Shown piece by piece: positions 1 through 64,000 of a stretch of 64,000 bases of DNA (the stretch's first letter is position 1; each line of letters opens with the position of its first letter). Both the position numbers and the translations under genes were made by a program. The stretch lies in contig CALUPK010000002.1 of NCBI GenBank assembly GCA_944322575.1, positions 78,779 through 142,778 of the forward strand, read 5' to 3'. This DNA comes from an uncultured Bacteroidales bacterium. Lineage in GTDB: Bacteria; Bacteroidota; Bacteroidia; Bacteroidales; UBA932. The notes beneath the pieces were generated by a model. That model searched no databases. It worked only from the letters and a program-made list of their open reading frames with translations, and was not told where the DNA came from.

Positions 1-2
1 CG

Positions 3-1172
3 ACATGGCTTACGGCCATAGGAACCAACCTCTCTGCAATATGGATCCTTATAGCCAATTCCTGGATGCAGTATCCTATAGGAATGGAGTTCAATCCGGA
101 TACGGCCCGCAGCGAGATGACCGACTTCTGGCAAGTGGTGTTCTCGCCGGTGGCCATCAACAAGTTCCTGCATTCGGTGACCAACGGTTATGTACTGGCA
201 TCGATATTCGTGATTGCCGTATCGTCATGGTTCCTGCTGCGCAAGCGGGAGCATACACTGGCACGCAAGTCCATCCGAATAGCCTCGGTATTCGGTATAA
301 TATCCCTTGCAGTGCTTATAGGGACCGGTGACGGCTCCGCCTACAATGTGGCAAAGGTGCAGCCGATGAAGCTGGCTGCCATGGAGGGACTGTACGACGG
401 CTCTGAGAAAGCGCCATTAGTAGCCGTAGGTATCCTTAATCCCGACAAGGACATCATAGGCGGGGAGGGTGCAGACGAGGACCCTTACCTCTTCGAGATA
501 TCCTTCCCCAACATGCTCTCATTCTTAGCTACCCGTCAGGCCGACGGCTTCGTGCCCGGCATCAACGACATCATCGAGGGCGGCTACGAGTTCACTGACC
601 GGGAGGGCAACACGTACATCGAGCCTTCCTTCGTCGAGAAAAAAGCCATGGGAACCGCCGCAGTCACGGCTTTAGCCGATTATCAGGCTGCCAAGGAGGC
701 CGGCGATACCTATGCCATGTCCCAGGCAGAGGCCGTTCTCGAGCAGAACTTCGACTACTTCGGCTACCACTATGTGGAGGAGCCCGAGGACCTCGTGCCA
801 AATGTTCCCCTGGTATTCTACGCCTTCCATATCATGGTAGCCCTCGGCATGTTCTTCATCCTGCTCTTTATTCTCTACATCATCTTCGAGTGGAAGAACC
901 TCATCGTCAAGGATAAGCACAAATGGCTCCTGTGGCTTGGCATCATCAGCGTACCTCTGGTATACATCTGCTCGCAGTCGGGCTGGATAGTAGCCGAGGT
1001 AGGCCGTCAGCCCTGGACCATCCAGAACCTGCTGCCCGTGAACGCGGCAGTATCGGGAGTCGAGCCGGGCAACGTACTCACGACCCTGATCATCTTCGCG
1101 GTGCTTTTCACCGCCATGCTCGTCGTGGAAATCAGCATCATGCTCAAACAGATTAAGAAAGGAGGAGAATAA
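3..1172 (+). CDS. cydA: Cytochrome bd ubiquinol oxidase subunit I (5' truncated by window edge)
   Basis: This is the 3' part of the haem-bearing subunit of the cytochrome bd quinol oxidase, which reduces O2 to water in the cytoplasmic membrane at low oxygen. The frame is open from base 3, so the gene begins before the window; the ATG at 66 is internal, because upstream codons in frame already read as CydA (a Trp-Met-Gln-Tyr-Pro-Ile-Gly segment). Seen: the family signature GWIVAEVGRQPW near the C-terminus, and VPLVFYAFHIMVALG, whose Met matches the known haem b558 ligand region. Several membrane helices follow. The stop at 1170-1172 is 2 bases before cydB. The family is normally about 510-530 residues; about 390 are present here. 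Identification is firm; only the N-terminus is missing. Confidence 0.97.
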   Translation, partial: TWLTAIGTNLSAIWILIANSWMQYPIGMEFNPDTARSEMTDFWQVVFSPVAINKFLHSVTNGYVLASIFVIAVSSWFLLRKREHTLARKSIRIASVFGIISLAVLIGTGDGSAYNVAKVQPMKLAAMEGLYDGSEKAPLVAVGILNPDKDIIGGEGADEDPYLFEISFPNMLSFLATRQADGFVPGINDIIEGGYEFTDREGNTYIEPSFVEKKAMGTAAVTALADYQAAKEAGDTYAMSQAEAVLEQNFDYFGYHYVEEPEDLVPNVPLVFYAFHIMVALGMFFILLFILYIIFEWKNLIVKDKHKWLLWLGIISVPLVYICSQSGWIVAEVGRQPWTIQNLLPVNAAVSGVEPGNVLTTLIIFAVLFTAMLVVEISIMLKQIKKGGE

Positions 1173-1174
1173 TC

Positions 1175-2275
1175 ATGGATACACTGTACTTTCTGCAACA
1201 TTACTGGTGGGCATTAGTAGCCCTCCTCGGAGCGATCCTCGTGTTCCTGCTCTTCGTGCAGGGCGCCCAAGGACTGCTGCTGCGCACCGCCTCCTCGGAG
1301 GATGAGAAGGACCTGGTAGTCAAATACGCCGGGCACAAATGGGAAATCACCTTCACCACCCTCGTCACCTTCGGCGGAGCGGCCTTCGCCTCCTTCCCCC
1401 TGTTCTATTCCACCAGCTTCGGAGGAGCCTACTGGCTGTGGATCTGCATCCTGCTGCTCTTTGTGATTCAGGCGTTCTCCTTCGAATACCGCAAGGCCGC
1501 AGGCAACCTCTTCGGTGCCCGTACATTTGAGATATTCCTCTTTCTCAACGGCGCTCTCGGAACATTCCTGCTCGGGGTGGCTGTCGGTACTTTCTTCACC
1601 GGCGGAGCCTTTACGGTGGACAAGGTGTCCATAACGGATGCGGCGTCTCCGGCCATTTCCCGCTGGGCAAACGGCTGGCACGGACTGGACGCTCTGGCAA
1701 ATCCGATGAACCTGCTTCTTGGAGTAGTGGTATTCCTGGCTGCCAGGACCCTTGGACTGCTCTACCTTCTGATGAAACCGGATGTAGGTGCATTTGCGGA
1801 GAAATGCCGTAAGAGGCTGATGATCACGGCTCCTGCCTTTGTCCTGACTTTCGTGGCTTTCGTGCTGTGGATGTTCCTCAAGACCGGATATGCGGTGGAT
1901 CCCGCTACAGGCACAATATCTGCCGAGCCTTTCAAGTATCTGCACAATATGCTGCACACTTGGTGGATAGCCGTAGTGTTCCTGTCAGGAGTGGTGCTCG
2001 TACTCGCCGGACTTGCAAGGCATTTCCTCGGCAAGGGAGTCAGACAGAACTTCTACATCGTGGGCGGCGGAGCCTTGCTGGCTGTCTGGGCCATCCTGCT
2101 CTGCGCCGGTTTCAATGACACCGCCTACTACGTATCGACAGTGGACCTGCAGAGCTCCCTGACTCTCTACAACAGCTCTTCGAGCCTCTTCACCCTCAAG
2201 GTGATGGCCTGGGTGTCCATAGCGATTCCCTTTGTCATAGCCTATATCGTATGGGCATGGCGCAAGATGCGGTAG
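1175..2275 (+). CDS. cydB: Cytochrome bd ubiquinol oxidase subunit II
   Basis: This is the second integral subunit of cytochrome bd oxidase, the partner of CydA; it binds no haem itself in the family. The protein is 366 residues with about eight or nine hydrophobic helices spread along its length and an N-terminal helix running straight from the start, as usual for CydB. The start ATG at 1175 lies 2 bases after the cydA stop and behind a strong purine-rich ribosome site (AAAGGAGGAG at about 1158-1167), unusual in this window where most genes lack one. It is followed by the receiver/ATP-grasp gene after 10 bases, so all three are probably cotranscribed. No cydX-like small ORF is visible after it. 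Full length and no oddities. Confidence 0.97.
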   Translation: MDTLYFLQHYWWALVALLGAILVFLLFVQGAQGLLLRTASSEDEKDLVVKYAGHKWEITFTTLVTFGGAAFASFPLFYSTSFGGAYWLWICILLLFVIQAFSFEYRKAAGNLFGARTFEIFLFLNGALGTFLLGVAVGTFFTGGAFTVDKVSITDAASPAISRWANGWHGLDALANPMNLLLGVVVFLAARTLGLLYLLMKPDVGAFAEKCRKRLMITAPAFVLTFVAFVLWMFLKTGYAVDPATGTISAEPFKYLHNMLHTWWIAVVFLSGVVLVLAGLARHFLGKGVRQNFYIVGGGALLAVWAILLCAGFNDTAYYVSTVDLQSSLTLYNSSSSLFTLKVMAWVSIAIPFVIAYIVWAWRKMR

Positions 2276-2285
2276 CCCCGGCACT

Positions 2286-5228
2286 ATGAAGAGGACAGAC
2301 TACTATTCCCTGATGGAGAGGCGCATACGCAGGATACTCATGATATCCAGCAGTTACGACGCCTATATTTTAGAGGAGGACGGACAGATCGAGGCCCAGC
2401 TTTACCGGGAGTATATCGACCTGAACATCAGCAATCCTCCGGCCCTGACCTGGGTCAATACCACTCAGGAGGCGATAGATCTGCTGGAGAAGGATCCAGG
2501 GTACGACCTGATAATAGACATGTTCAATGTCAGGGATGCCGCCATCTTCGATCAGGCCAGGCATATCCGGGAGAGATGGCCCGGTATCCCGATAGTGATA
2601 CTGACCAATTTCTCCAGGGAGCTGCTGAAAAAGATCGCGTCTGCCGACCAGTCTGCCATAGACTACATCTTTACATGGAACGGTAATGCAGATCTGATTC
2701 TGGCAATAGTAAAACTCTTGGAAGACAGGATGAACGCCGATGCGGACATCCTGTCCTCAGGAGTTCAGGCCATCCTTTTGGTAGAGGATTCGATACGCTA
2801 CTATTCAACCTATCTTCCGGCCATCTACAAGCTGGTCCTCAAGCAGAGTGCTGAGTTTCTCAAGGAAGCCCTGAACGAACAGCAGCTCAAGCTGCGGAAA
2901 CGGGCCCGTCCTAAAATTCTGCTGGCTACCAATTATGATGAGGCCATGGAACTGTATACGAAGTACCGCAAGAATCTGCTCGGAGTGATCTCTGATGTAG
3001 GTTTTGTAATGCACCGTGGGGACGGCCCGGAGAAGGAGAGGATAGATGCCGGAATAGAACTGTGCAGGCATATCAAGAGGGATATTCCCCAGATGCCTGT
3101 TATCCTGCAGTCATCCCAGGGCAGTGTGGCGGACACCGCCCGGGAGATGGGAGTCGGTTTCATAGAGAAGTACTCCAGCACTCTGCTGATACAGCTGTCC
3201 GAGTACATCAGCGAGGAGTTCGGTTTCGGGGATTTTGTGGTAAAGGATCTGGATACCCATCTGGTGATAGCCAGGGCAAAGGACCTCAGGGAAATGCAGG
3301 CCCTTATCTCTGAGATACCGGACAGGGAACTGGATTACTACTGCTCGAAAAACCGTCTGTCCAAATGGATGTATTCCAGGGGCCTTTTTACCTTAGGACG
3401 CAGACTGCGCAAGGCCAGCCTTTCCGACTTCTCCAATCCAGGGGATGCCAGGCAGTTTATTATCAGACAGATCAAGGATTACCGCATACTCGCAGGGCAG
3501 GGGATTATCGCCTCGTTCGACAAGGACAGCTATACCCGCTACATACATTTCGCAAGAATGGGTGAAGGCTCTCTCGGTGGCAAGGCCAGGGGACTTGCAT
3601 TCATGAACAATGTGCTGCAGAGGTACGGTATTTCCTCCAAGTATCCGGGGGTGAGGGTATCCATTCCCAGGACTGTGGTGGTGGCGACAGACTATTTCGA
3701 CCGCTTCATCCTGGAGAACGGGCTTCAGTATGTAATCGACGCGAACATCCCGGATGAGGAACTCCTGTCCGAGTTTGTCAGTTCCAGACTGCCGGAGGAG
3801 CTCGTGGAGCAGCTCAGGGCATATATCGGTACGGTCTCTACACCCTTGGCAGTACGTTCCAGTTCGAAGTTAGAGGATTCGCACTACCAGCCGTTCGCAG
3901 GCATCTATTCGACCTACATGATCCCTTGCGTCGAGAACAGGGACCAGATGCTCAGGCTTTTAGGAAAAGCGATAAAGAGTGTGTACGCCTCGGTCTATCT
4001 GGCGGCGAGCAGGGCCTATCTGCACACGACTGGCAACCTGCTCAGTGAGGAGAAGATGGCTGTGGTGATTCAGGATGTATGCGGAACGGAGGACAGGGGC
4101 TATTTCTTCCCTACTGCCTCCGGAGTGGCCAAGTCCATGAATTTCTATCCCATGGAAGGGGAGAAGCCCGAGGACGGAGTGGTCAATATCGCCTTCGGCC
4201 TTGGGAAACTCGTGGTGGACGGCGGCAAGACCCTTCGCTTCTGCCCCAGATATCCTGCAAAGGCGGTGCAGATGTCTACACCGAGGTTCGCGCTCAAGGA
4301 CGGACAGGATACGATGTATGCACTGGATCTGAAGCCGGAGGAGTTCAAGACGTCCATCGATGACGGAATCAACATCCACAAGTTCTCGATACCGGAGACA
4401 GAGGGTTTCCGCAATCTTTCCAAGGTAGCTTCCACTTGGGACTACCAGAGCCAGATGCTGCGCCCCGGCACATTCTCTGAAGGTATGAGGGTGATATCAT
4501 TTGCCAATATCCTCCAGTATGATGTGATTCCGCTTCCACGTATCCTCACGGATCTGTTGGATGTATGCAGACATGAGCTGTGCTGTGAGGTGGAGATGGA
4601 GTTTGCTCTGGACATGGATGTCCCGAAAGGGGAGAATGCCGTACTGAGCGTATTGCAGGTAAGGCCCATCGCGGACTTTGCAGAGGAGCAGGCCGTGGAC
4701 TGGAGTTCTGTGGATACCGCGCACGCTTTGGTCTATTCGGAAAACGCTCTCGGCTCTGGCCATATAGAAGGGGTTACCGATGTGGTGTTCGTCAAGCCCG
4801 GCTCTTTCGACAAGTCCAGGACTGAGGAAATGGCCGCCCAGATAGAGGAGATAAACAGCCTTATGGGTGCGCAGGGCCGTTCGTACGTGCTGATAGGCCC
4901 GGGCAGATGGGGGTCGAGTGACCCGTGGCTCGGTATTCCGGTGAGATGGAACCAGATATCGGAGGCGAAGGTCATAGTGGAATGCGGTCTGAAGGATTTC
5001 TGTATAGATCCCAGTCAGGGAACGCATTTTTTCCAGAATATCACTTCTTTGGGAATAGGTTATTTTACAGTCAATCCGTTCAGGGGCGAGGGTGTCTGCG
5101 ATCTGGAAATGACCGGGCAGGCGGAGACGGTGATGGAAACCGCCTTTATAAAGGCCGTTCATTTCCCGGAACCGCTCGAAGTCTTCATCGACGGACGCAG
5201 CGGGCGTGGAGTAATAGTGCCTCAGTAG
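2286..5228 (+). CDS. Receiver-domain / PEP-synthase-type ATP-grasp (PPDK_N) fusion protein
   Basis: This is a 980-residue cytoplasmic protein. Residues about 1-150 form a degenerate receiver-like domain: Asp78 sits at the phosphoacceptor position and Thr107 follows, but the conserved Lys is missing. Residues about 160-305 look like a second, complete receiver domain with acidic pair E167/D168, D237 in ISDVGF, S276 and K295. From about residue 425 comes the ATP-grasp domain of PEP synthase/pyruvate phosphate dikinase (GSLGGKARGL, then AVRSSSKLEDS, and LSVLQVRPI near 790), followed by about 190 residues with a conserved PGRWGSSDPWLG block. The phosphohistidine swivel domain and the PEP-binding TIM barrel of true PEP synthase are absent, so net PEP synthesis is unlikely. 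The family is familiar in Bacteroidota as a PEP/pyruvate-binding-domain protein of unknown role. Sitting 10 bases after cydB suggests a link to respiration or redox state. Function is unproven. Confidence 0.85.
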   Translation: MKRTDYYSLMERRIRRILMISSSYDAYILEEDGQIEAQLYREYIDLNISNPPALTWVNTTQEAIDLLEKDPGYDLIIDMFNVRDAAIFDQARHIRERWPGIPIVILTNFSRELLKKIASADQSAIDYIFTWNGNADLILAIVKLLEDRMNADADILSSGVQAILLVEDSIRYYSTYLPAIYKLVLKQSAEFLKEALNEQQLKLRKRARPKILLATNYDEAMELYTKYRKNLLGVISDVGFVMHRGDGPEKERIDAGIELCRHIKRDIPQMPVILQSSQGSVADTAREMGVGFIEKYSSTLLIQLSEYISEEFGFGDFVVKDLDTHLVIARAKDLREMQALISEIPDRELDYYCSKNRLSKWMYSRGLFTLGRRLRKASLSDFSNPGDARQFIIRQIKDYRILAGQGIIASFDKDSYTRYIHFARMGEGSLGGKARGLAFMNNVLQRYGISSKYPGVRVSIPRTVVVATDYFDRFILENGLQYVIDANIPDEELLSEFVSSRLPEELVEQLRAYIGTVSTPLAVRSSSKLEDSHYQPFAGIYSTYMIPCVENRDQMLRLLGKAIKSVYASVYLAASRAYLHTTGNLLSEEKMAVVIQDVCGTEDRGYFFPTASGVAKSMNFYPMEGEKPEDGVVNIAFGLGKLVVDGGKTLRFCPRYPAKAVQMSTPRFALKDGQDTMYALDLKPEEFKTSIDDGINIHKFSIPETEGFRNLSKVASTWDYQSQMLRPGTFSEGMRVISFANILQYDVIPLPRILTDLLDVCRHELCCEVEMEFALDMDVPKGENAVLSVLQVRPIADFAEEQAVDWSSVDTAHALVYSENALGSGHIEGVTDVVFVKPGSFDKSRTEEMAAQIEEINSLMGAQGRSYVLIGPGRWGSSDPWLGIPVRWNQISEAKVIVECGLKDFCIDPSQGTHFFQNITSLGIGYFTVNPFRGEGVCDLEMTGQAETVMETAFIKAVHFPEPLEVFIDGRSGRGVIVPQ

Positions 5229-5276
5229 ATTTTTCAGAACACTGCAATGCCAGCTATCGCATTTGCTACAGCTTAT

Positions 5277-5373
5277 GCCGTTCAATAGTACAGGCTGCGG
5301 GATCCTCCCCACCTTCGGCGGGTCCCCTCCCTTTTCGGGAGCCAAAGTCCCGCAGCCTGTACTATTGAACGGC
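5277..5373. repeat. 97-bp element with perfect 26-bp inverted arms
   Basis: The left arm 5277-5302 (begins GCCGTTCAATAGTACAGG) is exactly reverse-complementary to the right arm 5348-5373. The 45-bp centre holds two more small hairpins: one around CCCACCTTCGGCGGG and one CTCCC-TTTTC-GGGAG. As RNA or a cruciform this would form one very stable branched hairpin. No target-site duplication is obvious at the edges. It could be a terminator between convergent genes, a MITE-like remnant, or a structured RNA; the sequence does not decide. Confidence 0.85.
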
Positions 5374-5390
5374 CTTCACAGTTACAGATT

Positions 5391-5545
5391 CCTTCCACAC
5401 CGGCACCGAATCACGCGAAACACTGCCGTTGTGGTGAACGGTCTTCATGTTCACCTGCGTCACAGGCCCTCTAAAAGCCCTTTCGCTCGCAGGACCTTTC
5501 CACACCGGCACTGAATCCCGGGAAACACTGCCGTTGTGGTAAATG
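5391..5545. repeat. Hairpin repeat, 105-bp period (family 2, locus 1)
   Basis: Two copies of a hairpin are present. CACTGCCGTTGTGG occurs at 5421 and again at 5526, exactly 105 bases apart. Each is preceded by CCACACCGGCAC and a loop resembling GAATCNCGNGAAA. The arms pair imperfectly (CCACAcCGGCAc with CTGCCGTTGTGG). The same unit and the same 105-bp period recur at 54998-55274. Confidence 0.8.
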
Positions 5546-5616
5546 TTAAATTTCGGAGGGGTTGCCGATAAGAAGCTCTTCCGCATACGGCAGTACAGCC
5601 TGTGCGATCAAGACAT

Positions 5617-5668
5617 AAAAAGAGGATGACCTCAAAGTCTCTTGACTTTTGGGTCACCCTCTTTTTTA
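5617..5668. terminator. Bidirectional intrinsic terminator
   Basis: AAAAGAGGATGACC pairs with GGGTCACCCTCTTTT (one mismatch), with a further AAAG/CTTT inner pairing, and there are A-rich and T-rich flanks on the two sides. It lies just beyond the stop codon of the minus-strand lipoprotein gene and downstream of the plus-strand 980-residue protein, so it can serve both. Confidence 0.8.
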
Positions 5669-5694
5669 TAGCGGGATGTGAGATCGCAGGTTTG

Positions 5695-6498
5695 TTAGAG
5701 GAGCTGTCCGCGGGCTGTCTCGATGGCGCCCTTGAGCTCGAGGAGCTGGTCGCGGAGCTGCTGTACGTTGATGGCATTTATCACCTCAAGGGGTTTGAGG
5801 ATGGTCTGGAGCTGCTCGAGCTCAGGATGATAGGGGATGAGGGACTTGATGCCTTCGTGTACGAGGATGAAACGGTAGGAAACCTCGGATGCTGTCTCAT
5901 CGGTGAAGCAGGGCATGAACTTGTCAATGTTCTGGGTAATGATGTAGAGCTGCTCTACGGTGCCTGCTACGATGGCTTCCCAGAAGAGGTTTGCGGTACC
6001 GGTCTTGACAGACTCGTCATAGAATTTCTGGATTTTGGTCTCAAGGCTCTCTGTAGACTGTCCTTCAGTTCCTCCGACAGTGAGTGCGGGGTTGTTGATG
6101 TCTACCAGAAGTTTTGAGATGGCCTGCTTGTAGCTGTCAACAGGCATGCCATAGAGTTCGGCTATGGTCATATCTGCGCTCAGCATGGAAACGGCCCTGT
6201 ATTTCTCGTTGAGGGTAACTGCCTCGTCAGCCTTGGATGCGGGAAGCAGGTATGAGGGTTTGTTCCTCTTCTCCTTGTCGGTAAGGGTCAGCTTGCCGTT
6301 CTGGATATCTACTATCACCGGAGTCGAGAGGCGTCCCATCTCCTTTACGAGTGAGTCGAGCTTGATTTTGAGGTCTGCTTTGATGTACTGCTCTTCAACG
6401 GATTCCTTGGCCTCAGTTTTCTTTTTGCCCGGATTATTGCCGCAGGCGCATACCAGCACCATTGTGGCGGCCACTAAAAGAAGTGTGATTTTTTTCAT
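5695..6498 (-). CDS. Lipoprotein of unknown function
   Basis: This is a 267-residue predicted lipoprotein. The start chosen is the ATG at 6498, which begins a typical signal (MKKITLLLV...) ending in a lipobox with Cys19 (V-C-A-C). A more upstream in-frame start at 6528 would put ten polar residues before the signal and is rejected. The mature protein begins with a Lys/Glu-rich stretch and is then mostly helical-looking and soluble, with no motif I recognise. A good -7 promoter box lies at 6545-6552 and a terminator follows the stop, so it is probably a single-gene unit. It could be a periplasmic-facing or surface lipoprotein; there is no functional clue from its neighbours. Confidence 0.8.
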   Translation of the reverse strand: MKKITLLLVAATMVLVCACGNNPGKKKTEAKESVEEQYIKADLKIKLDSLVKEMGRLSTPVIVDIQNGKLTLTDKEKRNKPSYLLPASKADEAVTLNEKYRAVSMLSADMTIAELYGMPVDSYKQAISKLLVDINNPALTVGGTEGQSTESLETKIQKFYDESVKTGTANLFWEAIVAGTVEQLYIITQNIDKFMPCFTDETASEVSYRFILVHEGIKSLIPYHPELEQLQTILKPLEVINAINVQQLRDQLLELKGAIETARGQLL

Positions 6499-6544
6499 TG
6501 TGGTATAATTTGATAGTTGTTTCAGCAAATTATAAATATCAGGG

Positions 6545-6552
6545 CAAAGGTA
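6545..6552 (-). promoter_or_regulatory. Bacteroidota -7 promoter box for the 5695-6498 lipoprotein
   Basis: Read on the minus strand, TACCTTTG matches TAnnTTTG in full. It would start transcription near 6538, about 40 bases before the ATG. Confidence 0.6.
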
Positions 6553-6581
6553 GGATTTTTCGTAAAAAAACGCAAACTATT

Positions 6582-9494
6582 TCAATGTTTTCTCATGAAT
6601 CGTCCAGGAATGTCAGCGAAAAGCAGGATTCCTGCAGCGATGCACATAAGCAGCAGTATGGCTATGTTATAGATGACAGTGTTGATTTTCAGGTTGCCGA
6701 TAATCTTCACAGAGCTGTAGAACGGTGCCCTTCCGTTGCGGGAAGGAGGATCGAGCCATATCTGGCCGGCCTTTGGAACGATGGTGTTGCCGATGACTGA
6801 ATACAGTTCCGGGGAGGAGGAGTTTGTCACCAGTGTCTCGAGGTATCCGTTGCAGTTGTCCCGGCGCAGTTTGATCAGGGCGTCCCGTCCGTGTGCGTCG
6901 CGGTAAGCAGTGAGATGGCTGTCCGCTGCAAGTGTGGCGCGGTTGCCTATTGTACCAAGCGTATCTTCGGCATAGGAGAGCCAGGACTGTATGCGGTTTA
7001 TTGAAGCCGTGTCCAGGACACCGTGCCGTATCGAGTCTGTGGAACCTCCGTACGGTCTGATTCCGGTGCGTTCAGAGAGTACCGGAATCCCGTGGCGGAC
7101 AATCTCCAGATCAGCGCTGTCGCCGCTTTCCAGCCTCGATTCCAGTTCGTATATGAAGGCAGTGCGGTAATACTGGCTCTGGTATTTGACTTTATCGTCC
7201 GGAAATGTCATCTTCTCGAAATCGTTGTATGCGAAGGAACCTACTGCCAGGGCTTCGAATGCCCAGCGGGACGGTATGAGATCCCCTATTATCGGGACAT
7301 TCCCTGTTGTGGAACGTGGGGTGAGGTCATCGAATTTTACAACCAGTCCGCATAGCAGGATCTGGGGAATGAGCAGCAGGGGAATGGTGATGTATATCGA
7401 GACTATCGAACTCAGGGACTGGGAGAGGATGAGGCCGGTCAGGTTGGCCAGTACGGCCGAGAGGAAGAGAATGAGCCACCAGAACCAGAATCCGAATCCG
7501 ATGCCCATGACGGTGTTTCCGACCAGGATGAAGAGCAGGGTCTGGATGAGGGACACTCCGGCCAGATACAGAATTTTGGACCACAGGTATGCCGAGCGTG
7601 AAAGACGCAGGAATTTCTCTCTTTTGAGCAGGGCTCTGTCCTTGAATATCTCTTCGGCACTGACACTCATGCCGGCGAATATCGCCACGATGACGGCCAT
7701 GAATATATAGGAGACGAGGTTCTTGTTGTCCATCACGGTATATCCGCTTTCTGGAGCGTATCTGGTCAGAAGGGCGACAATCATGGCCAGCAGAGGAGTC
7801 TCTGCAATCGTGATGAGAAGGTATTGCGAGTCGGGGAGCTTTGCCCTCAGGTTGCGCTGCAGGAAAATGAGCAGCTGCTTCAGGCGCGGAGGACGTTTCT
7901 GTTCCGTATGCGGGATATCCCGGTGTTCCGGTTCTCCGCTCCTGTCCACACGGTCGAGATACATTCTGTGCCATTCCTGCGGGGTGACTTTGCGGCTGTC
8001 GGTGATTTTCCCGCTGTCGTCGAGGGCCTTTTCGTCAATGATGTTGAGAATGATCTCCGGATTGACATTGCCGCAGAGGGAGCAGGTGCTGACTTCCGCA
8101 TCGGCATAGTTGGCGGCCCTTTTGAAATAGGTGACCGCCTCGATCGGGTTGCCGTCGTAGACCGGATAGCCGCCGCGGTCGAGAATCCACAGTCTGTCGA
8201 AGAGCTTGAATATGTCGGAGGAAGGCTGGTGGATGTTGACAACAATCAGTTTGCCCTTGTAGGTCTGTTCCTTGAGCAGGTTGATGACTTTCTCCGAGTC
8301 GGAGGAGGAAAGGCCGGAAGTAGGTTCGTCGAGGAACAGGACTGCGGGCTCGCGTATCAGCTCGAGGGCGATATTGAGACGCTTGCGCTGGCCTCCGGAT
8401 ATGTATTTGTGAATCGGAGAGCCAACTTTGAGATGCTTGGTCCCTTCCAGGCCGAGGTCTTTGAGTATGGCGTCGGCTTTTTTCGAGATATCTTCCATGC
8501 TCAAGTCCGCAAAGCAGAGGCGGGCGGTGAACATCAGGTTCTCGTAGACGGTAAGCTCCTCTATCAGCAGGTCGTCCTGCGGTACGAAGCCGATCAGGTC
8601 CTTGACCGTAGGGTCGGAGACATCATAGCCATTGAGGGTAATCGAGCCGCTGTCGGGGCGGAGTGTGCCGTTGAGCAGGGACAGCAGGGTGGACTTGCCG
8701 GTTCCGCTGCCACCCATGACGGCTACGAGCTGACCGCTGCGGAGGTCGAAGGTGAGGTCATGCATTCCGTTGTCGCTCCCCGGGAAACGGAAATTGATGC
8801 TCCTCCCAGAGAGGATAATTTCATGTCGGCGGCTTCCGGTGTCGTAGAGGGCAGAGATGTTGCTGTAGTAGAGCGGGGCCATGTGCCGGCTCTTGAGTAC
8901 GCCGCTCTGCTGCCATACGAGGAAGGTCCCGGGAAGGACGGGGATGTCGTTCATCAGCACGGTGTCGGGACCGTTGTAGCTGAAGAGTATCTTGTTGTAC
9001 CTGTCTATACGGATCAGCCGCAGCTCACCGTTCATCCCCTCGCGGGTGAGGGTGAGCACGTGTGCATTTGTGTCTCCGGATACATAGCATACAAAATCCT
9101 CGAAGATGTCTCCGTCCACTTCGAAGAGCTCAGCGACCTTGCGGAATATCTGCAGGTTCTCTTCAGATATGTTATTGTCTTTCTGCGAGCCTGGAGTGGG
9201 GTCGCAGAATTCCATCAGACGCAGCAGCATCAGGGTCTGGTCCTCGCGGGATATCCTGTGCTTGATGTTGCTGCAGATGCCTTCTATGATGGCGTCCTTG
9301 TCCAGCTCCGGGGAGATGTCGTAGAAGTCCCTCAGGTCGGAGTACAGCGGCAGGTAGTCGTCCAGCATCCTGACACCGAAATGCTTGGTCAGATAGTTGG
9401 ACAGCATCTGCAGGGACCGGTTCTTGTCGGTCCGGTTCACTGCGCCGAAGAGGGCGAAGAGGTTCAGGAGTCCGGATAGAAGGATGTCATTCAT
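6582..9494 (-). CDS. ABC transporter, ATPase fused to permease (ABCG/White type)
   Basis: This is a 970-residue membrane protein. The N-terminal 100 residues look like a helical TerB-type domain, followed by about 130 residues of unclear fold. The ATPase is complete: Walker A GGSGTGKST at 261-269, Q-loop GFVPQDD, signature ISGGQRKR, Walker B VLFLDEPTSG and a His switch in NIHQPS. The C-terminal half carries an ABC2-type permease with helices clustered after about residue 560 and a last helix at the C-terminus; a large soluble loop (about residues 760-910) separates the last two helices. This single-chain layout resembles eukaryotic ABCG half-transporters and is common in Bacteroidota; the substrate is unknown. 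The start ATG is at 9494. It lies downstream of the gcvP terminator and upstream of an independently promoted lipoprotein, so it is probably transcribed alone. Confidence 0.9.
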   Translation of the reverse strand: MNDILLSGLLNLFALFGAVNRTDKNRSLQMLSNYLTKHFGVRMLDDYLPLYSDLRDFYDISPELDKDAIIEGICSNIKHRISREDQTLMLLRLMEFCDPTPGSQKDNNISEENLQIFRKVAELFEVDGDIFEDFVCYVSGDTNAHVLTLTREGMNGELRLIRIDRYNKILFSYNGPDTVLMNDIPVLPGTFLVWQQSGVLKSRHMAPLYYSNISALYDTGSRRHEIILSGRSINFRFPGSDNGMHDLTFDLRSGQLVAVMGGSGTGKSTLLSLLNGTLRPDSGSITLNGYDVSDPTVKDLIGFVPQDDLLIEELTVYENLMFTARLCFADLSMEDISKKADAILKDLGLEGTKHLKVGSPIHKYISGGQRKRLNIALELIREPAVLFLDEPTSGLSSSDSEKVINLLKEQTYKGKLIVVNIHQPSSDIFKLFDRLWILDRGGYPVYDGNPIEAVTYFKRAANYADAEVSTCSLCGNVNPEIILNIIDEKALDDSGKITDSRKVTPQEWHRMYLDRVDRSGEPEHRDIPHTEQKRPPRLKQLLIFLQRNLRAKLPDSQYLLITIAETPLLAMIVALLTRYAPESGYTVMDNKNLVSYIFMAVIVAIFAGMSVSAEEIFKDRALLKREKFLRLSRSAYLWSKILYLAGVSLIQTLLFILVGNTVMGIGFGFWFWWLILFLSAVLANLTGLILSQSLSSIVSIYITIPLLLIPQILLCGLVVKFDDLTPRSTTGNVPIIGDLIPSRWAFEALAVGSFAYNDFEKMTFPDDKVKYQSQYYRTAFIYELESRLESGDSADLEIVRHGIPVLSERTGIRPYGGSTDSIRHGVLDTASINRIQSWLSYAEDTLGTIGNRATLAADSHLTAYRDAHGRDALIKLRRDNCNGYLETLVTNSSSPELYSVIGNTIVPKAGQIWLDPPSRNGRAPFYSSVKIIGNLKINTVIYNIAILLLMCIAAGILLFADIPGRFMRKH

Positions 9495-9530
9495 AGGAAT
9501 AGGAATAAGGTGTGTTTGAATTAATTGAAA

Positions 9531-9570
9531 ATGAGGCTGTGTCCGAAACGTGTTCCAGCCACAGCCTCAT
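9531..9570 (-). terminator. Hairpin terminator after gcvP
   Basis: An 11-bp perfect stem, ATGAGGCTGTG (9531-9541) with CACAGCCTCAT (9560-9570), has an 18-base loop and is followed on the minus strand by a short T-rich stretch. It lies 23 bases after the gcvP stop. Confidence 0.75.
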
Positions 9571-9592
9571 CGGTTAATCTCAGGTGTGCCCG

Positions 9593-12415
9593 TTACTTCA
9601 CTACAGGAACGAGGTTGCGGTCACCGTAGCCGTTGTCCACGCGGGCGCATGCGGGCCAGAACTTGTTGTCGCGGATCCACTCGAGGGGATAGGCGGCCTC
9701 CTCGCGGGAGTAGGGATGGCTCCAGGAGTCGGAGCATACCTCCTCGGCGGTGTGGGGTGCCATCTTCACGACGTTGTCGTTCTTGTCGGCCTTGCCTTCC
9801 TTGATGGCCTCGCACTCTCTCTTGATGCTGATCATGGCGTCCACGAAGCGGTCGAGCTCCTCGAGGGATTCGCTCTCGGTGGGCTCCACCATCAGGGTCT
9901 CGTGTACGGGGAAGGAAAGGGTGGGAGCGTGGAAGCCGTAGTCCATCAGACGCTTGGCGATGTCGGTGGCGTCCACTCCGTAGTCAGCCTTGAAGTTCTG
10001 CAGGTCTACGATGCACTCGTGGGCCACACGTCCGGTGACTCCGGTGTAGTAGATGTTGAACTCCTTTGACAGGCGGGAAGCTAAGTAGTTGGCATTGACG
10101 ATGGCCATCTCGGTAGCCTTGCGCAGTCCGTCGGGACCGAGCAGCTTGATGTAGGCGTGGGTGATGGGGGCGAGCAGGGGGCTGCCGTAAGGAGCCGATG
10201 CCACTGCAGTCACGTCATGACCGCCGCACTGGGGCATTACGGGATGTCCGGGTACGTAGGGTGAGAGGTGGGCTGCCACGCAGATGGCTCCTACGCCGGG
10301 ACCGCCGCCGCCGTGAGGCATTGCGAAGGTCTTGTGCAGGTTGAGGTGGCATACGTCGGCGCCGATGAAGCCGGGGTTGGTGATGCCGACCTGACCGTTC
10401 ATATTGGCTCCGTCCATGTAGACCTGACCGCCGTTCTCGTGGATGATGTTGCAGATCTCGCGGATCTTGACCTCGAATACTCCGTGGGTCGAAGGATAGG
10501 TGATCATGATGCCGGCTAAGCTGTCCTTGTTGGCCTCGGCCTTCTGGCGCAGCTCGTCCACGTTGATGTTGCCGTGCTCGTCGCAGCCGACTAAGACGAT
10601 GTTGAATCCGGCCATGGCGGCGCTGGCAGGGTTGGTTCCGTGAGCGGAGGTAGGGATGACGACGGTGTTGCGCGAGCCCTGGCCCTGAGCCTCGAGATAG
10701 CGGCGGATGGTCATCAGGCCGGCGTACTCGCCTGCGGCGCCGGAGTTGGGCTGCAGGGAGCAGCGGTCGAAGCCAGTGATGACGCAGAGGTCATGCTCGA
10801 GCTCCGAGAGAATCTGGTTGTAGCCCTCTGTCTGCCATGTGGGGGCGAAGGGATGCACGTCGGTGAGCTCGCTCCAGCTCAGGGGCAGCATCTCGACTGC
10901 GGCGTTGAGCTTCATGGTGCAGGAGCCCAGAGGTATCATGGAGTGGGTCAGGGAGATGTCCTTGCGCTCGAGCTTCTTGATGTAGCGCATCATCTCGGTC
11001 TCGGAGTGATAGCGGTTGAAGACGCTCTCGGTGAGGATGGCGCTCTCCCTCTTCATGGGCACGGGGTATTCCGTTCCGCGGGCGCACTCGGCTGCTACAC
11101 CGAATATGCCGGCTATCTTCACGGCCTCAGCGCAGTCGGAGAGCTCGTCGAAGGAGATCTGTACGGTCTGATCATCGGGATAGTAGAAGTTGAAGCCTGC
11201 GGCCTCGGCCTTCTCGCGGATCTCGCCGGCGTTGACTCCGAGCACGCGGATGGTGTCGAAGAAGTCCTCGTTGGCGAGCTTATAGCCACCCTTGCTGAGG
11301 AGGGCTGCCATAGCATGGGCGTAGTTGAAGGCGTTCATGGCTATCTCGCGGATACCCTCGGGTCCGTGGTATGCGGCGTACATGCCGGACATCACTGCCA
11401 TCAGGGCTGTGGCGGTGCAGATGTTCGAGGTGGCCTTCTCTCTCTTGATGTGCTGCTCGCGGGTCTGGAGGGCAAGGCGGAAGGCAGGTTTGCCGAGACG
11501 GTCGATGGACAGACCGATGATACGGCCGGGAATATTTCTCTTATACTGGTCGCGGGTGGCTATCCAGCCTGCTGTAGGTCCGCCGTAACCCATGCCGAGT
11601 CCGAATCTCTGGGCAGTTCCGACAGCTACGTCGGCTCCCCATGCGGCGGGCTCCTTCATGACGGCCAGTGCGAGGATGTCGCAGTGGGCGGCCACGAGCA
11701 TGCCGGCCTTGTGGGCTGCGTCGCAGAATGCGGTGTAGTCGCGCACCTCGCCGTCAGCTGCGGGATACTGGAGCAGCGCTCCGTAGCACTCGGGGTCGAA
11801 ACCGGCTGCGAGGACTTCCTTCCAGTCGCCTACAGTTACCTTTATGCCTAAACCCTTGGCCCTGGTCTCGATGACCGAGAGCACCTGGGGGAAGATGTTC
11901 TGGTCCACGAAGAAGGTGTTCTTTCCGGCCTTCACGGCGTCGCGGGGACGGAGCTCATGGATCATCCTCATGGCCTCACCGGCGGCGGTGGCGTCGTCCA
12001 GCATGGAGCAGTTCGACATGGGGAAGCCGGTCAGGGAGGAGATCATGGTCTGGAAGTTGATGAGAGCCTCCAGACGGCCCTGGGATATCTCTGCCTGGTA
12101 GGGAGTGTAGGAGGTGTACCACGAGGGGTTCTCGAAGATGTTGCGGGAGATTACGGGCAGTGATGCTGTGCCGTAGAAGCCCAGGCCGATCATCGAGCGG
12201 AAATGTTTATTCTTGGAGGCAACCTCCTTGAGACGTGCCAGATAGGCATGCTCGGACACGTGCTCATCCAGCTTGATGGGCTCGCTGAGCAGGATGTCGG
12301 AGGGAATAGTCTGCTTGATGAGCTCGTCTACGGAGCCCACGCCGATGACATCCAGCATGTGCTTGATCTGAGACTGTCTCGGACCGTTGTGTCTGTCTAC
12401 AAAATTGAGTGGCAT
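9593..12415 (-). CDS. gcvP: Glycine dehydrogenase (decarboxylating), P-protein
   Basis: This is the pyridoxal-phosphate subunit of the glycine cleavage system: it decarboxylates glycine and passes aminomethyl to the lipoyl H-protein. The 940-residue length is that of the single-chain form, with both halves (GcvPA- and GcvPB-like) present. Seen: the PLP-lysine motif HLNLHKTF (Lys about 695) followed by the glycine-rich PHGGGGPGVG, and the N-terminal start MPLNFVDRHNG typical of the family. The other gcv genes (T, H) are not in the window, so this copy stands alone with its own -7 box at 12460-12467 and its own terminator. No glycine riboswitch fits in the 77-base upstream gap. Intact, no anomalies. 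Confidence 0.97.
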   Translation of the reverse strand: MPLNFVDRHNGPRQSQIKHMLDVIGVGSVDELIKQTIPSDILLSEPIKLDEHVSEHAYLARLKEVASKNKHFRSMIGLGFYGTASLPVISRNIFENPSWYTSYTPYQAEISQGRLEALINFQTMISSLTGFPMSNCSMLDDATAAGEAMRMIHELRPRDAVKAGKNTFFVDQNIFPQVLSVIETRAKGLGIKVTVGDWKEVLAAGFDPECYGALLQYPAADGEVRDYTAFCDAAHKAGMLVAAHCDILALAVMKEPAAWGADVAVGTAQRFGLGMGYGGPTAGWIATRDQYKRNIPGRIIGLSIDRLGKPAFRLALQTREQHIKREKATSNICTATALMAVMSGMYAAYHGPEGIREIAMNAFNYAHAMAALLSKGGYKLANEDFFDTIRVLGVNAGEIREKAEAAGFNFYYPDDQTVQISFDELSDCAEAVKIAGIFGVAAECARGTEYPVPMKRESAILTESVFNRYHSETEMMRYIKKLERKDISLTHSMIPLGSCTMKLNAAVEMLPLSWSELTDVHPFAPTWQTEGYNQILSELEHDLCVITGFDRCSLQPNSGAAGEYAGLMTIRRYLEAQGQGSRNTVVIPTSAHGTNPASAAMAGFNIVLVGCDEHGNINVDELRQKAEANKDSLAGIMITYPSTHGVFEVKIREICNIIHENGGQVYMDGANMNGQVGITNPGFIGADVCHLNLHKTFAMPHGGGGPGVGAICVAAHLSPYVPGHPVMPQCGGHDVTAVASAPYGSPLLAPITHAYIKLLGPDGLRKATEMAIVNANYLASRLSKEFNIYYTGVTGRVAHECIVDLQNFKADYGVDATDIAKRLMDYGFHAPTLSFPVHETLMVEPTESESLEELDRFVDAMISIKRECEAIKEGKADKNDNVVKMAPHTAEEVCSDSWSHPYSREEAAYPLEWIRDNKFWPACARVDNGYGDRNLVPVVK

Positions 12416-12459
12416 AGTCAGTGTTTTTTATGAATTTTAAAGGATTTTCTAACAAGCCT

Positions 12460-12467
12460 CAAATGTA
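12460..12467 (-). promoter_or_regulatory. -7 promoter box for gcvP
   Basis: TACATTTG on the minus strand is a full TAnnTTTG match, placing the transcript start about 38 bases before the gcvP ATG. Confidence 0.6.
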
Positions 12468-12492
12468 GTAATTTTTTCAACTCATACTGCAC

Positions 12493-13923
12493 CTATTTCC
12501 ATCTTTCCAGGTCAAATCTCAGATGGATGAAAAGCAGTATCGTGAAAGTCAGGAAGGATGAGCCTCCGTAGCTGATCAGCGGCAACGGTATGCCCACCAC
12601 CGGCATGATGCCTATGGTCATGCCCACATTGACGAACACGTGCATGAAGATGATTGAGGCCACACAGTAACTGTACACCCGCGCACCCCTGTCCTTCTGT
12701 TTCTCGGCCGACGTGACGATGCGCATTATGATGATGAGGTAGAGGACCAGTACGGTAATGCTGCCGATAAAGCCCCATTCCTCTCCGATGGTGCAGAAGA
12801 TGAAGTCTGTGCTCTGTTCCGGGACGAAGTTGAACTTGGTCTGTGTCCCCTCCAGGAAGCCCTTGCCGGTCAGTCCTCCGGACCCGATGGCTATCTTGGA
12901 CTGATTGACATTGTACCCGGCTCCCATCAAGTCCTGGGATATGCCCAGCAGGTTCTCTATCCTGTCGCGGTGGTGCGGCTGAAGTACATTGTGGAATATG
13001 AAGTCCACCGAGAATACCAGGACCAGGGAGAGCGCCAGGGACAGGACGTAGACGCCCCAGCCCTTCATCTTGTTGCGGACATTGTGGACAATGAACCAGA
13101 TGAGGAAGGGGGCAATGATGATCAGCAGCCAGTACTCCGCCGCCATGCCGGTGACACGGGCGACCGCCTCGACCGACAGCAGCCTGGGAATGAAGGCCGC
13201 GGCCGCGATGAAGGCGGCATATATGAGGAAGACCCGCACGGGGGTGCGAGAGGTCAGGGTCCGGATGATTCCTATGGAGCCGACAGTCAGGAGTATAGAG
13301 ACGAAGGGGGAGAATTTGAGTGTCACCAGGAACAGCAGGACGGCGTATCCGGTAAATCCCAGTATCCTTCCGGGCAGTCCCTCCCTGTAAAGCATGAAGG
13401 CCAGTGAACAGTACACCAGTATCGTTCCTACGTCCGGTTCGAGGGCTATCAGTCCCACCGGGACAATGATGATGGCGGCCACCTTCAGGAAGTCGGCGGC
13501 CCTGGTAAGGTTGAAGCCGTATGAGCCCATGACCCGGGAAAGGCAGAGGGCGGTGGCTATCTTGGAGAATTCTGAGGGCTGTATGGCAATTCCTCCCGGC
13601 AGGCTCAGCCAGGACTTGGAGCCGTTGACCTCGTGGCCCAGTACCAGTACGGCCGCCAGGAGTATGGTTGACAGGATGTACAGGGGCCATGACGCCGTCC
13701 GGTAGAACCGGGTGTTGAGGAATAGGACAATGACGGCAATCAGCGCCGCCACACCTATCCACATCAGCTGATTGCCGCTGCGCGAGGCAAGGGAGAATAT
13801 CCCCTCGGCCTCCTCGCTCCATGTCGAGGCGTAGATGTTCAGCCAGCCGAATACGGACAGCAGGACGTAGCAGCCGATCAGAATCCAGTCCAGTTTCTTA
13901 TATGATATTCCTGCGGGGCTCAT
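12493..13923 (-). CDS. rodA: RodA, SEDS-family peptidoglycan glycosyltransferase
   Basis: This is a polytopic membrane protein of 476 residues, the SEDS polymerase that makes glycan strands for side-wall elongation together with PBP2. Seen: about ten helices, the conserved LGHEVNGSKSWL and QPSEFSKI segments, and the C-terminal PLPLISYGGSS motif diagnostic of RodA/FtsW/SpoVE. It is longer than the enterobacterial protein (about 370) because of an enlarged central region, usual in Bacteroidota. Its ATG overlaps the mrdA stop by one base (TGATG), so the two partner proteins are translationally coupled. It is the last gene of the purH-mre set; no strong terminator is visible before the gcvP promoter. 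Confidence 0.96.
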   Translation of the reverse strand: MSPAGISYKKLDWILIGCYVLLSVFGWLNIYASTWSEEAEGIFSLASRSGNQLMWIGVAALIAVIVLFLNTRFYRTASWPLYILSTILLAAVLVLGHEVNGSKSWLSLPGGIAIQPSEFSKIATALCLSRVMGSYGFNLTRAADFLKVAAIIIVPVGLIALEPDVGTILVYCSLAFMLYREGLPGRILGFTGYAVLLFLVTLKFSPFVSILLTVGSIGIIRTLTSRTPVRVFLIYAAFIAAAAFIPRLLSVEAVARVTGMAAEYWLLIIIAPFLIWFIVHNVRNKMKGWGVYVLSLALSLVLVFSVDFIFHNVLQPHHRDRIENLLGISQDLMGAGYNVNQSKIAIGSGGLTGKGFLEGTQTKFNFVPEQSTDFIFCTIGEEWGFIGSITVLVLYLIIIMRIVTSAEKQKDRGARVYSYCVASIIFMHVFVNVGMTIGIMPVVGIPLPLISYGGSSFLTFTILLFIHLRFDLERWK

Positions 13924-15797
13924 CAGTCATCTTTTTTAGGCGGTACATAATCGGGGCTGGCCGGCACCTTGTGGAGGAGGTTGGCGTCCAGCATCCGCTG
14001 TTCCAGCCAGCGGCGGTTGGAGGCTATCTCTCCGTTGAGGTATTTCTCCACCATCAGGGAGGCTACCGGTGCGGCCCAGGTGGCGCCGAATCCGGCATTC
14101 TCGATGTACACGGCGATGGCTATCCTGGGGTTCTCCCTCGGGGCAAAGCAGACGAAGACAGCGTGCTCGTCTCCGTGTGGATTCTCGGCCGTGCCGGTCT
14201 TGCCGCAGATGTCCAGGCCCTTGACCGCAGCCACACGTGCGGTGGCGCCCTCTCCGGCTGGAGCATTGACAGCCTGGTACATTCCCTCTATGACTTTCTC
14301 GAAGTGGGTTGTATCTACCATAGTGTAGTGCTTTTCCTGGAACCGGCTGTTCAGGGTGTCATTGTCATGGTCCCGGACGATGTGGGGAATCCGGTACCAG
14401 CCGCGGTTGGCTATGGTTGCGGCAAGGTTGGCCAGATGCAGGGGCGTACATCCGAGTTCTCCCTGGCCTATGGACAGGGAAATGACCGAAAGTGCCTTCC
14501 ATCCTCCCTTGCCGTAGACTCTGTCATATGTAGCTGAGGTAGGAACGAATCCGGCGATCTCCGAGGGGAAGTCGGAGCCCAGCTTCGTACCGAACCCGAA
14601 ACTTCTGACGTACTCAGCCCAGCGGTCCATGGCAGCAGCCTCGGAGCCGTAGATGGGATTCTCCAGAATATCCTGGAAGAGATAGCAGAAATAGGAGTTG
14701 CACGAGACCATAATCGCTTCTGTGAAATTTACAGGGGATTTATGATAATGGCACCCCACGCTGATGCCGCGGGCATGAAAACCGTCGCGGCAGGGAAATT
14801 CAGTGTCTATGGATACTCTTCCTTCCTGCAGCCCGATGAGGGCGTTGACCAGCTTGAAGACCGAGCCGGGAGGCTGGGGCGACATTACGGCCCTGTTGAA
14901 CATAGGGGTGAAGGGGTCCGCCGCTATCTCCTTATAGTATTTGTTGATCTCCCCAAGTACCGATACGTTGATGCCTGGTGATGATACCATTGACAGAATC
15001 TCCCCGGTGGCCGGCTCTATGGCGATTACAGAGCCTACTTTGTTGCGCATGAGTTCTTCCCCGTAGTTCTGCAGTTCGGCATCGATTGTCGACACCACGT
15101 CCTTCCCCGGTACCGCGGGTTTGTCGAATTCTCCGTTGCGGTAGGAGGACTGTATCCGGTTGCTGGCATCGCGGAGGTAGATGCTGTAGCCTTTCTCACC
15201 GCGCAGCATCGGCTCGCAGGTCTCCTCCAGTCCTGTCCGTCCGGTATAGTCTCCCGCTTCATAATCGGGATGTCTCTCCAGAAAGTCCCGGTCCACTTCG
15301 GTGACATAGCCGAGAAGGTTGCCTCCGGCATTGTAGGGATACATGCGGGTAGTGCGGGGCACACCCCGGAATTCGGGGAACTTGTGGGCCACTTCTATGA
15401 AACGGCTGTACTGCTCCTGGGAAATCTGGCTTACGAAGGTCACTGTCCGGTATCCGATTCTGGTGCGGTACATCCGGTACTCACTGAACTTGTCCCTGAC
15501 GTACTGCGGGTTCAGATCCAGTATGCGGCACAGCTCCAGAGTGTCGAACGGACGGACATAGCGGGGGGTGACCATAATGTCATAGGTATTTTTGTTGCCT
15601 ACCAGTACCTTGCCGTTGCGGTCCAGGATTAGGCCCCTGGCCGGGTGGCGGGTCTGGTACAGGAGGGCGTTGTTGTCTGCGCTGATCTTGAAGCTGTTGT
15701 CCAGCAGCTGCAGGCGGAACAGTTGGGCGGTGAGAAGCAGGAATGCCACTGCCAGGCCGGTCATCAGATATTGGTACCTGTGCTTGCCGTCATTCAT
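13923..15797 (-). CDS. mrdA: Penicillin-binding protein 2 (elongation transpeptidase)
   Basis: This is the class B PBP that cross-links peptidoglycan during elongation, anchored by one N-terminal helix (about residues 11-28) with the catalytic part in the periplasm. The 624 residues include a dimerisation/pedestal region (RGLILDRNGKVL at 54-65) and a transpeptidase domain with all three motifs: SVFK with nucleophile Ser312, SCN at 365-367, and KTG at 533-535. It lies between mreD (6 bases upstream) and rodA (one-base overlap), the conserved order in which PBP2 and RodA form the elongasome synthase. Intact. Confidence 0.96.
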   Translation of the reverse strand: MNDGKHRYQYLMTGLAVAFLLLTAQLFRLQLLDNSFKISADNNALLYQTRHPARGLILDRNGKVLVGNKNTYDIMVTPRYVRPFDTLELCRILDLNPQYVRDKFSEYRMYRTRIGYRTVTFVSQISQEQYSRFIEVAHKFPEFRGVPRTTRMYPYNAGGNLLGYVTEVDRDFLERHPDYEAGDYTGRTGLEETCEPMLRGEKGYSIYLRDASNRIQSSYRNGEFDKPAVPGKDVVSTIDAELQNYGEELMRNKVGSVIAIEPATGEILSMVSSPGINVSVLGEINKYYKEIAADPFTPMFNRAVMSPQPPGSVFKLVNALIGLQEGRVSIDTEFPCRDGFHARGISVGCHYHKSPVNFTEAIMVSCNSYFCYLFQDILENPIYGSEAAAMDRWAEYVRSFGFGTKLGSDFPSEIAGFVPTSATYDRVYGKGGWKALSVISLSIGQGELGCTPLHLANLAATIANRGWYRIPHIVRDHDNDTLNSRFQEKHYTMVDTTHFEKVIEGMYQAVNAPAGEGATARVAAVKGLDICGKTGTAENPHGDEHAVFVCFAPRENPRIAIAVYIENAGFGATWAAPVASLMVEKYLNGEIASNRRWLEQRMLDANLLHKVPASPDYVPPKKDD

Positions 15798-15803
15798 GGT
15801 CTC

Positions 15804-16310
15804 TTACCTCCTCCTGTTGCGGTCTATGCTGATCATATATAGGATAGCCATCAGCAGTGTGTTGACGACGAAGGAAATTCCCAGTCTGGCCAGGCAAAGT
15901 CCGACCGGCCGGAATCCGGAAGAGTCCAGGAGGATATACACTGTCAGGCAGATGAGCACCAGAGGCATCGAGTACAGGACGAAATTCCGGAGACCCATGG
16001 TGTCGATCCCCTCGCGCTTCTCTTTCTCCTTCGGAGCAGTCAGTTCGAAAATGCCCTTGCGGCAGACCCCTGCGGCAGTCATGGCTGCGGCGTTCATGCC
16101 GGGTATGCCGTTGCCCAGAATGTCCACAGCCAGTCCGAGAACGAAACCGGCCGTCATGGAGGGAATGGAGCCCCATTTAGGAGGAAGGGCCAGGACGATG
16201 AACAGGCATAGGAAAATGTCCAGGTAGACACTGAGGTTGATATAGTTGTCCAGTGCCCCCTGTGCCAGTATCAGCAGCAGTGCGAGAATCGTGTGACGGG
16301 CCGCGCTCAT
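15804..16310 (-). CDS. mreD: Rod shape-determining protein MreD
   Basis: This is a small (168 residues) integral membrane protein of the elongasome with about five helices. It is poorly conserved as a family, so the call rests mainly on size, hydrophobic profile, the PPKWGS...GFVLGLAVDILGNG segment typical of MreD helix 3, and its place between mreC and mrdA. It overlaps mreC by 4 bases (ATGA). Confidence 0.92.
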   Translation of the reverse strand: MSAARHTILALLLILAQGALDNYINLSVYLDIFLCLFIVLALPPKWGSIPSMTAGFVLGLAVDILGNGIPGMNAAAMTAAGVCRKGIFELTAPKEKEKREGIDTMGLRNFVLYSMPLVLICLTVYILLDSSGFRPVGLCLARLGISFVVNTLLMAILYMISIDRNRRR

Positions 16311-17149
16311 GACTGTTCACCTCCTTTTTCCTGCTGGTCGTCCATAAGGTCGTTCAGTTCCTGGATGTCTCTGCGCGAAACCACGTATACTTGCCTGAGC
16401 CTGGAAAATTCCTCAAAGAGGTCTATAGTCAGGTCGTAGTTGACACCGTCCCTTAGCATTTGCCCGCTGACGGTACCTACTGGTATGCCTGGCGGATAGA
16501 TGAGGGAGTAGCCGCTGGACACTACGGTGTCTCCCTCGCTGAATACGGTGTGCACTGGAATATCGTGCATGACAGTCCTTCTTGCAGTCTTGCCGTCCCA
16601 CTGAATTACTCCGAAGGTATTGCTGCCGGTGAGGGTTCCGCTGGCCATATTGTCGATGTCAAGTATGGAGGAAACTTTCGAGTATTTCTCTCCTGCGCTG
16701 AGGATGTATCCTACGATTCCCCTGTCGGTTACCACACCCATGTCCGCGGCGATACCGTCACGCTTCCCCTTGTTGATGATGAGGATGTTGTGAAGACGGT
16801 CAGTGCTGTTGGACACTACCAGTGCCGGGATATAGTCGAAGAGCGGGCTTTCAGTAAGGAGCGAGTCCGGTACGGCCAGGTCGCTCAGGGCAGCCTGAAG
16901 TCTGTCGTTCTCGCGCCGCAGCTGTACGTTCTCCTCGGCGAGCCTGCGGTTGACCTTGCCTAAGCTGAAATAGCGGCTTATGTTTCCGGCGCCTCCAGAG
17001 AATACGTTCGTTACGGTCGATATGGACTTGACGAGTTCTGTGCGCTGCAGTACGCTGTTGTGGGATATAAGCCTGAGTGCCACCGTCTCTAACAGGATGA
17101 AGACGATGAAGTTTATCAGGTATAATATGTACTGGTTTCTTCCCTTCAT
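16307..17149 (-). CDS. mreC: Rod shape-determining protein MreC
   Basis: This is a bitopic scaffold protein (280 residues) that links MreB inside to PBP2/RodA outside. Seen: one N-terminal helix (about 8-26), a short coiled coil with heptad-like Leu/Arg/Glu (about 62-95), then the two beta-barrel halves characteristic of MreC, including the GVVTDRGIVGYI and GDTVVSSGYSLIYPPGIPVG segments. The C-terminal tail is Asp/Glu/Gln-rich. It starts 18 bases after the mreB stop and overlaps mreD by ATGA. Complete. Confidence 0.95.
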   Translation of the reverse strand: MKGRNQYILYLINFIVFILLETVALRLISHNSVLQRTELVKSISTVTNVFSGGAGNISRYFSLGKVNRRLAEENVQLRRENDRLQAALSDLAVPDSLLTESPLFDYIPALVVSNSTDRLHNILIINKGKRDGIAADMGVVTDRGIVGYILSAGEKYSKVSSILDIDNMASGTLTGSNTFGVIQWDGKTARRTVMHDIPVHTVFSEGDTVVSSGYSLIYPPGIPVGTVSGQMLRDGVNYDLTIDLFEEFSRLRQVYVVSRRDIQELNDLMDDQQEKGGEQS

Positions 17150-17167
17150 CTGCAGCTCCGGCTGGTG

Positions 17168-18187
17168 TTACCGCATCAGGAAAGGATACTGTGAGGGATT
17201 CCTCAGAGCGATGCTTGTGCCTCTTGCAACAGCCCTGAGCGGATCCTCGCCTACGTGGAAGGGGATGTTGATCTTGTCATAGAGCCTCTTGTCCAGACCT
17301 CTTAGCAGGGCGCCTCCTCCGGTGAGGAAGATACCTTTCTGGACGATGTCCTGATAGAGCTCGGGAGGAGTCTGCTCCAGCACCTGAAGTATGGCGGCCT
17401 CTATCTTGGCCACAGACTTGTCTATGCAGTGGGCGACTTCCTGACTTGTAACGGCTATCTCAACGGGGTGGGCGGTCATCAGGTTGGGACCGCGGACGAT
17501 GAACGGCTCGGGGGTATCCTCGAGGTCAGGTATGGCGGCTCCGATACGGATTTTGATCTCCTCGGAAGTAATCTCGCCGACTTTGATGTTGTGCTGCTGG
17601 CGCATATACTGCTGGATGTCGGATGTAAACACGTCTCCGGCGACCCTTATAGACTGGCTGGTCACGATACCTCCGAGAGATATGACGGCAATCTCTGAGG
17701 TGCCGCCTCCGATGTCCACTATCATGTTGCCCATAGGAGCGTTGACGTCCAGGCCTATGCCCATTGCGGCGGCCATAGGTTCGAAAATCATGTAGATCTC
17801 CCTTGCTCCTGCATGTTCGGCAGAGTCACGCACGGCCCTGATCTCCACCTCGGTGCTGCCCTTGGGGATGCAGATCACCATCTTGAGATTTGGGGTGAAG
17901 AATGTGCGGCGGTAGTTGATCATCTTGACGAATCCCCTGATCATCTGCTCTGCGGCGTTGAAGTCGGCGATGACTCCATCGCGGAGAGGTCGGATGGTCT
18001 TGATGTTGGGGTTTGTCTTCTCATACATCAGCTTGGCTTTCTGTCCTACAGCGATGGGTTTGCCTGTGCTCTGGTCGAAAGCTATGACAGAAGGTTCGTC
18101 TACCACTATTTTGTCGTCCTGGAGGATAACGGTATTGGCCGTACCGAGGTCCATGGCCAGTGCCTGTGTCAGAAATGAGAATCCCAT
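17168..18187 (-). CDS. mreB: Cell-shape actin homologue MreB
   Basis: This is a bacterial actin that polymerises under the inner membrane and positions the elongation machinery. The 339 residues show all actin-fold nucleotide sites: DLGTANT (phosphate 1, residues 13-19), the IVDIGGGTSEIAVIS phosphate 2 loop, and LTGGGALLRGL (adenosine). The N-terminal MGFSFL is the short amphipathic, membrane-touching start common in the family. It is 31 bases after purH with no clear promoter between, so cotranscription from purH is likely, as seen in many Bacteroidota. Confidence 0.97.
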   Translation of the reverse strand: MGFSFLTQALAMDLGTANTVILQDDKIVVDEPSVIAFDQSTGKPIAVGQKAKLMYEKTNPNIKTIRPLRDGVIADFNAAEQMIRGFVKMINYRRTFFTPNLKMVICIPKGSTEVEIRAVRDSAEHAGAREIYMIFEPMAAAMGIGLDVNAPMGNMIVDIGGGTSEIAVISLGGIVTSQSIRVAGDVFTSDIQQYMRQQHNIKVGEITSEEIKIRIGAAIPDLEDTPEPFIVRGPNLMTAHPVEIAVTSQEVAHCIDKSVAKIEAAILQVLEQTPPELYQDIVQKGIFLTGGGALLRGLDKRLYDKINIPFHVGEDPLRAVARGTSIALRNPSQYPFLMR

Positions 18188-18218
18188 ATAATTTATTAAC
18201 GGTTATAGGTTTTGTACA

Positions 18219-19745
18219 TTAATGTTTGAAATGTCTGTGTCCGGTCATTACCATGGCGAGTCCGTGTGCGTCGCAGTATTCCACGCTCTCATTGTCGCGG
18301 ATTGAGCCGCCGGGATGGATGACGGCCCTGATACCGGCCTTGTCGGCAATCTCCACACAGTCGGGGAAGGGGAAGAATGCGTCGGAAGCCATTACGGCAC
18401 CTTCAAGGGAGAATCCGAAACTGTGTGCTTTCTCGATGGCCTGCTTGAGGGCGTCTACGCGGGATGTCTGGCCGATGCCGCTGGCTATGAGCCTGTGGTC
18501 CTTGGCGAGAACGATGGCGTTGGACTTGGAGTGCTTTACGATGATGTTGGCGAAAAGCATATCGTCTATCTGGGCCTGTGTGGGCTCTGTTTTGGTGACG
18601 GTCCTGAGGTCTGCGGGAGATTCTTTGAATGTGTCCCTGTCCTGTACCAGTACGCCTCCGAGCATTGAGCGGAACTTCACGTCGGAAGGACGGGCTGCCG
18701 CGCTGCGCAGGATGATGCGGTTCTTCTTGCTCTCGAGAATCTGCAGGGCTTCCGGCTCATAGTCGGGAGCGATGACCACTTCGAAGAAAATCTTGTTCAT
18801 GTCCTCGGCGGCAGCTCTGTCGACAGGGCGGTTGGCTGCAATGATGCCTCCGAATGCCGATACAGGGTCTGCCGCAAGAGCCGATTGCCAGGCTTCGAGG
18901 ACGGTGGCTCCGACAGCACAGCCGCAGGCATTGTTGTGCTTGATGACGGCTACTGCGGTTCCGTCGAAGTCGGAAATCAGCTCGAGAGCTGCCTCGATGT
19001 CCAGCATGTTGTTGTAGGATATCTCCTTGCCGTGCAGCTGCTCCGGCAGTGAACCCTCTCCTCCGAAATACAGAGCCTTCTGATGGGGGTTCTCGCCGTA
19101 GCGGAGATGTGTGGCGCGGGTCTCGCTGCGGGTGAATGCGGGGATGCCCTCCTTTATGTTGAAATAGTTGAAAATATGTGTGTCGTAGTTTGAGCTCTTG
19201 AGAAATGCCTTGGCGGCGAATGCCCGGCGGTCCTCAATCGAGGATACTCCCTTCTTCTCCCTGAGCAGGGTCAGCAGGGCAGCGTAGTATTCTTTGCCGG
19301 CAACGATGATAACGTCATTGTAGTTCTTGGCTGCGGCGCGGATGAGAGTGATGCCGCCGATGTCTATTTTTTCGATAATCTCCTCTTCGGAGGCTCCTTT
19401 TGCCACATACTCTTCGAAGGGGTACAGGTCCACTATCACGAGGTCGATTCCGGGGATGTCGTACTGCTCTCTCTCCGCGATGTCGGAGGCCTCTTCCCTG
19501 CGGTATAGGATGCCTCCCATGACTTTAGGATGGAGGGTTTTCACGCGGCCTCCGAATATCGAAGGATATCCGGTGATGTCCTCTACTGCGGTAACAGGAA
19601 TGTTATTGGCCGCAAGGTAATGCTGCGTGCCTCCTGTGGAGAGTACCTCCACTCCTAATCCAACAAGCTCATTTGCAATGTCTAAGATGAGGTCTTTGTC
19701 GTACACCGAGATCAGCGCTCTCTGTATTTTCCGTTCACTGTTCAT
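18219..19745 (-). CDS. purH: Bifunctional AICAR formyltransferase / IMP cyclohydrolase
   Basis: This enzyme catalyses the last two steps of de novo IMP synthesis. The 508-residue protein has an N-terminal IMP cyclohydrolase domain (MGS-like fold, about residues 1-195, with STGGTQ and FGGRVKTLHPK) and a C-terminal AICAR transformylase domain with the conserved KHNNACG (active-site Lys-His-Asn) and PVSAFGG. The start ATG is at 19745, with a full-match -7 box at 19795-19802. It is probably the promoter-proximal gene for mreBCD-mrdA-rodA, tying wall elongation to purine synthesis at the transcript level. Intact. Confidence 0.97.
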   Translation of the reverse strand: MNSERKIQRALISVYDKDLILDIANELVGLGVEVLSTGGTQHYLAANNIPVTAVEDITGYPSIFGGRVKTLHPKVMGGILYRREEASDIAEREQYDIPGIDLVIVDLYPFEEYVAKGASEEEIIEKIDIGGITLIRAAAKNYNDVIIVAGKEYYAALLTLLREKKGVSSIEDRRAFAAKAFLKSSNYDTHIFNYFNIKEGIPAFTRSETRATHLRYGENPHQKALYFGGEGSLPEQLHGKEISYNNMLDIEAALELISDFDGTAVAVIKHNNACGCAVGATVLEAWQSALAADPVSAFGGIIAANRPVDRAAAEDMNKIFFEVVIAPDYEPEALQILESKKNRIILRSAAARPSDVKFRSMLGGVLVQDRDTFKESPADLRTVTKTEPTQAQIDDMLFANIIVKHSKSNAIVLAKDHRLIASGIGQTSRVDALKQAIEKAHSFGFSLEGAVMASDAFFPFPDCVEIADKAGIRAVIHPGGSIRDNESVEYCDAHGLAMVMTGHRHFKH

Positions 19746-19794
19746 ATATGGCGTGTAACTGATTTGTTATGATTAATTTTGCTTTTTAAAGGTG

Positions 19795-19802
19795 CAAAAA
19801 TA
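19795..19802 (-). promoter_or_regulatory. -7 promoter box for purH-mreB operon
   Basis: TATTTTTG on the minus strand matches TAnnTTTG. It lies back to back with the ispD box 22 bases away, so the two promoters must share a very short divergent control region. Confidence 0.6.
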
Positions 19803-19824
19803 GTAATAAATGCCATATAAGTAG

Positions 19825-19832
19825 TACATTTG
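19825..19832 (+). promoter_or_regulatory. -7 promoter box for ispD
   Basis: TACATTTG is a full match. The predicted transcript start near 19839 leaves a leader of about 17 bases. No clear TTTG -33 element is present. Confidence 0.6.
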
Positions 19833-19855
19833 AAAAAATATTTTAGAATCAGCGC

Positions 19856-20539
19856 ATGCGTCCGAGATTTGTAATAATTCCAGCCGGAGGCACCGGCAGC
19901 AGAATGGGTTCGGAAGTGCCTAAGCAGATGCTTGACCTCATGGGAAAGCCAGTGTTGCGCAGGACGGTCGAGCTTTTCAGAAATCTGCCTTTCGAAGTGG
20001 GTGTCATCATATCGATCAATCCGTCCATAAAGGATATGTGGATGGAGTATTGCCGCAACAACAATTTTGTTTTTAAATGTATCCTGACCACAGGCGGGCT
20101 TACGCGCTTCCATTCTGTCAGAAAGGCTGTCGGATATCTGCCCGACGGGGCGCTTGTGGCGGTTCATGACGGGGTCAGGCCGCTGTTAAGGGTGGAGGAT
20201 GTGGCGGCCATGTTTGAGGAAGGGGAGAAATATCCGGCGGTGGTGCCGGTGATGCCGGTGGCCGACTCCATGCGTAAAGTAGGTGAGGACGGAACTTCAG
20301 ACATCGTGGACAGGAGTGCATACAGGTTGGTGCAGACTCCTCAGATTTTTCACACGGAGGTGCTTAAAAAAGCATATTCCGCAGCATATTCACCTGAGTT
20401 CACGGATGACGCCTCAGTGGTCGAAAAAAGCGGTGTTCCCCTGCATTTCTGTCGGGGAAGCCGCTTCAACATAAAATTGACCGCACCGGACGACATGGTC
20501 CTTGCTGCGGCATTGATCGGCTCGGGATGTCTTAGATGA
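19856..20539 (+). CDS. ispD: 2-C-methyl-D-erythritol 4-phosphate cytidylyltransferase
   Basis: This is the third enzyme of the MEP isoprenoid pathway; it couples CTP to MEP. The 227 residues are the usual size. Seen: the nucleotide-binding PAGGTGSRMGSEVPKQ near the N-terminus, VAVHDGVRPL in the middle and DDASVVEKSG further on, all standard for IspD. It is divergent from purH, and its stop overlaps the 3' end of the minus-strand STAS gene by 8 bases (tail to tail), so there is no space for a terminator between them. Confidence 0.95.
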   Translation: MRPRFVIIPAGGTGSRMGSEVPKQMLDLMGKPVLRRTVELFRNLPFEVGVIISINPSIKDMWMEYCRNNNFVFKCILTTGGLTRFHSVRKAVGYLPDGALVAVHDGVRPLLRVEDVAAMFEEGEKYPAVVPVMPVADSMRKVGEDGTSDIVDRSAYRLVQTPQIFHTEVLKKAYSAAYSPEFTDDASVVEKSGVPLHFCRGSRFNIKLTAPDDMVLAAALIGSGCLR

Positions 20540-20834
20540 TGGTCATGATCTTGGAGAATCCGGTCATGTTGAATATCTCCTTGATCTGGCTGCCCATATT
20601 CTTGATTACTAATTTTCCATCCCGGGCGTTGACGCTCTTCTGGAGTGTCAGGAAGAGACGGAGACCGGAGCTGCTGATGTAGACCAGCCCGGAGCAGTCG
20701 AGCTCAATGTCGGGATTGCCTCCCTGTAGCAGCGGTGCCATCTTTTTCTCGAACTCATCCGAGTTGGTGGTGTCTATCCTGCCAGTTACCTTGGCTGTAG
20801 TCTTGCCGTTTTCAGTTGAGATTATCAGGTCCAT
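20532..20834 (-). CDS. STAS-domain protein (anti-sigma factor antagonist type)
   Basis: This is a 100-residue single STAS domain of the SpoIIAA/RsbV kind. The diagnostic loop DCSGLVYISSSGLR contains the serine pair where partner kinases phosphorylate such proteins. It begins 2 bases after the stop of the SpoIIE-type phosphatase, its natural partner: that protein carries both a PP2C domain and an RsbW-like kinase domain, so phosphorylation and dephosphorylation of this protein could both be handled by one neighbour. No sigma factor or other target is encoded nearby. Confidence 0.9.
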   Translation of the reverse strand: MDLIISTENGKTTAKVTGRIDTTNSDEFEKKMAPLLQGGNPDIELDCSGLVYISSSGLRLFLTLQKSVNARDGKLVIKNMGSQIKEIFNMTGFSKIMTII

Positions 20835-20836
20835 AT

Positions 20837-23179
20837 TCAGATTATTTTAGTTAATTTCAATATATTCTCATCTCCCTTCCGCTGGTATTCTACGCGGTCC
20901 ATTATCTGTTTTACCAAGAAGATGCCCAAGCCTCCGATCTTGCGCTCCTCGGCGTTGAGGCTCACGTCGGCGTCGGCCTTGGCTGTGGGGTCGAATGGTA
21001 TTCCGCGGTCGTAGATGTCGAAGTGGAGCTCATTGTCTTTCATACTGTACCGCACTGTTATGGTGTGCTCTGACTCTCCGCCGGGATAGGCGTAGAAGAT
21101 GATGTTGGAAACAGCCTCCTCCAAGGCTAAGTTGATGTTCATGGCCGTGGCGCTGTCCACTCCGGCGCTTTCGCATACATCGTCGATGAACAGGGTGAGC
21201 TTCTCGAGCTCGGATATCTTGTTCTTCAGGTTCAGGATGCGCCTGCAGGGACCTGAGACGTTGTCCGTGCCCCTGTACTGTATGGCCAGGATGGTCAGGT
21301 CATCACTCTGCCGGGCATCCTGTACGTGGGTCTGTACATCGGAGTAGATTCCGAGTATGATGTCCTGGGCAGATTTTCCCTTCAGGGTCCCTAAGACCTT
21401 CGTCAGGCGCTGCTCGCCGTAGAGCTGACTGTCCGGATTCTCGGCCTCGGTGAGACCGTCGGTGTAGAGCAGGAGAGTGGTGCCGGCCTCGATGGTGATT
21501 CCGGCGCCAGTGTATCCGAAGTCCTTGAACAGACCTATGGGCAGGTTGGGGTCGGGGGTCATTATAGTCACTTCTCCCGATGAAGACAGGAGGAGAGGCG
21601 GGTTGTGGCCGGCGTTGGAGTAGGTCATGGCTCCGGAGCTAAGGTCGAGTATGCCGCAGAATATGGTCACGAACATGTTCGCCTCGTTGGTATCGGCTAT
21701 GGCGCGGTTCATGGACTCTATGATCCTGGAAGGGTCCTTCAGGGTGGAGGCTACGGAGCGGAAATGGCTTCTGGTCACGGCCATCAGCAGGGATGCGGGT
21801 ACGCCCTTGCCTGAGACGTCGCCTATGACGAAGAACAGGAGCCCGTCCTTGATGAAGAAATCGTAGAGGTCTCCGCCTATTTCCTTGGCCGGGTAGAGGA
21901 CGGCGTAGATGTCGATGTCGTCCCTCTCCGGATAGGGAGGGAAGGTCTTGGGCACCATGCCCATCTGTATCTCGCGGGCGATGCTGAGCTCGCTCTCTAT
22001 CCTCTGCTTGGCGGCGGTGGTGCGCTGCAGCCTGTCCATGTAGGAGGACAGGGACTGCTGCATGGACGAGAAAGAGCGGCACAGGCGTCCTATCTCGTCA
22101 TTCCCCCAGAAGCGTGGCATCGCTGAATTGAAGTCTCCCTCAGCTATCCTGTCGGCGGAGGCGGCCAGTGTGGTCAGAGGGGCGGTAGCCTTGCGGACTG
22201 TCAGGCTTACGATGAGGGCCATGATTATGATTGAGAGCAGGGCAATGATGAGCATGATCAGGACTATCCGGTAGGCCCCTGCGAAGATGTCGCTCTCCGG
22301 GCAGATGGTGGCGATGCTCCAGTTGTTCGAGGGTACCGAGGTGAAGAATATGATGCCGGGCCTGCCGTTTACGCTGAGCTCGCTCATGCCGGTCTCGCCC
22401 GAGATCATCCTCTTGCCGGCTTCTGCGAGGGCGGTGTTGCCGGTCTGGATGGCGTAGGAGAAAATCGTCTCGTTGATGATGAGGCTGTTGTCGGGGTGTA
22501 CGATGTATCCGGCGGCTTTGCCGATGATGAAGTTGTGCGAATGGTCGTAGAGCCGGATATTGTCGATTTTGCTTGTCAGCCACTGCGTCTCTATGCTGGC
22601 GCAGATGACTCCTATGAACTTTCCGTTCCCGTCATGCAGAGGCGCCGTGTAGGAACACATGGACAGGTTGCCCCAGACCCGGTCTATGTAGGGGTCGGTC
22701 CAGTAAGTGCTGTCAGTACACCTCGGGATGACATACCAGTCGTAGTAGGGATATGTGTAGAGCGGGTCGGTGAGCATCATCGACTTTATGGAGTCGCCTT
22801 CGCTGATGGAGTAGGCGGCGAACTGCTTCTGATGACGGTAGTAGTATGGCTCTAAGGCTATGGCAATGTCCTTGAGCTGGGGAGTGTTCTTCAGAACGTC
22901 TTTCAGAAGGAGGAGGAAGTCTGAGGTGTCCCTGCTCTCCGCGGCCATTATCTCGGCCCGAGGAACCATGTTGTTTATGGCGGAGGCGACGGAACTGAGC
23001 ACGTTCTCCATCTCGAGATTGAGGGCCCGGAGCTGGCTGAATGCATTGGTGACGGCCTCTTTGCGTACCATGTCATAATTAATCTTGTACACTGTTACCG
23101 AAGCAGTCAGGAACAGGGCAGCTGTCAGCAGGATGACATACAGGCTGATGCGGGTGGAGAATCTGCGGAATACTCTCAT
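20837..23179 (-). CDS. Membrane sensor phosphatase: CACHE-HAMP-SpoIIE(PP2C)-RsbW-like ATPase
   Basis: This is a 780-residue signalling protein. There is a helix at about 11-31, a periplasmic double-CACHE-like sensor (about 40-300), a second helix (303-325), HAMP (325-378) and a short coiled linker. The PP2C/SpoIIE phosphatase domain (about 420-620) has metal-binding Asp437 in GGDLYD and Asp454 in GDVSGKG. The C-terminal GHKL ATPase domain (about 640-780) has N-box LALEEAVSN and G-box GGLGIFLVKQ, as in RsbW-type serine kinases. It overlaps the upstream binding-protein gene by ATGA and is 2 bases from the STAS gene. The likely job is to convert a periplasmic signal into the phosphorylation state of the STAS protein. 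The ligand and final output are unknown. Confidence 0.9.
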   Translation of the reverse strand: MRVFRRFSTRISLYVILLTAALFLTASVTVYKINYDMVRKEAVTNAFSQLRALNLEMENVLSSVASAINNMVPRAEIMAAESRDTSDFLLLLKDVLKNTPQLKDIAIALEPYYYRHQKQFAAYSISEGDSIKSMMLTDPLYTYPYYDWYVIPRCTDSTYWTDPYIDRVWGNLSMCSYTAPLHDGNGKFIGVICASIETQWLTSKIDNIRLYDHSHNFIIGKAAGYIVHPDNSLIINETIFSYAIQTGNTALAEAGKRMISGETGMSELSVNGRPGIIFFTSVPSNNWSIATICPESDIFAGAYRIVLIMLIIALLSIIIMALIVSLTVRKATAPLTTLAASADRIAEGDFNSAMPRFWGNDEIGRLCRSFSSMQQSLSSYMDRLQRTTAAKQRIESELSIAREIQMGMVPKTFPPYPERDDIDIYAVLYPAKEIGGDLYDFFIKDGLLFFVIGDVSGKGVPASLLMAVTRSHFRSVASTLKDPSRIIESMNRAIADTNEANMFVTIFCGILDLSSGAMTYSNAGHNPPLLLSSSGEVTIMTPDPNLPIGLFKDFGYTGAGITIEAGTTLLLYTDGLTEAENPDSQLYGEQRLTKVLGTLKGKSAQDIILGIYSDVQTHVQDARQSDDLTILAIQYRGTDNVSGPCRRILNLKNKISELEKLTLFIDDVCESAGVDSATAMNINLALEEAVSNIIFYAYPGGESEHTITVRYSMKDNELHFDIYDRGIPFDPTAKADADVSLNAEERKIGGLGIFLVKQIMDRVEYQRKGDENILKLTKII

Positions 23180-24141
23180 GGCCGTACAAAATCAGAATAT
23201 TCAATGGGTGAGAGAATCAGGTTGTTCTCTAAGAGCATCCTGACAGCAGAGTCGAAGCGGGACTTGTCGAGATGGAAGGGGACCTCTTTGTTTTTGTTCT
23301 GCTGGAGGCGGAGGACAGTCTGCAGCATATAGTCCTGATTGGTTATGCTGGAGGGAATGTTGTCCTCCCTCATGATGTCCACTATGGCCTTTACAGTCTC
23401 GGCTGAGTTCTCCGGCCTGCGGACCCAGTCCCATCCGCGGCGTGTGGCCTCGACGAAGCGCTCCACGATGTCCTGGTGAGAACTGTAGTATTCCTCAGTG
23501 GTGTAGACTCCGTCCTCCTGGATGTCGAATCCCTCGTCTCTGAGGTAAATGATATTGCCCTCGCTGACATCTATGCCGGCCATCAGGATCTGGTAGTACT
23601 CGTTGTATTCAGTGGCCACCATGGCGTCCACCGCTCCGGCGGCGAAGGGGTAGATGTTGGAGAGGATGGGAATCCACTCGACGTCTAATGAGTTGTAGTA
23701 GGTATAGCACAGGGCGGTGTCGAAAAACCCGCTGGTCCACCGTCCGATCCGCATTCCGTTGAGGTCTTTGGCATGTTTGACCGGCGTGTGGGATATGATC
23801 ATGGTGGAGTTGGTCTCCGATGTCTGGAGTATGTTGACTATGGGGAGACCCATGTCACGGACGATCAGAGCATCTACGAGCATGGTCGTGATGATGTCAG
23901 CATGCCCGTCCCTGAGAGCATCTGTGCTGGAATATGATTCGGAACCGTAATAAAGCTCTACCTCGAGTCCGGCTTCCTCGTAGAAGCCGTTCCAGTAGGC
24001 CATGATCATGCCGGCGAACTGGCACTGGGGCAGCCATTGGAGCATCACAGTGACGGTGTCCTTCTGCCGGGCCGAGGCCGGGAGGAAGGATATGCACGTG
24101 AGCAGCAGGGCTGCGGCCGATATGATCCAGGGCTTTCTCAT
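23176..24141 (-). CDS. Periplasmic NMT1/THI5-like substrate-binding protein
   Basis: This is a 321-residue exported protein. The start at 24141 is chosen because it opens a classic signal peptide (MRKPWIISAAALLL...ASA); an in-frame start 46 codons upstream would overlap prmC and precede the signal with charged residues. The mature part resembles the NMT1/THI5-like binding-protein family (MLQWLPQCQFAGMIMAY near its start, ADIITTMLVDALI, DLNGMRIGRWTSG). No ABC permease or ATPase genes accompany it. It overlaps the sensor phosphatase by ATGA, suggesting it delivers a ligand to that CACHE sensor rather than to a transporter. This is inference from gene coupling; transport with a distant ABC system remains possible. 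Confidence 0.8.
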   Translation of the reverse strand: MRKPWIISAAALLLTCISFLPASARQKDTVTVMLQWLPQCQFAGMIMAYWNGFYEEAGLEVELYYGSESYSSTDALRDGHADIITTMLVDALIVRDMGLPIVNILQTSETNSTMIISHTPVKHAKDLNGMRIGRWTSGFFDTALCYTYYNSLDVEWIPILSNIYPFAAGAVDAMVATEYNEYYQILMAGIDVSEGNIIYLRDEGFDIQEDGVYTTEEYYSSHQDIVERFVEATRRGWDWVRRPENSAETVKAIVDIMREDNIPSSITNQDYMLQTVLRLQQNKNKEVPFHLDKSRFDSAVRMLLENNLILSPIEYSDFVRP

Positions 24142-24151
24142 CCCCACAAAT

Positions 24152-25066
24152 TTAAAACCATTTTGTGAAAGAAACAAATCGGTTTTTGCCGTGGAAGTCC
24201 TGGTGGATTTCCACTTCGCTGAATCCGCGGCCCTCAAACAGCTCGCGGACCTGTGGTCCGAAGGCCTCATTGATCTCAAACCAGCATTGTCCTCCTATGC
24301 GGACGGTGGCTTCTGCCCATCCGGCGAGAGCCTTGTAGAACCTCAGCGGATCGCTGTCCGGTACGAAGAGGGCTTTGTCGGGTTCGTAGTCGAGGACATT
24401 GGGCGCCATAAAATCTTTTTCACTCTCACATACGTAAGGAGGATTGGAGACAAGGATGTCGAGATCTTCGAGATTCGGCATTGCCTCTCCGTTCCGGTCA
24501 CCGGCTTCCGGAGGCCCTTCGAGGATATCGGCCTTGAAGAATACCGGGGGAACCGGTACCCGCTGGCGGCAGCCTTCGTCTAAGTAGATTTTCTGGTTCC
24601 GCGCGATTTCTATGGCGTCTTCGTCGATATCGCAGGCAAATACATCTGCATTCGGGAACGCTGCGGCGAGAGTCCACGCGATGCAGCCGGAGCCTGTTCC
24701 GGCATCTAAGATGCGTGGCTCGCGGGAACCGGAGCGGCGCAGGCTGTCGATGATCATGCGGCAGAGCTGTGCGGTTTCCGGTCTGGGGATGAGTACTGCT
24801 TCTGAAACATTGAAAGTATGTCCCTCGAAAGTTTCCTGACCCACGACATACTGCACGGGCCTGTCGGCGGCCAGCTCGTCAAGTGCCTCCTGGACACGGA
24901 CCAGATCGGGCTTTGGAATGATGACATTAGGCTCTACCGAGTATTCGTATTCAGACAGTCCGAGGAAGTGGGACAGAATCCGGACCGAGACGGCCTTAGC
25001 CTCTCCCGGGGAATAATGTCCGGCGAGGCTTTCGGTGGCTTTGGTTACGAATTCTTTTCTGGTCAT
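24152..25066 (-). CDS. prmC: Peptide chain release factor N5-glutamine methyltransferase
   Basis: This enzyme methylates the Gln of the GGQ motif in release factors RF1/RF2 using SAM. Seen: the SAM-binding DAGTGSGCIAW, the catalytic NPPYV motif, and the N-terminal helical domain with VQYVVGQETFEGHTFNV, a family hallmark. 304 residues, usual size. Its ATG overlaps the ddl stop (ATGA), and the binding-protein gene follows after 10 bases. The middle has a slightly long acidic loop (about residues 178-197). Confidence 0.94.
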   Translation of the reverse strand: MTRKEFVTKATESLAGHYSPGEAKAVSVRILSHFLGLSEYEYSVEPNVIIPKPDLVRVQEALDELAADRPVQYVVGQETFEGHTFNVSEAVLIPRPETAQLCRMIIDSLRRSGSREPRILDAGTGSGCIAWTLAAAFPNADVFACDIDEDAIEIARNQKIYLDEGCRQRVPVPPVFFKADILEGPPEAGDRNGEAMPNLEDLDILVSNPPYVCESEKDFMAPNVLDYEPDKALFVPDSDPLRFYKALAGWAEATVRIGGQCWFEINEAFGPQVRELFEGRGFSEVEIHQDFHGKNRFVSFTKWF

Positions 25067-26076
25067 AGCTCACGGCAGTCGGTCCGGTCCATGAGTCCGG
25101 TCATGAAATCTTCCATGGTCATGCCGGCCTCCCGGACCATCTGGGGTACGAGGCTGGCGGAAGTCATGCCGGGATTGGGATTGACTTCTAAGAAATATGG
25201 CTTGTCATCGGGGCCGAGGATGAAGTCCATCCGGACCATTCCGGTACAGCCGAGCCGCTGGTATATTTTGACGGCGGCATCCTGTACGAGTGCTTTCTGG
25301 AGCTGAGGTACAGGGGCAGGGCACAGCTCGCGGCTGGCTCCGTTGTACTTGGCGTCGTAGTCGAAGAACTCATTGTCGGAGATAATCTCTATAAGCGGCA
25401 GTGCGTGGATTCCGTCTCCGTCATCATAGACTCCGCAGTCTATCTCGCGTCCTACTATGTATTTCTCGAGGATGAGCGAATCGCTCTCCTTGAATCCTTT
25501 CTCGATGGCAGCAGGAAGGTCTTCCGGCTTTTTGACCTTGGTGACACCGAAGCTGGAACCTCCGCCGCATGGCTTGACGAACATAGGCAGACCGACATTC
25601 AGAGCCAGGTCGTCGGGGTCATAGTCATCTGTGCTGCGCAGAATCATATCCTTGGCCAAGGGTACACCCGATGTTCTGATGTAGCTCTTGCAGGCGTATT
25701 TGTCGAAAGCTATTGCGGCGCATGTGGAGGAGCAGCCTGCATAGGGTACTCCTATCATCTCGAAGTAGGCCTGCAGCTTGCCGTTCTCTCCCGGGTCGCC
25801 GTGAATGGCGATGTATGCCTTGTCGAACAGAATCTTTTCTCCCTCGATTACTGTGGAGAAGTCGTTCTTGTCTACCGGCAGACGTGTCTCCTGTCCGTCG
25901 GCGCCGGGAATGACTGTCCACCAGCCATCGCGCAGAAGCAGGATCTCGTATACCTTGCGGCCGGCGTTGCGGAGCCATCGGGCCACAGATTTTCCGCTCT
26001 GTACTGAGATGAGATATTCGGATGTGAATCCTCCGTAGACAACAGCTAAGTTTTGATCTTTGATATCCTTTTTCAT
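25063..26076 (-). CDS. ddl: D-alanine--D-alanine ligase
   Basis: This is an ATP-grasp ligase making D-Ala-D-Ala for the wall precursor. The start is set at 26076 (MKKDIKDQNLAVVYGG), 4 bases after the mrcA stop. A longer frame starting at 26160 would overlap mrcA by 80 bases and adds nothing typical of the family. Seen: KPCGGGSSFGVTKV (ATP binding), RMDFILG, and EVNPNPGMTSASLVPQM (metal ligands and C-terminal loop). 337 residues, normal size. Coupled to mrcA upstream and prmC downstream. Confidence 0.95.
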   Translation of the reverse strand: MKKDIKDQNLAVVYGGFTSEYLISVQSGKSVARWLRNAGRKVYEILLLRDGWWTVIPGADGQETRLPVDKNDFSTVIEGEKILFDKAYIAIHGDPGENGKLQAYFEMIGVPYAGCSSTCAAIAFDKYACKSYIRTSGVPLAKDMILRSTDDYDPDDLALNVGLPMFVKPCGGGSSFGVTKVKKPEDLPAAIEKGFKESDSLILEKYIVGREIDCGVYDDGDGIHALPLIEIISDNEFFDYDAKYNGASRELCPAPVPQLQKALVQDAAVKIYQRLGCTGMVRMDFILGPDDKPYFLEVNPNPGMTSASLVPQMVREAGMTMEDFMTGLMDRTDCREL

Positions 26077-26080
26077 AGCC

Positions 26081-28441
26081 CTACATATTGAAAAATGAGT
26101 TTTCATCTTCAGTCTCTCCGGCGGCGGTGTCATTGTCGCTTCCGTCGCACGCCGTGTCAAAATGCACTCCGGGAGGAGCGATGAAGCGGTCCTGAGAGGT
26201 GACTCCGAGGGTACCGTCCTGCAGTACCTTCTGCATGAAGAGTCCCCAGATAGGCAGGGCAGTGTTGGCGCCCTGACCCTGTGACATCTTCTCGAAGTGG
26301 ACCTGCCTGTCCTCGGCTCCTACCCATACTCCTGCCGTGATGGTGGGTGTATAGCCTATGAACCATCCGTCAGACTTGTCGTTGGTGGTGCCGGTCTTGC
26401 CTGCTACCGGCCCTTCTAAGGCATAGCGCCAGCGGAGCCTTGCTCCGGAACCTTCATTGACGACTCCTTCCATCAAGTTGACCATCAGGTAGGCGGTGGC
26501 CTCGCTTACGGCTTCCCGCTTGCGTGGGCTGAAGGTGCCGAGTACATTGCCCTCGCTGTCCTCGATACGGGTTACGAACATCGGGTCGATGTGTACTCCG
26601 CGGCTGGGATAGGTGTTGTATGCCCCGACCATTTCCATCAGAGTGATGTCGGCCGGTCCGAGGCAGAGAGAGGGGTAGGGCGGCAGATAAGATGTGATGC
26701 CGAGCTTGCGGCACATCTCCACCATGGCTGTGGGACCGAACTGGCGCATCAGGTATGCCGATATGTTGTTGCTGCTTCGCGTCAGGCCCCACTTGAGGGT
26801 GACGCTCTTGCCTATGAATTCTATCCTGTCCTCGCTCTCCGGTGTCCATGTGGTGTCGGCAAGGACAAATGTCTGGGGAACGTTCAGTACCTTGTCGCAG
26901 GGGTAGTATCCCTCCTGCATGGCGAGGGTGTAGAGGAATGGCTTGATGGTGGAGCCTACCTGACGCTTGCCCTGACGGGCGTTGTCATATTTGAAATAGC
27001 GGTATTCGGGTCCTCCGATATAGGCCTTAATGTGGCCGGTGGAGGGCTCCATGGCTATCAGAGAGGCCCTCAGTATGGATTTGTAATATCGGATAGAGTC
27101 GTCCGGTGTCATTACGGTGTCGATGTATCCGGGTTCTTTCCATGAGAAGACCCTCATGTGTGCTTTCTCTTCCCGGAATACACGGTCTATCTCCTTGTCG
27201 GAAGCTCCGTCTGATTTCATGTCACGGTACCGGTCGCTCCAGCGGCGGGCCTGCGCCATGACAGTCTCGGTGAGCTCGACGGGTACTTCTTTGGCGAAAG
27301 GCCGGTTGGGGTTGTCGGCTAAGTCCTCGAAAAATGCAGGCTGCAGGTCAGTGCTCAGGTGCTGGACCACTGCCTCTTCAGCGTAGCGCTGCATGGTGGT
27401 GTTGATGGTCGTATAGATGGTGAGCCCGTCCTTGTCGAGGCTGTACCGGCTGCCGTCCGGCTTGAAGTTCTTGTTCAGCCAGCCGTAGAGCGGGTCGTTC
27501 TCCCACAGGTCGAGGTCGGCCCGGTAGTCGTCTACGAAGTAGTAGTTGTCCTTCTTGGGCTCGGAGGCGCTCATGTATTTGCGGAGCATGTCGCGGAAGT
27601 AGGGGGCGAGGCTGGTGTTGTGGTCCTGCTGCCGGTAGTCGAGAACGATAGGCTCGGCCATCAGCTGTTCGGCATAGAGCTCGGAGATGAAGCCGTACTT
27701 GCTCATCTGGCTGATGACATGGTTGCGGCGGGCGAGGGAGTTGTCATAGTTGAGCACAGGATTGAACCGGGTGGGCTTGTTGACAGCCCCGACGAGCACC
27801 GCGCTCTCCTGGATGTTGAGCTCCGACGGCTCTTTATTAAAAAAGGTATTGGCCGCGGCCTTGATGCCATATGCGTTGCTTCCGAAAAAGATGGCGTTCA
27901 TGTACATTGCCATGATCTCGTCCTTGGTATAGTTGCGCTCGAGCTTGACTGCTGTAATCCATTCTTTGAATTTGCTGACGGCGAGTCTGAAAACAGCTTC
28001 TCCGGGGAATTTGCCGGTGGCCTCCTCCCTCGGGAAGAGGGTCTTTGCCAGCTGTTGGGTGATGGTGCTGCCGCCTCCTCCTGAACGGACGTTGCCGAGA
28101 AGGAAGGTCTTGACTCCCACTCTGGCCAGGCTGCGGAAATCGATACCGCAGTGCTTGTAGAAGCGGATGTCCTCAGTGGCGACCGCGGCTTGAACGATAT
28201 AGGGCGACAGGTCGTCATAATTGACATGGGAGCGGTTCTCGATATGATATGTACCGATGATCTTTCCGTCTTCGGAGATCAGCTCGGTGGCTAAATAGGT
28301 CTTGGGGTTCTCAAGCTCCTCGAAAGAGGGAATCTCAGCGAAAAGGCCTACACCGGTGATGAAAAGCAGCAGGACCGCGATAGGGATGAAGACTATACAC
28401 CAGATTGCAATTATGATTCTTTTCTTGACTTTTTCTTTCAT
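26081..28441 (-). CDS. mrcA: Penicillin-binding protein 1A, bifunctional glycosyltransferase/transpeptidase
   Basis: This is a class A PBP, 786 residues, with one N-terminal anchor helix (about 10-30). The GT51 glycosyltransferase domain has ATEDIRFYKHCGID (catalytic Glu90) and GGGGSTITQQLAK at 121-133. The transpeptidase domain has STIK (Ser about 496), SSN in TRSSNNIS, and KTGTTND. A short Asp/Glu-rich C-terminal tail follows. It is the first gene of a six-gene minus-strand run that ends with the STAS protein, and a candidate promoter box lies at 28462-28469. Intact. Confidence 0.95.
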   Translation of the reverse strand: MKEKVKKRIIIAIWCIVFIPIAVLLLFITGVGLFAEIPSFEELENPKTYLATELISEDGKIIGTYHIENRSHVNYDDLSPYIVQAAVATEDIRFYKHCGIDFRSLARVGVKTFLLGNVRSGGGGSTITQQLAKTLFPREEATGKFPGEAVFRLAVSKFKEWITAVKLERNYTKDEIMAMYMNAIFFGSNAYGIKAAANTFFNKEPSELNIQESAVLVGAVNKPTRFNPVLNYDNSLARRNHVISQMSKYGFISELYAEQLMAEPIVLDYRQQDHNTSLAPYFRDMLRKYMSASEPKKDNYYFVDDYRADLDLWENDPLYGWLNKNFKPDGSRYSLDKDGLTIYTTINTTMQRYAEEAVVQHLSTDLQPAFFEDLADNPNRPFAKEVPVELTETVMAQARRWSDRYRDMKSDGASDKEIDRVFREEKAHMRVFSWKEPGYIDTVMTPDDSIRYYKSILRASLIAMEPSTGHIKAYIGGPEYRYFKYDNARQGKRQVGSTIKPFLYTLAMQEGYYPCDKVLNVPQTFVLADTTWTPESEDRIEFIGKSVTLKWGLTRSSNNISAYLMRQFGPTAMVEMCRKLGITSYLPPYPSLCLGPADITLMEMVGAYNTYPSRGVHIDPMFVTRIEDSEGNVLGTFSPRKREAVSEATAYLMVNLMEGVVNEGSGARLRWRYALEGPVAGKTGTTNDKSDGWFIGYTPTITAGVWVGAEDRQVHFEKMSQGQGANTALPIWGLFMQKVLQDGTLGVTSQDRFIAPPGVHFDTACDGSDNDTAAGETEDENSFFNM

Positions 28442-28461
28442 TTCCGTAAAATAAATTCGTG

Positions 28462-28469
28462 CGAAGTTA
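28462..28469 (-). promoter_or_regulatory. Candidate -7 box for the mrcA operon
   Basis: TAACTTCG on the minus strand matches TAnnTTTG at 7 of 8 positions. It would give a leader of about 14 bases. No -33 element is clear. Confidence 0.4.
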
Positions 28470-28476
28470 GAAAAAA

Positions 28477-28509
28477 TTTGGGTTTTCTCTCACTTTATCC
28501 TTTACTTTG
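28477..28509 (+). promoter_or_regulatory. Promoter for topA (-33 TTTG, -7 TTACTTTG)
   Basis: TTTG at 28477-28480 and TTACTTTG at 28502-28509 (7 of 8 of the -7 consensus) are 21 bases apart, the spacing expected for Bacteroidota primary-sigma promoters. The transcript would start about 14 bases before the topA ATG. Confidence 0.55.
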
Positions 28510-28529
28510 CACCTTCATTTAATGGGAAT

Positions 28530-30836
28530 ATGGTAGAGAATTTAGTAATCGTAGAGTCGCCGGCGAAGGCAAAGACCATAGAGAAGATATTAGGAAAGGA
28601 CTACACGGTGCGCTCGAGCTTCGGGCACATCAGGGATCTGGCGAAGAAAAATCTCGGAATAGACATAGAGCACGGTTTTATACCCCAGTATGAGGTGTCA
28701 CCTGATAAAAAAAAGGTGGTTTCGGAGCTGAAGGCTGCTTCTGACAAGGCGTCCACTGTGTGGCTGGCATCCGATGAAGACCGTGAGGGAGAGGCTATTG
28801 CATGGCATCTGAGAGAGACTCTCGGGCTGGATTCATCCAAGACAAAGCGTATTGTCTTCCATGAGATTACCAAGGACGCTATCCTCCACGCCATCGACAC
28901 TCCCCGGGATGTGGATATGAATTTAGTCATGGCGCAGCAGGCCCGCAGAGTTCTGGACCGTCTCGTGGGCTTCGAGCTTTCGCCTATCCTTTGGAAGAAG
29001 ATCAAGCCCTCGCTTTCAGCCGGACGCGTGCAGTCTGTGGCCCTCCGCTTAGTAGTGGAGCGGGAGAGGGAGATAAATGAGTTTCAGTCAAAGCCCTATT
29101 ATAGAGTTGAAGGCGTGTTTGTCCCGGAAGCCTTAAAGGGCGGGAAAAAGAATGCGGCAGTTACCGGAGTCCTCGACCGCCGTTTCGACAGCGCTGCGGA
29201 GGCAGAGGCATTTTTAGAGCAGTGCCGTGACAGTGTATTTACTGTAAGTCATGTGGAGAAGAAGGAGGTGTCAAGATGTCCTGCCCCTCCCTTCACTACC
29301 TCATCCCTTCAGCAGGAGGCGGCCCGCAAGTGCGGTTTTTCCGTCAGCCAGACCATGTCCATCGCCCAGCATCTGTATGAGTCAGGACTGATAACATACA
29401 TGAGAACCGATTCGACCACTCTTTCAAAGCTGGCTATCGCTGCGGCGAAGGGATGGATTACAGAAAATTTCGGAGCGCAGTACCATAAAGCACGTCAGTA
29501 CAAGACCGGTGTCAAGGGCGCTCAGGAAGCCCATGAGGCAATCCGCCCTACCAACATGGCAAATACCGATATTTCCGGAACAGCAGCGGAGAAAAAGCTG
29601 TACAGTCTGATTTGGAAGCGGACAGTGGCTTCCCAGATGGCTGACGCTAAGCTTGAGAAGACAGATATAAAGATAGGCGGGGACAGGATATCGGAGCATT
29701 TCGATGTGACAGGTTCCACTGTTCTCTTCGACGGTTTTCTGAAAGTGTATATAGAGTCTACGGACGATGATGCAGCCGCCGGTGATGAGGAGAGAATACT
29801 TCCTCCGCTCGGTGCCGGAGACGTGATGCTGCGTGAAAGTATTACGGCATCTGAAAAATACACGGTCCATCCTCCCCGTTATTCCGAGGCTTCTTTAGTC
29901 AAGAAGATGGAAGAGCTCGGCATCGGACGTCCTTCCACTTATGCACCCACTATATCAACCCTGCATCAGAGAGGATATATCCTCAGGCAGGACCGTAAGG
30001 GTGAGGAAAGGACTGTTTCGGTCATAACTCTCAAAGGAGGAGAGATCACACGTAAGGACAAAAAGGAGGTGACAGGCTCCGAGAAAGCCCGTCTCTGCCC
30101 CGAGGACATAGGGATACTCGTGACTGATTTCCTGGAGAAGACATTCCCCGCAATCATGGATTATGGATTTACCGCAATGGTGGAGACGGATTTTGACAAA
30201 ATAGCCGCCGGCAAGCTTACCTGGAACAAGACAGTGGCGGACTTCTACCGTCCTTTCCATGAGAAGGTAGAAGAGACCATGAAGGAGAGTGCGCCCATGA
30301 AGTCCCGCAAAGTGCTCGGAACGGATCCTGTGTCAGGCAAGACTGTAATCGCAAGGATGGGACGTTACGGTTCAGTGGTGCAGATAGGTGAGGACGATGA
30401 CCCCCAGAAGAAGATTACCGGTTTGGAAAAAGGTCAGCTGATAGAGTCGGTGACTCTTGAGGATGCGCTCAGGCTCTTCATCCTCCCCCGTACTCTCGGA
30501 GAGTATCAGGGCCAGGAGGTCAGCTGCTCTAAAGGTAAGTACGGTCCCTATGTCAAGTACGGCAAGTCTTATGTCTCGCTCAAACGGGGTCAGGATCCCT
30601 ACACCATAACCCTCGATGCCGCCGTCAAGCTTATCGAGGAACATGAGGCGCAGCAGAAAAACAAGGATATCAAATCCTTCCCTGATGCCGACATATTCAT
30701 TCTCAACGGACGTTACGGGCCGTACATCAAGCATGCCGGAGGTAATTACAAGATACCTAAGGGTACTGATCCCACGTCTCTTACGGAGGAGGAGTGCCTC
30801 AGCATCATCTCCGCCGGAGGAAAGAAAAAGAAATAG
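28530..30836 (+). CDS. topA: DNA topoisomerase I
   Basis: This is a type IA topoisomerase that relaxes negative supercoils. The 768 residues include a Toprim domain (VIVESPAKAKTIEKILG at 6-22, SDEDREGEA at 81-89), the catalytic Tyr290 in GLITYMRTDS, and a central gate region. The C-terminal region has repeats with GPYVKYGK-like motifs (two clear copies near 670 and 740) in place of Cys4 zinc fingers, the usual Bacteroidota arrangement. The start ATG 28530 follows a good promoter. The Lrp-type gene follows after 2 bases. Confidence 0.96.
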   Translation: MVENLVIVESPAKAKTIEKILGKDYTVRSSFGHIRDLAKKNLGIDIEHGFIPQYEVSPDKKKVVSELKAASDKASTVWLASDEDREGEAIAWHLRETLGLDSSKTKRIVFHEITKDAILHAIDTPRDVDMNLVMAQQARRVLDRLVGFELSPILWKKIKPSLSAGRVQSVALRLVVEREREINEFQSKPYYRVEGVFVPEALKGGKKNAAVTGVLDRRFDSAAEAEAFLEQCRDSVFTVSHVEKKEVSRCPAPPFTTSSLQQEAARKCGFSVSQTMSIAQHLYESGLITYMRTDSTTLSKLAIAAAKGWITENFGAQYHKARQYKTGVKGAQEAHEAIRPTNMANTDISGTAAEKKLYSLIWKRTVASQMADAKLEKTDIKIGGDRISEHFDVTGSTVLFDGFLKVYIESTDDDAAAGDEERILPPLGAGDVMLRESITASEKYTVHPPRYSEASLVKKMEELGIGRPSTYAPTISTLHQRGYILRQDRKGEERTVSVITLKGGEITRKDKKEVTGSEKARLCPEDIGILVTDFLEKTFPAIMDYGFTAMVETDFDKIAAGKLTWNKTVADFYRPFHEKVEETMKESAPMKSRKVLGTDPVSGKTVIARMGRYGSVVQIGEDDDPQKKITGLEKGQLIESVTLEDALRLFILPRTLGEYQGQEVSCSKGKYGPYVKYGKSYVSLKRGQDPYTITLDAAVKLIEEHEAQQKNKDIKSFPDADIFILNGRYGPYIKHAGGNYKIPKGTDPTSLTEEECLSIISAGGKKKK

Positions 30837-30838
30837 CT

Positions 30839-31324
30839 ATGAGTAATACAAAATATCAACTGGACAGAATAGATCAGAAGATACTGTCCTACTTAGTCAA
30901 GAACGCCAGGATGCCATTTCTCGAGATAGCCCGCGAGTGCGGAGTCTCGGGAGCAGCCATCCACCAGAGAGTGAAGAAGATGGAGACTATGGGCATCATC
31001 ACCGGCTCACGTCTTCTTGTCAAGCCGCAGGCCCTGGGTCTGAACGTGTGCGCATTTGTCGGAGTATCTCTTTCAGAGACCAGCAAGTACAATGAGGTCA
31101 TAGGAAATCTCCGAAAGATTCCGGAGGTGGTCGAGTGTCATTTCGTTACCGGCAAGCATGCCCTGTTGGTGAAGCTGTTCTGCACGGACCATGACCATCT
31201 GATGAGAATCTTGGTACACACCATCCAGAACATCCCCTACATAGCAAGCACTGATACGATGATATCATTGGATCAGGCTATCGAGCGTCAGGTATGGGTG
31301 GATGACGTGCCGGTCAGGGACTAA
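30839..31324 (+). CDS. Lrp/AsnC-family transcriptional regulator
   Basis: This is a 161-residue DNA-binding protein. The ATG at 30839 begins MSNTKYQLDRIDQKIL, the canonical Lrp start, and lies 2 bases after the topA stop; a longer frame starting inside topA is rejected. Seen: an N-terminal winged helix-turn-helix (LVKNARMPFLEIAREC...GAAIHQRVKKME) and a C-terminal RAM effector domain (VVECHFVTGKHALLVK). It probably senses an amino acid. Its last 4 bases overlap tail to tail with the serine hydrolase gene. Confidence 0.93.
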   Translation: MSNTKYQLDRIDQKILSYLVKNARMPFLEIARECGVSGAAIHQRVKKMETMGIITGSRLLVKPQALGLNVCAFVGVSLSETSKYNEVIGNLRKIPEVVECHFVTGKHALLVKLFCTDHDHLMRILVHTIQNIPYIASTDTMISLDQAIERQVWVDDVPVRD

Positions 31325-33024
31325 TCCTCTCCTCCGGTCATAATCCATGGACCGAAATTCTCGTTGTAGTTGAAGTCTATCTCGAAATCTACAGGGGCCT
31401 CCCCGTCGCTGTAGTTGTGGAAGAATACGGGGAAAGTATGGCCGTCGGAGCGGAGCCAGAACTCGTTGCCGCGGTGGTGGTCGAGCCTGTGTGTCCATCC
31501 GTAGCGGCCTATCGTCAGGTATAGTCTTCCGTTACGCATGGTTACCTCCGCGTCTCCGAAAGGAGCCGGTTTGGTATAGTGCCCGACCAGTCGGCTGAAC
31601 TCCGGAGTCACGCTGCTGCGTTTTATGATACATGGGACTGACCGCCGTCCCGGTTTTTTCTTGTCTTCGAACCACTGTTCCAGCCCTTCTGTACTCCAGT
31701 CTTTCAGGGTGTCGCCAGGAAGATACAGGTCAATTATTCTTCTCATCAGTCCCATTCTGGCGTATTCGGAAACTTCGGAATTGCACAGAATGGCTATGCC
31801 GAGGTCCAGCGCCGGCACGAACCCGCATATTCCGGTAAATCCCCATGTCGTTCCGGTATGGTAGATCACCCGGTAGTCCCTGTTCTGTTCTATGTACCAG
31901 CAATAACCGTAGTCGCGGGTCATGGCCGTGTCCCTGCGTACAGGTACTGCTCCAGTATGGAGGAATTCCATCTGTCCCATAGAAATGATGCGGACAGTGT
32001 CGCTGTAAGGATAGATGCGGAAACCCTTTGCCCCTGTAATGCTTATTTCCGGGAAATACTCTGTCAAGGCAGATGAGTCTGAGGGAAATGATGATCTCAG
32101 GCAGCTGTCGGGGCGGACAGTCCGGATTACAGTGCCGTTGTTCAGATGCAGACTTACCCATTTAGCCATGTCTTCGGCAGTAGAGCTGATGCTCCCGGCC
32201 GGTCCTATGACGTCCACCCAGTGCAGAGCCCTCTCTTCTCCGTGCAGTGCCGTGACGTAGATCGAGCCCCTGCTGCCGTTCTTCCCCTTGGAGTATCCGA
32301 AGTAGTGCGCTGTAGAGGCTTTTTCGCCGGCGTCGATGTATCCGTCGGATCCCGGTACGGACGAATTCATTCCGAGGGGGATGAAGATGCGCTCACGTAT
32401 GTTGTCCTCCCAGGATCTGCCTGTGACTTTCTCTATGATGCGGGCAGCGATGATGAATGTAATGTTGTTGTATGCAAATTTCTCCCTGAACGGATGTACC
32501 GGCTCGATATACCTGAACATCCTGTAGATGTCGTCCCTGTCGTATCCCAAGTTGGGAATATAGGTCCCTGCCTGTGCCACTAAGCCCGTGGAATGCGTAA
32601 GCAGGTCCTTTACCATCATTACGTTCTCTACGCTGTCATTATACCAGTCGAAGTCAGGCAGAATCTGCTTGACCGTGTCTTCCCAGTGCAGGAGCCCCTC
32701 GTCTACAAGAGAGGCAATGACGGTGGCCGTGAAAGCCTTGGTCATGGATCCTATGTGGAACAGGGTGGATGGAGTGACCGCCGCTTCCTTTCCGTCCTTT
32801 TCTACCGACAGCCCTTTCTCCTTGACCCCGAAGCCTCCGGAGAAGACGACAGTGTCCCCGTGTATGACAGATACTGACAGACCTGGAATTTTCCACTGGG
32901 AGCGCACCTGCTCCGCGTAGGCCGAGATATCTTCTGTGATATCCCCGCTGCGTATCTGCTGGGCATTGCATAGGGTGACTGATATCAGAATCAGGAGGGG
33001 AAGGATGGTAAGAAGTCTTTTCAT
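31321..33024 (-). CDS. Exported serine hydrolase, class C beta-lactamase / esterase fold
   Basis: This is a 567-residue protein with a signal peptide (about 1-21). The catalytic domain has the three expected motifs: SMTK with Ser93 and Lys96, YNN with Tyr185, and HTGTTWG in place of KTG. About 110 C-terminal residues form a beta-rich extension of the DUF3471-like kind. Family members include D-aminopeptidases, esterases and penicillin-binding-type enzymes, so it is more likely a wall- or peptide-related hydrolase than a resistance beta-lactamase. It begins 14 bases after radA and is the last gene of the malQ run. Confidence 0.88.
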   Translation of the reverse strand: MKRLLTILPLLILISVTLCNAQQIRSGDITEDISAYAEQVRSQWKIPGLSVSVIHGDTVVFSGGFGVKEKGLSVEKDGKEAAVTPSTLFHIGSMTKAFTATVIASLVDEGLLHWEDTVKQILPDFDWYNDSVENVMMVKDLLTHSTGLVAQAGTYIPNLGYDRDDIYRMFRYIEPVHPFREKFAYNNITFIIAARIIEKVTGRSWEDNIRERIFIPLGMNSSVPGSDGYIDAGEKASTAHYFGYSKGKNGSRGSIYVTALHGEERALHWVDVIGPAGSISSTAEDMAKWVSLHLNNGTVIRTVRPDSCLRSSFPSDSSALTEYFPEISITGAKGFRIYPYSDTVRIISMGQMEFLHTGAVPVRRDTAMTRDYGYCWYIEQNRDYRVIYHTGTTWGFTGICGFVPALDLGIAILCNSEVSEYARMGLMRRIIDLYLPGDTLKDWSTEGLEQWFEDKKKPGRRSVPCIIKRSSVTPEFSRLVGHYTKPAPFGDAEVTMRNGRLYLTIGRYGWTHRLDHHRGNEFWLRSDGHTFPVFFHNYSDGEAPVDFEIDFNYNENFGPWIMTGGED

Positions 33025-33038
33025 GGTTCGGGCAAGGA

Positions 33039-34445
33039 TTAGTCGTTGTCGGCTTTGAACAGCCGGCGGCAGAGGGCGGCAATGTCGGCTACTTCGACAA
33101 TACTGATGCCGGCGCGGGCGGTGCTTCGTCTCATGTCATCGGAGAGATTGTAGGAAGATATGTATATCTGCCTGTAACCTAAACGGGCAGCCTCTGATAT
33201 ACGTGCCTCAATGCGTCCTACAGGGCGGATTTCTCCGCTTAGGCCCACTTCGGCGGCAAAGCATATTCCCGGGCTTACGGGCAGATCGAAGTTGGAGGAG
33301 AGTACAGCTACTACTACTGCAAGGTCACAGGCGGTGTCGCTCACTCTCATTCCTCCTGCGACATTGAGAAATACGTCTTTGGCTGAAAGCTTGAATCCGG
33401 CCCGTTTCTCTAATACGGCCAGCAGCATGTTCAGTCTGCGGGAGTCGTATCCGGTAGCGGAGCGCTGCGGAACGCCGTAGGCCGCGGTGGAGACCAGTGC
33501 CTGTATCTCTATGAGGAACGGACGCGAGCCGTCGACCATGCTCCCGACAGCTACTCCGCTGAGGCTCTCTCCATGCAGGGGAGTAAGTATTTCGGAAGGA
33601 TTCTCGACTTCTCTGAGGCCGCTTCCGGTCATTTCAAATATGGCTATCTCGTCAGTGGACCCGAAACGGTTCTTGATGCTGCGCAGGATACGGTGGGAAT
33701 GGCGGGTGTCGCCCTCGAACTGAAGAACGACATCTACTATGTGCTCGAGGACTTTCGGTCCTGCAATCGAGCCGTCTTTGGTGATATGTCCGATGAGGAT
33801 GACAGGAATATTGCTTTCCTTGGCAAAGCGCAGGAGGGCGGCTGCGCACTCCCGTATCTGGGTCACGGAGCTCGCGGCAGACTCGATGTTGTCCGAGTAT
33901 ATTGTCTGGATAGAGTCCACTACCATAAGGTCGGGCGAGAGCTCGCGGGCGTGACGTATGATGTTGTCGACCATGGTTTCGCCCAGTACGGTGCAGTTGT
34001 CCTCCATCTCTCCGTCTTCCTGTCGCAGGAGTCTCATGGCCCTCAGCTTGATCTGCTTGGGAGATTCCTCTCCGGACACATAGAGGGTGCGGAGGGTCTT
34101 GCACCGGAGCGGAATCTGCAGGGCGAGTGTGGATTTGCCGATGCCCGGCTCTCCGCCTAACAGAATCATGGACCCCGGAACAATGCCTCCTCCGAGTATG
34201 CGCTCCACCTCCGGAGAGCCTACGCTGATGCGGCTGTCTTCGGTGACGGAAATCTCTTTCAGGGACAATGGCACGGGCTCTGACACATTGACAAGGGACT
34301 TGTCCCGGGAGGATGCGGATTTCTCCCGGGACAGTCCCTCTTTCATGGTATTCCATTCTCCGCAGGCCGGGCAGCGCCCCATCCATTTACTGGTCTCATT
34401 GCCGCAGGAGGTGCAGTACCATACTGTCTTTACTTTGGACGGCAT
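33039..34445 (-). CDS. radA: DNA repair protein RadA
   Basis: This is a RecA-like helicase that promotes branch migration in recombination. The 468 residues include an N-terminal C4 zinc finger (Cys11, 14, 25, 28), Walker A GEPGIGKST with Lys104, the KNRFG motif specific to RadA, and a C-terminal Lon-protease-like domain lacking an obvious Ser-Lys dyad. It starts 4 bases after the lipoprotein stop. Being inside a malQ/transporter/lipoprotein run is odd but may just reflect compact gene packing. Confidence 0.96.
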   Translation of the reverse strand: MPSKVKTVWYCTSCGNETSKWMGRCPACGEWNTMKEGLSREKSASSRDKSLVNVSEPVPLSLKEISVTEDSRISVGSPEVERILGGGIVPGSMILLGGEPGIGKSTLALQIPLRCKTLRTLYVSGEESPKQIKLRAMRLLRQEDGEMEDNCTVLGETMVDNIIRHARELSPDLMVVDSIQTIYSDNIESAASSVTQIRECAAALLRFAKESNIPVILIGHITKDGSIAGPKVLEHIVDVVLQFEGDTRHSHRILRSIKNRFGSTDEIAIFEMTGSGLREVENPSEILTPLHGESLSGVAVGSMVDGSRPFLIEIQALVSTAAYGVPQRSATGYDSRRLNMLLAVLEKRAGFKLSAKDVFLNVAGGMRVSDTACDLAVVVAVLSSNFDLPVSPGICFAAEVGLSGEIRPVGRIEARISEAARLGYRQIYISSYNLSDDMRRSTARAGISIVEVADIAALCRRLFKADND

Positions 34446-34449
34446 GGGT

Positions 34450-35577
34450 TTACTCTACTGCTGTCAAGCCGAAAGAGACGGAGTATGCAGCTTCAGTGCT
34501 GATAAATGCGTCTATCAGTTCTTTCAGGGCCTCGGTCATGATGGTATAGTTGGTCTCGTCGATCATCCCGGCGAATTCAGGGGAAAGAATGGAGGCGATG
34601 TGCTTTACAGTCTCTGCGTCCATGCTGCTTATATATGCCTTGAGGATATCAATGGCACCTGTGAGCATAGGGATGTAAGGAGATACGATACTCTGGTCAG
34701 CTGTGAGAGTCAGTTTGCCGTCACCGGTCTCATAGATGAGGGGAACGGTAATGCTCTGGGGATTGTCGAAGAACTCCTTGAGCTGAAGTGCGGCCACTAA
34801 ATCTCCGTAGGTGGTGCTTATGGCGGAGAACAGGATGGTGGTCACGGACTTGGGCATATAGAGATTGAGTATCTTGTTCTCAGGTCTTATGTAGTAGGCG
34901 ATGATGTCGTTGATTTCGGATTCACTTACATCGGGGTTGGTGCTTCCGGTGCGCAGGTATCCGTCAGCAGTCAGTTCTACATAACTTTCCTGAAGGGACT
35001 CGTCAGAGGAGATGATGGAGTTTATCATCTCGTTGAGAGCTGCGACTATATCGGCTGTCCTGATCTCCGGTCCGGACATACCGGGAATCAGGCCGCTGAG
35101 GTCGATGGTCTCTAAGTCGGGATGGGAAAAGGCCAATGTGACATTACTGAGAGTCCACTTTCCCGGAATGCCGGGGACTGTGATGTTCTCATTGATGGAG
35201 ATGGCGGCAATACTTGATTCGCCAGTCAAGCCCTCTATGGAAACAGTGCGGTCATCGATAGAAGTCTCGCCGGAGAATGCTGCGCCGGCTGCGGACTTTG
35301 TATTGTCATCGGTTGTCAGGATCGCAGGAATCTTGACTTCAGGCTGGCCGTTGATGAACCCGCTGAGGGTAATCTCGCATTCGTTGTCTGAGATTACGTT
35401 TATAGCAATCATGGCGGATTCGTAGTCCGAAAGAGACACTTCATGACCGTTGACGGTTATGACTGTCCCGCTGTCTACCGTGTACTGTCCGTTATAGACA
35501 GTGTAGTCTGTTTTCTTCTCGCAGGAGAAGAGCAGCAGCGCTGAGGCTGCAATTAAAAACAACTTTCTCATACTCAT
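34450..35577 (-). CDS. Lipoprotein of unknown function (second of a related tandem pair)
   Basis: This is a 375-residue lipoprotein with signal MSMRKLFLIAASALLLFSC and lipid Cys19. The ATG at 35577 is chosen over the one two codons later because it overlaps the upstream stop as ATGA. The mature part is beta-rich and starts with a GQYTVDSGTVITVNG segment resembling GEYALGDQSVQINGI in the protein encoded just upstream. Both then have GKWTL/GRWRP and an LAFSHP/LSFSSP stretch at similar positions, so the two genes look like an old duplication. They resemble the large Bacteroidales lipoprotein families annotated only as DUFs (possibly DUF4925-like). No function can be assigned. Confidence 0.82.
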   Translation of the reverse strand: MSMRKLFLIAASALLLFSCEKKTDYTVYNGQYTVDSGTVITVNGHEVSLSDYESAMIAINVISDNECEITLSGFINGQPEVKIPAILTTDDNTKSAAGAAFSGETSIDDRTVSIEGLTGESSIAAISINENITVPGIPGKWTLSNVTLAFSHPDLETIDLSGLIPGMSGPEIRTADIVAALNEMINSIISSDESLQESYVELTADGYLRTGSTNPDVSESEINDIIAYYIRPENKILNLYMPKSVTTILFSAISTTYGDLVAALQLKEFFDNPQSITVPLIYETGDGKLTLTADQSIVSPYIPMLTGAIDILKAYISSMDAETVKHIASILSPEFAGMIDETNYTIMTEALKELIDAFISTEAAYSVSFGLTAVE

Positions 35578-36611
35578 ATTCTTGACAATAGGAACTCTAA
35601 TCTAAATTCAGTGGATGGCATGGCAAGCGCAGCACTCAGCAGTGTCACCGTGGACTGTATCTGTCCGAATGTATCCCGGTCTATTTCGCCGAGGGGACTG
35701 CCTGCGGATATGTAGTCCTCATAGGTCATACTGTTCAGGTAGGAGGATATCAGTTCTGCAATGGGGGCTGCAGCAGCGCGGTCGAGGCCTATGCTGAGGC
35801 GGCTGCCGTCCTCAGTTCCGGAGTAGGTCAGCACAAGCTCTGCCGGCGATACTGACAGGCCTATGCCGTCTGTGATGGTCTTCCGCAGGTATAGATGCAG
35901 GCGCTGTGTGTCGTACTCAGTCCAGTATTGCACGACTCCGCTCAGGAGCGGCTCTATCATCGGATCTATATCTCCGTTCCATGATATGCTGACGTAGCCG
36001 GAGTGGTCCAGTTCTATCTGGCGCAGCTCTGCGGTGAGAGGAGTGATGACAGACTTGGCTAAGGAATTGATAAGAGGTACGGCGTCCTCTATGGGAAGGG
36101 TAATGCCGCCTATCGTGATTTCAGTGACGAGAGGGGATGAGAACGAGAGGTTCATCCCGATCATTCCGTCACTGCCGTAGGCCGGTCTCCAGCGGCCTGT
36201 CACTGCAGACATCCTGTTGTCAGTGATGCTCAGGGTGATATCTCCGTTGCGGACGTTTCCGGATATGTAGATCTCCCGGTCGGGGCTGTAGTAGTATGGC
36301 TCGGAGGAGTAGAATCTGTACTTGCTTCCGGACTCTTTCGCCACGTCGGCAGTCATGGAGAAACTGTCGATACCGGGCAGCAGGCTGTCTATGCGGATGA
36401 CTGCATGGTCTTCATTCGTGGCGGTTACTGTAACGGAGCTGCCGGGCCAGTCCGCGAGATTGATGATGATGCCGTTTATCTGCACACTCTGGTCTCCTAA
36501 AGCGTACTCGCCCTCGATAGCTGTGGCAGGGGACACCTGACAGCCGGTCAGCAGGGGGGTGATGGCTGCTGCTGCTGTAACCAATAACTTGTAAATGCGT
36601 TTCATCGTCAT
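35574..36611 (-). CDS. Lipoprotein of unknown function (first of a related tandem pair)
   Basis: This is a 345-residue lipoprotein. The start at 36611 (MTMKRIYKLL) overlaps the symporter stop as ATGA and begins a signal ending at lipid Cys24 (L-T-G-C); the in-frame extension to 36683 is Arg/His-rich shadow sequence and is rejected. The mature protein is beta-rich with repeated short strands, and is recognisably related to the next gene downstream. It lies directly between an SDF-family symporter and that second lipoprotein, all coupled by 4-base overlaps. Function unknown. Confidence 0.82.
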   Translation of the reverse strand: MTMKRIYKLLVTAAAAITPLLTGCQVSPATAIEGEYALGDQSVQINGIIINLADWPGSSVTVTATNEDHAVIRIDSLLPGIDSFSMTADVAKESGSKYRFYSSEPYYYSPDREIYISGNVRNGDITLSITDNRMSAVTGRWRPAYGSDGMIGMNLSFSSPLVTEITIGGITLPIEDAVPLINSLAKSVITPLTAELRQIELDHSGYVSISWNGDIDPMIEPLLSGVVQYWTEYDTQRLHLYLRKTITDGIGLSVSPAELVLTYSGTEDGSRLSIGLDRAAAAPIAELISSYLNSMTYEDYISAGSPLGEIDRDTFGQIQSTVTLLSAALAMPSTEFRLEFLLSRI

Positions 36612-37858
36612 ATAGTGAGCTTTTCTCCTTCCGAACGGGCCACAATGACTGCGCCGCAGAGGTCGCCGTATACATTGAGGCAAGTCCGGGGCATCTCACA
36701 GATCTGCTGTACTGCAAGAATTATACCGACACCCTCGAGCGGCAGCCCCACAGCATTGAAGACAATGGCCATCATAACTATTCCGGCCATCGGTATGCCG
36801 GCGGAGCCTACTGCCGCGAGCAGGGATGTGAGGACGATGGTGATTTCCTGGCCGACAGTAAGGTGTATGCCGTAAAGCTGGGCTATGAAGATTGCGGAGA
36901 CGCATTCGAAGAGAGCTGTGCCGTTCATATTCACTGTGCTGCCGAGCGAGAGTGTCAGACCGGCCAGGCGCTCCGATACCCCGCACTGCTCCTGGGTGTA
37001 CCGTATGGACAGCGGCAGTGTGGCGCTGGATGAGCAGGTGGTGAATGCTGTGAGCAGAGGGGTGGATACCTTGCGCATGTGCCTGTAGGGATTGACTCTT
37101 GCCAATCCCCATACAGTGGCTGGAAGGACAAGTCCTCCGTGTATCAGACAGCCGGCCCATACTGTCAGTACGAAGAGACCGAGGCCTTTGACGATGTCCA
37201 CAAGGGATTCGGGATGGCCGGCCTGGGCTCCTATCATGCAGGCCATTACGGAGAAGATTCCTATCGGTGTGAGCCGGATGATGAACATAGTCACCTTCAT
37301 GATGAGCTCATAGACGGCGGTGAAGAAGTCAAGGAGTATGGTGTAATGTCTCTTTTCGAGTTTAGTGGAAAAGATGCCGAGGACTATCATGAAGAATATA
37401 ATCGGCAGGATATTTCCGTCAGCCATGGCTGCGAAGACATTGGATGGGACTATGCCGGTGAGCTGGTCCACCATGTTGATTTCCTGAGTAGCGATTCCCC
37501 CTGCATCGCCCTGCAGCACTACGTCTTTGCCTACTCCGGGCTTTATCGTGGATACGAGAACCAGCCCGATGACGATAGCGGTGACAGTGGTGCAGAGATA
37601 GTATCCGAGTGTCTTGCCGAGGACTCTTCCGAGGTTTCCTCCGGCCATGCCGGCTACACCGATGAATATGGATGAGGCTATCAGCGGTATGACTATCATG
37701 TTCAGGGCATTGAGGAACAGGTCGCCTATCCATTCGATATATCCGGTCCAGTGAGGCAGGAATATGCCGAATACAGCTCCCAATGCTATGCCTATGAGTA
37801 TTTGCCAGTGGAGGGCTATGCGGATGCCCCTGCGTTTTCCTGATGATTCTCTGTTCAT
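36608..37858 (-). CDS. Dicarboxylate/amino acid:cation symporter (SDF/DAACS family)
   Basis: This is a 416-residue membrane transporter of the GltP/DctA family, driving uptake of glutamate, aspartate or C4-dicarboxylates with Na+ or H+. Seen: the serine-rich hairpin TCSSSATLPLS, the NMNGTAL motif (the family's NMDGT) and the AAVGSAGIPMAG re-entrant loop that shapes the substrate site. Substrate cannot be fixed from sequence by eye. It overlaps malQ upstream and the lipoprotein downstream, each by ATGA. Confidence 0.94.
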   Translation of the reverse strand: MNRESSGKRRGIRIALHWQILIGIALGAVFGIFLPHWTGYIEWIGDLFLNALNMIVIPLIASSIFIGVAGMAGGNLGRVLGKTLGYYLCTTVTAIVIGLVLVSTIKPGVGKDVVLQGDAGGIATQEINMVDQLTGIVPSNVFAAMADGNILPIIFFMIVLGIFSTKLEKRHYTILLDFFTAVYELIMKVTMFIIRLTPIGIFSVMACMIGAQAGHPESLVDIVKGLGLFVLTVWAGCLIHGGLVLPATVWGLARVNPYRHMRKVSTPLLTAFTTCSSSATLPLSIRYTQEQCGVSERLAGLTLSLGSTVNMNGTALFECVSAIFIAQLYGIHLTVGQEITIVLTSLLAAVGSAGIPMAGIVMMAIVFNAVGLPLEGVGIILAVQQICEMPRTCLNVYGDLCGAVIVARSEGEKLTI

Positions 37859-40521
37859 CTTCTTGACAGTTCTTTTAGTTTTACGGTTAGTCTGCGGTTA
37901 TTGATGAGATCCTCGACGGGCAGGTGCATGCGGTATCTCCAGTAGTATTTAGGGACTGACGGCACGTTGATACGCTCGGATGCCGGATCCTGTGCCCTTA
38001 CGTCCCCGTCCACTGACAGCCAGTCCTGCAGGGGCAGTATGGTCAGCATGGCCGGTGAAGCTGTGTGCATGCGGATGATGCGCTCACAGAGCCAGGGCTC
38101 GCAGTAGTAAGGTGCCTCGCCTGTCTCGTGGAGTACCTTGTGCCAGAAGTCGGATGATGCTTTGCGGTCCTCTTCCCACCACTGCCTGAGCGTGCTGGTA
38201 TCATGGGTGCCGGTGGTACACACGCTCATGTAAGGATAGCGGGCCGGGTCTCCGAATTCCTCGTGCGGATTCTTGGACATACGGAAGATGTCCAGTGAGA
38301 GTATCCTGAGGTCCCGGATGACCTCCGGTACGCAGTCCGGTATCATGCCCAGGTCCTCCGCGCAGGTGAGCATATTGGTCGCGGCTGTCACTTCGGGCAG
38401 TCTGCGCAGGGCTGACTCCTTCCAGAATTCATTGTGCCTCTTGTAGAAGAAATGGTCGTAGATCCGGTTGTAGGCTGCTTTATAGTCTTCAGGGAGGTCT
38501 CGGTAGGAGTATGTGAACTGGGCTGATATCTTAGGGTGGAAGAGCCCTTTCCTCTTGCTGTCCTCAAGGAAGAGCACCTCTCCTACGAGGGCCTGGAGAC
38601 CGTCTTTCACATCGTTCTGGCCGGGTCCGAAATAGTCTTCTATCTTTCTCTGAGTGTTGAACTCCTCTTTGAGGGTGAAAACCTCGTGCTCATTGCTGTT
38701 CAGGTATTTCTGCATCACTTCTTCGGTATGCTCCCCGAACATTTCCCTAAGTTGCCGGTACCTTATATAAGGTGTCGCGTGGCGTGCGAAGTCAAATCCG
38801 AATCCAAATGAGAGAATCTCCTCATAGCTCATCGGCAGTGCCGGTGAAAAATGCCCCATCAGGCCTTTGGTCTGCTCCTGGGGTATCTCCCAAATCCGGA
38901 AGAAGCCCAGCACATGGTCTATCCTGTAGGCGTCGAAGTACTCGGACATGTGGCGGAAACGGTCTTTCCACCAGCGGTAACCGTCTGCGGCCATCCTGTC
39001 CCAGTCGTAGGTGGGAAAGCCCCAGTTCTGGCCGTCGGCCGCAAAGTCATCGGGCGGAGCTCCGGCCTGTGAGTCCATGTGGAAGAGCTCAGGAGCGGCC
39101 CAGGCGTCAGCGCTGTTTCGGGTGATGCCTATCGGGATGTCTCCTTTCAGGGCAATGCCCAATGAATGGAGGTACTGTACTGCGTCCGTAAGCTGCCTGT
39201 GCAGGTGGTACTGTGTGAAAATATGGAAGGATATCTCCGGATACAGGGGACTGTCCTTCGAGTTGACGCGGGCTATCAGCTCAGGGGTGCAGCGGGAGTC
39301 CTCTCCCCATCGGGAGAAGTCTGCGGTGCCGTGGCTGTCCCTAAGTGCGCAGAAAGTGCAGTAGGGCAGGAGCCAGGATTTGTTGCTGCGGTAAAATGAA
39401 AGGAACTTCGGTTCGGCGAAGGTGTCCTCCCTGTAGGTCTCGAACTGTATTCTGAGGTATTTGTTCTTCAGTGCAAGTACTTTCTCGTAATCTATGGCCG
39501 GGAGGGCCTCCAAGGCCTTACGCTCACGGGCGAAAGCGGAGCGCTGTCCGGGGTTTTTGAGCGGGCCTATGGCTGTGATATTGACAAATATGGGGTGCAG
39601 GGCCATAACGGTGATGCCGCCATAGGGATAGGAGTCAGTCCAGGTGCCGGTGGAGGTAGTGTCGTTGACCGGCAGAATCTGGATGACACTCTGGCCTATA
39701 GCGCGGATCCAGTCTCCGAAGACCTTGAGGTCGGTGAAGTCGCCGATGCCGCAGCTGTTCTGTGTCCTGAGGGCAAATATCGGTATGGCAGTTCCGGAGA
39801 AGCGGGGTCTGTCTATGGGGAATGCGGCTTGGGAATATTCTACGGACCAGGTCTGGTGAGGGGTGATGTTGCCCGGAAGATTTAGAACCCGGTTCTCCCT
39901 GTTCTCCCAGACGGTACTGTTATTTGATGGATTGCGCTTGATGAATTTGAATTCTATGCGCCGTCCTATATCAGCGGCAGAAAGGTGAATTGCCCAGCGG
40001 GAACCGTGTACCGGAGTCATCTCCATCGCCTTGGCAGGATTCCATCCGCCTAAGAGGGGGGAATCTCCGCAGATACCTATGACGCAGTCTGGCTCTACGG
40101 CAGGAGCCGTGACACGGATGATGACTTCGCGGGAGTGAATATGGGTCTGGGTGGATTCCTGATGGGCGTGGGAGTAGAATATCTCGGAGAAGGGTGCAGT
40201 CAGAAAAGGTGCAGTCTCCGAGTTGCCCTGCCATTCATCATTGAAGAAAAGCTCGCGCGATGCGCTGTTGAGGCCGATGACCCTTTCCGAACCGGCCTCG
40301 TAAAAGGTGCTGCCGTCTCCAGATCTGACGAAGTACCTGTATGTCAGGATTCTCTCTTCGAGATCAGATAACTTGATGTCGCATTTCCAGTAATTGTCAG
40401 GTGAATAGTTCATCGGAACGGCGCGTGCCGGATCACCGCCTCCTAATTCGGGAAGAGAGCCTGCGATGTAGAGGTTCTGTCCCCAGACGGTACGGAAGTT
40501 GATGGAAAAATGAAGGATCAT
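37855..40521 (-). CDS. malQ: 4-alpha-glucanotransferase (amylomaltase) with tandem CBM20
   Basis: This is a GH77 enzyme of 888 residues that moves glucan segments between maltodextrins and releases glucose. Two starch-binding CBM20 domains fill about residues 1-230 (LYIAGSLPELGG and, later, CVIGICGDSPLLGGWNP), followed by the GH77 barrel with nucleophile Asp about 535 in YRIDHVLGFFRIWE. No signal peptide, so cytoplasmic. The start ATG is at 40521: a TTG 18 bases upstream lies inside the -7 box (40537-40544) and cannot be the start. It reads away from the starch locus with the signalling genes between, and should process the maltodextrins that locus imports. Confidence 0.94.
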   Translation of the reverse strand: MILHFSINFRTVWGQNLYIAGSLPELGGGDPARAVPMNYSPDNYWKCDIKLSDLEERILTYRYFVRSGDGSTFYEAGSERVIGLNSASRELFFNDEWQGNSETAPFLTAPFSEIFYSHAHQESTQTHIHSREVIIRVTAPAVEPDCVIGICGDSPLLGGWNPAKAMEMTPVHGSRWAIHLSAADIGRRIEFKFIKRNPSNNSTVWENRENRVLNLPGNITPHQTWSVEYSQAAFPIDRPRFSGTAIPIFALRTQNSCGIGDFTDLKVFGDWIRAIGQSVIQILPVNDTTSTGTWTDSYPYGGITVMALHPIFVNITAIGPLKNPGQRSAFARERKALEALPAIDYEKVLALKNKYLRIQFETYREDTFAEPKFLSFYRSNKSWLLPYCTFCALRDSHGTADFSRWGEDSRCTPELIARVNSKDSPLYPEISFHIFTQYHLHRQLTDAVQYLHSLGIALKGDIPIGITRNSADAWAAPELFHMDSQAGAPPDDFAADGQNWGFPTYDWDRMAADGYRWWKDRFRHMSEYFDAYRIDHVLGFFRIWEIPQEQTKGLMGHFSPALPMSYEEILSFGFGFDFARHATPYIRYRQLREMFGEHTEEVMQKYLNSNEHEVFTLKEEFNTQRKIEDYFGPGQNDVKDGLQALVGEVLFLEDSKRKGLFHPKISAQFTYSYRDLPEDYKAAYNRIYDHFFYKRHNEFWKESALRRLPEVTAATNMLTCAEDLGMIPDCVPEVIRDLRILSLDIFRMSKNPHEEFGDPARYPYMSVCTTGTHDTSTLRQWWEEDRKASSDFWHKVLHETGEAPYYCEPWLCERIIRMHTASPAMLTILPLQDWLSVDGDVRAQDPASERINVPSVPKYYWRYRMHLPVEDLINNRRLTVKLKELSRR

Positions 40522-40532
40522 CGTTTGGATTT

Positions 40533-40564
40533 TTTGCAAAATTATTGAAAAATCCTTAATTTTA
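40533..40564 (+). promoter_or_regulatory. Promoter for the membrane protein/LytS kinase pair
   Basis: TTTG at 40533-40536 and TAATTTTA at 40557-40564 (7 of 8) are 20 bases apart, a good -33/-7 pair. It overlaps the malQ box on the other strand, so the two divergent promoters probably interfere. Confidence 0.5.
40537..40544 (-). promoter_or_regulatory. -7 promoter box for malQ operon
   Basis: TAATTTTG on the minus strand is a full TAnnTTTG match, giving a leader of about 9 bases before the malQ ATG. Confidence 0.6.
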
Positions 40565-40575
40565 CAGAAATATCT

Positions 40576-40980
40576 ATGACTATGAAGCGGTTTTTCTCAC
40601 GATCGGATAATGCCCGGAGGGACATCCTGAGGGCGAACGTCATAGTTCTGCTTTTCGTTCTGGCACATGCCCTTGTGTGCCTTTTCCTTCATGATACCAA
40701 AGTCGGGGACGGGATATTTCTGACATGCCTTACGATAGGCATGGTATTCGCTCTGATCAAGTTCTATGGGGCTACGTTCGATGTGTTTCTCGGTCTGGCC
40801 TTTCTCGCATGTTTTGCCGGCTTTTACATAGGAACGGAGGGAGCGGGACTGTTGGAAAGATGGGTGCCCTCATGGGGAGTGTGGATCAATGTGATAGTCA
40901 CTATGATCACTACCGGGCTGCTCGGAACGGTAGTCATCCTGTTGGTACACAAGAACTGGCATGTCGCGGGCAAGCAGTAA
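40576..40980 (+). CDS. Small polytopic membrane protein of unknown function
   Basis: This is a 134-residue protein with four hydrophobic segments (about 20-38, 45-63, 66-84 and 101-124) and Arg/Lys-rich N- and His/Lys-rich C-terminal tails. No enzyme motif. Its 3' end overlaps the start of the LytS-type kinase by 20 bases, so the two are translationally linked; it may be an accessory sensor or stabilising subunit for the kinase. An alternative start two codons later (40582) is equally plausible. Confidence 0.75.
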   Translation: MTMKRFFSRSDNARRDILRANVIVLLFVLAHALVCLFLHDTKVGDGIFLTCLTIGMVFALIKFYGATFDVFLGLAFLACFAGFYIGTEGAGLLERWVPSWGVWINVIVTMITTGLLGTVVILLVHKNWHVAGKQ

Positions 40981-42016
40981 CAATGACAGCCGGGTATCGG
41001 TCGTAGACCTCCTGGTAATCACTGTCGTCGTGCTCTTTACGAGGATAGTGATAGAGAAGGTGATGCCCATGTTCTATGAGAGTTTCGGCCTTTATTTCGG
41101 TGATTTTCTTTTTCAGACACTGTCCAACTATCCACTTACGTTAGGTGCGGTAGTCGTGGATTTCTTCTTAGTGCGGCTGTTGGTCAAAAAGTTTCCTTAT
41201 GGCGGCAGGGCCATAGTCCGTTCGGCAGTGGAGCTCGGTATGATTGCCGTGATGGCGTTTATGGTGTCTGTCCTTATACGGGTGTGGCAGTATCCGTATG
41301 TGCTTGACGGTGTAAAATTTTTCGGGCGCCTTTTCCTATTTTCCTATGTGAGCAATTTTGTATTCAACGCTGTGGTGATTCTGACCGTCGACCTGGTTTT
41401 TTATTACCGTTGGTCGAACCGCAGGGCTGTGGCGGTGGAGGCAGAAAAACAGGCCCGCGCCAACTACCAGTATCAGCTGCTCAAGAGCGAGACCAACCCC
41501 CACTTCCTGTTCAACTGTCTCAATGTACTTCAATATCTGATACATGAGGACGCTGACCGGGCCAGTGATTATGCGGGGAAACTGGCAGGAGTGTACCGTT
41601 ACTTCCTAAACTTGGAAAAGCATACTCTCGTGATGCTCGAAGAGGAACTGGAGTTTGTAAGCAGGTACTGTGACCTGCTTCGGGAGAGATTCGGCAGCAG
41701 CTTCGTGACCGATATCGGGATAGACCGGAAATATTACGGGACCCGCATCATTCCATGTACCCTCCAGATGATGGTGGAGAATGCCGTAAAGCACAATATT
41801 GTCAATTCGGCCAATGAGCTCAGAATATCTGTCGGGGTGGAAAGAGGACGTATTGTCGTGCGGAACAATCTGAATCCTAAACGTACGGAGCCGGGAGCAT
41901 CTACCGGTACCGGGCTTCAGAACATCAGCCGTCAGTACGAGATTCTTATCGGCCGGCGTGTCGAGGCGGAGAAGACGGACTCGGAATTTATAGTCCGCAT
42001 ACCTCTTGTACGGTAG
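40961..42016 (+). CDS. LytS/YehU-family sensor histidine kinase
   Basis: This is a 351-residue membrane kinase: four hydrophobic segments in the first 150 residues with little periplasmic sequence, then the His_kinase domain. His181 in SETNPHFLFNCLN is the phosphorylation site; the ATPase has the N-box MMVENAVKHN and G-box GTGLQNI. This family pairs with LytTR response regulators, one of which lies 9 bases beyond the stop but on the opposite strand. With no sensory loop, it probably senses membrane state or works through its membrane partner encoded upstream. Confidence 0.92.
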   Translation: MSRASSNNDSRVSVVDLLVITVVVLFTRIVIEKVMPMFYESFGLYFGDFLFQTLSNYPLTLGAVVVDFFLVRLLVKKFPYGGRAIVRSAVELGMIAVMAFMVSVLIRVWQYPYVLDGVKFFGRLFLFSYVSNFVFNAVVILTVDLVFYYRWSNRRAVAVEAEKQARANYQYQLLKSETNPHFLFNCLNVLQYLIHEDADRASDYAGKLAGVYRYFLNLEKHTLVMLEEELEFVSRYCDLLRERFGSSFVTDIGIDRKYYGTRIIPCTLQMMVENAVKHNIVNSANELRISVGVERGRIVVRNNLNPKRTEPGASTGTGLQNISRQYEILIGRRVEAEKTDSEFIVRIPLVR

Positions 42017-42025
42017 GTGCAGCAC

Positions 42026-42787
42026 CTATGCGCCTTCCAACCACTCCATGAAAGACTGCACTCTGTCGCGGGGAACGATGACCGGCTCTATGTTCTTCGG
42101 GGACAGGGTGACTTTGAGCCGGGAATTGAAATATTTGGAGATGGTGTAGATGGAGGATATGCCGACAATGCATTTGCGGGATATCTTGTAGAACCTTGCA
42201 GGGTCGACTTCGCTCTCTACGGAGACTAATGACTCATCGGTCATGTATTGCTTGCCGTCCCGGGTTACTATCCAGGTGGATTTGTCGTTGGAATAGAAGT
42301 AGGCGATATCGTTGACGTCAATAACTAATATCTGACTTCCTAACTTGATGGTAAAGTGATGCTTGAATGCGGTTCTCGCGTATGCAGTTACGCTCGGGGC
42401 TGTCTTGGGAGCAGCTGGATGTGCGGCTGTTACCCCGCATAACTGCAAGCACCTGTCTACAGATTTCTTGAAATCTTCTTCTTCGACGGGCTTCATCAGA
42501 TAGTCGATGCACTTGGCCTTGAATGCGTCTAAGGCGTAGTCCGCATAAGCGGTGGTAATAATCACCGGGCAAGAGATGTCCGTCTGTCTGAATATCTCGA
42601 AACATTTGCCGTCTGACAGTTCGACGTCCATGAAAACAAGATCGGGAGAGTGTGTCCTGAGATACTTGACGGCCTCATCGACAGAGTCTATCGTTCCCGA
42701 AACTGTGAAGTCAGGGAAAAACTTGCCTATCAGCCTTTTGAGGATCTGCTGAGCTGGGATTTCGTCTTCTATTATCAGGACTTTCAT
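42026..42787 (-). CDS. LytTR-family response regulator
   Basis: This is a 253-residue regulator. The receiver domain (about 1-115) has the acidic pair E7/D8, phosphoacceptor Asp54 and Lys99. The C-terminal LytTR DNA-binding domain (about 150-250) has the typical DVNDIAYFYSNDKSTWIVT and FYKISRKCIVG segments. The start is the ATG at 42787; the in-frame TTG at 42799 lies within the -7 box. It is convergent with the LytS kinase, with only 9 bases between the stops, instead of being in tandem. It is also divergent from the starch locus, whose promoter is about 100 bases away, so it is well placed to control that locus. Confidence 0.92.
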   Translation of the reverse strand: MKVLIIEDEIPAQQILKRLIGKFFPDFTVSGTIDSVDEAVKYLRTHSPDLVFMDVELSDGKCFEIFRQTDISCPVIITTAYADYALDAFKAKCIDYLMKPVEEEDFKKSVDRCLQLCGVTAAHPAAPKTAPSVTAYARTAFKHHFTIKLGSQILVIDVNDIAYFYSNDKSTWIVTRDGKQYMTDESLVSVESEVDPARFYKISRKCIVGISSIYTISKYFNSRLKVTLSPKNIEPVIVPRDRVQSFMEWLEGA

Positions 42788-42796
42788 ACTCGGGCG

Positions 42797-42804
42797 CAAA
42801 TGTA
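42797..42804 (-). promoter_or_regulatory. -7 promoter box for the LytTR regulator
   Basis: TACATTTG on the minus strand is a full match. With a start about 7 bases on, the leader would be only about 3 bases, so the mRNA should be leaderless or nearly so. Confidence 0.55.
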
Positions 42805-42899
42805 AGACTTATTTCCCATTTGTTAAAATAATGTTACAATTCGTCATTGAAATTTAACAGTCCGTCGGAAACTATAATGTTAGAAAGGTATATCGCTTT

Positions 42900-42907
42900 T
42901 AATTTTG
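42900..42907 (+). promoter_or_regulatory. -7 promoter box for the starch locus
   Basis: TAATTTTG is a full match. It predicts a leader of about 22 bases before the MFS transporter ATG. No clear TTTG -33, which would fit an activator-dependent promoter. Confidence 0.5.
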
Positions 42908-42935
42908 AATCCACTTAAAACTACACAAAGCCTGT

Positions 42936-44267
42936 ATGCAAAAAAGAAAAATGACTTTCTGGCAGATATTCAACATGAGTTTCGGATTTCTCGGAATTCA
43001 GTTCGGTCTCGCCCTGCAGAATGCCAATGTGAGCAGAATCCTGCAGTCATTCGGCGCCGATGTCGAACATCTGTCATATTTCTGGCTGGCAGCACCTCTT
43101 ACAGGCATGATTGTCCAGCCGATTATAGGGCACTACAGCGACCGTACATGGTGCAGGCTCGGCAGGAGACGTCCCTACTTCCTGATCGGAGCCATTCTGG
43201 CCTCCCTGATGCTGTTCCTGATGCCTAACTCGCCTTCCCTTGCCGGCTTTCTGTCTCCTCTGCTGATAGGCGCCGGTATCCTTATGATTATGGATGCATC
43301 GATTAACGTGGCTATGGAGCCATTCCGTGCCTTAGTCGCCGACAAGCTGCCCTCGGAGCAGAGAACCCTCGGCTTCTCGATGCAGACTTTCCTTATCGGT
43401 ATCGGCGCTGTCGTCGGTGCCGTGCTTCCTTTTGTACTGACCAACTGGTTCGGCATGTCCAACACCCCCGCCGAAGTCGGAGGCGTGGCACCGAACGTGA
43501 GAACGGCCTTCTACATCGGCTCGGCAGTTCTGCTGCTCTGCGTACTCTGGACCGTCATCAGCACCAGCGAATATCCTCCCGAGTCAGGTGAGGTCAAGAA
43601 AAAGGACGGGGGCTTCCTCGAGATTTTCAAGGACTTCGGCCGTATGCCGAAGACCATGGTGCAGCTCGGTGTAGTCCAGTTTTTCTCCTGGTTCGCCCTC
43701 TTCTCCATGTGGGTGTACATGACCCCAGCCGTAGCCGAGCACTGCTACAACACCGTGGACCGCACCTCGGTCGAGTTCGGCAATGCCGGTGACTGGGTCG
43801 GCGTCCTGCAGGGTATATATAATGGTGTGGCCGCGGTCTACGCCTTCCTCCTGCCCTGGATAGCCTCCAAGATAGGCCGTAAGACCACCCATTCCGTCTC
43901 TCTGCTGATGGGTGCCCTCGGTTTTGCCTCTTTCTTCATTTTCAAGAACCCGAACCTCCTGATCATATCCATGATAGGAGTCGGCATCGCCTGGGGCAGC
44001 ATCTTAGCCATGCCGTACTCGATTCTCGCCGGATCCCTCCCGTCTGCCAAGATGGGAGTCTTCATGGGCATATTCAACTTCTTCATCACTATACCGCAGG
44101 TATGCAACGGCCTCCTCGGAGGTTTCATGGTCAACCATGTGTACGGCGGTCACACTATTTACGCCATGGTATTCTCTGGGCTGTGCCTCCTGATAGCGGC
44201 GGTCTCCGTCATCTTCGTGGAGGACAAGGACGACCCGGTGCAGCTGCGGCTTTTCCGTAAGAAATAA
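42936..44267 (+). CDS. MFS sugar transporter (SLC45/maltose-type)
   Basis: This is a 443-residue permease with about twelve helices. The N-terminal half has QFGLALQNANVSRILQ and GHYSDRTWCRLGRRRPY, the latter a loop 2-3 signature of GPH/SLC45-like disaccharide transporters. A hydrophilic loop (about 210-230) splits the halves. Being first in the starch operon, it most likely carries maltose or glucose across the inner membrane by H+ symport. Substrate is inferred from context. Confidence 0.88.
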   Translation: MQKRKMTFWQIFNMSFGFLGIQFGLALQNANVSRILQSFGADVEHLSYFWLAAPLTGMIVQPIIGHYSDRTWCRLGRRRPYFLIGAILASLMLFLMPNSPSLAGFLSPLLIGAGILMIMDASINVAMEPFRALVADKLPSEQRTLGFSMQTFLIGIGAVVGAVLPFVLTNWFGMSNTPAEVGGVAPNVRTAFYIGSAVLLLCVLWTVISTSEYPPESGEVKKKDGGFLEIFKDFGRMPKTMVQLGVVQFFSWFALFSMWVYMTPAVAEHCYNTVDRTSVEFGNAGDWVGVLQGIYNGVAAVYAFLLPWIASKIGRKTTHSVSLLMGALGFASFFIFKNPNLLIISMIGVGIAWGSILAMPYSILAGSLPSAKMGVFMGIFNFFITIPQVCNGLLGGFMVNHVYGGHTIYAMVFSGLCLLIAAVSVIFVEDKDDPVQLRLFRKK

Positions 44268-44309
44268 CAACTAACTATTTTTTAAGTACAATCAATTAAT
44301 ATTTAACGT

Positions 44310-47288
44310 ATGAAAAGATTGATGACAGCATTGATCTCGATTACACTCCTCTCACTGACGAGCGCCTTTGCACAGTACACTGTGAAAGGTCAGATCGTCG
44401 ATGCGGTAGGACCGGTAATCGGAGCTGCAGTCCTCGAGCAGGGGACTCTCAATGGTACGGAATCAGACATGGACGGTAATTTTACGCTCACCGTGCCCTC
44501 TGCTTCCTCGATGATCGAAATATCGCTCATCGGTTACAAGACTCTCGTATTCCAGGCAGACCAGGTGCCTGCTGTAATTGTCCTCGAGGATGACACAGAG
44601 ATGCTCGAGGAAGTGGTGGTTATCGGTTACGGTACAGTGAAGAAGGAAGACCTGACCGGATCGGTGGCTACAGTCCGCGCTGACCAGCTCAACAAGGGTG
44701 CGGTTACCTCACCTACCGAGATGCTGAAAGGTAAGTCGGCCGGTGTCGTTATTACAGAAGGCGACGGTGCGCCCGGTTCCGGTTCCACTATCCGTATCCG
44801 AGGAGGCTCCTCCCTCAATGCCGAGAACTCTCCTCTGATCGTAATCGACGGTCTGCCCATAACCAATGAGGGTATCAGCGGTGTGGCTGACCAGCTTTCA
44901 TCCATCAACCCCGCCGATATCGAGACTTTCACAGTCCTCAAGGATGCTTCTGCAACCGCCATCTACGGTTCACGTGCGTCCAACGGTGTGATCATCATCA
45001 CTACCAAGAAAGGAAGCAAACATGACTCTGCGGTGCCCCATGTGAGCGCGGATTATACTCTTTCCATCTCTCAGAACGCAAAGTATCTGGATGTAATGAC
45101 AGGTGATGAGATGAGAGCAGCCATGCTGGCTTATACCGGAAGTGAGACATCTGAAGGCTATAGGGCCCTCGGCAATGCCAATACTGACTGGCAGAAGCAG
45201 ATTTACCAGCTCGGTATGAGCCACGAGGCCAACGTAAGCCTCTCCGGCAACTTCAAGTTCGGAGATGCCGGCTACATGCCTTACCGTGTGTCCGGAGGCT
45301 ATCTCAATGAGAAAGGTACGCTCAAGACCTCCAGCATGGAGAGAGGAACCATCTCCCTGAACCTGACTCCGACCTTGTTCGACGACCATCTGACCATCTC
45401 CCTCAATGGTAAGGGAATGTTCCAGAACAACCGTTTCGCCAACACCGGAGCCATCTCCGCCGCTATCGAGTATGACCCTACACAACCCGTATACAGCGAT
45501 CACGGTTTGGACGGATATCAGATGTGGGGCAATGTGATGGCAGACGGTACCTTCGAGCCGAATACCCAGGCTACCATCAACCCTTTAGCCGCCCTCTATC
45601 AGCGCAATGACGTGTCCAAGGCTTCCCGTTTCATCGGCAACGCCCAGTTCGACTATAAGATCCACGGCTTCGAGGACCTGAGACTGAACCTCAACCTCGG
45701 TATGGACTATTCCCACTCCAACGGTACTGTGACTGTTCCCTACGGCGCCGAGCAGTCCTATCACAACCAGACTCAGGCCGGCCGCGGTCTCTACAATCCC
45801 TACGACCAGACCAAGCAGGATATGACTCTCGAGGCCTACGCCGACTATACCAAAGAGATCAACAAGCACAACTTCGGTATCATGGCAGGTTACTCCTGGC
45901 AGCACTTCTACACTGAGAGCAACAGCATTTCCGAGACCCAGCCCGACCCTGTGGCCGGCAGCGTGGCCACTCTCTCAGAGTTCCACAACAAGAGCGAGTA
46001 TTACCTCGTATCTTTCTTCGGCCGTGCGAACTACAGCTATGACAACCGCTACATGCTGACAGCTACTGTCCGCTGGGACGGAACCTCCCGCTTTACCAAC
46101 AACAAGTGGGGCTTCTTCCCCTCTGTGGCATTCGGTTGGAACATCAAAGGCGAGAGCTTCCTGAAGAACGCTCAGTCTGTATCCGACCTCAAGCTCCGTC
46201 TGAGCTGGGGCCAGACCGGACAGCAGGATATAGGAGATGTTTACCAGTCCATTCCTACATATCAGACCAACTTGGTCGGCAGCTACTATATGTTCAACGG
46301 TCAGGTGATCGTACCTATCACACCCAACGGCTATAACGCCGACCTTAAGTGGGAGACAACCACCACCTACAACATCGGACTCGACTACGGTTTCTTCAAT
46401 GACCGTCTGTTCGGTACATTGGACTTCTATTACAGGGAGACCACCGACCTGCTCAACTACACCCCTGTAGCAGCTGGTGCCAACCTGACCAACTACCTCT
46501 TCGCCAATATCGGTTCCCTGGTCAACAAGGGAGTCGAGTTCGAGATAACCGGTATTCCTGTGCAGACTCAGGACTGGAACTGGACCGTCGGCGCCAACTT
46601 CGCCTACAACCAGAACCGTATCACAAAGCTGACCACCAATGACGGTGAGGGCTACACCGGAGTAGCCACCGGAGGTATCAGCGGCGGTGTCGGCAACACG
46701 ATTCAGAGACACATGGTCGGCTATCCTGCAAATACATTCTATGTATATCAGCAGCTTTATGACGAGAACGGCGCTCCCATTCCCGGTGCATATGTGGACC
46801 AGAACGGCGACGGTGTCATAGACGCTGATGACCTCTACTACCTCGGACAGGCCAGCCCCGTATGGACTCTCGGTTTCAATACCTCGGTATCCTGGAAGAA
46901 CCTGACCCTTGCCATCGCCGGACACGGAAACCTCGGCAACATGGTCTACAACAACAATGCTTCCCGTCTGTCACTCCTTTCCGACCTGTGGACCAACTCC
47001 TTCGTGCGCAACTGTATGACAGCTGCTCCAGGCTGGGGCTTCAACAATGCCGCATATCTGTCTGACTACTGGGTAGAGGACGGTTCCTTCTTCAAGATTG
47101 ACCGAATTACTCTCAGCTATCTCTTCGACTTAGGCAAGGGCGGCAGCCTCAACCTCTTCGGAACAGTTCAGAACGTGGCTACATTCACCAACTACTCGGG
47201 TATAGACCCTGAGGTATTCGGCGGTATCGACAACAATGTATATCCCCGTCCCCGTACCTATATCATCGGTCTTAAGTACAACTTCTAA
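44310..47288 (+). CDS. susC: SusC-like TonB-dependent outer-membrane starch oligosaccharide transporter
   Basis: This is a 992-residue outer-membrane protein. Signal peptide about 1-21; carboxypeptidase-regulatory-like domain (about 22-95); TonB box region EEVVVIGYGTVKKEDLTGSV; plug domain with IRIRGGSSLNAENSPLIVIDG; then a long beta barrel ending in a C-terminal Phe (RTYIIGLKYNF). It pairs with SusD, which starts 20 bases later. Length and motifs are normal. Substrate (starch or maltodextrin) is inferred from the amylases that follow. Confidence 0.96.
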   Translation: MKRLMTALISITLLSLTSAFAQYTVKGQIVDAVGPVIGAAVLEQGTLNGTESDMDGNFTLTVPSASSMIEISLIGYKTLVFQADQVPAVIVLEDDTEMLEEVVVIGYGTVKKEDLTGSVATVRADQLNKGAVTSPTEMLKGKSAGVVITEGDGAPGSGSTIRIRGGSSLNAENSPLIVIDGLPITNEGISGVADQLSSINPADIETFTVLKDASATAIYGSRASNGVIIITTKKGSKHDSAVPHVSADYTLSISQNAKYLDVMTGDEMRAAMLAYTGSETSEGYRALGNANTDWQKQIYQLGMSHEANVSLSGNFKFGDAGYMPYRVSGGYLNEKGTLKTSSMERGTISLNLTPTLFDDHLTISLNGKGMFQNNRFANTGAISAAIEYDPTQPVYSDHGLDGYQMWGNVMADGTFEPNTQATINPLAALYQRNDVSKASRFIGNAQFDYKIHGFEDLRLNLNLGMDYSHSNGTVTVPYGAEQSYHNQTQAGRGLYNPYDQTKQDMTLEAYADYTKEINKHNFGIMAGYSWQHFYTESNSISETQPDPVAGSVATLSEFHNKSEYYLVSFFGRANYSYDNRYMLTATVRWDGTSRFTNNKWGFFPSVAFGWNIKGESFLKNAQSVSDLKLRLSWGQTGQQDIGDVYQSIPTYQTNLVGSYYMFNGQVIVPITPNGYNADLKWETTTTYNIGLDYGFFNDRLFGTLDFYYRETTDLLNYTPVAAGANLTNYLFANIGSLVNKGVEFEITGIPVQTQDWNWTVGANFAYNQNRITKLTTNDGEGYTGVATGGISGGVGNTIQRHMVGYPANTFYVYQQLYDENGAPIPGAYVDQNGDGVIDADDLYYLGQASPVWTLGFNTSVSWKNLTLAIAGHGNLGNMVYNNNASRLSLLSDLWTNSFVRNCMTAAPGWGFNNAAYLSDYWVEDGSFFKIDRITLSYLFDLGKGGSLNLFGTVQNVATFTNYSGIDPEVFGGIDNNVYPRPRTYIIGLKYNF

Positions 47289-47308
47289 TATCAAGGAGAT
47301 CTGAAATC

Positions 47309-48904
47309 ATGAAACGAATCAATACAATACTTACAGCTATAGCGGTATCAGTAGCGGCTATGTTCTCCACCTCCTGCGTGCAGGACCTGAATGTTACTCC
47401 TATCGACCCCAATATCCAGACGCCTGACCAGGTACTCAACAGTATCGAGGCATACCAGCAGCTGCTGGCCAAATGCTACGGCGGTCTTTCTGTCAGCGCC
47501 TCCGAAGGTCCTGACTCTTCTCCCGATATCGACGGTATCGATGGTGGATACGGCCAGTATATGAGAGCCCTTTTCCATCTGCAGGAACTGCCTACAGACG
47601 AGGCCAGTGTGTGCTGGAATGACCAGACCATCAAGTCTCTCCACGGACTCAGCTGGACTACGTCCGATGTGTTCGTGACAGCCATGTTCTCCCGAATCTA
47701 CTATCAGATCGGCCTCTGCAATGAGTTCATACGTCGCGGTCAGGCTGCTCCTGAGGAGTTTCAGGGTGAGGAGATGGACTATATGATAGCCCAGGCCAGG
47801 GCACTGAGAGCTCTCAGTTACTATCACGCTGTAGACCTCTTCGGCAACGTGCCTTTCGCTACCGAGGAAAACTCAGTAGGTGCTACTGGTCCAGAGCAGA
47901 TTAAGCGTCCTGACCTCTATGCATGGCTTGTAGAGGAAATAGCCGGAGAAAACGGATTCCGTGAAGATCTTCTCCCTATCTCCCAGACCGAGTACGGCCG
48001 TGTAAGTCAGGAATTCGCAACAATGCTGCTGGCCAAGCTCTATCTGAACGCCGAAGTATTCACCGACGGACAGGTGTCGGCATGGGCAGAGTGTGCAGAA
48101 GAGAGTGCCAGGATAGTCAATACCATGTCTCTCAATAACGGCGAGAACGGTTATCAGTGGAATTTCTCTGCTGACAACAACCTCAGCCCTGAGATTATCT
48201 TTGCCGTGCAGAGCGATGCCACCAATATTCAGACCTACGGAAGCACCAACTTCGTCATCAAGGGTTCCATCGTCTCAGGAAATCCCACATGGCAGGGAGC
48301 GCTCGGAACAAATGACGGTTGGGGCGGTCTTGTGGTGACTCCTCAGTTCCTCGATCTCTTTGATGAAAGCGCAGACAAGCGCTTCCTCTTCACAGACGGT
48401 TCGGAGTTCGGAGAAGAGGCCCACTCGCGTGAGATTACTGACAACTCCAACTTCGCCTGCGGCTGGTGTCAGATGAAATTCACCAACCTCAAGCATGACG
48501 GGACCCCTGCTGACGGTCAGGGTTCTTATCCTGATACGGACTATCCCATCTTCAGGGCTGCCGACGCTTACCTGATGCTCGCCGAGGCACAGCTCCGTAA
48601 CGGCGGCATTCAGCAGAACGGACTTGATGCATACAACGCAGTCCGCGAAAGAGCAGGCCTGTCACCTGTGTCTACTGTGACACTTGACGACATCATTGAC
48701 GAGCGCGGACGTGAGCTCTACTGGGAGAATATGCGCCGTCAGGACCTTATCCGTTTCGGTCTGCTCACTACCTCAACATACCTCTGGGACTGGAAGGGCG
48801 GTTCATACGAAGGCAACGCCGTGGATGACCGCTACAACCTTTATCCTATCCCTACCACCGAGATTAACTCCAACAGCCAGCTGGAGCAGAACCCCGGTTA
48901 CTAA
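47309..48904 (+). CDS. susD: SusD-like starch-binding outer-membrane lipoprotein
   Basis: This is a 531-residue lipoprotein (lipid Cys23 after AMFSTS) that closes over SusC and helps bind glycan. The TPR-type helical architecture is visible in segments such as RIYYQIGLCNEFIRRG and MIAQARALRALSYYHAVDLFGNVPF, the latter a family signature. The C-terminus has RAADAYLMLAEAQLRNGG and IIDERGRELYWENMRRQDLIRFG, also typical. Complete. Confidence 0.96.
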   Translation: MKRINTILTAIAVSVAAMFSTSCVQDLNVTPIDPNIQTPDQVLNSIEAYQQLLAKCYGGLSVSASEGPDSSPDIDGIDGGYGQYMRALFHLQELPTDEASVCWNDQTIKSLHGLSWTTSDVFVTAMFSRIYYQIGLCNEFIRRGQAAPEEFQGEEMDYMIAQARALRALSYYHAVDLFGNVPFATEENSVGATGPEQIKRPDLYAWLVEEIAGENGFREDLLPISQTEYGRVSQEFATMLLAKLYLNAEVFTDGQVSAWAECAEESARIVNTMSLNNGENGYQWNFSADNNLSPEIIFAVQSDATNIQTYGSTNFVIKGSIVSGNPTWQGALGTNDGWGGLVVTPQFLDLFDESADKRFLFTDGSEFGEEAHSREITDNSNFACGWCQMKFTNLKHDGTPADGQGSYPDTDYPIFRAADAYLMLAEAQLRNGGIQQNGLDAYNAVRERAGLSPVSTVTLDDIIDERGRELYWENMRRQDLIRFGLLTTSTYLWDWKGGSYEGNAVDDRYNLYPIPTTEINSNSQLEQNPGY

Positions 48905-48931
48905 CAGACAACGCTAAATGACAAGAACGAT

Positions 48932-50041
48932 ATGAAAAAGTTTTTCTATATAATCGCGGCTGCCCTGATGTCCTCGCTTGCGCTGACGTCCTGTGCAGAG
49001 AAAGAAATCGTTACTTTCAATCCTGCAAACGCAGTACCTCCTGTGCTTGAGGCCCTTGCTGAGAGCTATGTCCTCGAAGACGGAGGTGCGTTCGCTACTC
49101 TTAATTTTTCGGCAGTAGAGTTCGGCGTCGCTACAGCGGCAAGATATACAGCCTATGCCGATATCAATGAGGATTTCTCTACAAAACAGGCTCTCGGAAA
49201 TGTTACTGCCGCAACTGACGGTATCACAGTGGACGCCAAGACCCTTAACAACGCCCTTATTTCGCTCGAATGCCCTCACAGTGTGCCTGTGACCGTGTAT
49301 TTCCGCGTAGAGGCCGAGATGATGGGTGAATCTGCCCCTGTAGAGACTGTCGATGCCTTGATTTCCAATGTGGTGTCAACCACAGTCACTCCTTACAATG
49401 CCGAGAAGGTATATCCTTCGGTGTATGTTATCGGTGCATTCTGCGGATGGGATCACGGCAACACGGCATTCCTCTTCAGCTATGCTGAGGATGACGAGAA
49501 TTACATGGGAGTCGTGGACTTCGGAGCCGGCTGTACGGATTACGGCTTCAAGATTACCGGAGCAGCTAATTGGGACAACGGCAACTGGGGTTCCGGCAGC
49601 ATGACTTCTTCCGACCCCGAGGCATCTTCAATCACTCTCTGGGATGACGGCGGCAGCGGCAACATTACCAACTACAGCTCGTTCCGCTACTACAACTTCC
49701 ATTTCGTGAAGTCCTCTCTCACCCTGAACAAGGTCTTTGGCTTCAATCAGGTGGGCATCATCGGCCTTAATGGAGACTGGAACAACGATATCGTGATGAC
49801 CCAGATAGTCCGTAACGGACAGTTCTATGCAGATATAGAAGTGTCTGCTGCTACAGAATTCAAGTTCAGGCTTGATGCAGCGTGGGGCAATGACTGGGGC
49901 GGAAGCATAGACGAACTGGCTAAAGGCGGCGGCAATATCGCGATCGAGCCCGGTAATTATAGGGTTTACCTCGATCTCAATAACTGGGGTGCTCCTACGG
50001 CACGGCTCAGTACTGCCGACTACGGTGCGCCTGTGGAGTAA
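48932..50041 (+). CDS. susE: SusE/SusF-type starch-binding surface lipoprotein
   Basis: This is a 369-residue lipoprotein with lipid Cys21. It has an N-terminal SusE-type Ig-like domain (about 25-155) and then two starch-binding modules. The first, about 160-265, has VIGAFCGWDHGN and KITGAANWDNGNWG; the second, about 268-365, has IGLNGDWNNDIVMT and FRLDAAWGNDWGG. The paired Trp residues are those used for glucan stacking in SusE/F. It binds starch at the surface and does not cut it. A strong terminator follows its stop. There is no separate susF gene. Confidence 0.92.
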   Translation: MKKFFYIIAAALMSSLALTSCAEKEIVTFNPANAVPPVLEALAESYVLEDGGAFATLNFSAVEFGVATAARYTAYADINEDFSTKQALGNVTAATDGITVDAKTLNNALISLECPHSVPVTVYFRVEAEMMGESAPVETVDALISNVVSTTVTPYNAEKVYPSVYVIGAFCGWDHGNTAFLFSYAEDDENYMGVVDFGAGCTDYGFKITGAANWDNGNWGSGSMTSSDPEASSITLWDDGGSGNITNYSSFRYYNFHFVKSSLTLNKVFGFNQVGIIGLNGDWNNDIVMTQIVRNGQFYADIEVSAATEFKFRLDAAWGNDWGGSIDELAKGGGNIAIEPGNYRVYLDLNNWGAPTARLSTADYGAPVE

Positions 50042-50070
50042 TTGACGGCAGCGACCTTAAAATATTGGAG

Positions 50071-50101
50071 GGGCGGGGACATGATGTGCCCGCCCTTTTT
50101 T
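50071..50101 (+). terminator. Intrinsic terminator inside the starch operon
   Basis: GGGCGGG (50071-50077) pairs with CCCGCCC (50089-50095) across an 11-base loop, followed directly by six T. It sits after susE and only 15 bases before the next ATG, so downstream enzymes depend on read-through or an unseen promoter. Confidence 0.85.
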
Positions 50102-50116
50102 AATTGTTCCTGAACA

Positions 50117-52150
50117 ATGAAAAGATTGAATATATCCCTTGTCGTGCTGGTGCTCATGTGCGTCTGTGCCATCTCATGTGAGAAAGAGCCTTCCGTAGAC
50201 GAAGAGTCTATGACAGGCAATGTAGTGGCGGATTCGCTCGAGTGGGACGGGACGAAGAATGCGGAGATTGCCTACCAGCTGCTGGTCTACTCCTTCGCGG
50301 ATTCGGACGGAGACGGCATAGGCGATTTCCAGGGTATCATCGACAAACTCGACTATCTCGACTCGCTCGGAGTCACCGCTTTGTGGCTTTCCCCCATACA
50401 TCCCGCCATGTCTTACCACGGGTATGATGTGGTGGACTATGCCGGAGTCAATCCGGATTTCGGCACGATGGAGGATTTCCGTGCCTTAGTCGCTGAGGCG
50501 CATGAGAGAGACATCAAGGTCTATATAGATTATGTGCTCAATCACAGCGGCAGCGACCATCCCTGGTTTTTAGACGCATGCGCCTCGGAGGACAGTCCGT
50601 ACCGTGAATTCTATACATTCTCGGAAAACCCGGCAGCGGATATCGGGGCAGGCAGGATACCTATGATAGCCTCGGAAGGTGCTGGCGGATACGATTCGGG
50701 ACAATGGTTTGTGGCCGGCAATGATGCGGCTGGTGTGATGGAATTTGTCCTCGACTGGTCGGATCCGACAGCTCCGGCAGTTACGGTGAGCCGCTCTGAC
50801 TCTCCAGCGGATCCTGAGAATACCGCTCCTGCTTCCGACAACGACAAGTACCTCTATGCAGGTGACCCCGGGCAATACTGTAAATTCTATGATGACGGCG
50901 GCGGAATGTATTCTCTGACAGTGGAATTCAACTCACCATGGGGTTTCCTGATACGAACAGAGGGGACTGACGACTGGACGCCCGGCACCAAATTCGGCGC
51001 GGGCAGCGCGGAAGATGCGGTAATCCAGTACGGTGTGCCGATGCCTCTCTTCTCTTCTGAGGACAATAATGCCGTGTGGGATATCCTCATGCCGGGTACG
51101 CTGTACTATCATTCGCACTTGTGGACTTCATGGTTTGCCGATTTCAACTACGGTCCTGCCGCACAGGCGGAGCAGTCACCTGCATTCAAGGAGCTTGTCC
51201 GGATAGGACAGGGCTGGATAGATGCCGGAGTGGACGGTATGCGCCTCGATGCTGTGAAGCATATCTATCACAGCGAGACCTCGGATGAGAATCCTACGTT
51301 CCTGGCGAAGTTCTATGATGCCATGAATGGATATTATCAGGGAAGTGAGCCGTTCTTCATGGTGGGAGAAGTACTTTCCGAGCACAATATCGTAGCTCCT
51401 TATTACAAGGGACTGCCGGCTGCTTTCGATTTCTCTTTCTGGTGGAGGCTCCGGGATGCTTTAAATTCCGGAACAGGGAACAATTTTGTCAAGACCATTA
51501 TGTCCTATCAGGACGAGTACGCCGCTGTACGTCCGGACTATATCGAGGCTACAAAACTTTCCAACCACGATGAGAACCGTGCGGGCAGCGACCTCGGCGA
51601 GTCTGTGGAGAAGATGCGTTTGGCCGGAGCAGTGCTGCTTACAGCCGGCGGCCATCCCTTCATCTACTATGGCGAGGAACTGGGGTATACCGGAGTAAAG
51701 GACAATGGAGATGAGTATGTGCGTGTTCCCATGAACTGGGGGGACAGTTACAATACTAAGTTAGCCTCGTATGCCGGTAAGGCAGAGACAGCCCTGCCGG
51801 CGGCCTCTGTTCCCGAGCAGGCCGCTGACGTCTCATCCGTTTTCCGGGTGTACAGGGATTTTGCCCGTGCGCGTCATGCCTGTCCCGCTTTGGCCCATGG
51901 CCGCATGGTGCGTCACAGCATGTATAACGAGACTCTTGACGCTGTTCCTGCCCTTTGTGCGTGGATAATGGACTATGAGGGAGACCAAGCTTTGGTGCTG
52001 CATAATTTCAGCGGCGGGGAGATTAATTTCCTTCTGCATGACAACATTAACGGAACTGTAGCTGTACAGGGAGAAGTATCTGTAGACAGCAGCGGAGACC
52101 TGCCCCGCCTGACGATGGGCGGATGGTCCTCTGTAGTATTTGACCTTTAA
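50117..52150 (+). CDS. susG: SusG-like surface alpha-amylase with CBM58-type insertion
   Basis: This is a 677-residue GH13 lipoprotein (lipid Cys21). The catalytic triad is complete: Asp378 in DGMRLDA, Glu418 in MVGEVLSEH and Asp485 in SNHDENR, each about 10-13 residues before the SusG residues known from B. thetaiotaomicron (D388, E431, D498). A beta-rich insertion of about 130 residues (about 190-325, including WGFLIRTEGTDDW) interrupts the B domain where SusG carries its CBM58 starch-binding module. It should cut starch at the cell surface. It is preceded by a terminator and followed after 3 bases by an unknown lipoprotein gene. Confidence 0.94.
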   Translation: MKRLNISLVVLVLMCVCAISCEKEPSVDEESMTGNVVADSLEWDGTKNAEIAYQLLVYSFADSDGDGIGDFQGIIDKLDYLDSLGVTALWLSPIHPAMSYHGYDVVDYAGVNPDFGTMEDFRALVAEAHERDIKVYIDYVLNHSGSDHPWFLDACASEDSPYREFYTFSENPAADIGAGRIPMIASEGAGGYDSGQWFVAGNDAAGVMEFVLDWSDPTAPAVTVSRSDSPADPENTAPASDNDKYLYAGDPGQYCKFYDDGGGMYSLTVEFNSPWGFLIRTEGTDDWTPGTKFGAGSAEDAVIQYGVPMPLFSSEDNNAVWDILMPGTLYYHSHLWTSWFADFNYGPAAQAEQSPAFKELVRIGQGWIDAGVDGMRLDAVKHIYHSETSDENPTFLAKFYDAMNGYYQGSEPFFMVGEVLSEHNIVAPYYKGLPAAFDFSFWWRLRDALNSGTGNNFVKTIMSYQDEYAAVRPDYIEATKLSNHDENRAGSDLGESVEKMRLAGAVLLTAGGHPFIYYGEELGYTGVKDNGDEYVRVPMNWGDSYNTKLASYAGKAETALPAASVPEQAADVSSVFRVYRDFARARHACPALAHGRMVRHSMYNETLDAVPALCAWIMDYEGDQALVLHNFSGGEINFLLHDNINGTVAVQGEVSVDSSGDLPRLTMGGWSSVVFDL

Positions 52151-52153
52151 ATT

Positions 52154-52807
52154 ATGAAAAAGTATTTTATCAGATCAATAATCATGTGTGCCGCAGCAGT
52201 TGTACTCGCGGCCTCATGTTCCTACAGGGTTGCACGCAACCCATTTTTCGACGAGGAGTCTGAACCGGCTATGCCGTGTATCGTGTCCTCGGATACTACG
52301 CTCGTGATTGTCCGGGACTTTTTCCCTAAGATAGGAAAGGTGGAGTCCCTTACATGTGACGATTATTCAGTAGTCCCGCTTTCTAAGACATGTATGGATA
52401 CCGTATTGGTGGCAGTCAGGCCTGGTTCACGCTATATATCCACGCTCAATGTGACTTCCGGAGGGGAGAGAGGGGTGATCGTGCTCAAGCAGGAGAAGCA
52501 GAGGAGTGCCGGTACTCCCATAGTCTCCGCTGTGGGCAGCGGAATGGGCGGACGGGAGTTCACAGTCGAGGTGAAAAATACCCCGGCCAGTTACTTAATC
52601 CTGTGGCAGAATACCCTGCTCGACCGTAACTGTCTGTCTTACCGCAAAGACGGTGTGTTTACCATCCATGTTCCGTTCAATGCTATGGAGATGGAACGTT
52701 CCTATATCCGGATATACTCCCACAATGCGGCGGGTGCCGGCAGTGAAGTCATCGTTCCTGTCCAGAGGGGGCGGGTGATGCTTCCTGAGAGTAAGAAATT
52801 GTCTTAA
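52154..52807 (+). CDS. Unknown lipoprotein in the starch locus
   Basis: This is a 217-residue lipoprotein with lipid Cys22 (A-A-S-C). After a short linker the mature part seems to be two beta-sandwich domains (about 45-115 and 118-205; alternating hydrophobic strands, no catalytic motif I recognise). It lies 3 bases after the SusG-like gene and 13 before susB, so it belongs to the operon. It occupies the slot where SusF might be expected but lacks the paired Trp of SusE/F starch modules. It may be a glycan-binding or scaffolding partner of the amylase; function unknown. Confidence 0.78.
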   Translation: MKKYFIRSIIMCAAAVVLAASCSYRVARNPFFDEESEPAMPCIVSSDTTLVIVRDFFPKIGKVESLTCDDYSVVPLSKTCMDTVLVAVRPGSRYISTLNVTSGGERGVIVLKQEKQRSAGTPIVSAVGSGMGGREFTVEVKNTPASYLILWQNTLLDRNCLSYRKDGVFTIHVPFNAMEMERSYIRIYSHNAAGAGSEVIVPVQRGRVMLPESKKLS

Positions 52808-52820
52808 ACAATAAAACTGT

Positions 52821-54959
52821 ATGAAAAAGAATCTGATAACAACCTTTGGCCTGTTCCTCCTGCTTACTGCATCTCTGCCTTTGACCGTAGGAGCGCAGCA
52901 GATGAGCTCTCCTTCGGGGAAATTGTTCCTGAATGTCGAATGTACAGGAGGGTCACTCTCCTATGCGTTGACTTACAATGGACTGCCTGTCATAATGCCC
53001 AGCCGCTTGGGCTTGGTGAGCGATGAGATTGACTTGGGCTCGGGGCTTGAGGTTACTGCTGTGGAGCGGGATACCGTAGACCGGAGCTGGACTCCGGTGT
53101 GGGGCGAGTTCGCTGAGGTCAGGGATTATTTTCACGAGATGGCGCTGACAGTAGGGCAGCCGGCTACCGGTCGGACTTTCACTGTCCGTTTCCGTCTGTT
53201 CGATGACGGTCTTGGCTTCCGCTACGAAATACCGGAGCAGGACAATATCAACTATGTGTATCTGCGGGATGAGCTGACCGAGTTCAACCTTTCCGGGGAC
53301 CATCTGGCCTACTGCATCCCCGGGGACTACGACACCAACGAGTTCGCCTATACGACATCCCGGATATCTGACCTGGAGGAGGAGATAGAGAAGCGGCTGT
53401 ACCTGAAGACCTACGAGACTAAGGCCGAGGGCGGGCTGTCCGTGCAGACTCCGCTGATGCTGCGGTCCGATGACGGGCTGTACATCAACATCCATGAGGC
53501 CGCGTTAGTGCACTATGCCGCCATGCTCCTGGATGTGGATGATGCCAGCTTCCGGCTGAAGGCCCATCTGGTGCCGGACAAGAACGGGGTGAGGGGATAC
53601 CTGCAGGCTCCCTTCCATTCGCCCTGGAGGACGGTCATCGTAAGTGACGACGCCCGTGACATCCTCGCCTCTCAGCTGATATATAACCTCAATGAACCCT
53701 GCGCTATAGAAGACGTGTCGTGGATAAAGCCCCAGAAGTTCGTGGGTGTGTGGTGGGAGATGTTCACCGGAGCGGGAGCCACCTGGGCCTACAGCGATTA
53801 CTGGAAGGCGCGTCCGGGGGTTACCGACTACTCCGCTCTGGAACCCAACGGACGGCATGCGGCCAATACCGAGAATGTGAAGCGCTATATCGACTTCGCC
53901 GCTGAGCACGGTATCGACGCGGTGCTCGTCGAGGGCTGGAACGAAGGCTGGGAGGACTGGGCCTCATACCGCAAGGACAGGCATTTCCTCTTTACCAAGC
54001 CCTATCCTGATTTCGACATAGACGAGGTGTCCTCATACGCCCGCTCGCAAGGGGTCAGCATGATCATGCACCACGAGACGGCCTCCAACGCGGCAGACTA
54101 TGAACGCCAGCTCGAGGACGCCTTCCAGTATATGGTCGACCACGGCTACCATTCCGTCAAGACCGGATATGTGGGCTACATCATCCCCCGCAGCGAGTAT
54201 CACTCCTCGCAGTGGATGAACGACCACTACATCCACGTGGCGCGTACTGCCGCCGAATATGAGATCATGGTAGACAGCCACGAGGCCGTACGTCCGACCG
54301 GACTGATGCGTACCTGGCCCAACTGGGTGGCTCAGGAGTCGGCCCGCGGCGGAGAGTTTGAGTCGATGGGCGGCAACGACCCCGACCACACCTGCATCCT
54401 GCCCTTCACCCGTCTCAAGGGCGGTCCGATGGACTATACCCCCGGTCTCTTCCAGACCAAGCTGGACTACTACGAGGGCGGCAGCAAGCCCGGGGAGCAG
54501 GCCGGCACCACACTGGCCCGGCAGCTGGCCCTCTATGTGACCATGCCCTCGCCCCTGCAGATGGCCTGTGACCTGCCCGAGAACTATGAGCGGTTTATGG
54601 ACGCATTCCAGTTCATCAAGGACGTGGCCCTCAACTGGGACGACTCCTGGTATCTCGAGGCCGAGCCCGGGGACTACATCACTGTGGCCCGCAAGGCCCG
54701 CGGTGCCGATGAATGGTTCGTGGGCGCCGTCACTGACGAGAATGCCCGCGAGGCCGTCATCCCTCTCTCGTTCCTCCCCTCAGGCTCCGGCCAGAAATAC
54801 GAGGCCACGGTCTACGCTGACGGAGAGGACGCCGACTGGGAGTCCAATCCTCAGAGCTACCGGATCTATACTAAGAAGGTGAAGCCCTCCGCGACCCTCC
54901 GCATCCCCTTAGCGCCGGGCGGCGGTGCGGCAGTAGTGATCCGGCCCGTTGAGAAGTAA
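52821..54959 (+). CDS. susB: GH97 alpha-glucosidase (SusB type)
   Basis: This is a 712-residue exported enzyme with a signal peptide (about 1-25), an N-terminal beta-sandwich, a (beta/alpha)8 barrel and a C-terminal beta domain. The acidic residues of inverting SusB are present with a constant offset of 20: Glu419 (MHHETAS), Glu488 (DSHEAVRPTG) and Glu512 (GGEFES), matching E439, E508 and E532. It should release glucose from maltooligosaccharides in the periplasm. Base composition rises in its 3' half. A repeat array and a second GH13 gene follow. Confidence 0.94.
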   Translation: MKKNLITTFGLFLLLTASLPLTVGAQQMSSPSGKLFLNVECTGGSLSYALTYNGLPVIMPSRLGLVSDEIDLGSGLEVTAVERDTVDRSWTPVWGEFAEVRDYFHEMALTVGQPATGRTFTVRFRLFDDGLGFRYEIPEQDNINYVYLRDELTEFNLSGDHLAYCIPGDYDTNEFAYTTSRISDLEEEIEKRLYLKTYETKAEGGLSVQTPLMLRSDDGLYINIHEAALVHYAAMLLDVDDASFRLKAHLVPDKNGVRGYLQAPFHSPWRTVIVSDDARDILASQLIYNLNEPCAIEDVSWIKPQKFVGVWWEMFTGAGATWAYSDYWKARPGVTDYSALEPNGRHAANTENVKRYIDFAAEHGIDAVLVEGWNEGWEDWASYRKDRHFLFTKPYPDFDIDEVSSYARSQGVSMIMHHETASNAADYERQLEDAFQYMVDHGYHSVKTGYVGYIIPRSEYHSSQWMNDHYIHVARTAAEYEIMVDSHEAVRPTGLMRTWPNWVAQESARGGEFESMGGNDPDHTCILPFTRLKGGPMDYTPGLFQTKLDYYEGGSKPGEQAGTTLARQLALYVTMPSPLQMACDLPENYERFMDAFQFIKDVALNWDDSWYLEAEPGDYITVARKARGADEWFVGAVTDENAREAVIPLSFLPSGSGQKYEATVYADGEDADWESNPQSYRIYTKKVKPSATLRIPLAPGGGAAVVIRPVEK

Positions 54960-54997
54960 ATGAACGTCCGCGAACATACCACTGGCTTTGCACTGAC

Positions 54998-55274
54998 ATC
55001 CGCAACGGCACCGAATCGCGGAAATCGCTGCCGTTGTGGAGCGCAGCCGAAGCATCGGAACCGCCCAGAAGGCCTGTACGCCGGGTCCAACATCGCGTCC
55101 ACTTCCACAACGGCAGCGAATCGCGGAAATCACTGCCGTTGTGGAGCACAGTTGAAGCATCGGGACCGCCCAGAAGGCCTATACGCCGGGTCCAACATCG
55201 CGTCCACTTCCGCAACGGCACCGAATCGCGGAAATCGCTGCCGTTGTGGAGCGCAGTTGAAGCATCGGGACTGT
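54998..55274. repeat. Hairpin repeat array, 105-bp period (family 2, locus 2)
   Basis: Three copies of CAACGGCA...TGCCGTTG start at 55003, 55108 and 55213, an exact 105-base period. The middle copy has a perfect 12-bp stem, CCACAACGGCAG (55105-55116) with CTGCCGTTGTGG (55133-55144), and a 16-base loop. The sequence between hairpins is also repeated (CCCAGAAGGCCT, CGCCGGGTCCAACATCGCG). The hairpin matches the pair at 5391-5545. Confidence 0.88.
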
Positions 55275-55284
55275 GAGAAGAAAG

Positions 55285-55292
55285 TAATTTTG
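55285..55292 (+). promoter_or_regulatory. Candidate -7 box for the second amylase gene
   Basis: TAATTTTG is a full match, placing a start near 55299, about 17 bases before the ATG at 55316. It could let the last two amylase genes be made independently of the rest of the operon. Confidence 0.45.
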
Positions 55293-55315
55293 TTTTCCTA
55301 AAATAACATTGTATT

Positions 55316-56644
55316 ATGAAGATGATCAAGACAATCTTTTTTGCGGCCGTAGCCCTGCTTCTGCTTGCAGGATGCGCCGGCAAATCAGGACAGGAGGTGC
55401 AGTCTCCTGTGAGCAATGTGAGCCATCCCGACTGGACGGCCTCCGCAGTCCTCTATGAGGTCAATGTCCGCCAGTACACCGAGGAGGGCACCTTCAAGGC
55501 CTTCGAGAAGCATCTGCCCCGGCTCAAGGAACTCGGGGTGGACATCCTCTGGTTCATGCCCGTGTATCCCATCGGAGAGGTGGAGCGCAAGGGTGAGCTG
55601 GGCAGCTACTACTCTATCCGCGACTACAAGGCCATCAATCCCGAGTTCGGGGACATCGAGGATTTCCAGTCCGTGGTGGACAGGGCTCATGAGTTAGGCT
55701 TCAAGGTGATTCTCGACTGGGTGGCCAATCATACCTCCCGCGACCACGGCTGGATCGCCGAGCATCCCGATTGGTACGTGATGGATGACAGCACCGGTAC
55801 TCCGGTGGCTCCTTTCGACTGGACCGATGTGGCCGAGCTGAACTACGACAATGCCGATATGCGTGCCGCCATGCTCGACGCCATGACCTACTGGGTGTCC
55901 GAGGTAGGTGTCGACGGCTTCCGCTGCGACGTGGCCCACGAGGTGCCGGTGGACTTCTGGAATGACGCCGTGGCAGCGCTCCGGGAGATCCGTCCCGACC
56001 TGTTCATGCTGGCCGAGTCCGAGGAACCCGCTCTGATGACCGACGCCTTCGACGCCTACTACGGCTGGTCCAACCATGCGTTTATGAACAGGCTCGCCCA
56101 GGGCAAGGCTACTGCCGCTGAGTACGCCGCCTACCGTGTGGAGCACGAGGGCAAGCTGCCAGTGGAGAGCATCGAGATGAATTTCACTTCCAATCACGAC
56201 GAGAACTCCTGGAACGGCACCGAGTTCGAGAGGATGGGGGACGCTGCCCGCCAGTTCGCCGCCCTGACTTTCGCCGAGCCGGGCATGCCTCTGATCTACA
56301 GCGGTCAGGAGGTGGGCAACGACAACTCGCTGGAGTTCTTCATGCGCGATCCCATCGTGTGGGAGGACCGCGGAGGCTTCACCCAGTTCTATCAGGAGCT
56401 GATTGCTATGAGGGATGCCCATCCGTCGATGTATGCTCCCCGCGAGGGCGCTCCTATGGTGATACTGGCGTCCGACAGGCCCGAACAGGTGTTTGCCTTT
56501 GAGCGTCGGCTCTCTGACGGCAGCGACGGATTCGCCGCAGTGTTCAATTTCTCCGCAGAGGAAGTGACCGTGACCGTCTCCGAAGGCTCCATCGCCGGGC
56601 AGAGCTACACCCTGCCCGCCCACGGATATCAGTTCGTGTTCTGA
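55316..56644 (+). CDS. GH13 alpha-amylase-family lipoprotein
   Basis: This is a 442-residue lipoprotein (lipid Cys20 in L-A-G-C). Compact GH13 enzyme with no extra carbohydrate module: Asp205 in DGFRCDVAHE (nucleophile), Glu234 in LAESEEP (acid) and Asp295 in TSNHDENSW. Loop NHTSRDHGW is as in amylases and maltogenic enzymes. It probably cuts maltodextrins; the exact specificity is unclear. Flanked on both sides by intergenic repeat arrays of two different families. Confidence 0.92.
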   Translation: MKMIKTIFFAAVALLLLAGCAGKSGQEVQSPVSNVSHPDWTASAVLYEVNVRQYTEEGTFKAFEKHLPRLKELGVDILWFMPVYPIGEVERKGELGSYYSIRDYKAINPEFGDIEDFQSVVDRAHELGFKVILDWVANHTSRDHGWIAEHPDWYVMDDSTGTPVAPFDWTDVAELNYDNADMRAAMLDAMTYWVSEVGVDGFRCDVAHEVPVDFWNDAVAALREIRPDLFMLAESEEPALMTDAFDAYYGWSNHAFMNRLAQGKATAAEYAAYRVEHEGKLPVESIEMNFTSNHDENSWNGTEFERMGDAARQFAALTFAEPGMPLIYSGQEVGNDNSLEFFMRDPIVWEDRGGFTQFYQELIAMRDAHPSMYAPREGAPMVILASDRPEQVFAFERRLSDGSDGFAAVFNFSAEEVTVTVSEGSIAGQSYTLPAHGYQFVF

Positions 56645-56677
56645 TGCCGCTCTGCGTTTTCTGCGTTCCCATTTTCC

Positions 56678-56849
56678 CACCTTCGGAAGGTGTGCAGAAA
56701 ACGGCCGGAAATGTCCCACCTTCGGAAGGTGGGAGAGGGTGCTGGAGAGCCTGATATTGTCCTACAGCTGTTCTGGAGCAGTTCCTGCATTTTCCCACCT
56801 TCAGAAGGTGCGCGGAAAACGGCCGGAAATGCCTCACCTTTGGAAGGTG
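56678..56849 (+). repeat. Paired-palindrome array (family 1, locus 1)
   Basis: Four copies of the 15-bp palindrome CACCTTCGGAAGGTG (arms of 7, one central base; the last two have one substitution) start at 56678, 56717, 56796 and 56835. Members of each pair are 39 bases apart; the pairs are 79 apart. Each pair encloses 24 bases with the core GAAAACGGCCGGAAAT. Lies between two amylase genes; the same architecture recurs at 63490-63779. Confidence 0.9.
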
Positions 56850-56890
56850 GACAACGTGTAACGATATTTAAAACCAAATAGCAATAATTT

Positions 56891-58840
56891 ATGAAGAAAA
56901 ATTTACTGACTACGATTCTGGCTGCGATGGGGCTGTCGTCCATGGCTTCCGCAGCTGTGGGCCAGGAGGGACTGCGCGTGGAGCCGCCCTGCTGGTGGAC
57001 CGGAATGGAGACCCCGCTGACGCTGATGCTGCACGCCCCCGGACTTTCGGGTGCGGGTGTGTCCGTGGACTCTGACGGGATCACGGTGAAGGCCGTGCAT
57101 TATGCCGAGAGCCCGAACTACGTGTTCGTGGATCTCGAGATTGCCGATAACTTAGCTCCGGGTGAGTACACATTTACCATCAACTACCCCGACGGTAAGA
57201 CCGAGACATTTGCCTACAGCATAGGCGAGCGTCGCGAGGGGTCACGGGATAGGGTGGGCTTCGGCTCCTCCGACGTGGTGTACCTGCTCATGCCGGACCG
57301 TTTCGCCAACGGGGACAAGAAGAACGACTCTTCGCCCCTGACCGCCGAGAGGGGCAACCGCAAGCTCCCCGGCGGACGTCACGGCGGTGACCTCCAGGGT
57401 ATCATGGACCATTTAGACTATCTGGCCGACCTCGGTATCACAGCTATCTGGCCCACTCCCATTACCCTCGACAACGAACCGACCTATTCCTACCACGGCT
57501 ACGCCTGCGCGGACTATTATCAGATAGACCCCCGTTACGGCTCCAACGAACTTTACCGCTCCTTAGTGGCAGCCGCCCATGAGAAAGGCATCAAGTTCAT
57601 CCAGGACATCGTGCCCAACCACAGCGGCACCGCCCACTGGTGGTACAACGACCTGCCTTTCTCCGACTGGATCCACCAGCATCCGACATTTACCCGCTCC
57701 AACTACGCCATGTCCGGACACTCCGATCCCCACGCCGCCCGGACCGACATCGACGCCTGCGTGACCGGCTGGTTCGATACCTCGATGCCCGACATGAACC
57801 TGAGCAATCCCTATTGCCTCCAGTACTACATCCAGCTGGCAGTGTGGTGGATAGAGTACGCTGACCTGGACGGTATCCGCGTGGACACCTATCCCTACAC
57901 CCGCAAGGAGGACATCTCGGCCTGGACTGCCGGTATCCTGAAGGAGTTCCCCAATTTTACCCTCGTGGGCGAGTGCTGGTTCCACAATACCCAGCAGATA
58001 GCCTACTGGGAGGGCTGCAGGACAGCAGACGGCGGCTTCAAGACCAATGCCGACGGCTATACCTCGCACCTGCCCATGGTGATGGACTTCGCCCTGACCG
58101 ACGCTATATCCGAGGCATTCGTACAGAATGAGAACCTGGGCTACGACGACGGCATCAAGCGCGTCTACGGCTCCGTGTCCCTCGACTTCGCCTACTACAA
58201 CCCCTACAACCTGCTGACCTTCATTACCAACCACGACATGGAGCGCCCGGCCATCCGCTTCGGCACCTACAAGGATTCCGACGAAACCGTGCTGGCGCGT
58301 ATGAAGAATGCGACCACTCTGCTGCTGACCATGCGCGGCGTGCCCCAGTGGTACTACGGTGACGAGATCCTGATGCACGGACCCGAGGAGATGGTGGGCA
58401 AGGGCGACGCCTGGTGGAGGACCGACTTCCCCGGCGGCTGGCCCGGCGACAAGGTCAATGCCTTCACGTCCGCCGGCAGGACCGAGCTGCAGAACGAGAT
58501 GTTCGACCACACCCGCACCCTGATGCAGTGGAGGAAGACTTCCGAGGCCGTGACCAAGGGCAAGCTGATGCACTTCATGCCCTTCGGCGACTTAGTGAAC
58601 GCCTACGTGTACTTCCGCTACACCCCTGACTTCAAGGACTTCGTGATGGTAGTGATCAACAACGGTACCGAGTCCGTCTCCCTCGACTGGGCCCACTACG
58701 CCGAGATATTCGACGCTGCATCCGCAGCCCTCGGCACCGACAGCTTCACCGCCACCGACATCCTCACCGGAGCGACCGTCTCCCGCAGCACCGAGCCATT
58801 AGACGTGCCCGGCATGACCTCCCTCGTCCTCCAGTTCTAA
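56891..58840 (+). CDS. susA: Neopullulanase-type GH13 enzyme (SusA type)
   Basis: This is a 649-residue exported enzyme with signal peptide (about 1-22) and no lipid Cys, so periplasmic. An N-terminal cyclomaltodextrinase-type beta domain (about 28-112, PPCWWTGMETPLTLM) precedes the GH13 barrel: Asp332 in DGIRVDTYPY, Glu361 in VGECWF and Asp449 in FITNHDM. A C-terminal beta domain follows. It should break imported maltodextrins or pullulan-like oligosaccharides. It is the last gene of the starch locus, with a hairpin after it. Confidence 0.94.
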   Translation: MKKNLLTTILAAMGLSSMASAAVGQEGLRVEPPCWWTGMETPLTLMLHAPGLSGAGVSVDSDGITVKAVHYAESPNYVFVDLEIADNLAPGEYTFTINYPDGKTETFAYSIGERREGSRDRVGFGSSDVVYLLMPDRFANGDKKNDSSPLTAERGNRKLPGGRHGGDLQGIMDHLDYLADLGITAIWPTPITLDNEPTYSYHGYACADYYQIDPRYGSNELYRSLVAAAHEKGIKFIQDIVPNHSGTAHWWYNDLPFSDWIHQHPTFTRSNYAMSGHSDPHAARTDIDACVTGWFDTSMPDMNLSNPYCLQYYIQLAVWWIEYADLDGIRVDTYPYTRKEDISAWTAGILKEFPNFTLVGECWFHNTQQIAYWEGCRTADGGFKTNADGYTSHLPMVMDFALTDAISEAFVQNENLGYDDGIKRVYGSVSLDFAYYNPYNLLTFITNHDMERPAIRFGTYKDSDETVLARMKNATTLLLTMRGVPQWYYGDEILMHGPEEMVGKGDAWWRTDFPGGWPGDKVNAFTSAGRTELQNEMFDHTRTLMQWRKTSEAVTKGKLMHFMPFGDLVNAYVYFRYTPDFKDFVMVVINNGTESVSLDWAHYAEIFDAASAALGTDSFTATDILTGATVSRSTEPLDVPGMTSLVLQF

Positions 58841-58857
58841 ACCCGGACTGCTTCATC

Positions 58858-58912
58858 GACAACGGGAAAGAGAATCGTAAACCTGCAAGGGACGGCTCTC
58901 TCTCCCGTTGTC
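58858..58912. terminator. Hairpin between susA and the convergent lipoprotein gene
   Basis: GACAACGGGA (58858-58867) pairs perfectly with TCCCGTTGTC (58903-58912), and the adjoining AAGAGA can pair with TCTCTC. There is no strong T-run, so it is a weak intrinsic terminator or an mRNA-end stabiliser for both converging transcripts. Confidence 0.6.
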
Positions 58913-58923
58913 ATTTAAGGCAT

Positions 58924-60033
58924 TTATAAGGCTTTGACGGAAAAATGTGAGCGGGTAGTGGGGTGGAATACCGGGCGGTGAAGTCGCTGTCCGGCGGCAG
59001 GAGCCTTGGATGCGGATGTACTTTGGAGAGGGAGGAGGTCGAGCGGACCGTAGTAGTTGCCGGCGACCTCATAGTCGAGGTTGGTGGTGAAAGCGAACGT
59101 GATGTTGTAGCTCAGTTCGGCGGAGTTAATGATGTGCAGGCTGCCTTCGGTAATCAGACCTAAGTACGCACTGCCCTGCGCGTCGTAGTATTCGACCACT
59201 GTGCCGTATATCTGGTCGAGATTCACTTCGCCGGGACTGAGGGTAGAGTCAGGGCCCCATTCAGGGGTGACGTGGTAGTGTCCTCCGGGCAGACGGCCGT
59301 CCTCAGTGAGTCTCATGTAGCAGTCGATATTGAGGATGCTGCCGGGCGGTATGGTGTAGCCGTCAGCGTCTGTGTTCATGTCTGTGAAGGAAAGAATGAC
59401 GTTGGATATGCCGTCTCCGAGTCCCTCCATATCGTCGTTGACCGAGCCCATGGCGGCCTTGGCCTGGATGCTGATGGTCTGCTCAAGCGGCAGATAATCT
59501 GTCACTCCTGTGGAGTAGTCCGTGAATGCTGTGGGACCGGAATAATGTACATGGTGGGTCATACCGGCCACATCGGTCAGTTCTGCCTCGAAAGTGTAGT
59601 TGCTGCCGTTACGTGAGACGGTCAGGATGCCGGATGTGAAGGTGAGCTGAAGAGTCCCTCCGTATCGGCTGGCCTCCTCGAAGAGGGAGTAGTTGGGCGT
59701 AAATGTGCCGACGGCCGTCTCGCCCCAGGGACCGAGGCTGTAGGTGCCTTCCTGCAGTGTGATGTGCTTAAGGTCGGCGGCTGCAGTGGAGAACACATCG
59801 AAGTAGTAGTATCTTCCGCCCGGCAGGAGTGAGCCGTCATCTCCAAAGCCTATGTCGGAGAGACAGATGTAGTAGTTGCATTCTCCGGAGTTACCTATCG
59901 CTCCGTTGTAGTCCCCGTAGAATACAAGGGCCTCCGTATTGTAGTCAGCGCTGTTGTCCTTCCTGCAGGACACGGCAGCAGCTGCTACGATAGCCGTCAG
60001 TAAGAGCAGATATGGGAACCGGAGGCATTTCAT
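58924..60033 (-). CDS. Lipoprotein of unknown function, probably two-domain beta protein
   Basis: This is a 369-residue lipoprotein with lipid Cys23 (A-V-S-C). The mature part is rich in Tyr, Gly and Asp and reads as two related beta domains, each with an LPGG[R/H]Y segment (LLPGGRYYYFDV and RLPGGHYHVTPEWG) and a later EGTYSL / EGSLHI strand. This hints at an internal duplication. Its last 35 residues are Pro/Ser/His-rich and probably disordered. Its ATG overlaps the NamZ stop as ATGA, so the two are expressed together. No function recognised; a glycan- or wall-binding role is only a guess from the neighbour. Confidence 0.8.
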   Translation of the reverse strand: MKCLRFPYLLLLTAIVAAAAVSCRKDNSADYNTEALVFYGDYNGAIGNSGECNYYICLSDIGFGDDGSLLPGGRYYYFDVFSTAAADLKHITLQEGTYSLGPWGETAVGTFTPNYSLFEEASRYGGTLQLTFTSGILTVSRNGSNYTFEAELTDVAGMTHHVHYSGPTAFTDYSTGVTDYLPLEQTISIQAKAAMGSVNDDMEGLGDGISNVILSFTDMNTDADGYTIPPGSILNIDCYMRLTEDGRLPGGHYHVTPEWGPDSTLSPGEVNLDQIYGTVVEYYDAQGSAYLGLITEGSLHIINSAELSYNITFAFTTNLDYEVAGNYYGPLDLLPLQSTSASKAPAAGQRLHRPVFHPTTRSHFSVKAL

Positions 60034-61328
60034 AGTGCGTAAAGGTAATATTTTTCCGAGACTTTACGGAATTTTTCTGCAAAATCGTTCCAGATATTGA
60101 AGATGTCCTCATATCTGTACCGCTCTCCGAAGGCCTTCCGCACATCCTCGGAGCCGGTCACCTTGTCGAACATTTCCAGCCGTGAGGCATCTGCAGCCCC
60201 GAACGGGTCGAAGTCCGGCTGCATGTCCGCAATGACCTGCATCGCATAGAACTGAATCTCCGAGAGCCGTGCCGCCCCGAAGTCCGTGATGTAGATCTGC
60301 ACCCCTCCGATCTCCTCTCCCTTGAGCGAGCCGTAGAATGGTGTGGCGTACACGGGCCGGAACAGCACCCCCGGCAGATAGAGGGCGTTCATCCGCGAGG
60401 CCAGCAGGTCCGCGTCCATCCCCGGACATGCGATCATGCCGAAGGGCAGGGTGTAGCTCACCCCGATGGACAGTACCCCGAGCTCTCCGAGAATACCGGT
60501 CGCCGGGTAGAGGTATGCCGCCTCCACCGTGGGAATGTGGGGGGAGGAGGGCACCCAGAGCAGTCCCGTCGCGTCGAAGTTCATGCCGCGCCTCCATCCT
60601 TCCATCTTCACGACCGTGAGCCGGCATTTTACCGTAGAGTCCCGGCCGTCGGAGCCATCCACCCTGAGCATCCCCTCCTCGTTGAGCAGGGTCGCCAGCT
60701 CCCCGCAGGTGAGGCCGTAGACATAGGGGATATTGTATTGTCCTACGAATGAGATGAGGGAGTCCTCTACTCCCGGGCCCTCGACCTTCAGGCCTCCGAG
60801 GGGGTTCGGACGGTCGAGGATGATCATTTCCACCCCTTCCATTGCCGCCACCTTCATCACATTGCCCATGGTGCTGATGTAGGTGTAGGAGCGGCAGCCG
60901 ATGTCCTGTATGTCGTAGACGATGGCGTCGAGGCCCTCGAACTGCTCCGCGGAGGGAAGGCGGGTCTTGCCGTAGAGGGAGAAAATGGGAACGCCGGTGC
61001 GGGGGTCGACGGCCTGTCCCTCGACGTGCTCGCCGGCGTGGGCATTGCCACGGACCCCGTGTTCAGGGCCGAAGAGGGCGACCAGCTCCACTCCCGGGGC
61101 GCTGTTCAGGACGTCGATGGTGGAGTTGAGGTAGCGGTCCACGCCCGTGGGATTGGTCACCAGCCCGATGCGCTTGCCCTGCAGCTGCTCGAAGCCGTTG
61201 GCCTCGAGGACGTCTATGCCGGTGAGGACGGTCTGGGCGGTGCCGGTGGCGGGGATGAGGGTAAGGGCGGTCAGGATGAGGACGGCCGCGGCTGTGGTGG
61301 AAAGATGGTATGTTCCGGATAATTTCAT
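60030..61328 (-). CDS. namZ: Exo-beta-N-acetylmuramidase (DUF1343 family)
   Basis: This is a 432-residue exported protein of the DUF1343 family, whose studied members (NamZ) cleave terminal MurNAc from peptidoglycan fragments. The start is the ATG at 61328 (MKLSGTYHLS); an in-frame TTG 9 bases before is less likely. A signal peptide covers about 1-32. Seen: the signature FGPEHGVRG with the Glu-His pair, VYDIQDIGCRSYTY, DRPNPLGG and VPSSPHIPT. It lies 29 bases after the antiporter gene; an AmpG-like permease gene is upstream on the same strand, which fits MurNAc-fragment salvage. Confidence 0.93.
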   Translation of the reverse strand: MKLSGTYHLSTTAAAVLILTALTLIPATGTAQTVLTGIDVLEANGFEQLQGKRIGLVTNPTGVDRYLNSTIDVLNSAPGVELVALFGPEHGVRGNAHAGEHVEGQAVDPRTGVPIFSLYGKTRLPSAEQFEGLDAIVYDIQDIGCRSYTYISTMGNVMKVAAMEGVEMIILDRPNPLGGLKVEGPGVEDSLISFVGQYNIPYVYGLTCGELATLLNEEGMLRVDGSDGRDSTVKCRLTVVKMEGWRRGMNFDATGLLWVPSSPHIPTVEAAYLYPATGILGELGVLSIGVSYTLPFGMIACPGMDADLLASRMNALYLPGVLFRPVYATPFYGSLKGEEIGGVQIYITDFGAARLSEIQFYAMQVIADMQPDFDPFGAADASRLEMFDKVTGSEDVRKAFGERYRYEDIFNIWNDFAEKFRKVSEKYYLYAL

Positions 61329-61357
61329 ATCGTACAATGTGTTTTGGACTCGGGCTG

Positions 61358-63391
61358 TCAGCTGAGGGCCTGGCCGGAGTCGTCGTATTTCTCGGGGTAG
61401 AGGAGGATGAGGCTGCAGGAGGTGAACTCGCGGCCGAGGAGGCGGGGCAGCTTCTCAAAGGAACTGTCGTGGGAGATGGAGCCGGGACGGGAGCTGACTA
61501 CGGCCAGGAGGCTGTCGTCGTCGAGTTCGGAGGCGAGGGAGGTCAGGTCGCTGTAGTCCTCCATGGGAACGTAGAGGGCTTCGAGGCGGTGGCTGTTCTC
61601 CTCGAGGAGTTTCTGCAGTATGACAATGGTCTCCTGGGGGGCGTGGAAATGCAGGGGGCGCTCTAAGGAGGTGCTCAGGCGGCATAGGTGCTCCACCCAG
61701 CGGCTGAATCCAGCTTCGTACTCGGCTTTGGGCGGGACTGCCACCACTATCTGGCTCAGGGTGTTGATGGGGACCATGAGGCGGGAGAGGAGGACTTCGC
61801 AGGAGAGGCTCTTGAGGAGGTTGACAGCTAAGTTGCCGAGAATCGGGCTGTCGGCGTCCCTTCTCAGGCCGATGAGGAGGCTGGTAATCTCCTGTTCCTT
61901 GACGGTATGGATGATGCCCGAGGCGATGTTGAGGTCGTAGCGGCTGAGTTTCTTCAGGTCCACGTGGGCGGAGGCGGCAATCTTGGCGGCGTTGTCGAGG
62001 TTGCGGGAGGCGGTGCTCACGGCCTTGGAGTTGTCGGTGTCGTAGAGGATGCTCAGGGCGTAGAGGTTGTCGTTGAGCATGGGGTCGCGCACGGCCATCG
62101 AAAGGCAGACTAAGTCCTTGACGGTGTCGGGGTTGGCCAGCGGAATGAGAATCTTCTCTGGCCGGCTGTCGGGGTCGCGGTCGATGACGGGCTCCTCCAT
62201 TGCTATCTTGCGGGCGGTGCGGTCGGTGGTCAGGGAACTGACGATGCAGGTGAATAGAATCAGGAGAATGGTGCCGTTGAGGATGTCCTCGTTCAGGAGG
62301 CGGCTCCCGTCGGGGAGGATGATCTCGTAGCCGATGAGGGCTGCGGCGAGGGTGGCGGCTGCCTGGGAGGTGGTGAGGCCGAACATCAGGCGGCGCTCGG
62401 TGGCGGCCATGCGGAAGACCTTCTGGGTCAGGAGGCTGGCAATCCATTTGCCGGTCAGGGCGGTGGCGGTCATGACCAGTGCTACCTTGATCGCGCCCCA
62501 GTGGCCGAATATCACGTTGAGGTTGATGAGCATGCCCACTCCGATGAGGAAGAATGGGATGAAGAGGGCGTTGCCCACGAACTCGAGATGGCTCTTGAGG
62601 GGGGAAATGGACGGAATCAGGCGGTTGAGCAGGATGCCGGTGAGGAAGGCTCCGAGGATGCCCTCTAATCCGGCCACTTCCATCAGCCCGGCTGCTGCGA
62701 ATAGCAGTACCATCACGAATATGAACTGCATGACGGTGTCGTCGTACTTGCGGAAGAACCATCGCGCTATTCTCGGGAAGGAGTAGATGATGACGGCACC
62801 TATCATTATCACCTTGAATGCCATCACTATCCAGAACGACTCACCTGTGCCGCCCTCGAATATGCCGCTCATGACGGCCAGCACCAGCAGGGTCATGGTG
62901 TCGGTGACTGCTGTGGCTCCTACGGCTATGCTCACGCTCCTCTCGCGGGAGACTCCGAGGCGGAGGACTATCGGGTAGGAAATCAGGGTGTAGGAGGCGT
63001 ACATGCTGGCCAGCAGGATGGAGGTGGCGAGGCTGTACTTGAGCAGGGAAGTGTTGACTATGAGCCCGAGTATGATCGGTATGGAGAATGTGAGCAGGCC
63101 CAGGACGGCGGCCTTCCTGCGGTTGTGCTTGAAGTCCTCCATGTTGATGTCCAGGCCGGCCAGGAGCATGATGTAGTACAGGCCGACGTTGCCGAAAAGC
63201 TCAAAGCTGCTGTCGCGGGCCAGCAGGTTGAGTCCGTGCTCGCCGATGAGCACGCCGGCCAGAATCATCCCGATGATGTTCGGTATCCGCAGCCGGTTGA
63301 ACAGCAGCGGGGCGAACAGGATGATCAGCAGTACGATCAGGAATATCCACGTGGGATCGGTTATGGGCAGGCTCAGTTCACTCCAGTTCAT
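61358..63391 (-). CDS. CPA2-family Na+(K+)/H+ antiporter with C-terminal USP-like region
   Basis: This is a 677-residue protein. The first about 395 residues form a KefB/NhaP-like exchanger with about twelve helices (LRIPNIIGMILAGVLIGEHG at the start, LEGILGAFLTGILLNRL in the middle, LTTSQAAATLAAALIGYEI late). The remaining about 280 residues are soluble and resemble one or two universal-stress-protein-type domains (EKILIPLANPDTVKDLV, LLIGLRRDADSPILG), possibly nucleotide-sensing. No TrkA-N domain. Probably exports Na+ or K+ and adjusts internal pH. Confidence 0.92.
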   Translation of the reverse strand: MNWSELSLPITDPTWIFLIVLLIILFAPLLFNRLRIPNIIGMILAGVLIGEHGLNLLARDSSFELFGNVGLYYIMLLAGLDINMEDFKHNRRKAAVLGLLTFSIPIILGLIVNTSLLKYSLATSILLASMYASYTLISYPIVLRLGVSRERSVSIAVGATAVTDTMTLLVLAVMSGIFEGGTGESFWIVMAFKVIMIGAVIIYSFPRIARWFFRKYDDTVMQFIFVMVLLFAAAGLMEVAGLEGILGAFLTGILLNRLIPSISPLKSHLEFVGNALFIPFFLIGVGMLINLNVIFGHWGAIKVALVMTATALTGKWIASLLTQKVFRMAATERRLMFGLTTSQAAATLAAALIGYEIILPDGSRLLNEDILNGTILLILFTCIVSSLTTDRTARKIAMEEPVIDRDPDSRPEKILIPLANPDTVKDLVCLSMAVRDPMLNDNLYALSILYDTDNSKAVSTASRNLDNAAKIAASAHVDLKKLSRYDLNIASGIIHTVKEQEITSLLIGLRRDADSPILGNLAVNLLKSLSCEVLLSRLMVPINTLSQIVVAVPPKAEYEAGFSRWVEHLCRLSTSLERPLHFHAPQETIVILQKLLEENSHRLEALYVPMEDYSDLTSLASELDDDSLLAVVSSRPGSISHDSSFEKLPRLLGREFTSCSLILLYPEKYDDSGQALS

Positions 63392-63802
63392 TCTGCGAAT
63401 TTAAGAAAAAATCTTTTCCGGCGGTGCTGTGGCGGTGCGCTTTTCAGTTTCGGCTCTGGAGGGGCTGCCGTTTCCCCGCAGCTTCCCTACTCCTTCGGAA
63501 GGTGAGTAGATTTCCCGCGTTTTCGTCTCACCTTCGGAAGGTGTGCATTTGCCTGAATTGCCCTACAGCGTCTATGGCCCTGCTTTCCCTTGCCTGACCC
63601 TCATTCCACCTTCGGAAGGTGAATAGATTCCCCGCGTTTTCGTATCACCTTCGGAAGGTGTGCATTTGCCTGAATTGCCCTACAGCGTCTGTGACCCTGC
63701 TTTCCCTTGCCTGACCCTCATTCCACCTTCGGAAGGTGAGTAGATTCCCCGCATTTTCATCCCACCTTCCGAAGGTGGGCGGAAGAAGTGAGCTATTTCA
63801 CA
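63392..63802. other. Gene-free gap holding a paired-palindrome array
   Basis: This 411-bp gap lies between the AmpG-like gene and the antiporter gene, both on the minus strand. Bases 63490-63779 are a 117-bp-period tandem repeat carrying six palindromes. Nearest the antiporter start is a possible -7 box, CGAATTTA at 63396-63403 (TAAATTCG on the minus strand, 7 of 8). Nothing else recognised. Confidence 0.75.
63490..63779 (-). repeat. Paired-palindrome array (family 1, locus 2)
   Basis: Six copies of the 15-bp palindrome start at 63490, 63529, 63607, 63646, 63724 and 63763, with spacing 39, 78, 39, 78, 39. They are embedded in a 117-bp tandem repeat (about 2.5 units; GTGTGCATTTGCC at 63541 and 63658). 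Each pair encloses 24 bases with core GAAAACG..GGAAAT read on the minus strand, the strand on which the flanking genes are transcribed. The last palindrome has C as its central base and is extended to CCCACCTTCCGAAGGTGGG. Confidence 0.9.
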
Positions 63803-64000
63803 TTACTGTTTACCATTGTGCTTGAGGCCGAAGGAAGGGTCGACCTTGATGAGTGCGGTGACTGCGAGGGTGACGAGGCAGCAGCCCATTATCCACCAGA
63901 AGAAGCCGACGTAGCCCATCCACTCCTGCAGGGCACCCGCGAACATTCCCGGTATCATCATGCCGAGGGCCATGAATGCGGTGCAGATGGCGTAATGGGA
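63803..64000 (-). CDS. ampG: AmpG-like muropeptide MFS permease (C-terminal 65 residues only)
   Basis: This is an open frame running off the right edge of the window, ending at a TAA (63803-63805). The translated end has SHYAICTAFMALGMMIPGM, two hydrophobic helices and a final short tail FGLKHNGKQ, matching the end of Bacteroidota AmpG/MFS permeases that import anhydromuropeptides or MurNAc-containing fragments. Its position two genes from NamZ supports the call. Only the last two helices are visible, so another MFS subfamily cannot be excluded. Confidence 0.7.
   Translation of the reverse strand, partial: SHYAICTAFMALGMMIPGMFAGALQEWMGYVGFFWWIMGCCLVTLAVTALIKVDPSFGLKHNGKQ

Follow-up and report, generated by a model that had tools for sequence, protein, structure and literature searches.

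Paired palindromes in a 39-base register as probable REPIN-like elements of a divergent RAYT system in a Bacteroidales genus

The paired 15-base palindromes found at two loci of a 64,000-nucleotide stretch of DNA from an uncultured Bacteroidales bacterium (the whole stretch is hereafter called the window) are probably REPIN-like elements that are non-autonomous and belong to a RAYT system. Such systems are known above all from Proteobacteria, and the way in which a RAYT chooses its repeats is understood only in part; REP doublets, named REPINs, were reportedly described together with RAYTs by Bertels and Rainey in 2011. In the present case, several types of RAYT occur within a single Bacteroidales genus, together with different hairpin families that are built on a similar plan and have no GTAG guide.

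Both loci are intergenic. The 15-mers start at positions 56678, 56717, 56796 and 56835 at locus 1 and at 63490, 63529, 63607, 63646, 63724 and 63763 at locus 2, each with no or one substitution relative to CACCTTCGGAAGGTG. The start-to-start distance is 39 bases within all five pairs, and the step from one pair to the next is 79 at locus 1 and twice 78 at locus 2; the ten copies, five pairs, 39-base register and steps of 78 or 79 claimed in the sequence-only reading were all recovered in place. When up to three mismatches were allowed, the window contained 25 strand-matches (a palindromic site being scored on both strands) compared to 1.66 expected, and none of 100 shuffles got to 25. At locus 1, pair 1 (56678–56731, plus strand) consists of palindromes at 56678–56692 and 56717–56731 around a 24-base core and folds as single-stranded DNA into one hairpin (z −4.57), and pair 2 (56796–56849, plus strand; palindromes 56796–56810 and 56835–56849) follows after a 64-base linker (56732–56795). 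At locus 2, the core of pair 1 (63490–63543) reads on the minus strand, as do those of pair 2 (63607–63660), whose fold was computed, and pair 3 (63724–63777). TRF reported the postulated 117-base tandem unit, made up of a pair and a 63-base linker, with 2.4 copies and 93% matches at 63492–63777. At both loci the core reads in the sense direction of the flanking genes (plus at locus 1, minus at locus 2), also as claimed.

The element measures 54 bases and comprises two 15-base arms and a 24-base loop whose core is of the GAAAACGCGGGAAA type, and the consensus of 29 full-length pairs of the CACC type is CACCTTCGGAAGGTG-aGacGAAAAcGCGGGaAAnCngCn-CACCTTCGGAAGGTG. A sister form carries CTCC...GGAG arms, a compensated change that retains the palindrome. 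The minimum-energy fold of a pair as single-stranded DNA is one long hairpin with a 15-bp stem; z-scores ranged from −2.9 to −4.6 for three real units and one consensus (DNA parameters), and 2 of 200 shuffles folded as well as the CTCC unit. We oriented 45 pairs of the genome by core motif score, some of the scores being near-ties, and found stem positions 1–7 and 9–15 paired in 41–45 of them. Position 8 is mismatched in 37 units, a G-T in 3 and paired in 5. Here G opposite G is the most frequent stem centre (21 of 31 CACC and 6 of 14 CTCC pairs in the own genome), and it occupies the centre in 24 of 27 pairs of the RAYT-bearing loci L064–L067 and L084. This mismatch arises because both arms are copies of one odd-length palindrome, and it may be under selection. 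The REPIN feature, a pair of inverted arms folding onto each other, is present, with 14 of 15 stem positions pairing; because each arm is a palindrome, arm order by itself is no proof of inversion, and polarity comes from the core. An unpaired GT[AG]G foot, outside the stem, within 0–1 base and on either strand, was found in none of the 45 own-genome pairs. The features of CGTC-tagged REPs, given in excerpted text of PMC3733652 as a CGTC at the foot, a stem of 8–9 bp and a loop of 4–5 bases, are likewise absent: among the 31 CACC pairs, CGTC stands one base from the arm, on the inner side, at 9 left and 2 right feet, and stem and loop sizes are unlike.

Copies are dispersed throughout the genome, and the two loci are thus no private duplication. 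In its 2.3 Mb we counted 60 exact 15-mer sites (reversed control 0), or 77 with one mismatch allowed (control 1); the own-genome CACC pairs number 22, and arrays with at least one pair occupy about 20 separate places. Most of the other arrays are also intergenic, while several overlap ORFs that are possibly spurious. The window and 17 other stretches of the genome contain 110 sites of the CACC or CTCC type (one mismatch). These gave 84 neighbour distances of ≤150 bases, and 71 of the distances equal 38, 39, 78, 79, 117 or 118, exactly 39 in 42 cases and 38 in 3, the 13 off-register distances being spread from 33 to 89. The earlier suggestion of a functional register had been staked on copies elsewhere being neither random in spacing and orientation nor confined to the two loci; spacing proved to be strict and other loci exist, but orientation is mixed. 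A codon phase, considered in view of 39 and 117 being multiples of three, was ruled out because 118-base units (39+79) exist too. Among 299 genomes sampled from the family, CACC pairs are present in 11, namely in 11 of 19 within the own genus and in 0 of 280 elsewhere.

Both loci vary between genomes by whole units. Of the 19 genus genomes, 14 have a match to locus 1 and 5 have none; the comparison covered 12 of the 14, leaving out the weak matches in G173 and G005. Two pairs are present in the own genome (G000), G109 and G120, one arm in G109 having a substitution; G159 and G191 carry one pair, and in G075 and G141, where the linker is absent, three palindromes stand at distances of 39 and 39. 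In the remaining 5 of 12 (G185, G087, G131, G062 and G098) the locus is empty and two amylase-type genes lie <30 bases apart; none of these five genomes has the clade-I RAYT described below. At locus 2, where eight genomes with both neighbouring genes in place were compared, relatives having the array carry one, two or three pairs: G000, G120 and G046 contain three, G141 two and G159 one, G075 has a lone CTCC palindrome, and G131 (two pairs) and G087 (one arm) are without CACC but carry GGAAAGTG arms. G109 has three pairs with a contig end just behind; contig ends (G185, G151) or absence of the right-hand gene (G191, G062, G098) placed five further genomes outside this count. Change by whole units would account for the 39/78/117 register, and such gain and loss can mimic a designed ruler.

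The window contains no REP-associated transposase gene, in agreement with the sequence-only reading, which had suggested looking for a Y1 tyrosine transposase in the rest of the genome. RAYT-like genes are indeed found there: the PF01797 profile gave six matches and a protein search seven, all outside the window. Two of the six barely exceed the cut-off of 23 (scores 23.9 and 23.8, and 22 or less in a second scoring), and all six proteins scored far under the cut-off of NF047646 (best 39 bits compared to 80). The C10 RAYT is 312 aa long, within a range of 301–341 aa for the RAYTs considered here, and the C41 and C84 RAYTs are 49% and 44% identical to it. All 17 aligned relatives have H51, H53 and Y108 without exception; the tyrosine motif is mostly Y[IV]xRNP, and one clade has YISRNA in place of Y---NP. 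An AlphaFold2 model of the L066 RAYT (pLDDT 85.2, pTM 0.86) matched best, at E 3.8e-6, the REP-hairpin-bound RAYT of PDB entry 4er8, which we take to be the E. coli protein, followed by the IS608 and ISDra2 transposases. RAYT/TnpA-REP features, i.e. HUH motif, catalytic tyrosine and Y1 fold, are present, with curated-profile scores at or below the cut-offs. The enzyme is classed as a divergent and unusually long HUH-Y1 RAYT with an extension of about 200 residues and a putative activity in cleaving its cognate single-stranded REP. An order-wide search with a RAYT profile at E 1e-20 or better yielded 3 of 393 genomes, of which one is the own genome and two belong to a different genus within the family. 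More distant RAYT relatives come from rumen, deer and horse MAGs, and repeats were seen around all nine inspected; L079, a 42% match, lies outside the analysed loci.

The REPtron feature, a RAYT flanked by copies of a dispersed repeat, is present with CTCC, CACC and a further repeat family, B. The C10 RAYT of the own genome is flanked on either side by CTCC pairs, which upstream lie beyond a cutC gene. Among 21 RAYT loci examined in relatives, CACC pairs flank a clade-I RAYT on both sides in L065, L066 and L067 and upstream only in L064; these four RAYTs are 61–62% identical to C10, and the four loci, counted as such, probably correspond to genomes G109, G046, G120 and G141, which show the same alignment values. 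With the own RAYT flanked by CTCC, the match for the CACC type of the window is known from relatives only. The C41 and C84 RAYTs have other inverted-arm families on both sides, that of C84 being family B. In total, three of the seven own-genome RAYT-like matches are accompanied by described repeats and one (C15:26355) by longer inverted repeats, and none of the three repeat motifs was found around the other three.

Across the genus, copy number follows the gene. Seven genomes with a clade-I or C10-type RAYT hold 22, 39, 16, 33, 35, 24 and 4 CACC pairs (average 24.7), although two of them count by a 38-residue fragment at a contig end (G159) or a copy with a stop (G075), and the 12 genomes without such a RAYT hold 0–4 (mean 1.0; Mann-Whitney p 0.0002, uncorrected for kinship). 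A comparison of the five genomes with a full-length RAYT to the 11 that lack any such match gave p 0.0005. G191 is grouped among those without clade-I RAYT (p 0.00018, or 0.00013 when grouped with the carriers). It was rejected as a carrier as the flanks of its candidate gene are without CACC or CTCC and the C-terminal part is poorly matched.

RAYT clades differ in the arm sequence of the adjoining repeats. A table of 43 RAYT rows, duplicate genomes included, against 16 arm motifs shows an almost block-diagonal pattern, in which some isolated matches fall off the diagonal and 3 rows fit no motif; since the motifs were chosen from the flanks of representatives, the informative part of the table is its exclusiveness. 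When 17 arm labels are mapped onto a tree of 35 RAYT rows (33 different), they need 16 changes, which is the minimum (shuffled mean 27.0, 0 of 200 as low), near-copies among the rows favouring such clustering. The label "none" on this tree (L117, L119, L120) means that no listed motif fits, and inverted repeats are visible by eye in L120. The motif GAGTGTACC...GGTACACTC, which was picked from the surroundings of one RAYT clade, is present in 4 of 19 genomes. These are precisely the genomes with that clade, and in three of the four one copy is distant from the RAYT. A genome has just 1–2 exact pairs of the GAGTGTAC family, of which one is located at the RAYT.

Arm type and the C-terminal part of the protein change jointly. 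The C10 RAYT is syntenic with the CACC-type RAYTs, and compared to three of these its residues 1–95 are 95–98% identical and the remainder 49%. At the DNA level the outer 5' flank is 92–97% identical where covered and the 5' repeat block mostly unalignable; cutC and the RAYT up to about codon 117 are 87–89% identical, the remaining RAYT and the 3' repeats are unalignable, and in the downstream flank identity is 93% over 2.8 kb in L065 and 93–95% in only short pieces in L066 and L067, with no match in L064. In our reading, this combination may be the product of recombination near codon 117. In G075, with CTCC about 0.9 kb upstream of the RAYT, the N-terminal piece is almost equally similar to C10 and L066 (87% and 85%), and the part from residue 96 is 81% identical to C10 and 47% to L066. 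In all six alleles seen, two CTCC and four CACC, arm type thus tracks the C-terminal part; CACC also stands upstream of the RAYT in L084 and L121, which are probably a single genome and whose contig ends after 38 codons. Tentatively, and with odds that we would place on the lower side, the RAYT may be modular, with an N-terminal part (residues ~1–95, HUH) that is kept and a remainder (tyrosine helix and the ~200-residue extension) that would set the arm. In the own genome, a different C-terminal part would then stand behind the resident N-terminal part, with CTCC repeats at its flanks, and the 22 CACC pairs would be cut off from their mobiliser, a REP turnover caught half-way. The syntenic alleles, with near-identical N-terminal parts, divergent C-terminal parts and two arm types, constitute a natural experiment on specificity.

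As REPIN-like elements, the pairs would fold in the single strand, where the RAYT may bind them, cut the folded element and move or copy it, and tandem arrays would grow and shrink by recombination between units, which would preserve the 39/78/117 register. The fixed spacing would then reflect how the element and its tandem copies are built and be no ruler for a host process. The sequence-only reading had compared the loci to a REP/BIME-type mosaic, and this comparison holds in that the copies are dispersed, form hairpins, lie between genes at the window loci and stand beside a RAYT in relatives. Recombination between tandem repeats without any link to a RAYT, carried along in the genus, would account for pair numbers that change by whole units at both loci, and family B is found in many genomes where its RAYT went unfound. 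Such an origin is nevertheless hardly probable given arrays at about 20 separate places, RAYT genes with repeats on both sides, the match between arm type and RAYT clade and a C-terminal half that changes together with the arm type.

From a seemingly fixed orientation to transcription, an RNA-level role in mRNA stabilisation or attenuation had been proposed; as oriented RNA elements, hairpins in the mRNA would stabilise, attenuate or terminate transcripts. The sense orientation of the core, the position of both window arrays between co-directional genes and the strong hairpins (calculated with DNA parameters) fit such a role, but genome-wide the orientation is mixed. The arrays of 20 places were assigned by hand on longest-ORF gene calls, a heuristic in which short ORFs running through repeats were set aside: between co-directional genes 5 are sense, 3 antisense and 1 mixed; convergent genes surround 6 arrays and divergent genes 1, 4 are undecided, and L040 and L041 contain both orientations within a single array. 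An RNA-level role as a rule is rejected on account of this mixture. Of the 20 arrays, 7 lie in convergent or divergent gaps. The amylase-type gene pair furthermore does without the element in five relatives, a scan of locus 1 alone for promoters or terminators found none, and neither array matched Rfam up to E 1, the only matches in the window being two sub-threshold MIR535 matches at 58848–58922, outside the arrays. We consider an oriented RNA element very unlikely. The near-perfect palindromes and their strict spacing could also suggest an array of operators or nucleoid-protein sites, read by a dimeric DNA-binding protein, which we regard as highly improbable: spacings of 39 and 78–79 bases would correspond to no whole helical turns, the conserved core and the position beside RAYT genes are left unexplained, other RAYT clades have very different arms in a similar layout, and the loci are dispensable between species.

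Compared to known systems, the REPIN-like elements and their RAYTs share the REP/RAYT principle and differ in GTAG foot, protein length and tyrosine motif. As in the REPIN/RAYT systems of the excerpted PMC2817692, the two REPs of a pair fold with each other, a Y1 RAYT is flanked by repeats that the genome also carries, different RAYTs have different repeat types of their own, and doublets and regular clusters occur; here, however, the GT[AG]G foot is missing (0/45), the arms themselves are 15-base palindromes, and the RAYT scores at or below curated cut-offs. RAYTs recognise REPs via a GTAG foot plus a bulge or loop, according to excerpts of PMC8266576, and in the available text of Nunvar 2010 (PMC2817692) the RAYTs meeting its criteria occur in gammaproteobacteria only. 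For Bacteroidetes, excerpts of Quentin 2018 (PMC6006769) give atypical structures for TnpA-REP subclass 2.6 and none for 2.1 and 2.3. Subclass 2.6 resembles our system in its host phylum and in atypical flanks without GT[AG]G that have copies in the host genome, but its proteins, compared by their description in that partial text, have 179 aa and YIH[QN]NP, as opposed to 301–341 aa and mostly Y[IV]xRNP. Subclass 2.1, by the same excerpts, is among the longest proteins and has a C-terminal extension, but is given there without REP-like sequences, whereas repeats stand beside most inspected RAYTs of the present clade. TIRtrons or TIRYTs (Di Nocera 2013, excerpts of PMC3733652) are also RAYT-like genes, their inverted-repeat flanks have no relation to GTAG REPs, and for some of them the genome holds further copies of the family; hosts and sequences are different, and in the present system families A and B have, in addition, a similar loop core. 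A literature search of titles and abstracts, with partial coverage and the repeat sequence itself being unsearchable, returned no description of these repeats.

Family B is represented in the window by three units of period 105 at 54996–55310 (plus strand), with inverted arms CCRCAACGGCA / TGCCGTTGTGG, the same arms that flank the C84 RAYT, and by two degenerate units, also of period 105, at 5393–5543 (plus strand). Its arms surround a GAATCGCGGAAAT-type core, and by eye the loop cores of families A and B are similar. The own genome contains 73 exact pairs and G109 106, no family-B RAYT having been found in the latter; overall, the family occurs in 15 of 19 genus genomes and its RAYT was seen in 4. 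The genomes are draft assemblies, and repeat and RAYT can be uncoupled here or the RAYT gene may lie in assembly gaps; family-B pair counts thus did not track the presence of a family-B RAYT.

Other repeats were noticed in passing. Perfect inverted repeats of 26–28 bp occur at 5277–5373 of the window and at L054 3674–3774, L106 2434–2540 and L111 2935–3041; their stem differs by place (alike in L106 and L111) around a similar G/C-rich loop of 45–55 bases with CTCCC, GGGAGGGG and GGTGGG motifs, which looks like another element family with locus-specific stems. In uncultured Bacteroidia, ~20-base palindromes around TGTACATACC/GGTATGTACA are located downstream of a RAYT (L074 4961–5423, units 62 and 84 bases apart; L075 4986–5302). 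RAYTs of another clade (L055 3978–5634, L118, L120) are flanked by longer MITE-like elements with ACGTTGCTTTTTAGTTG- or TGTCACTATACATTTTAGT-type inverted repeats, and a 14-base tandem repeat adjoins the RAYT region at L045 5409–5538.
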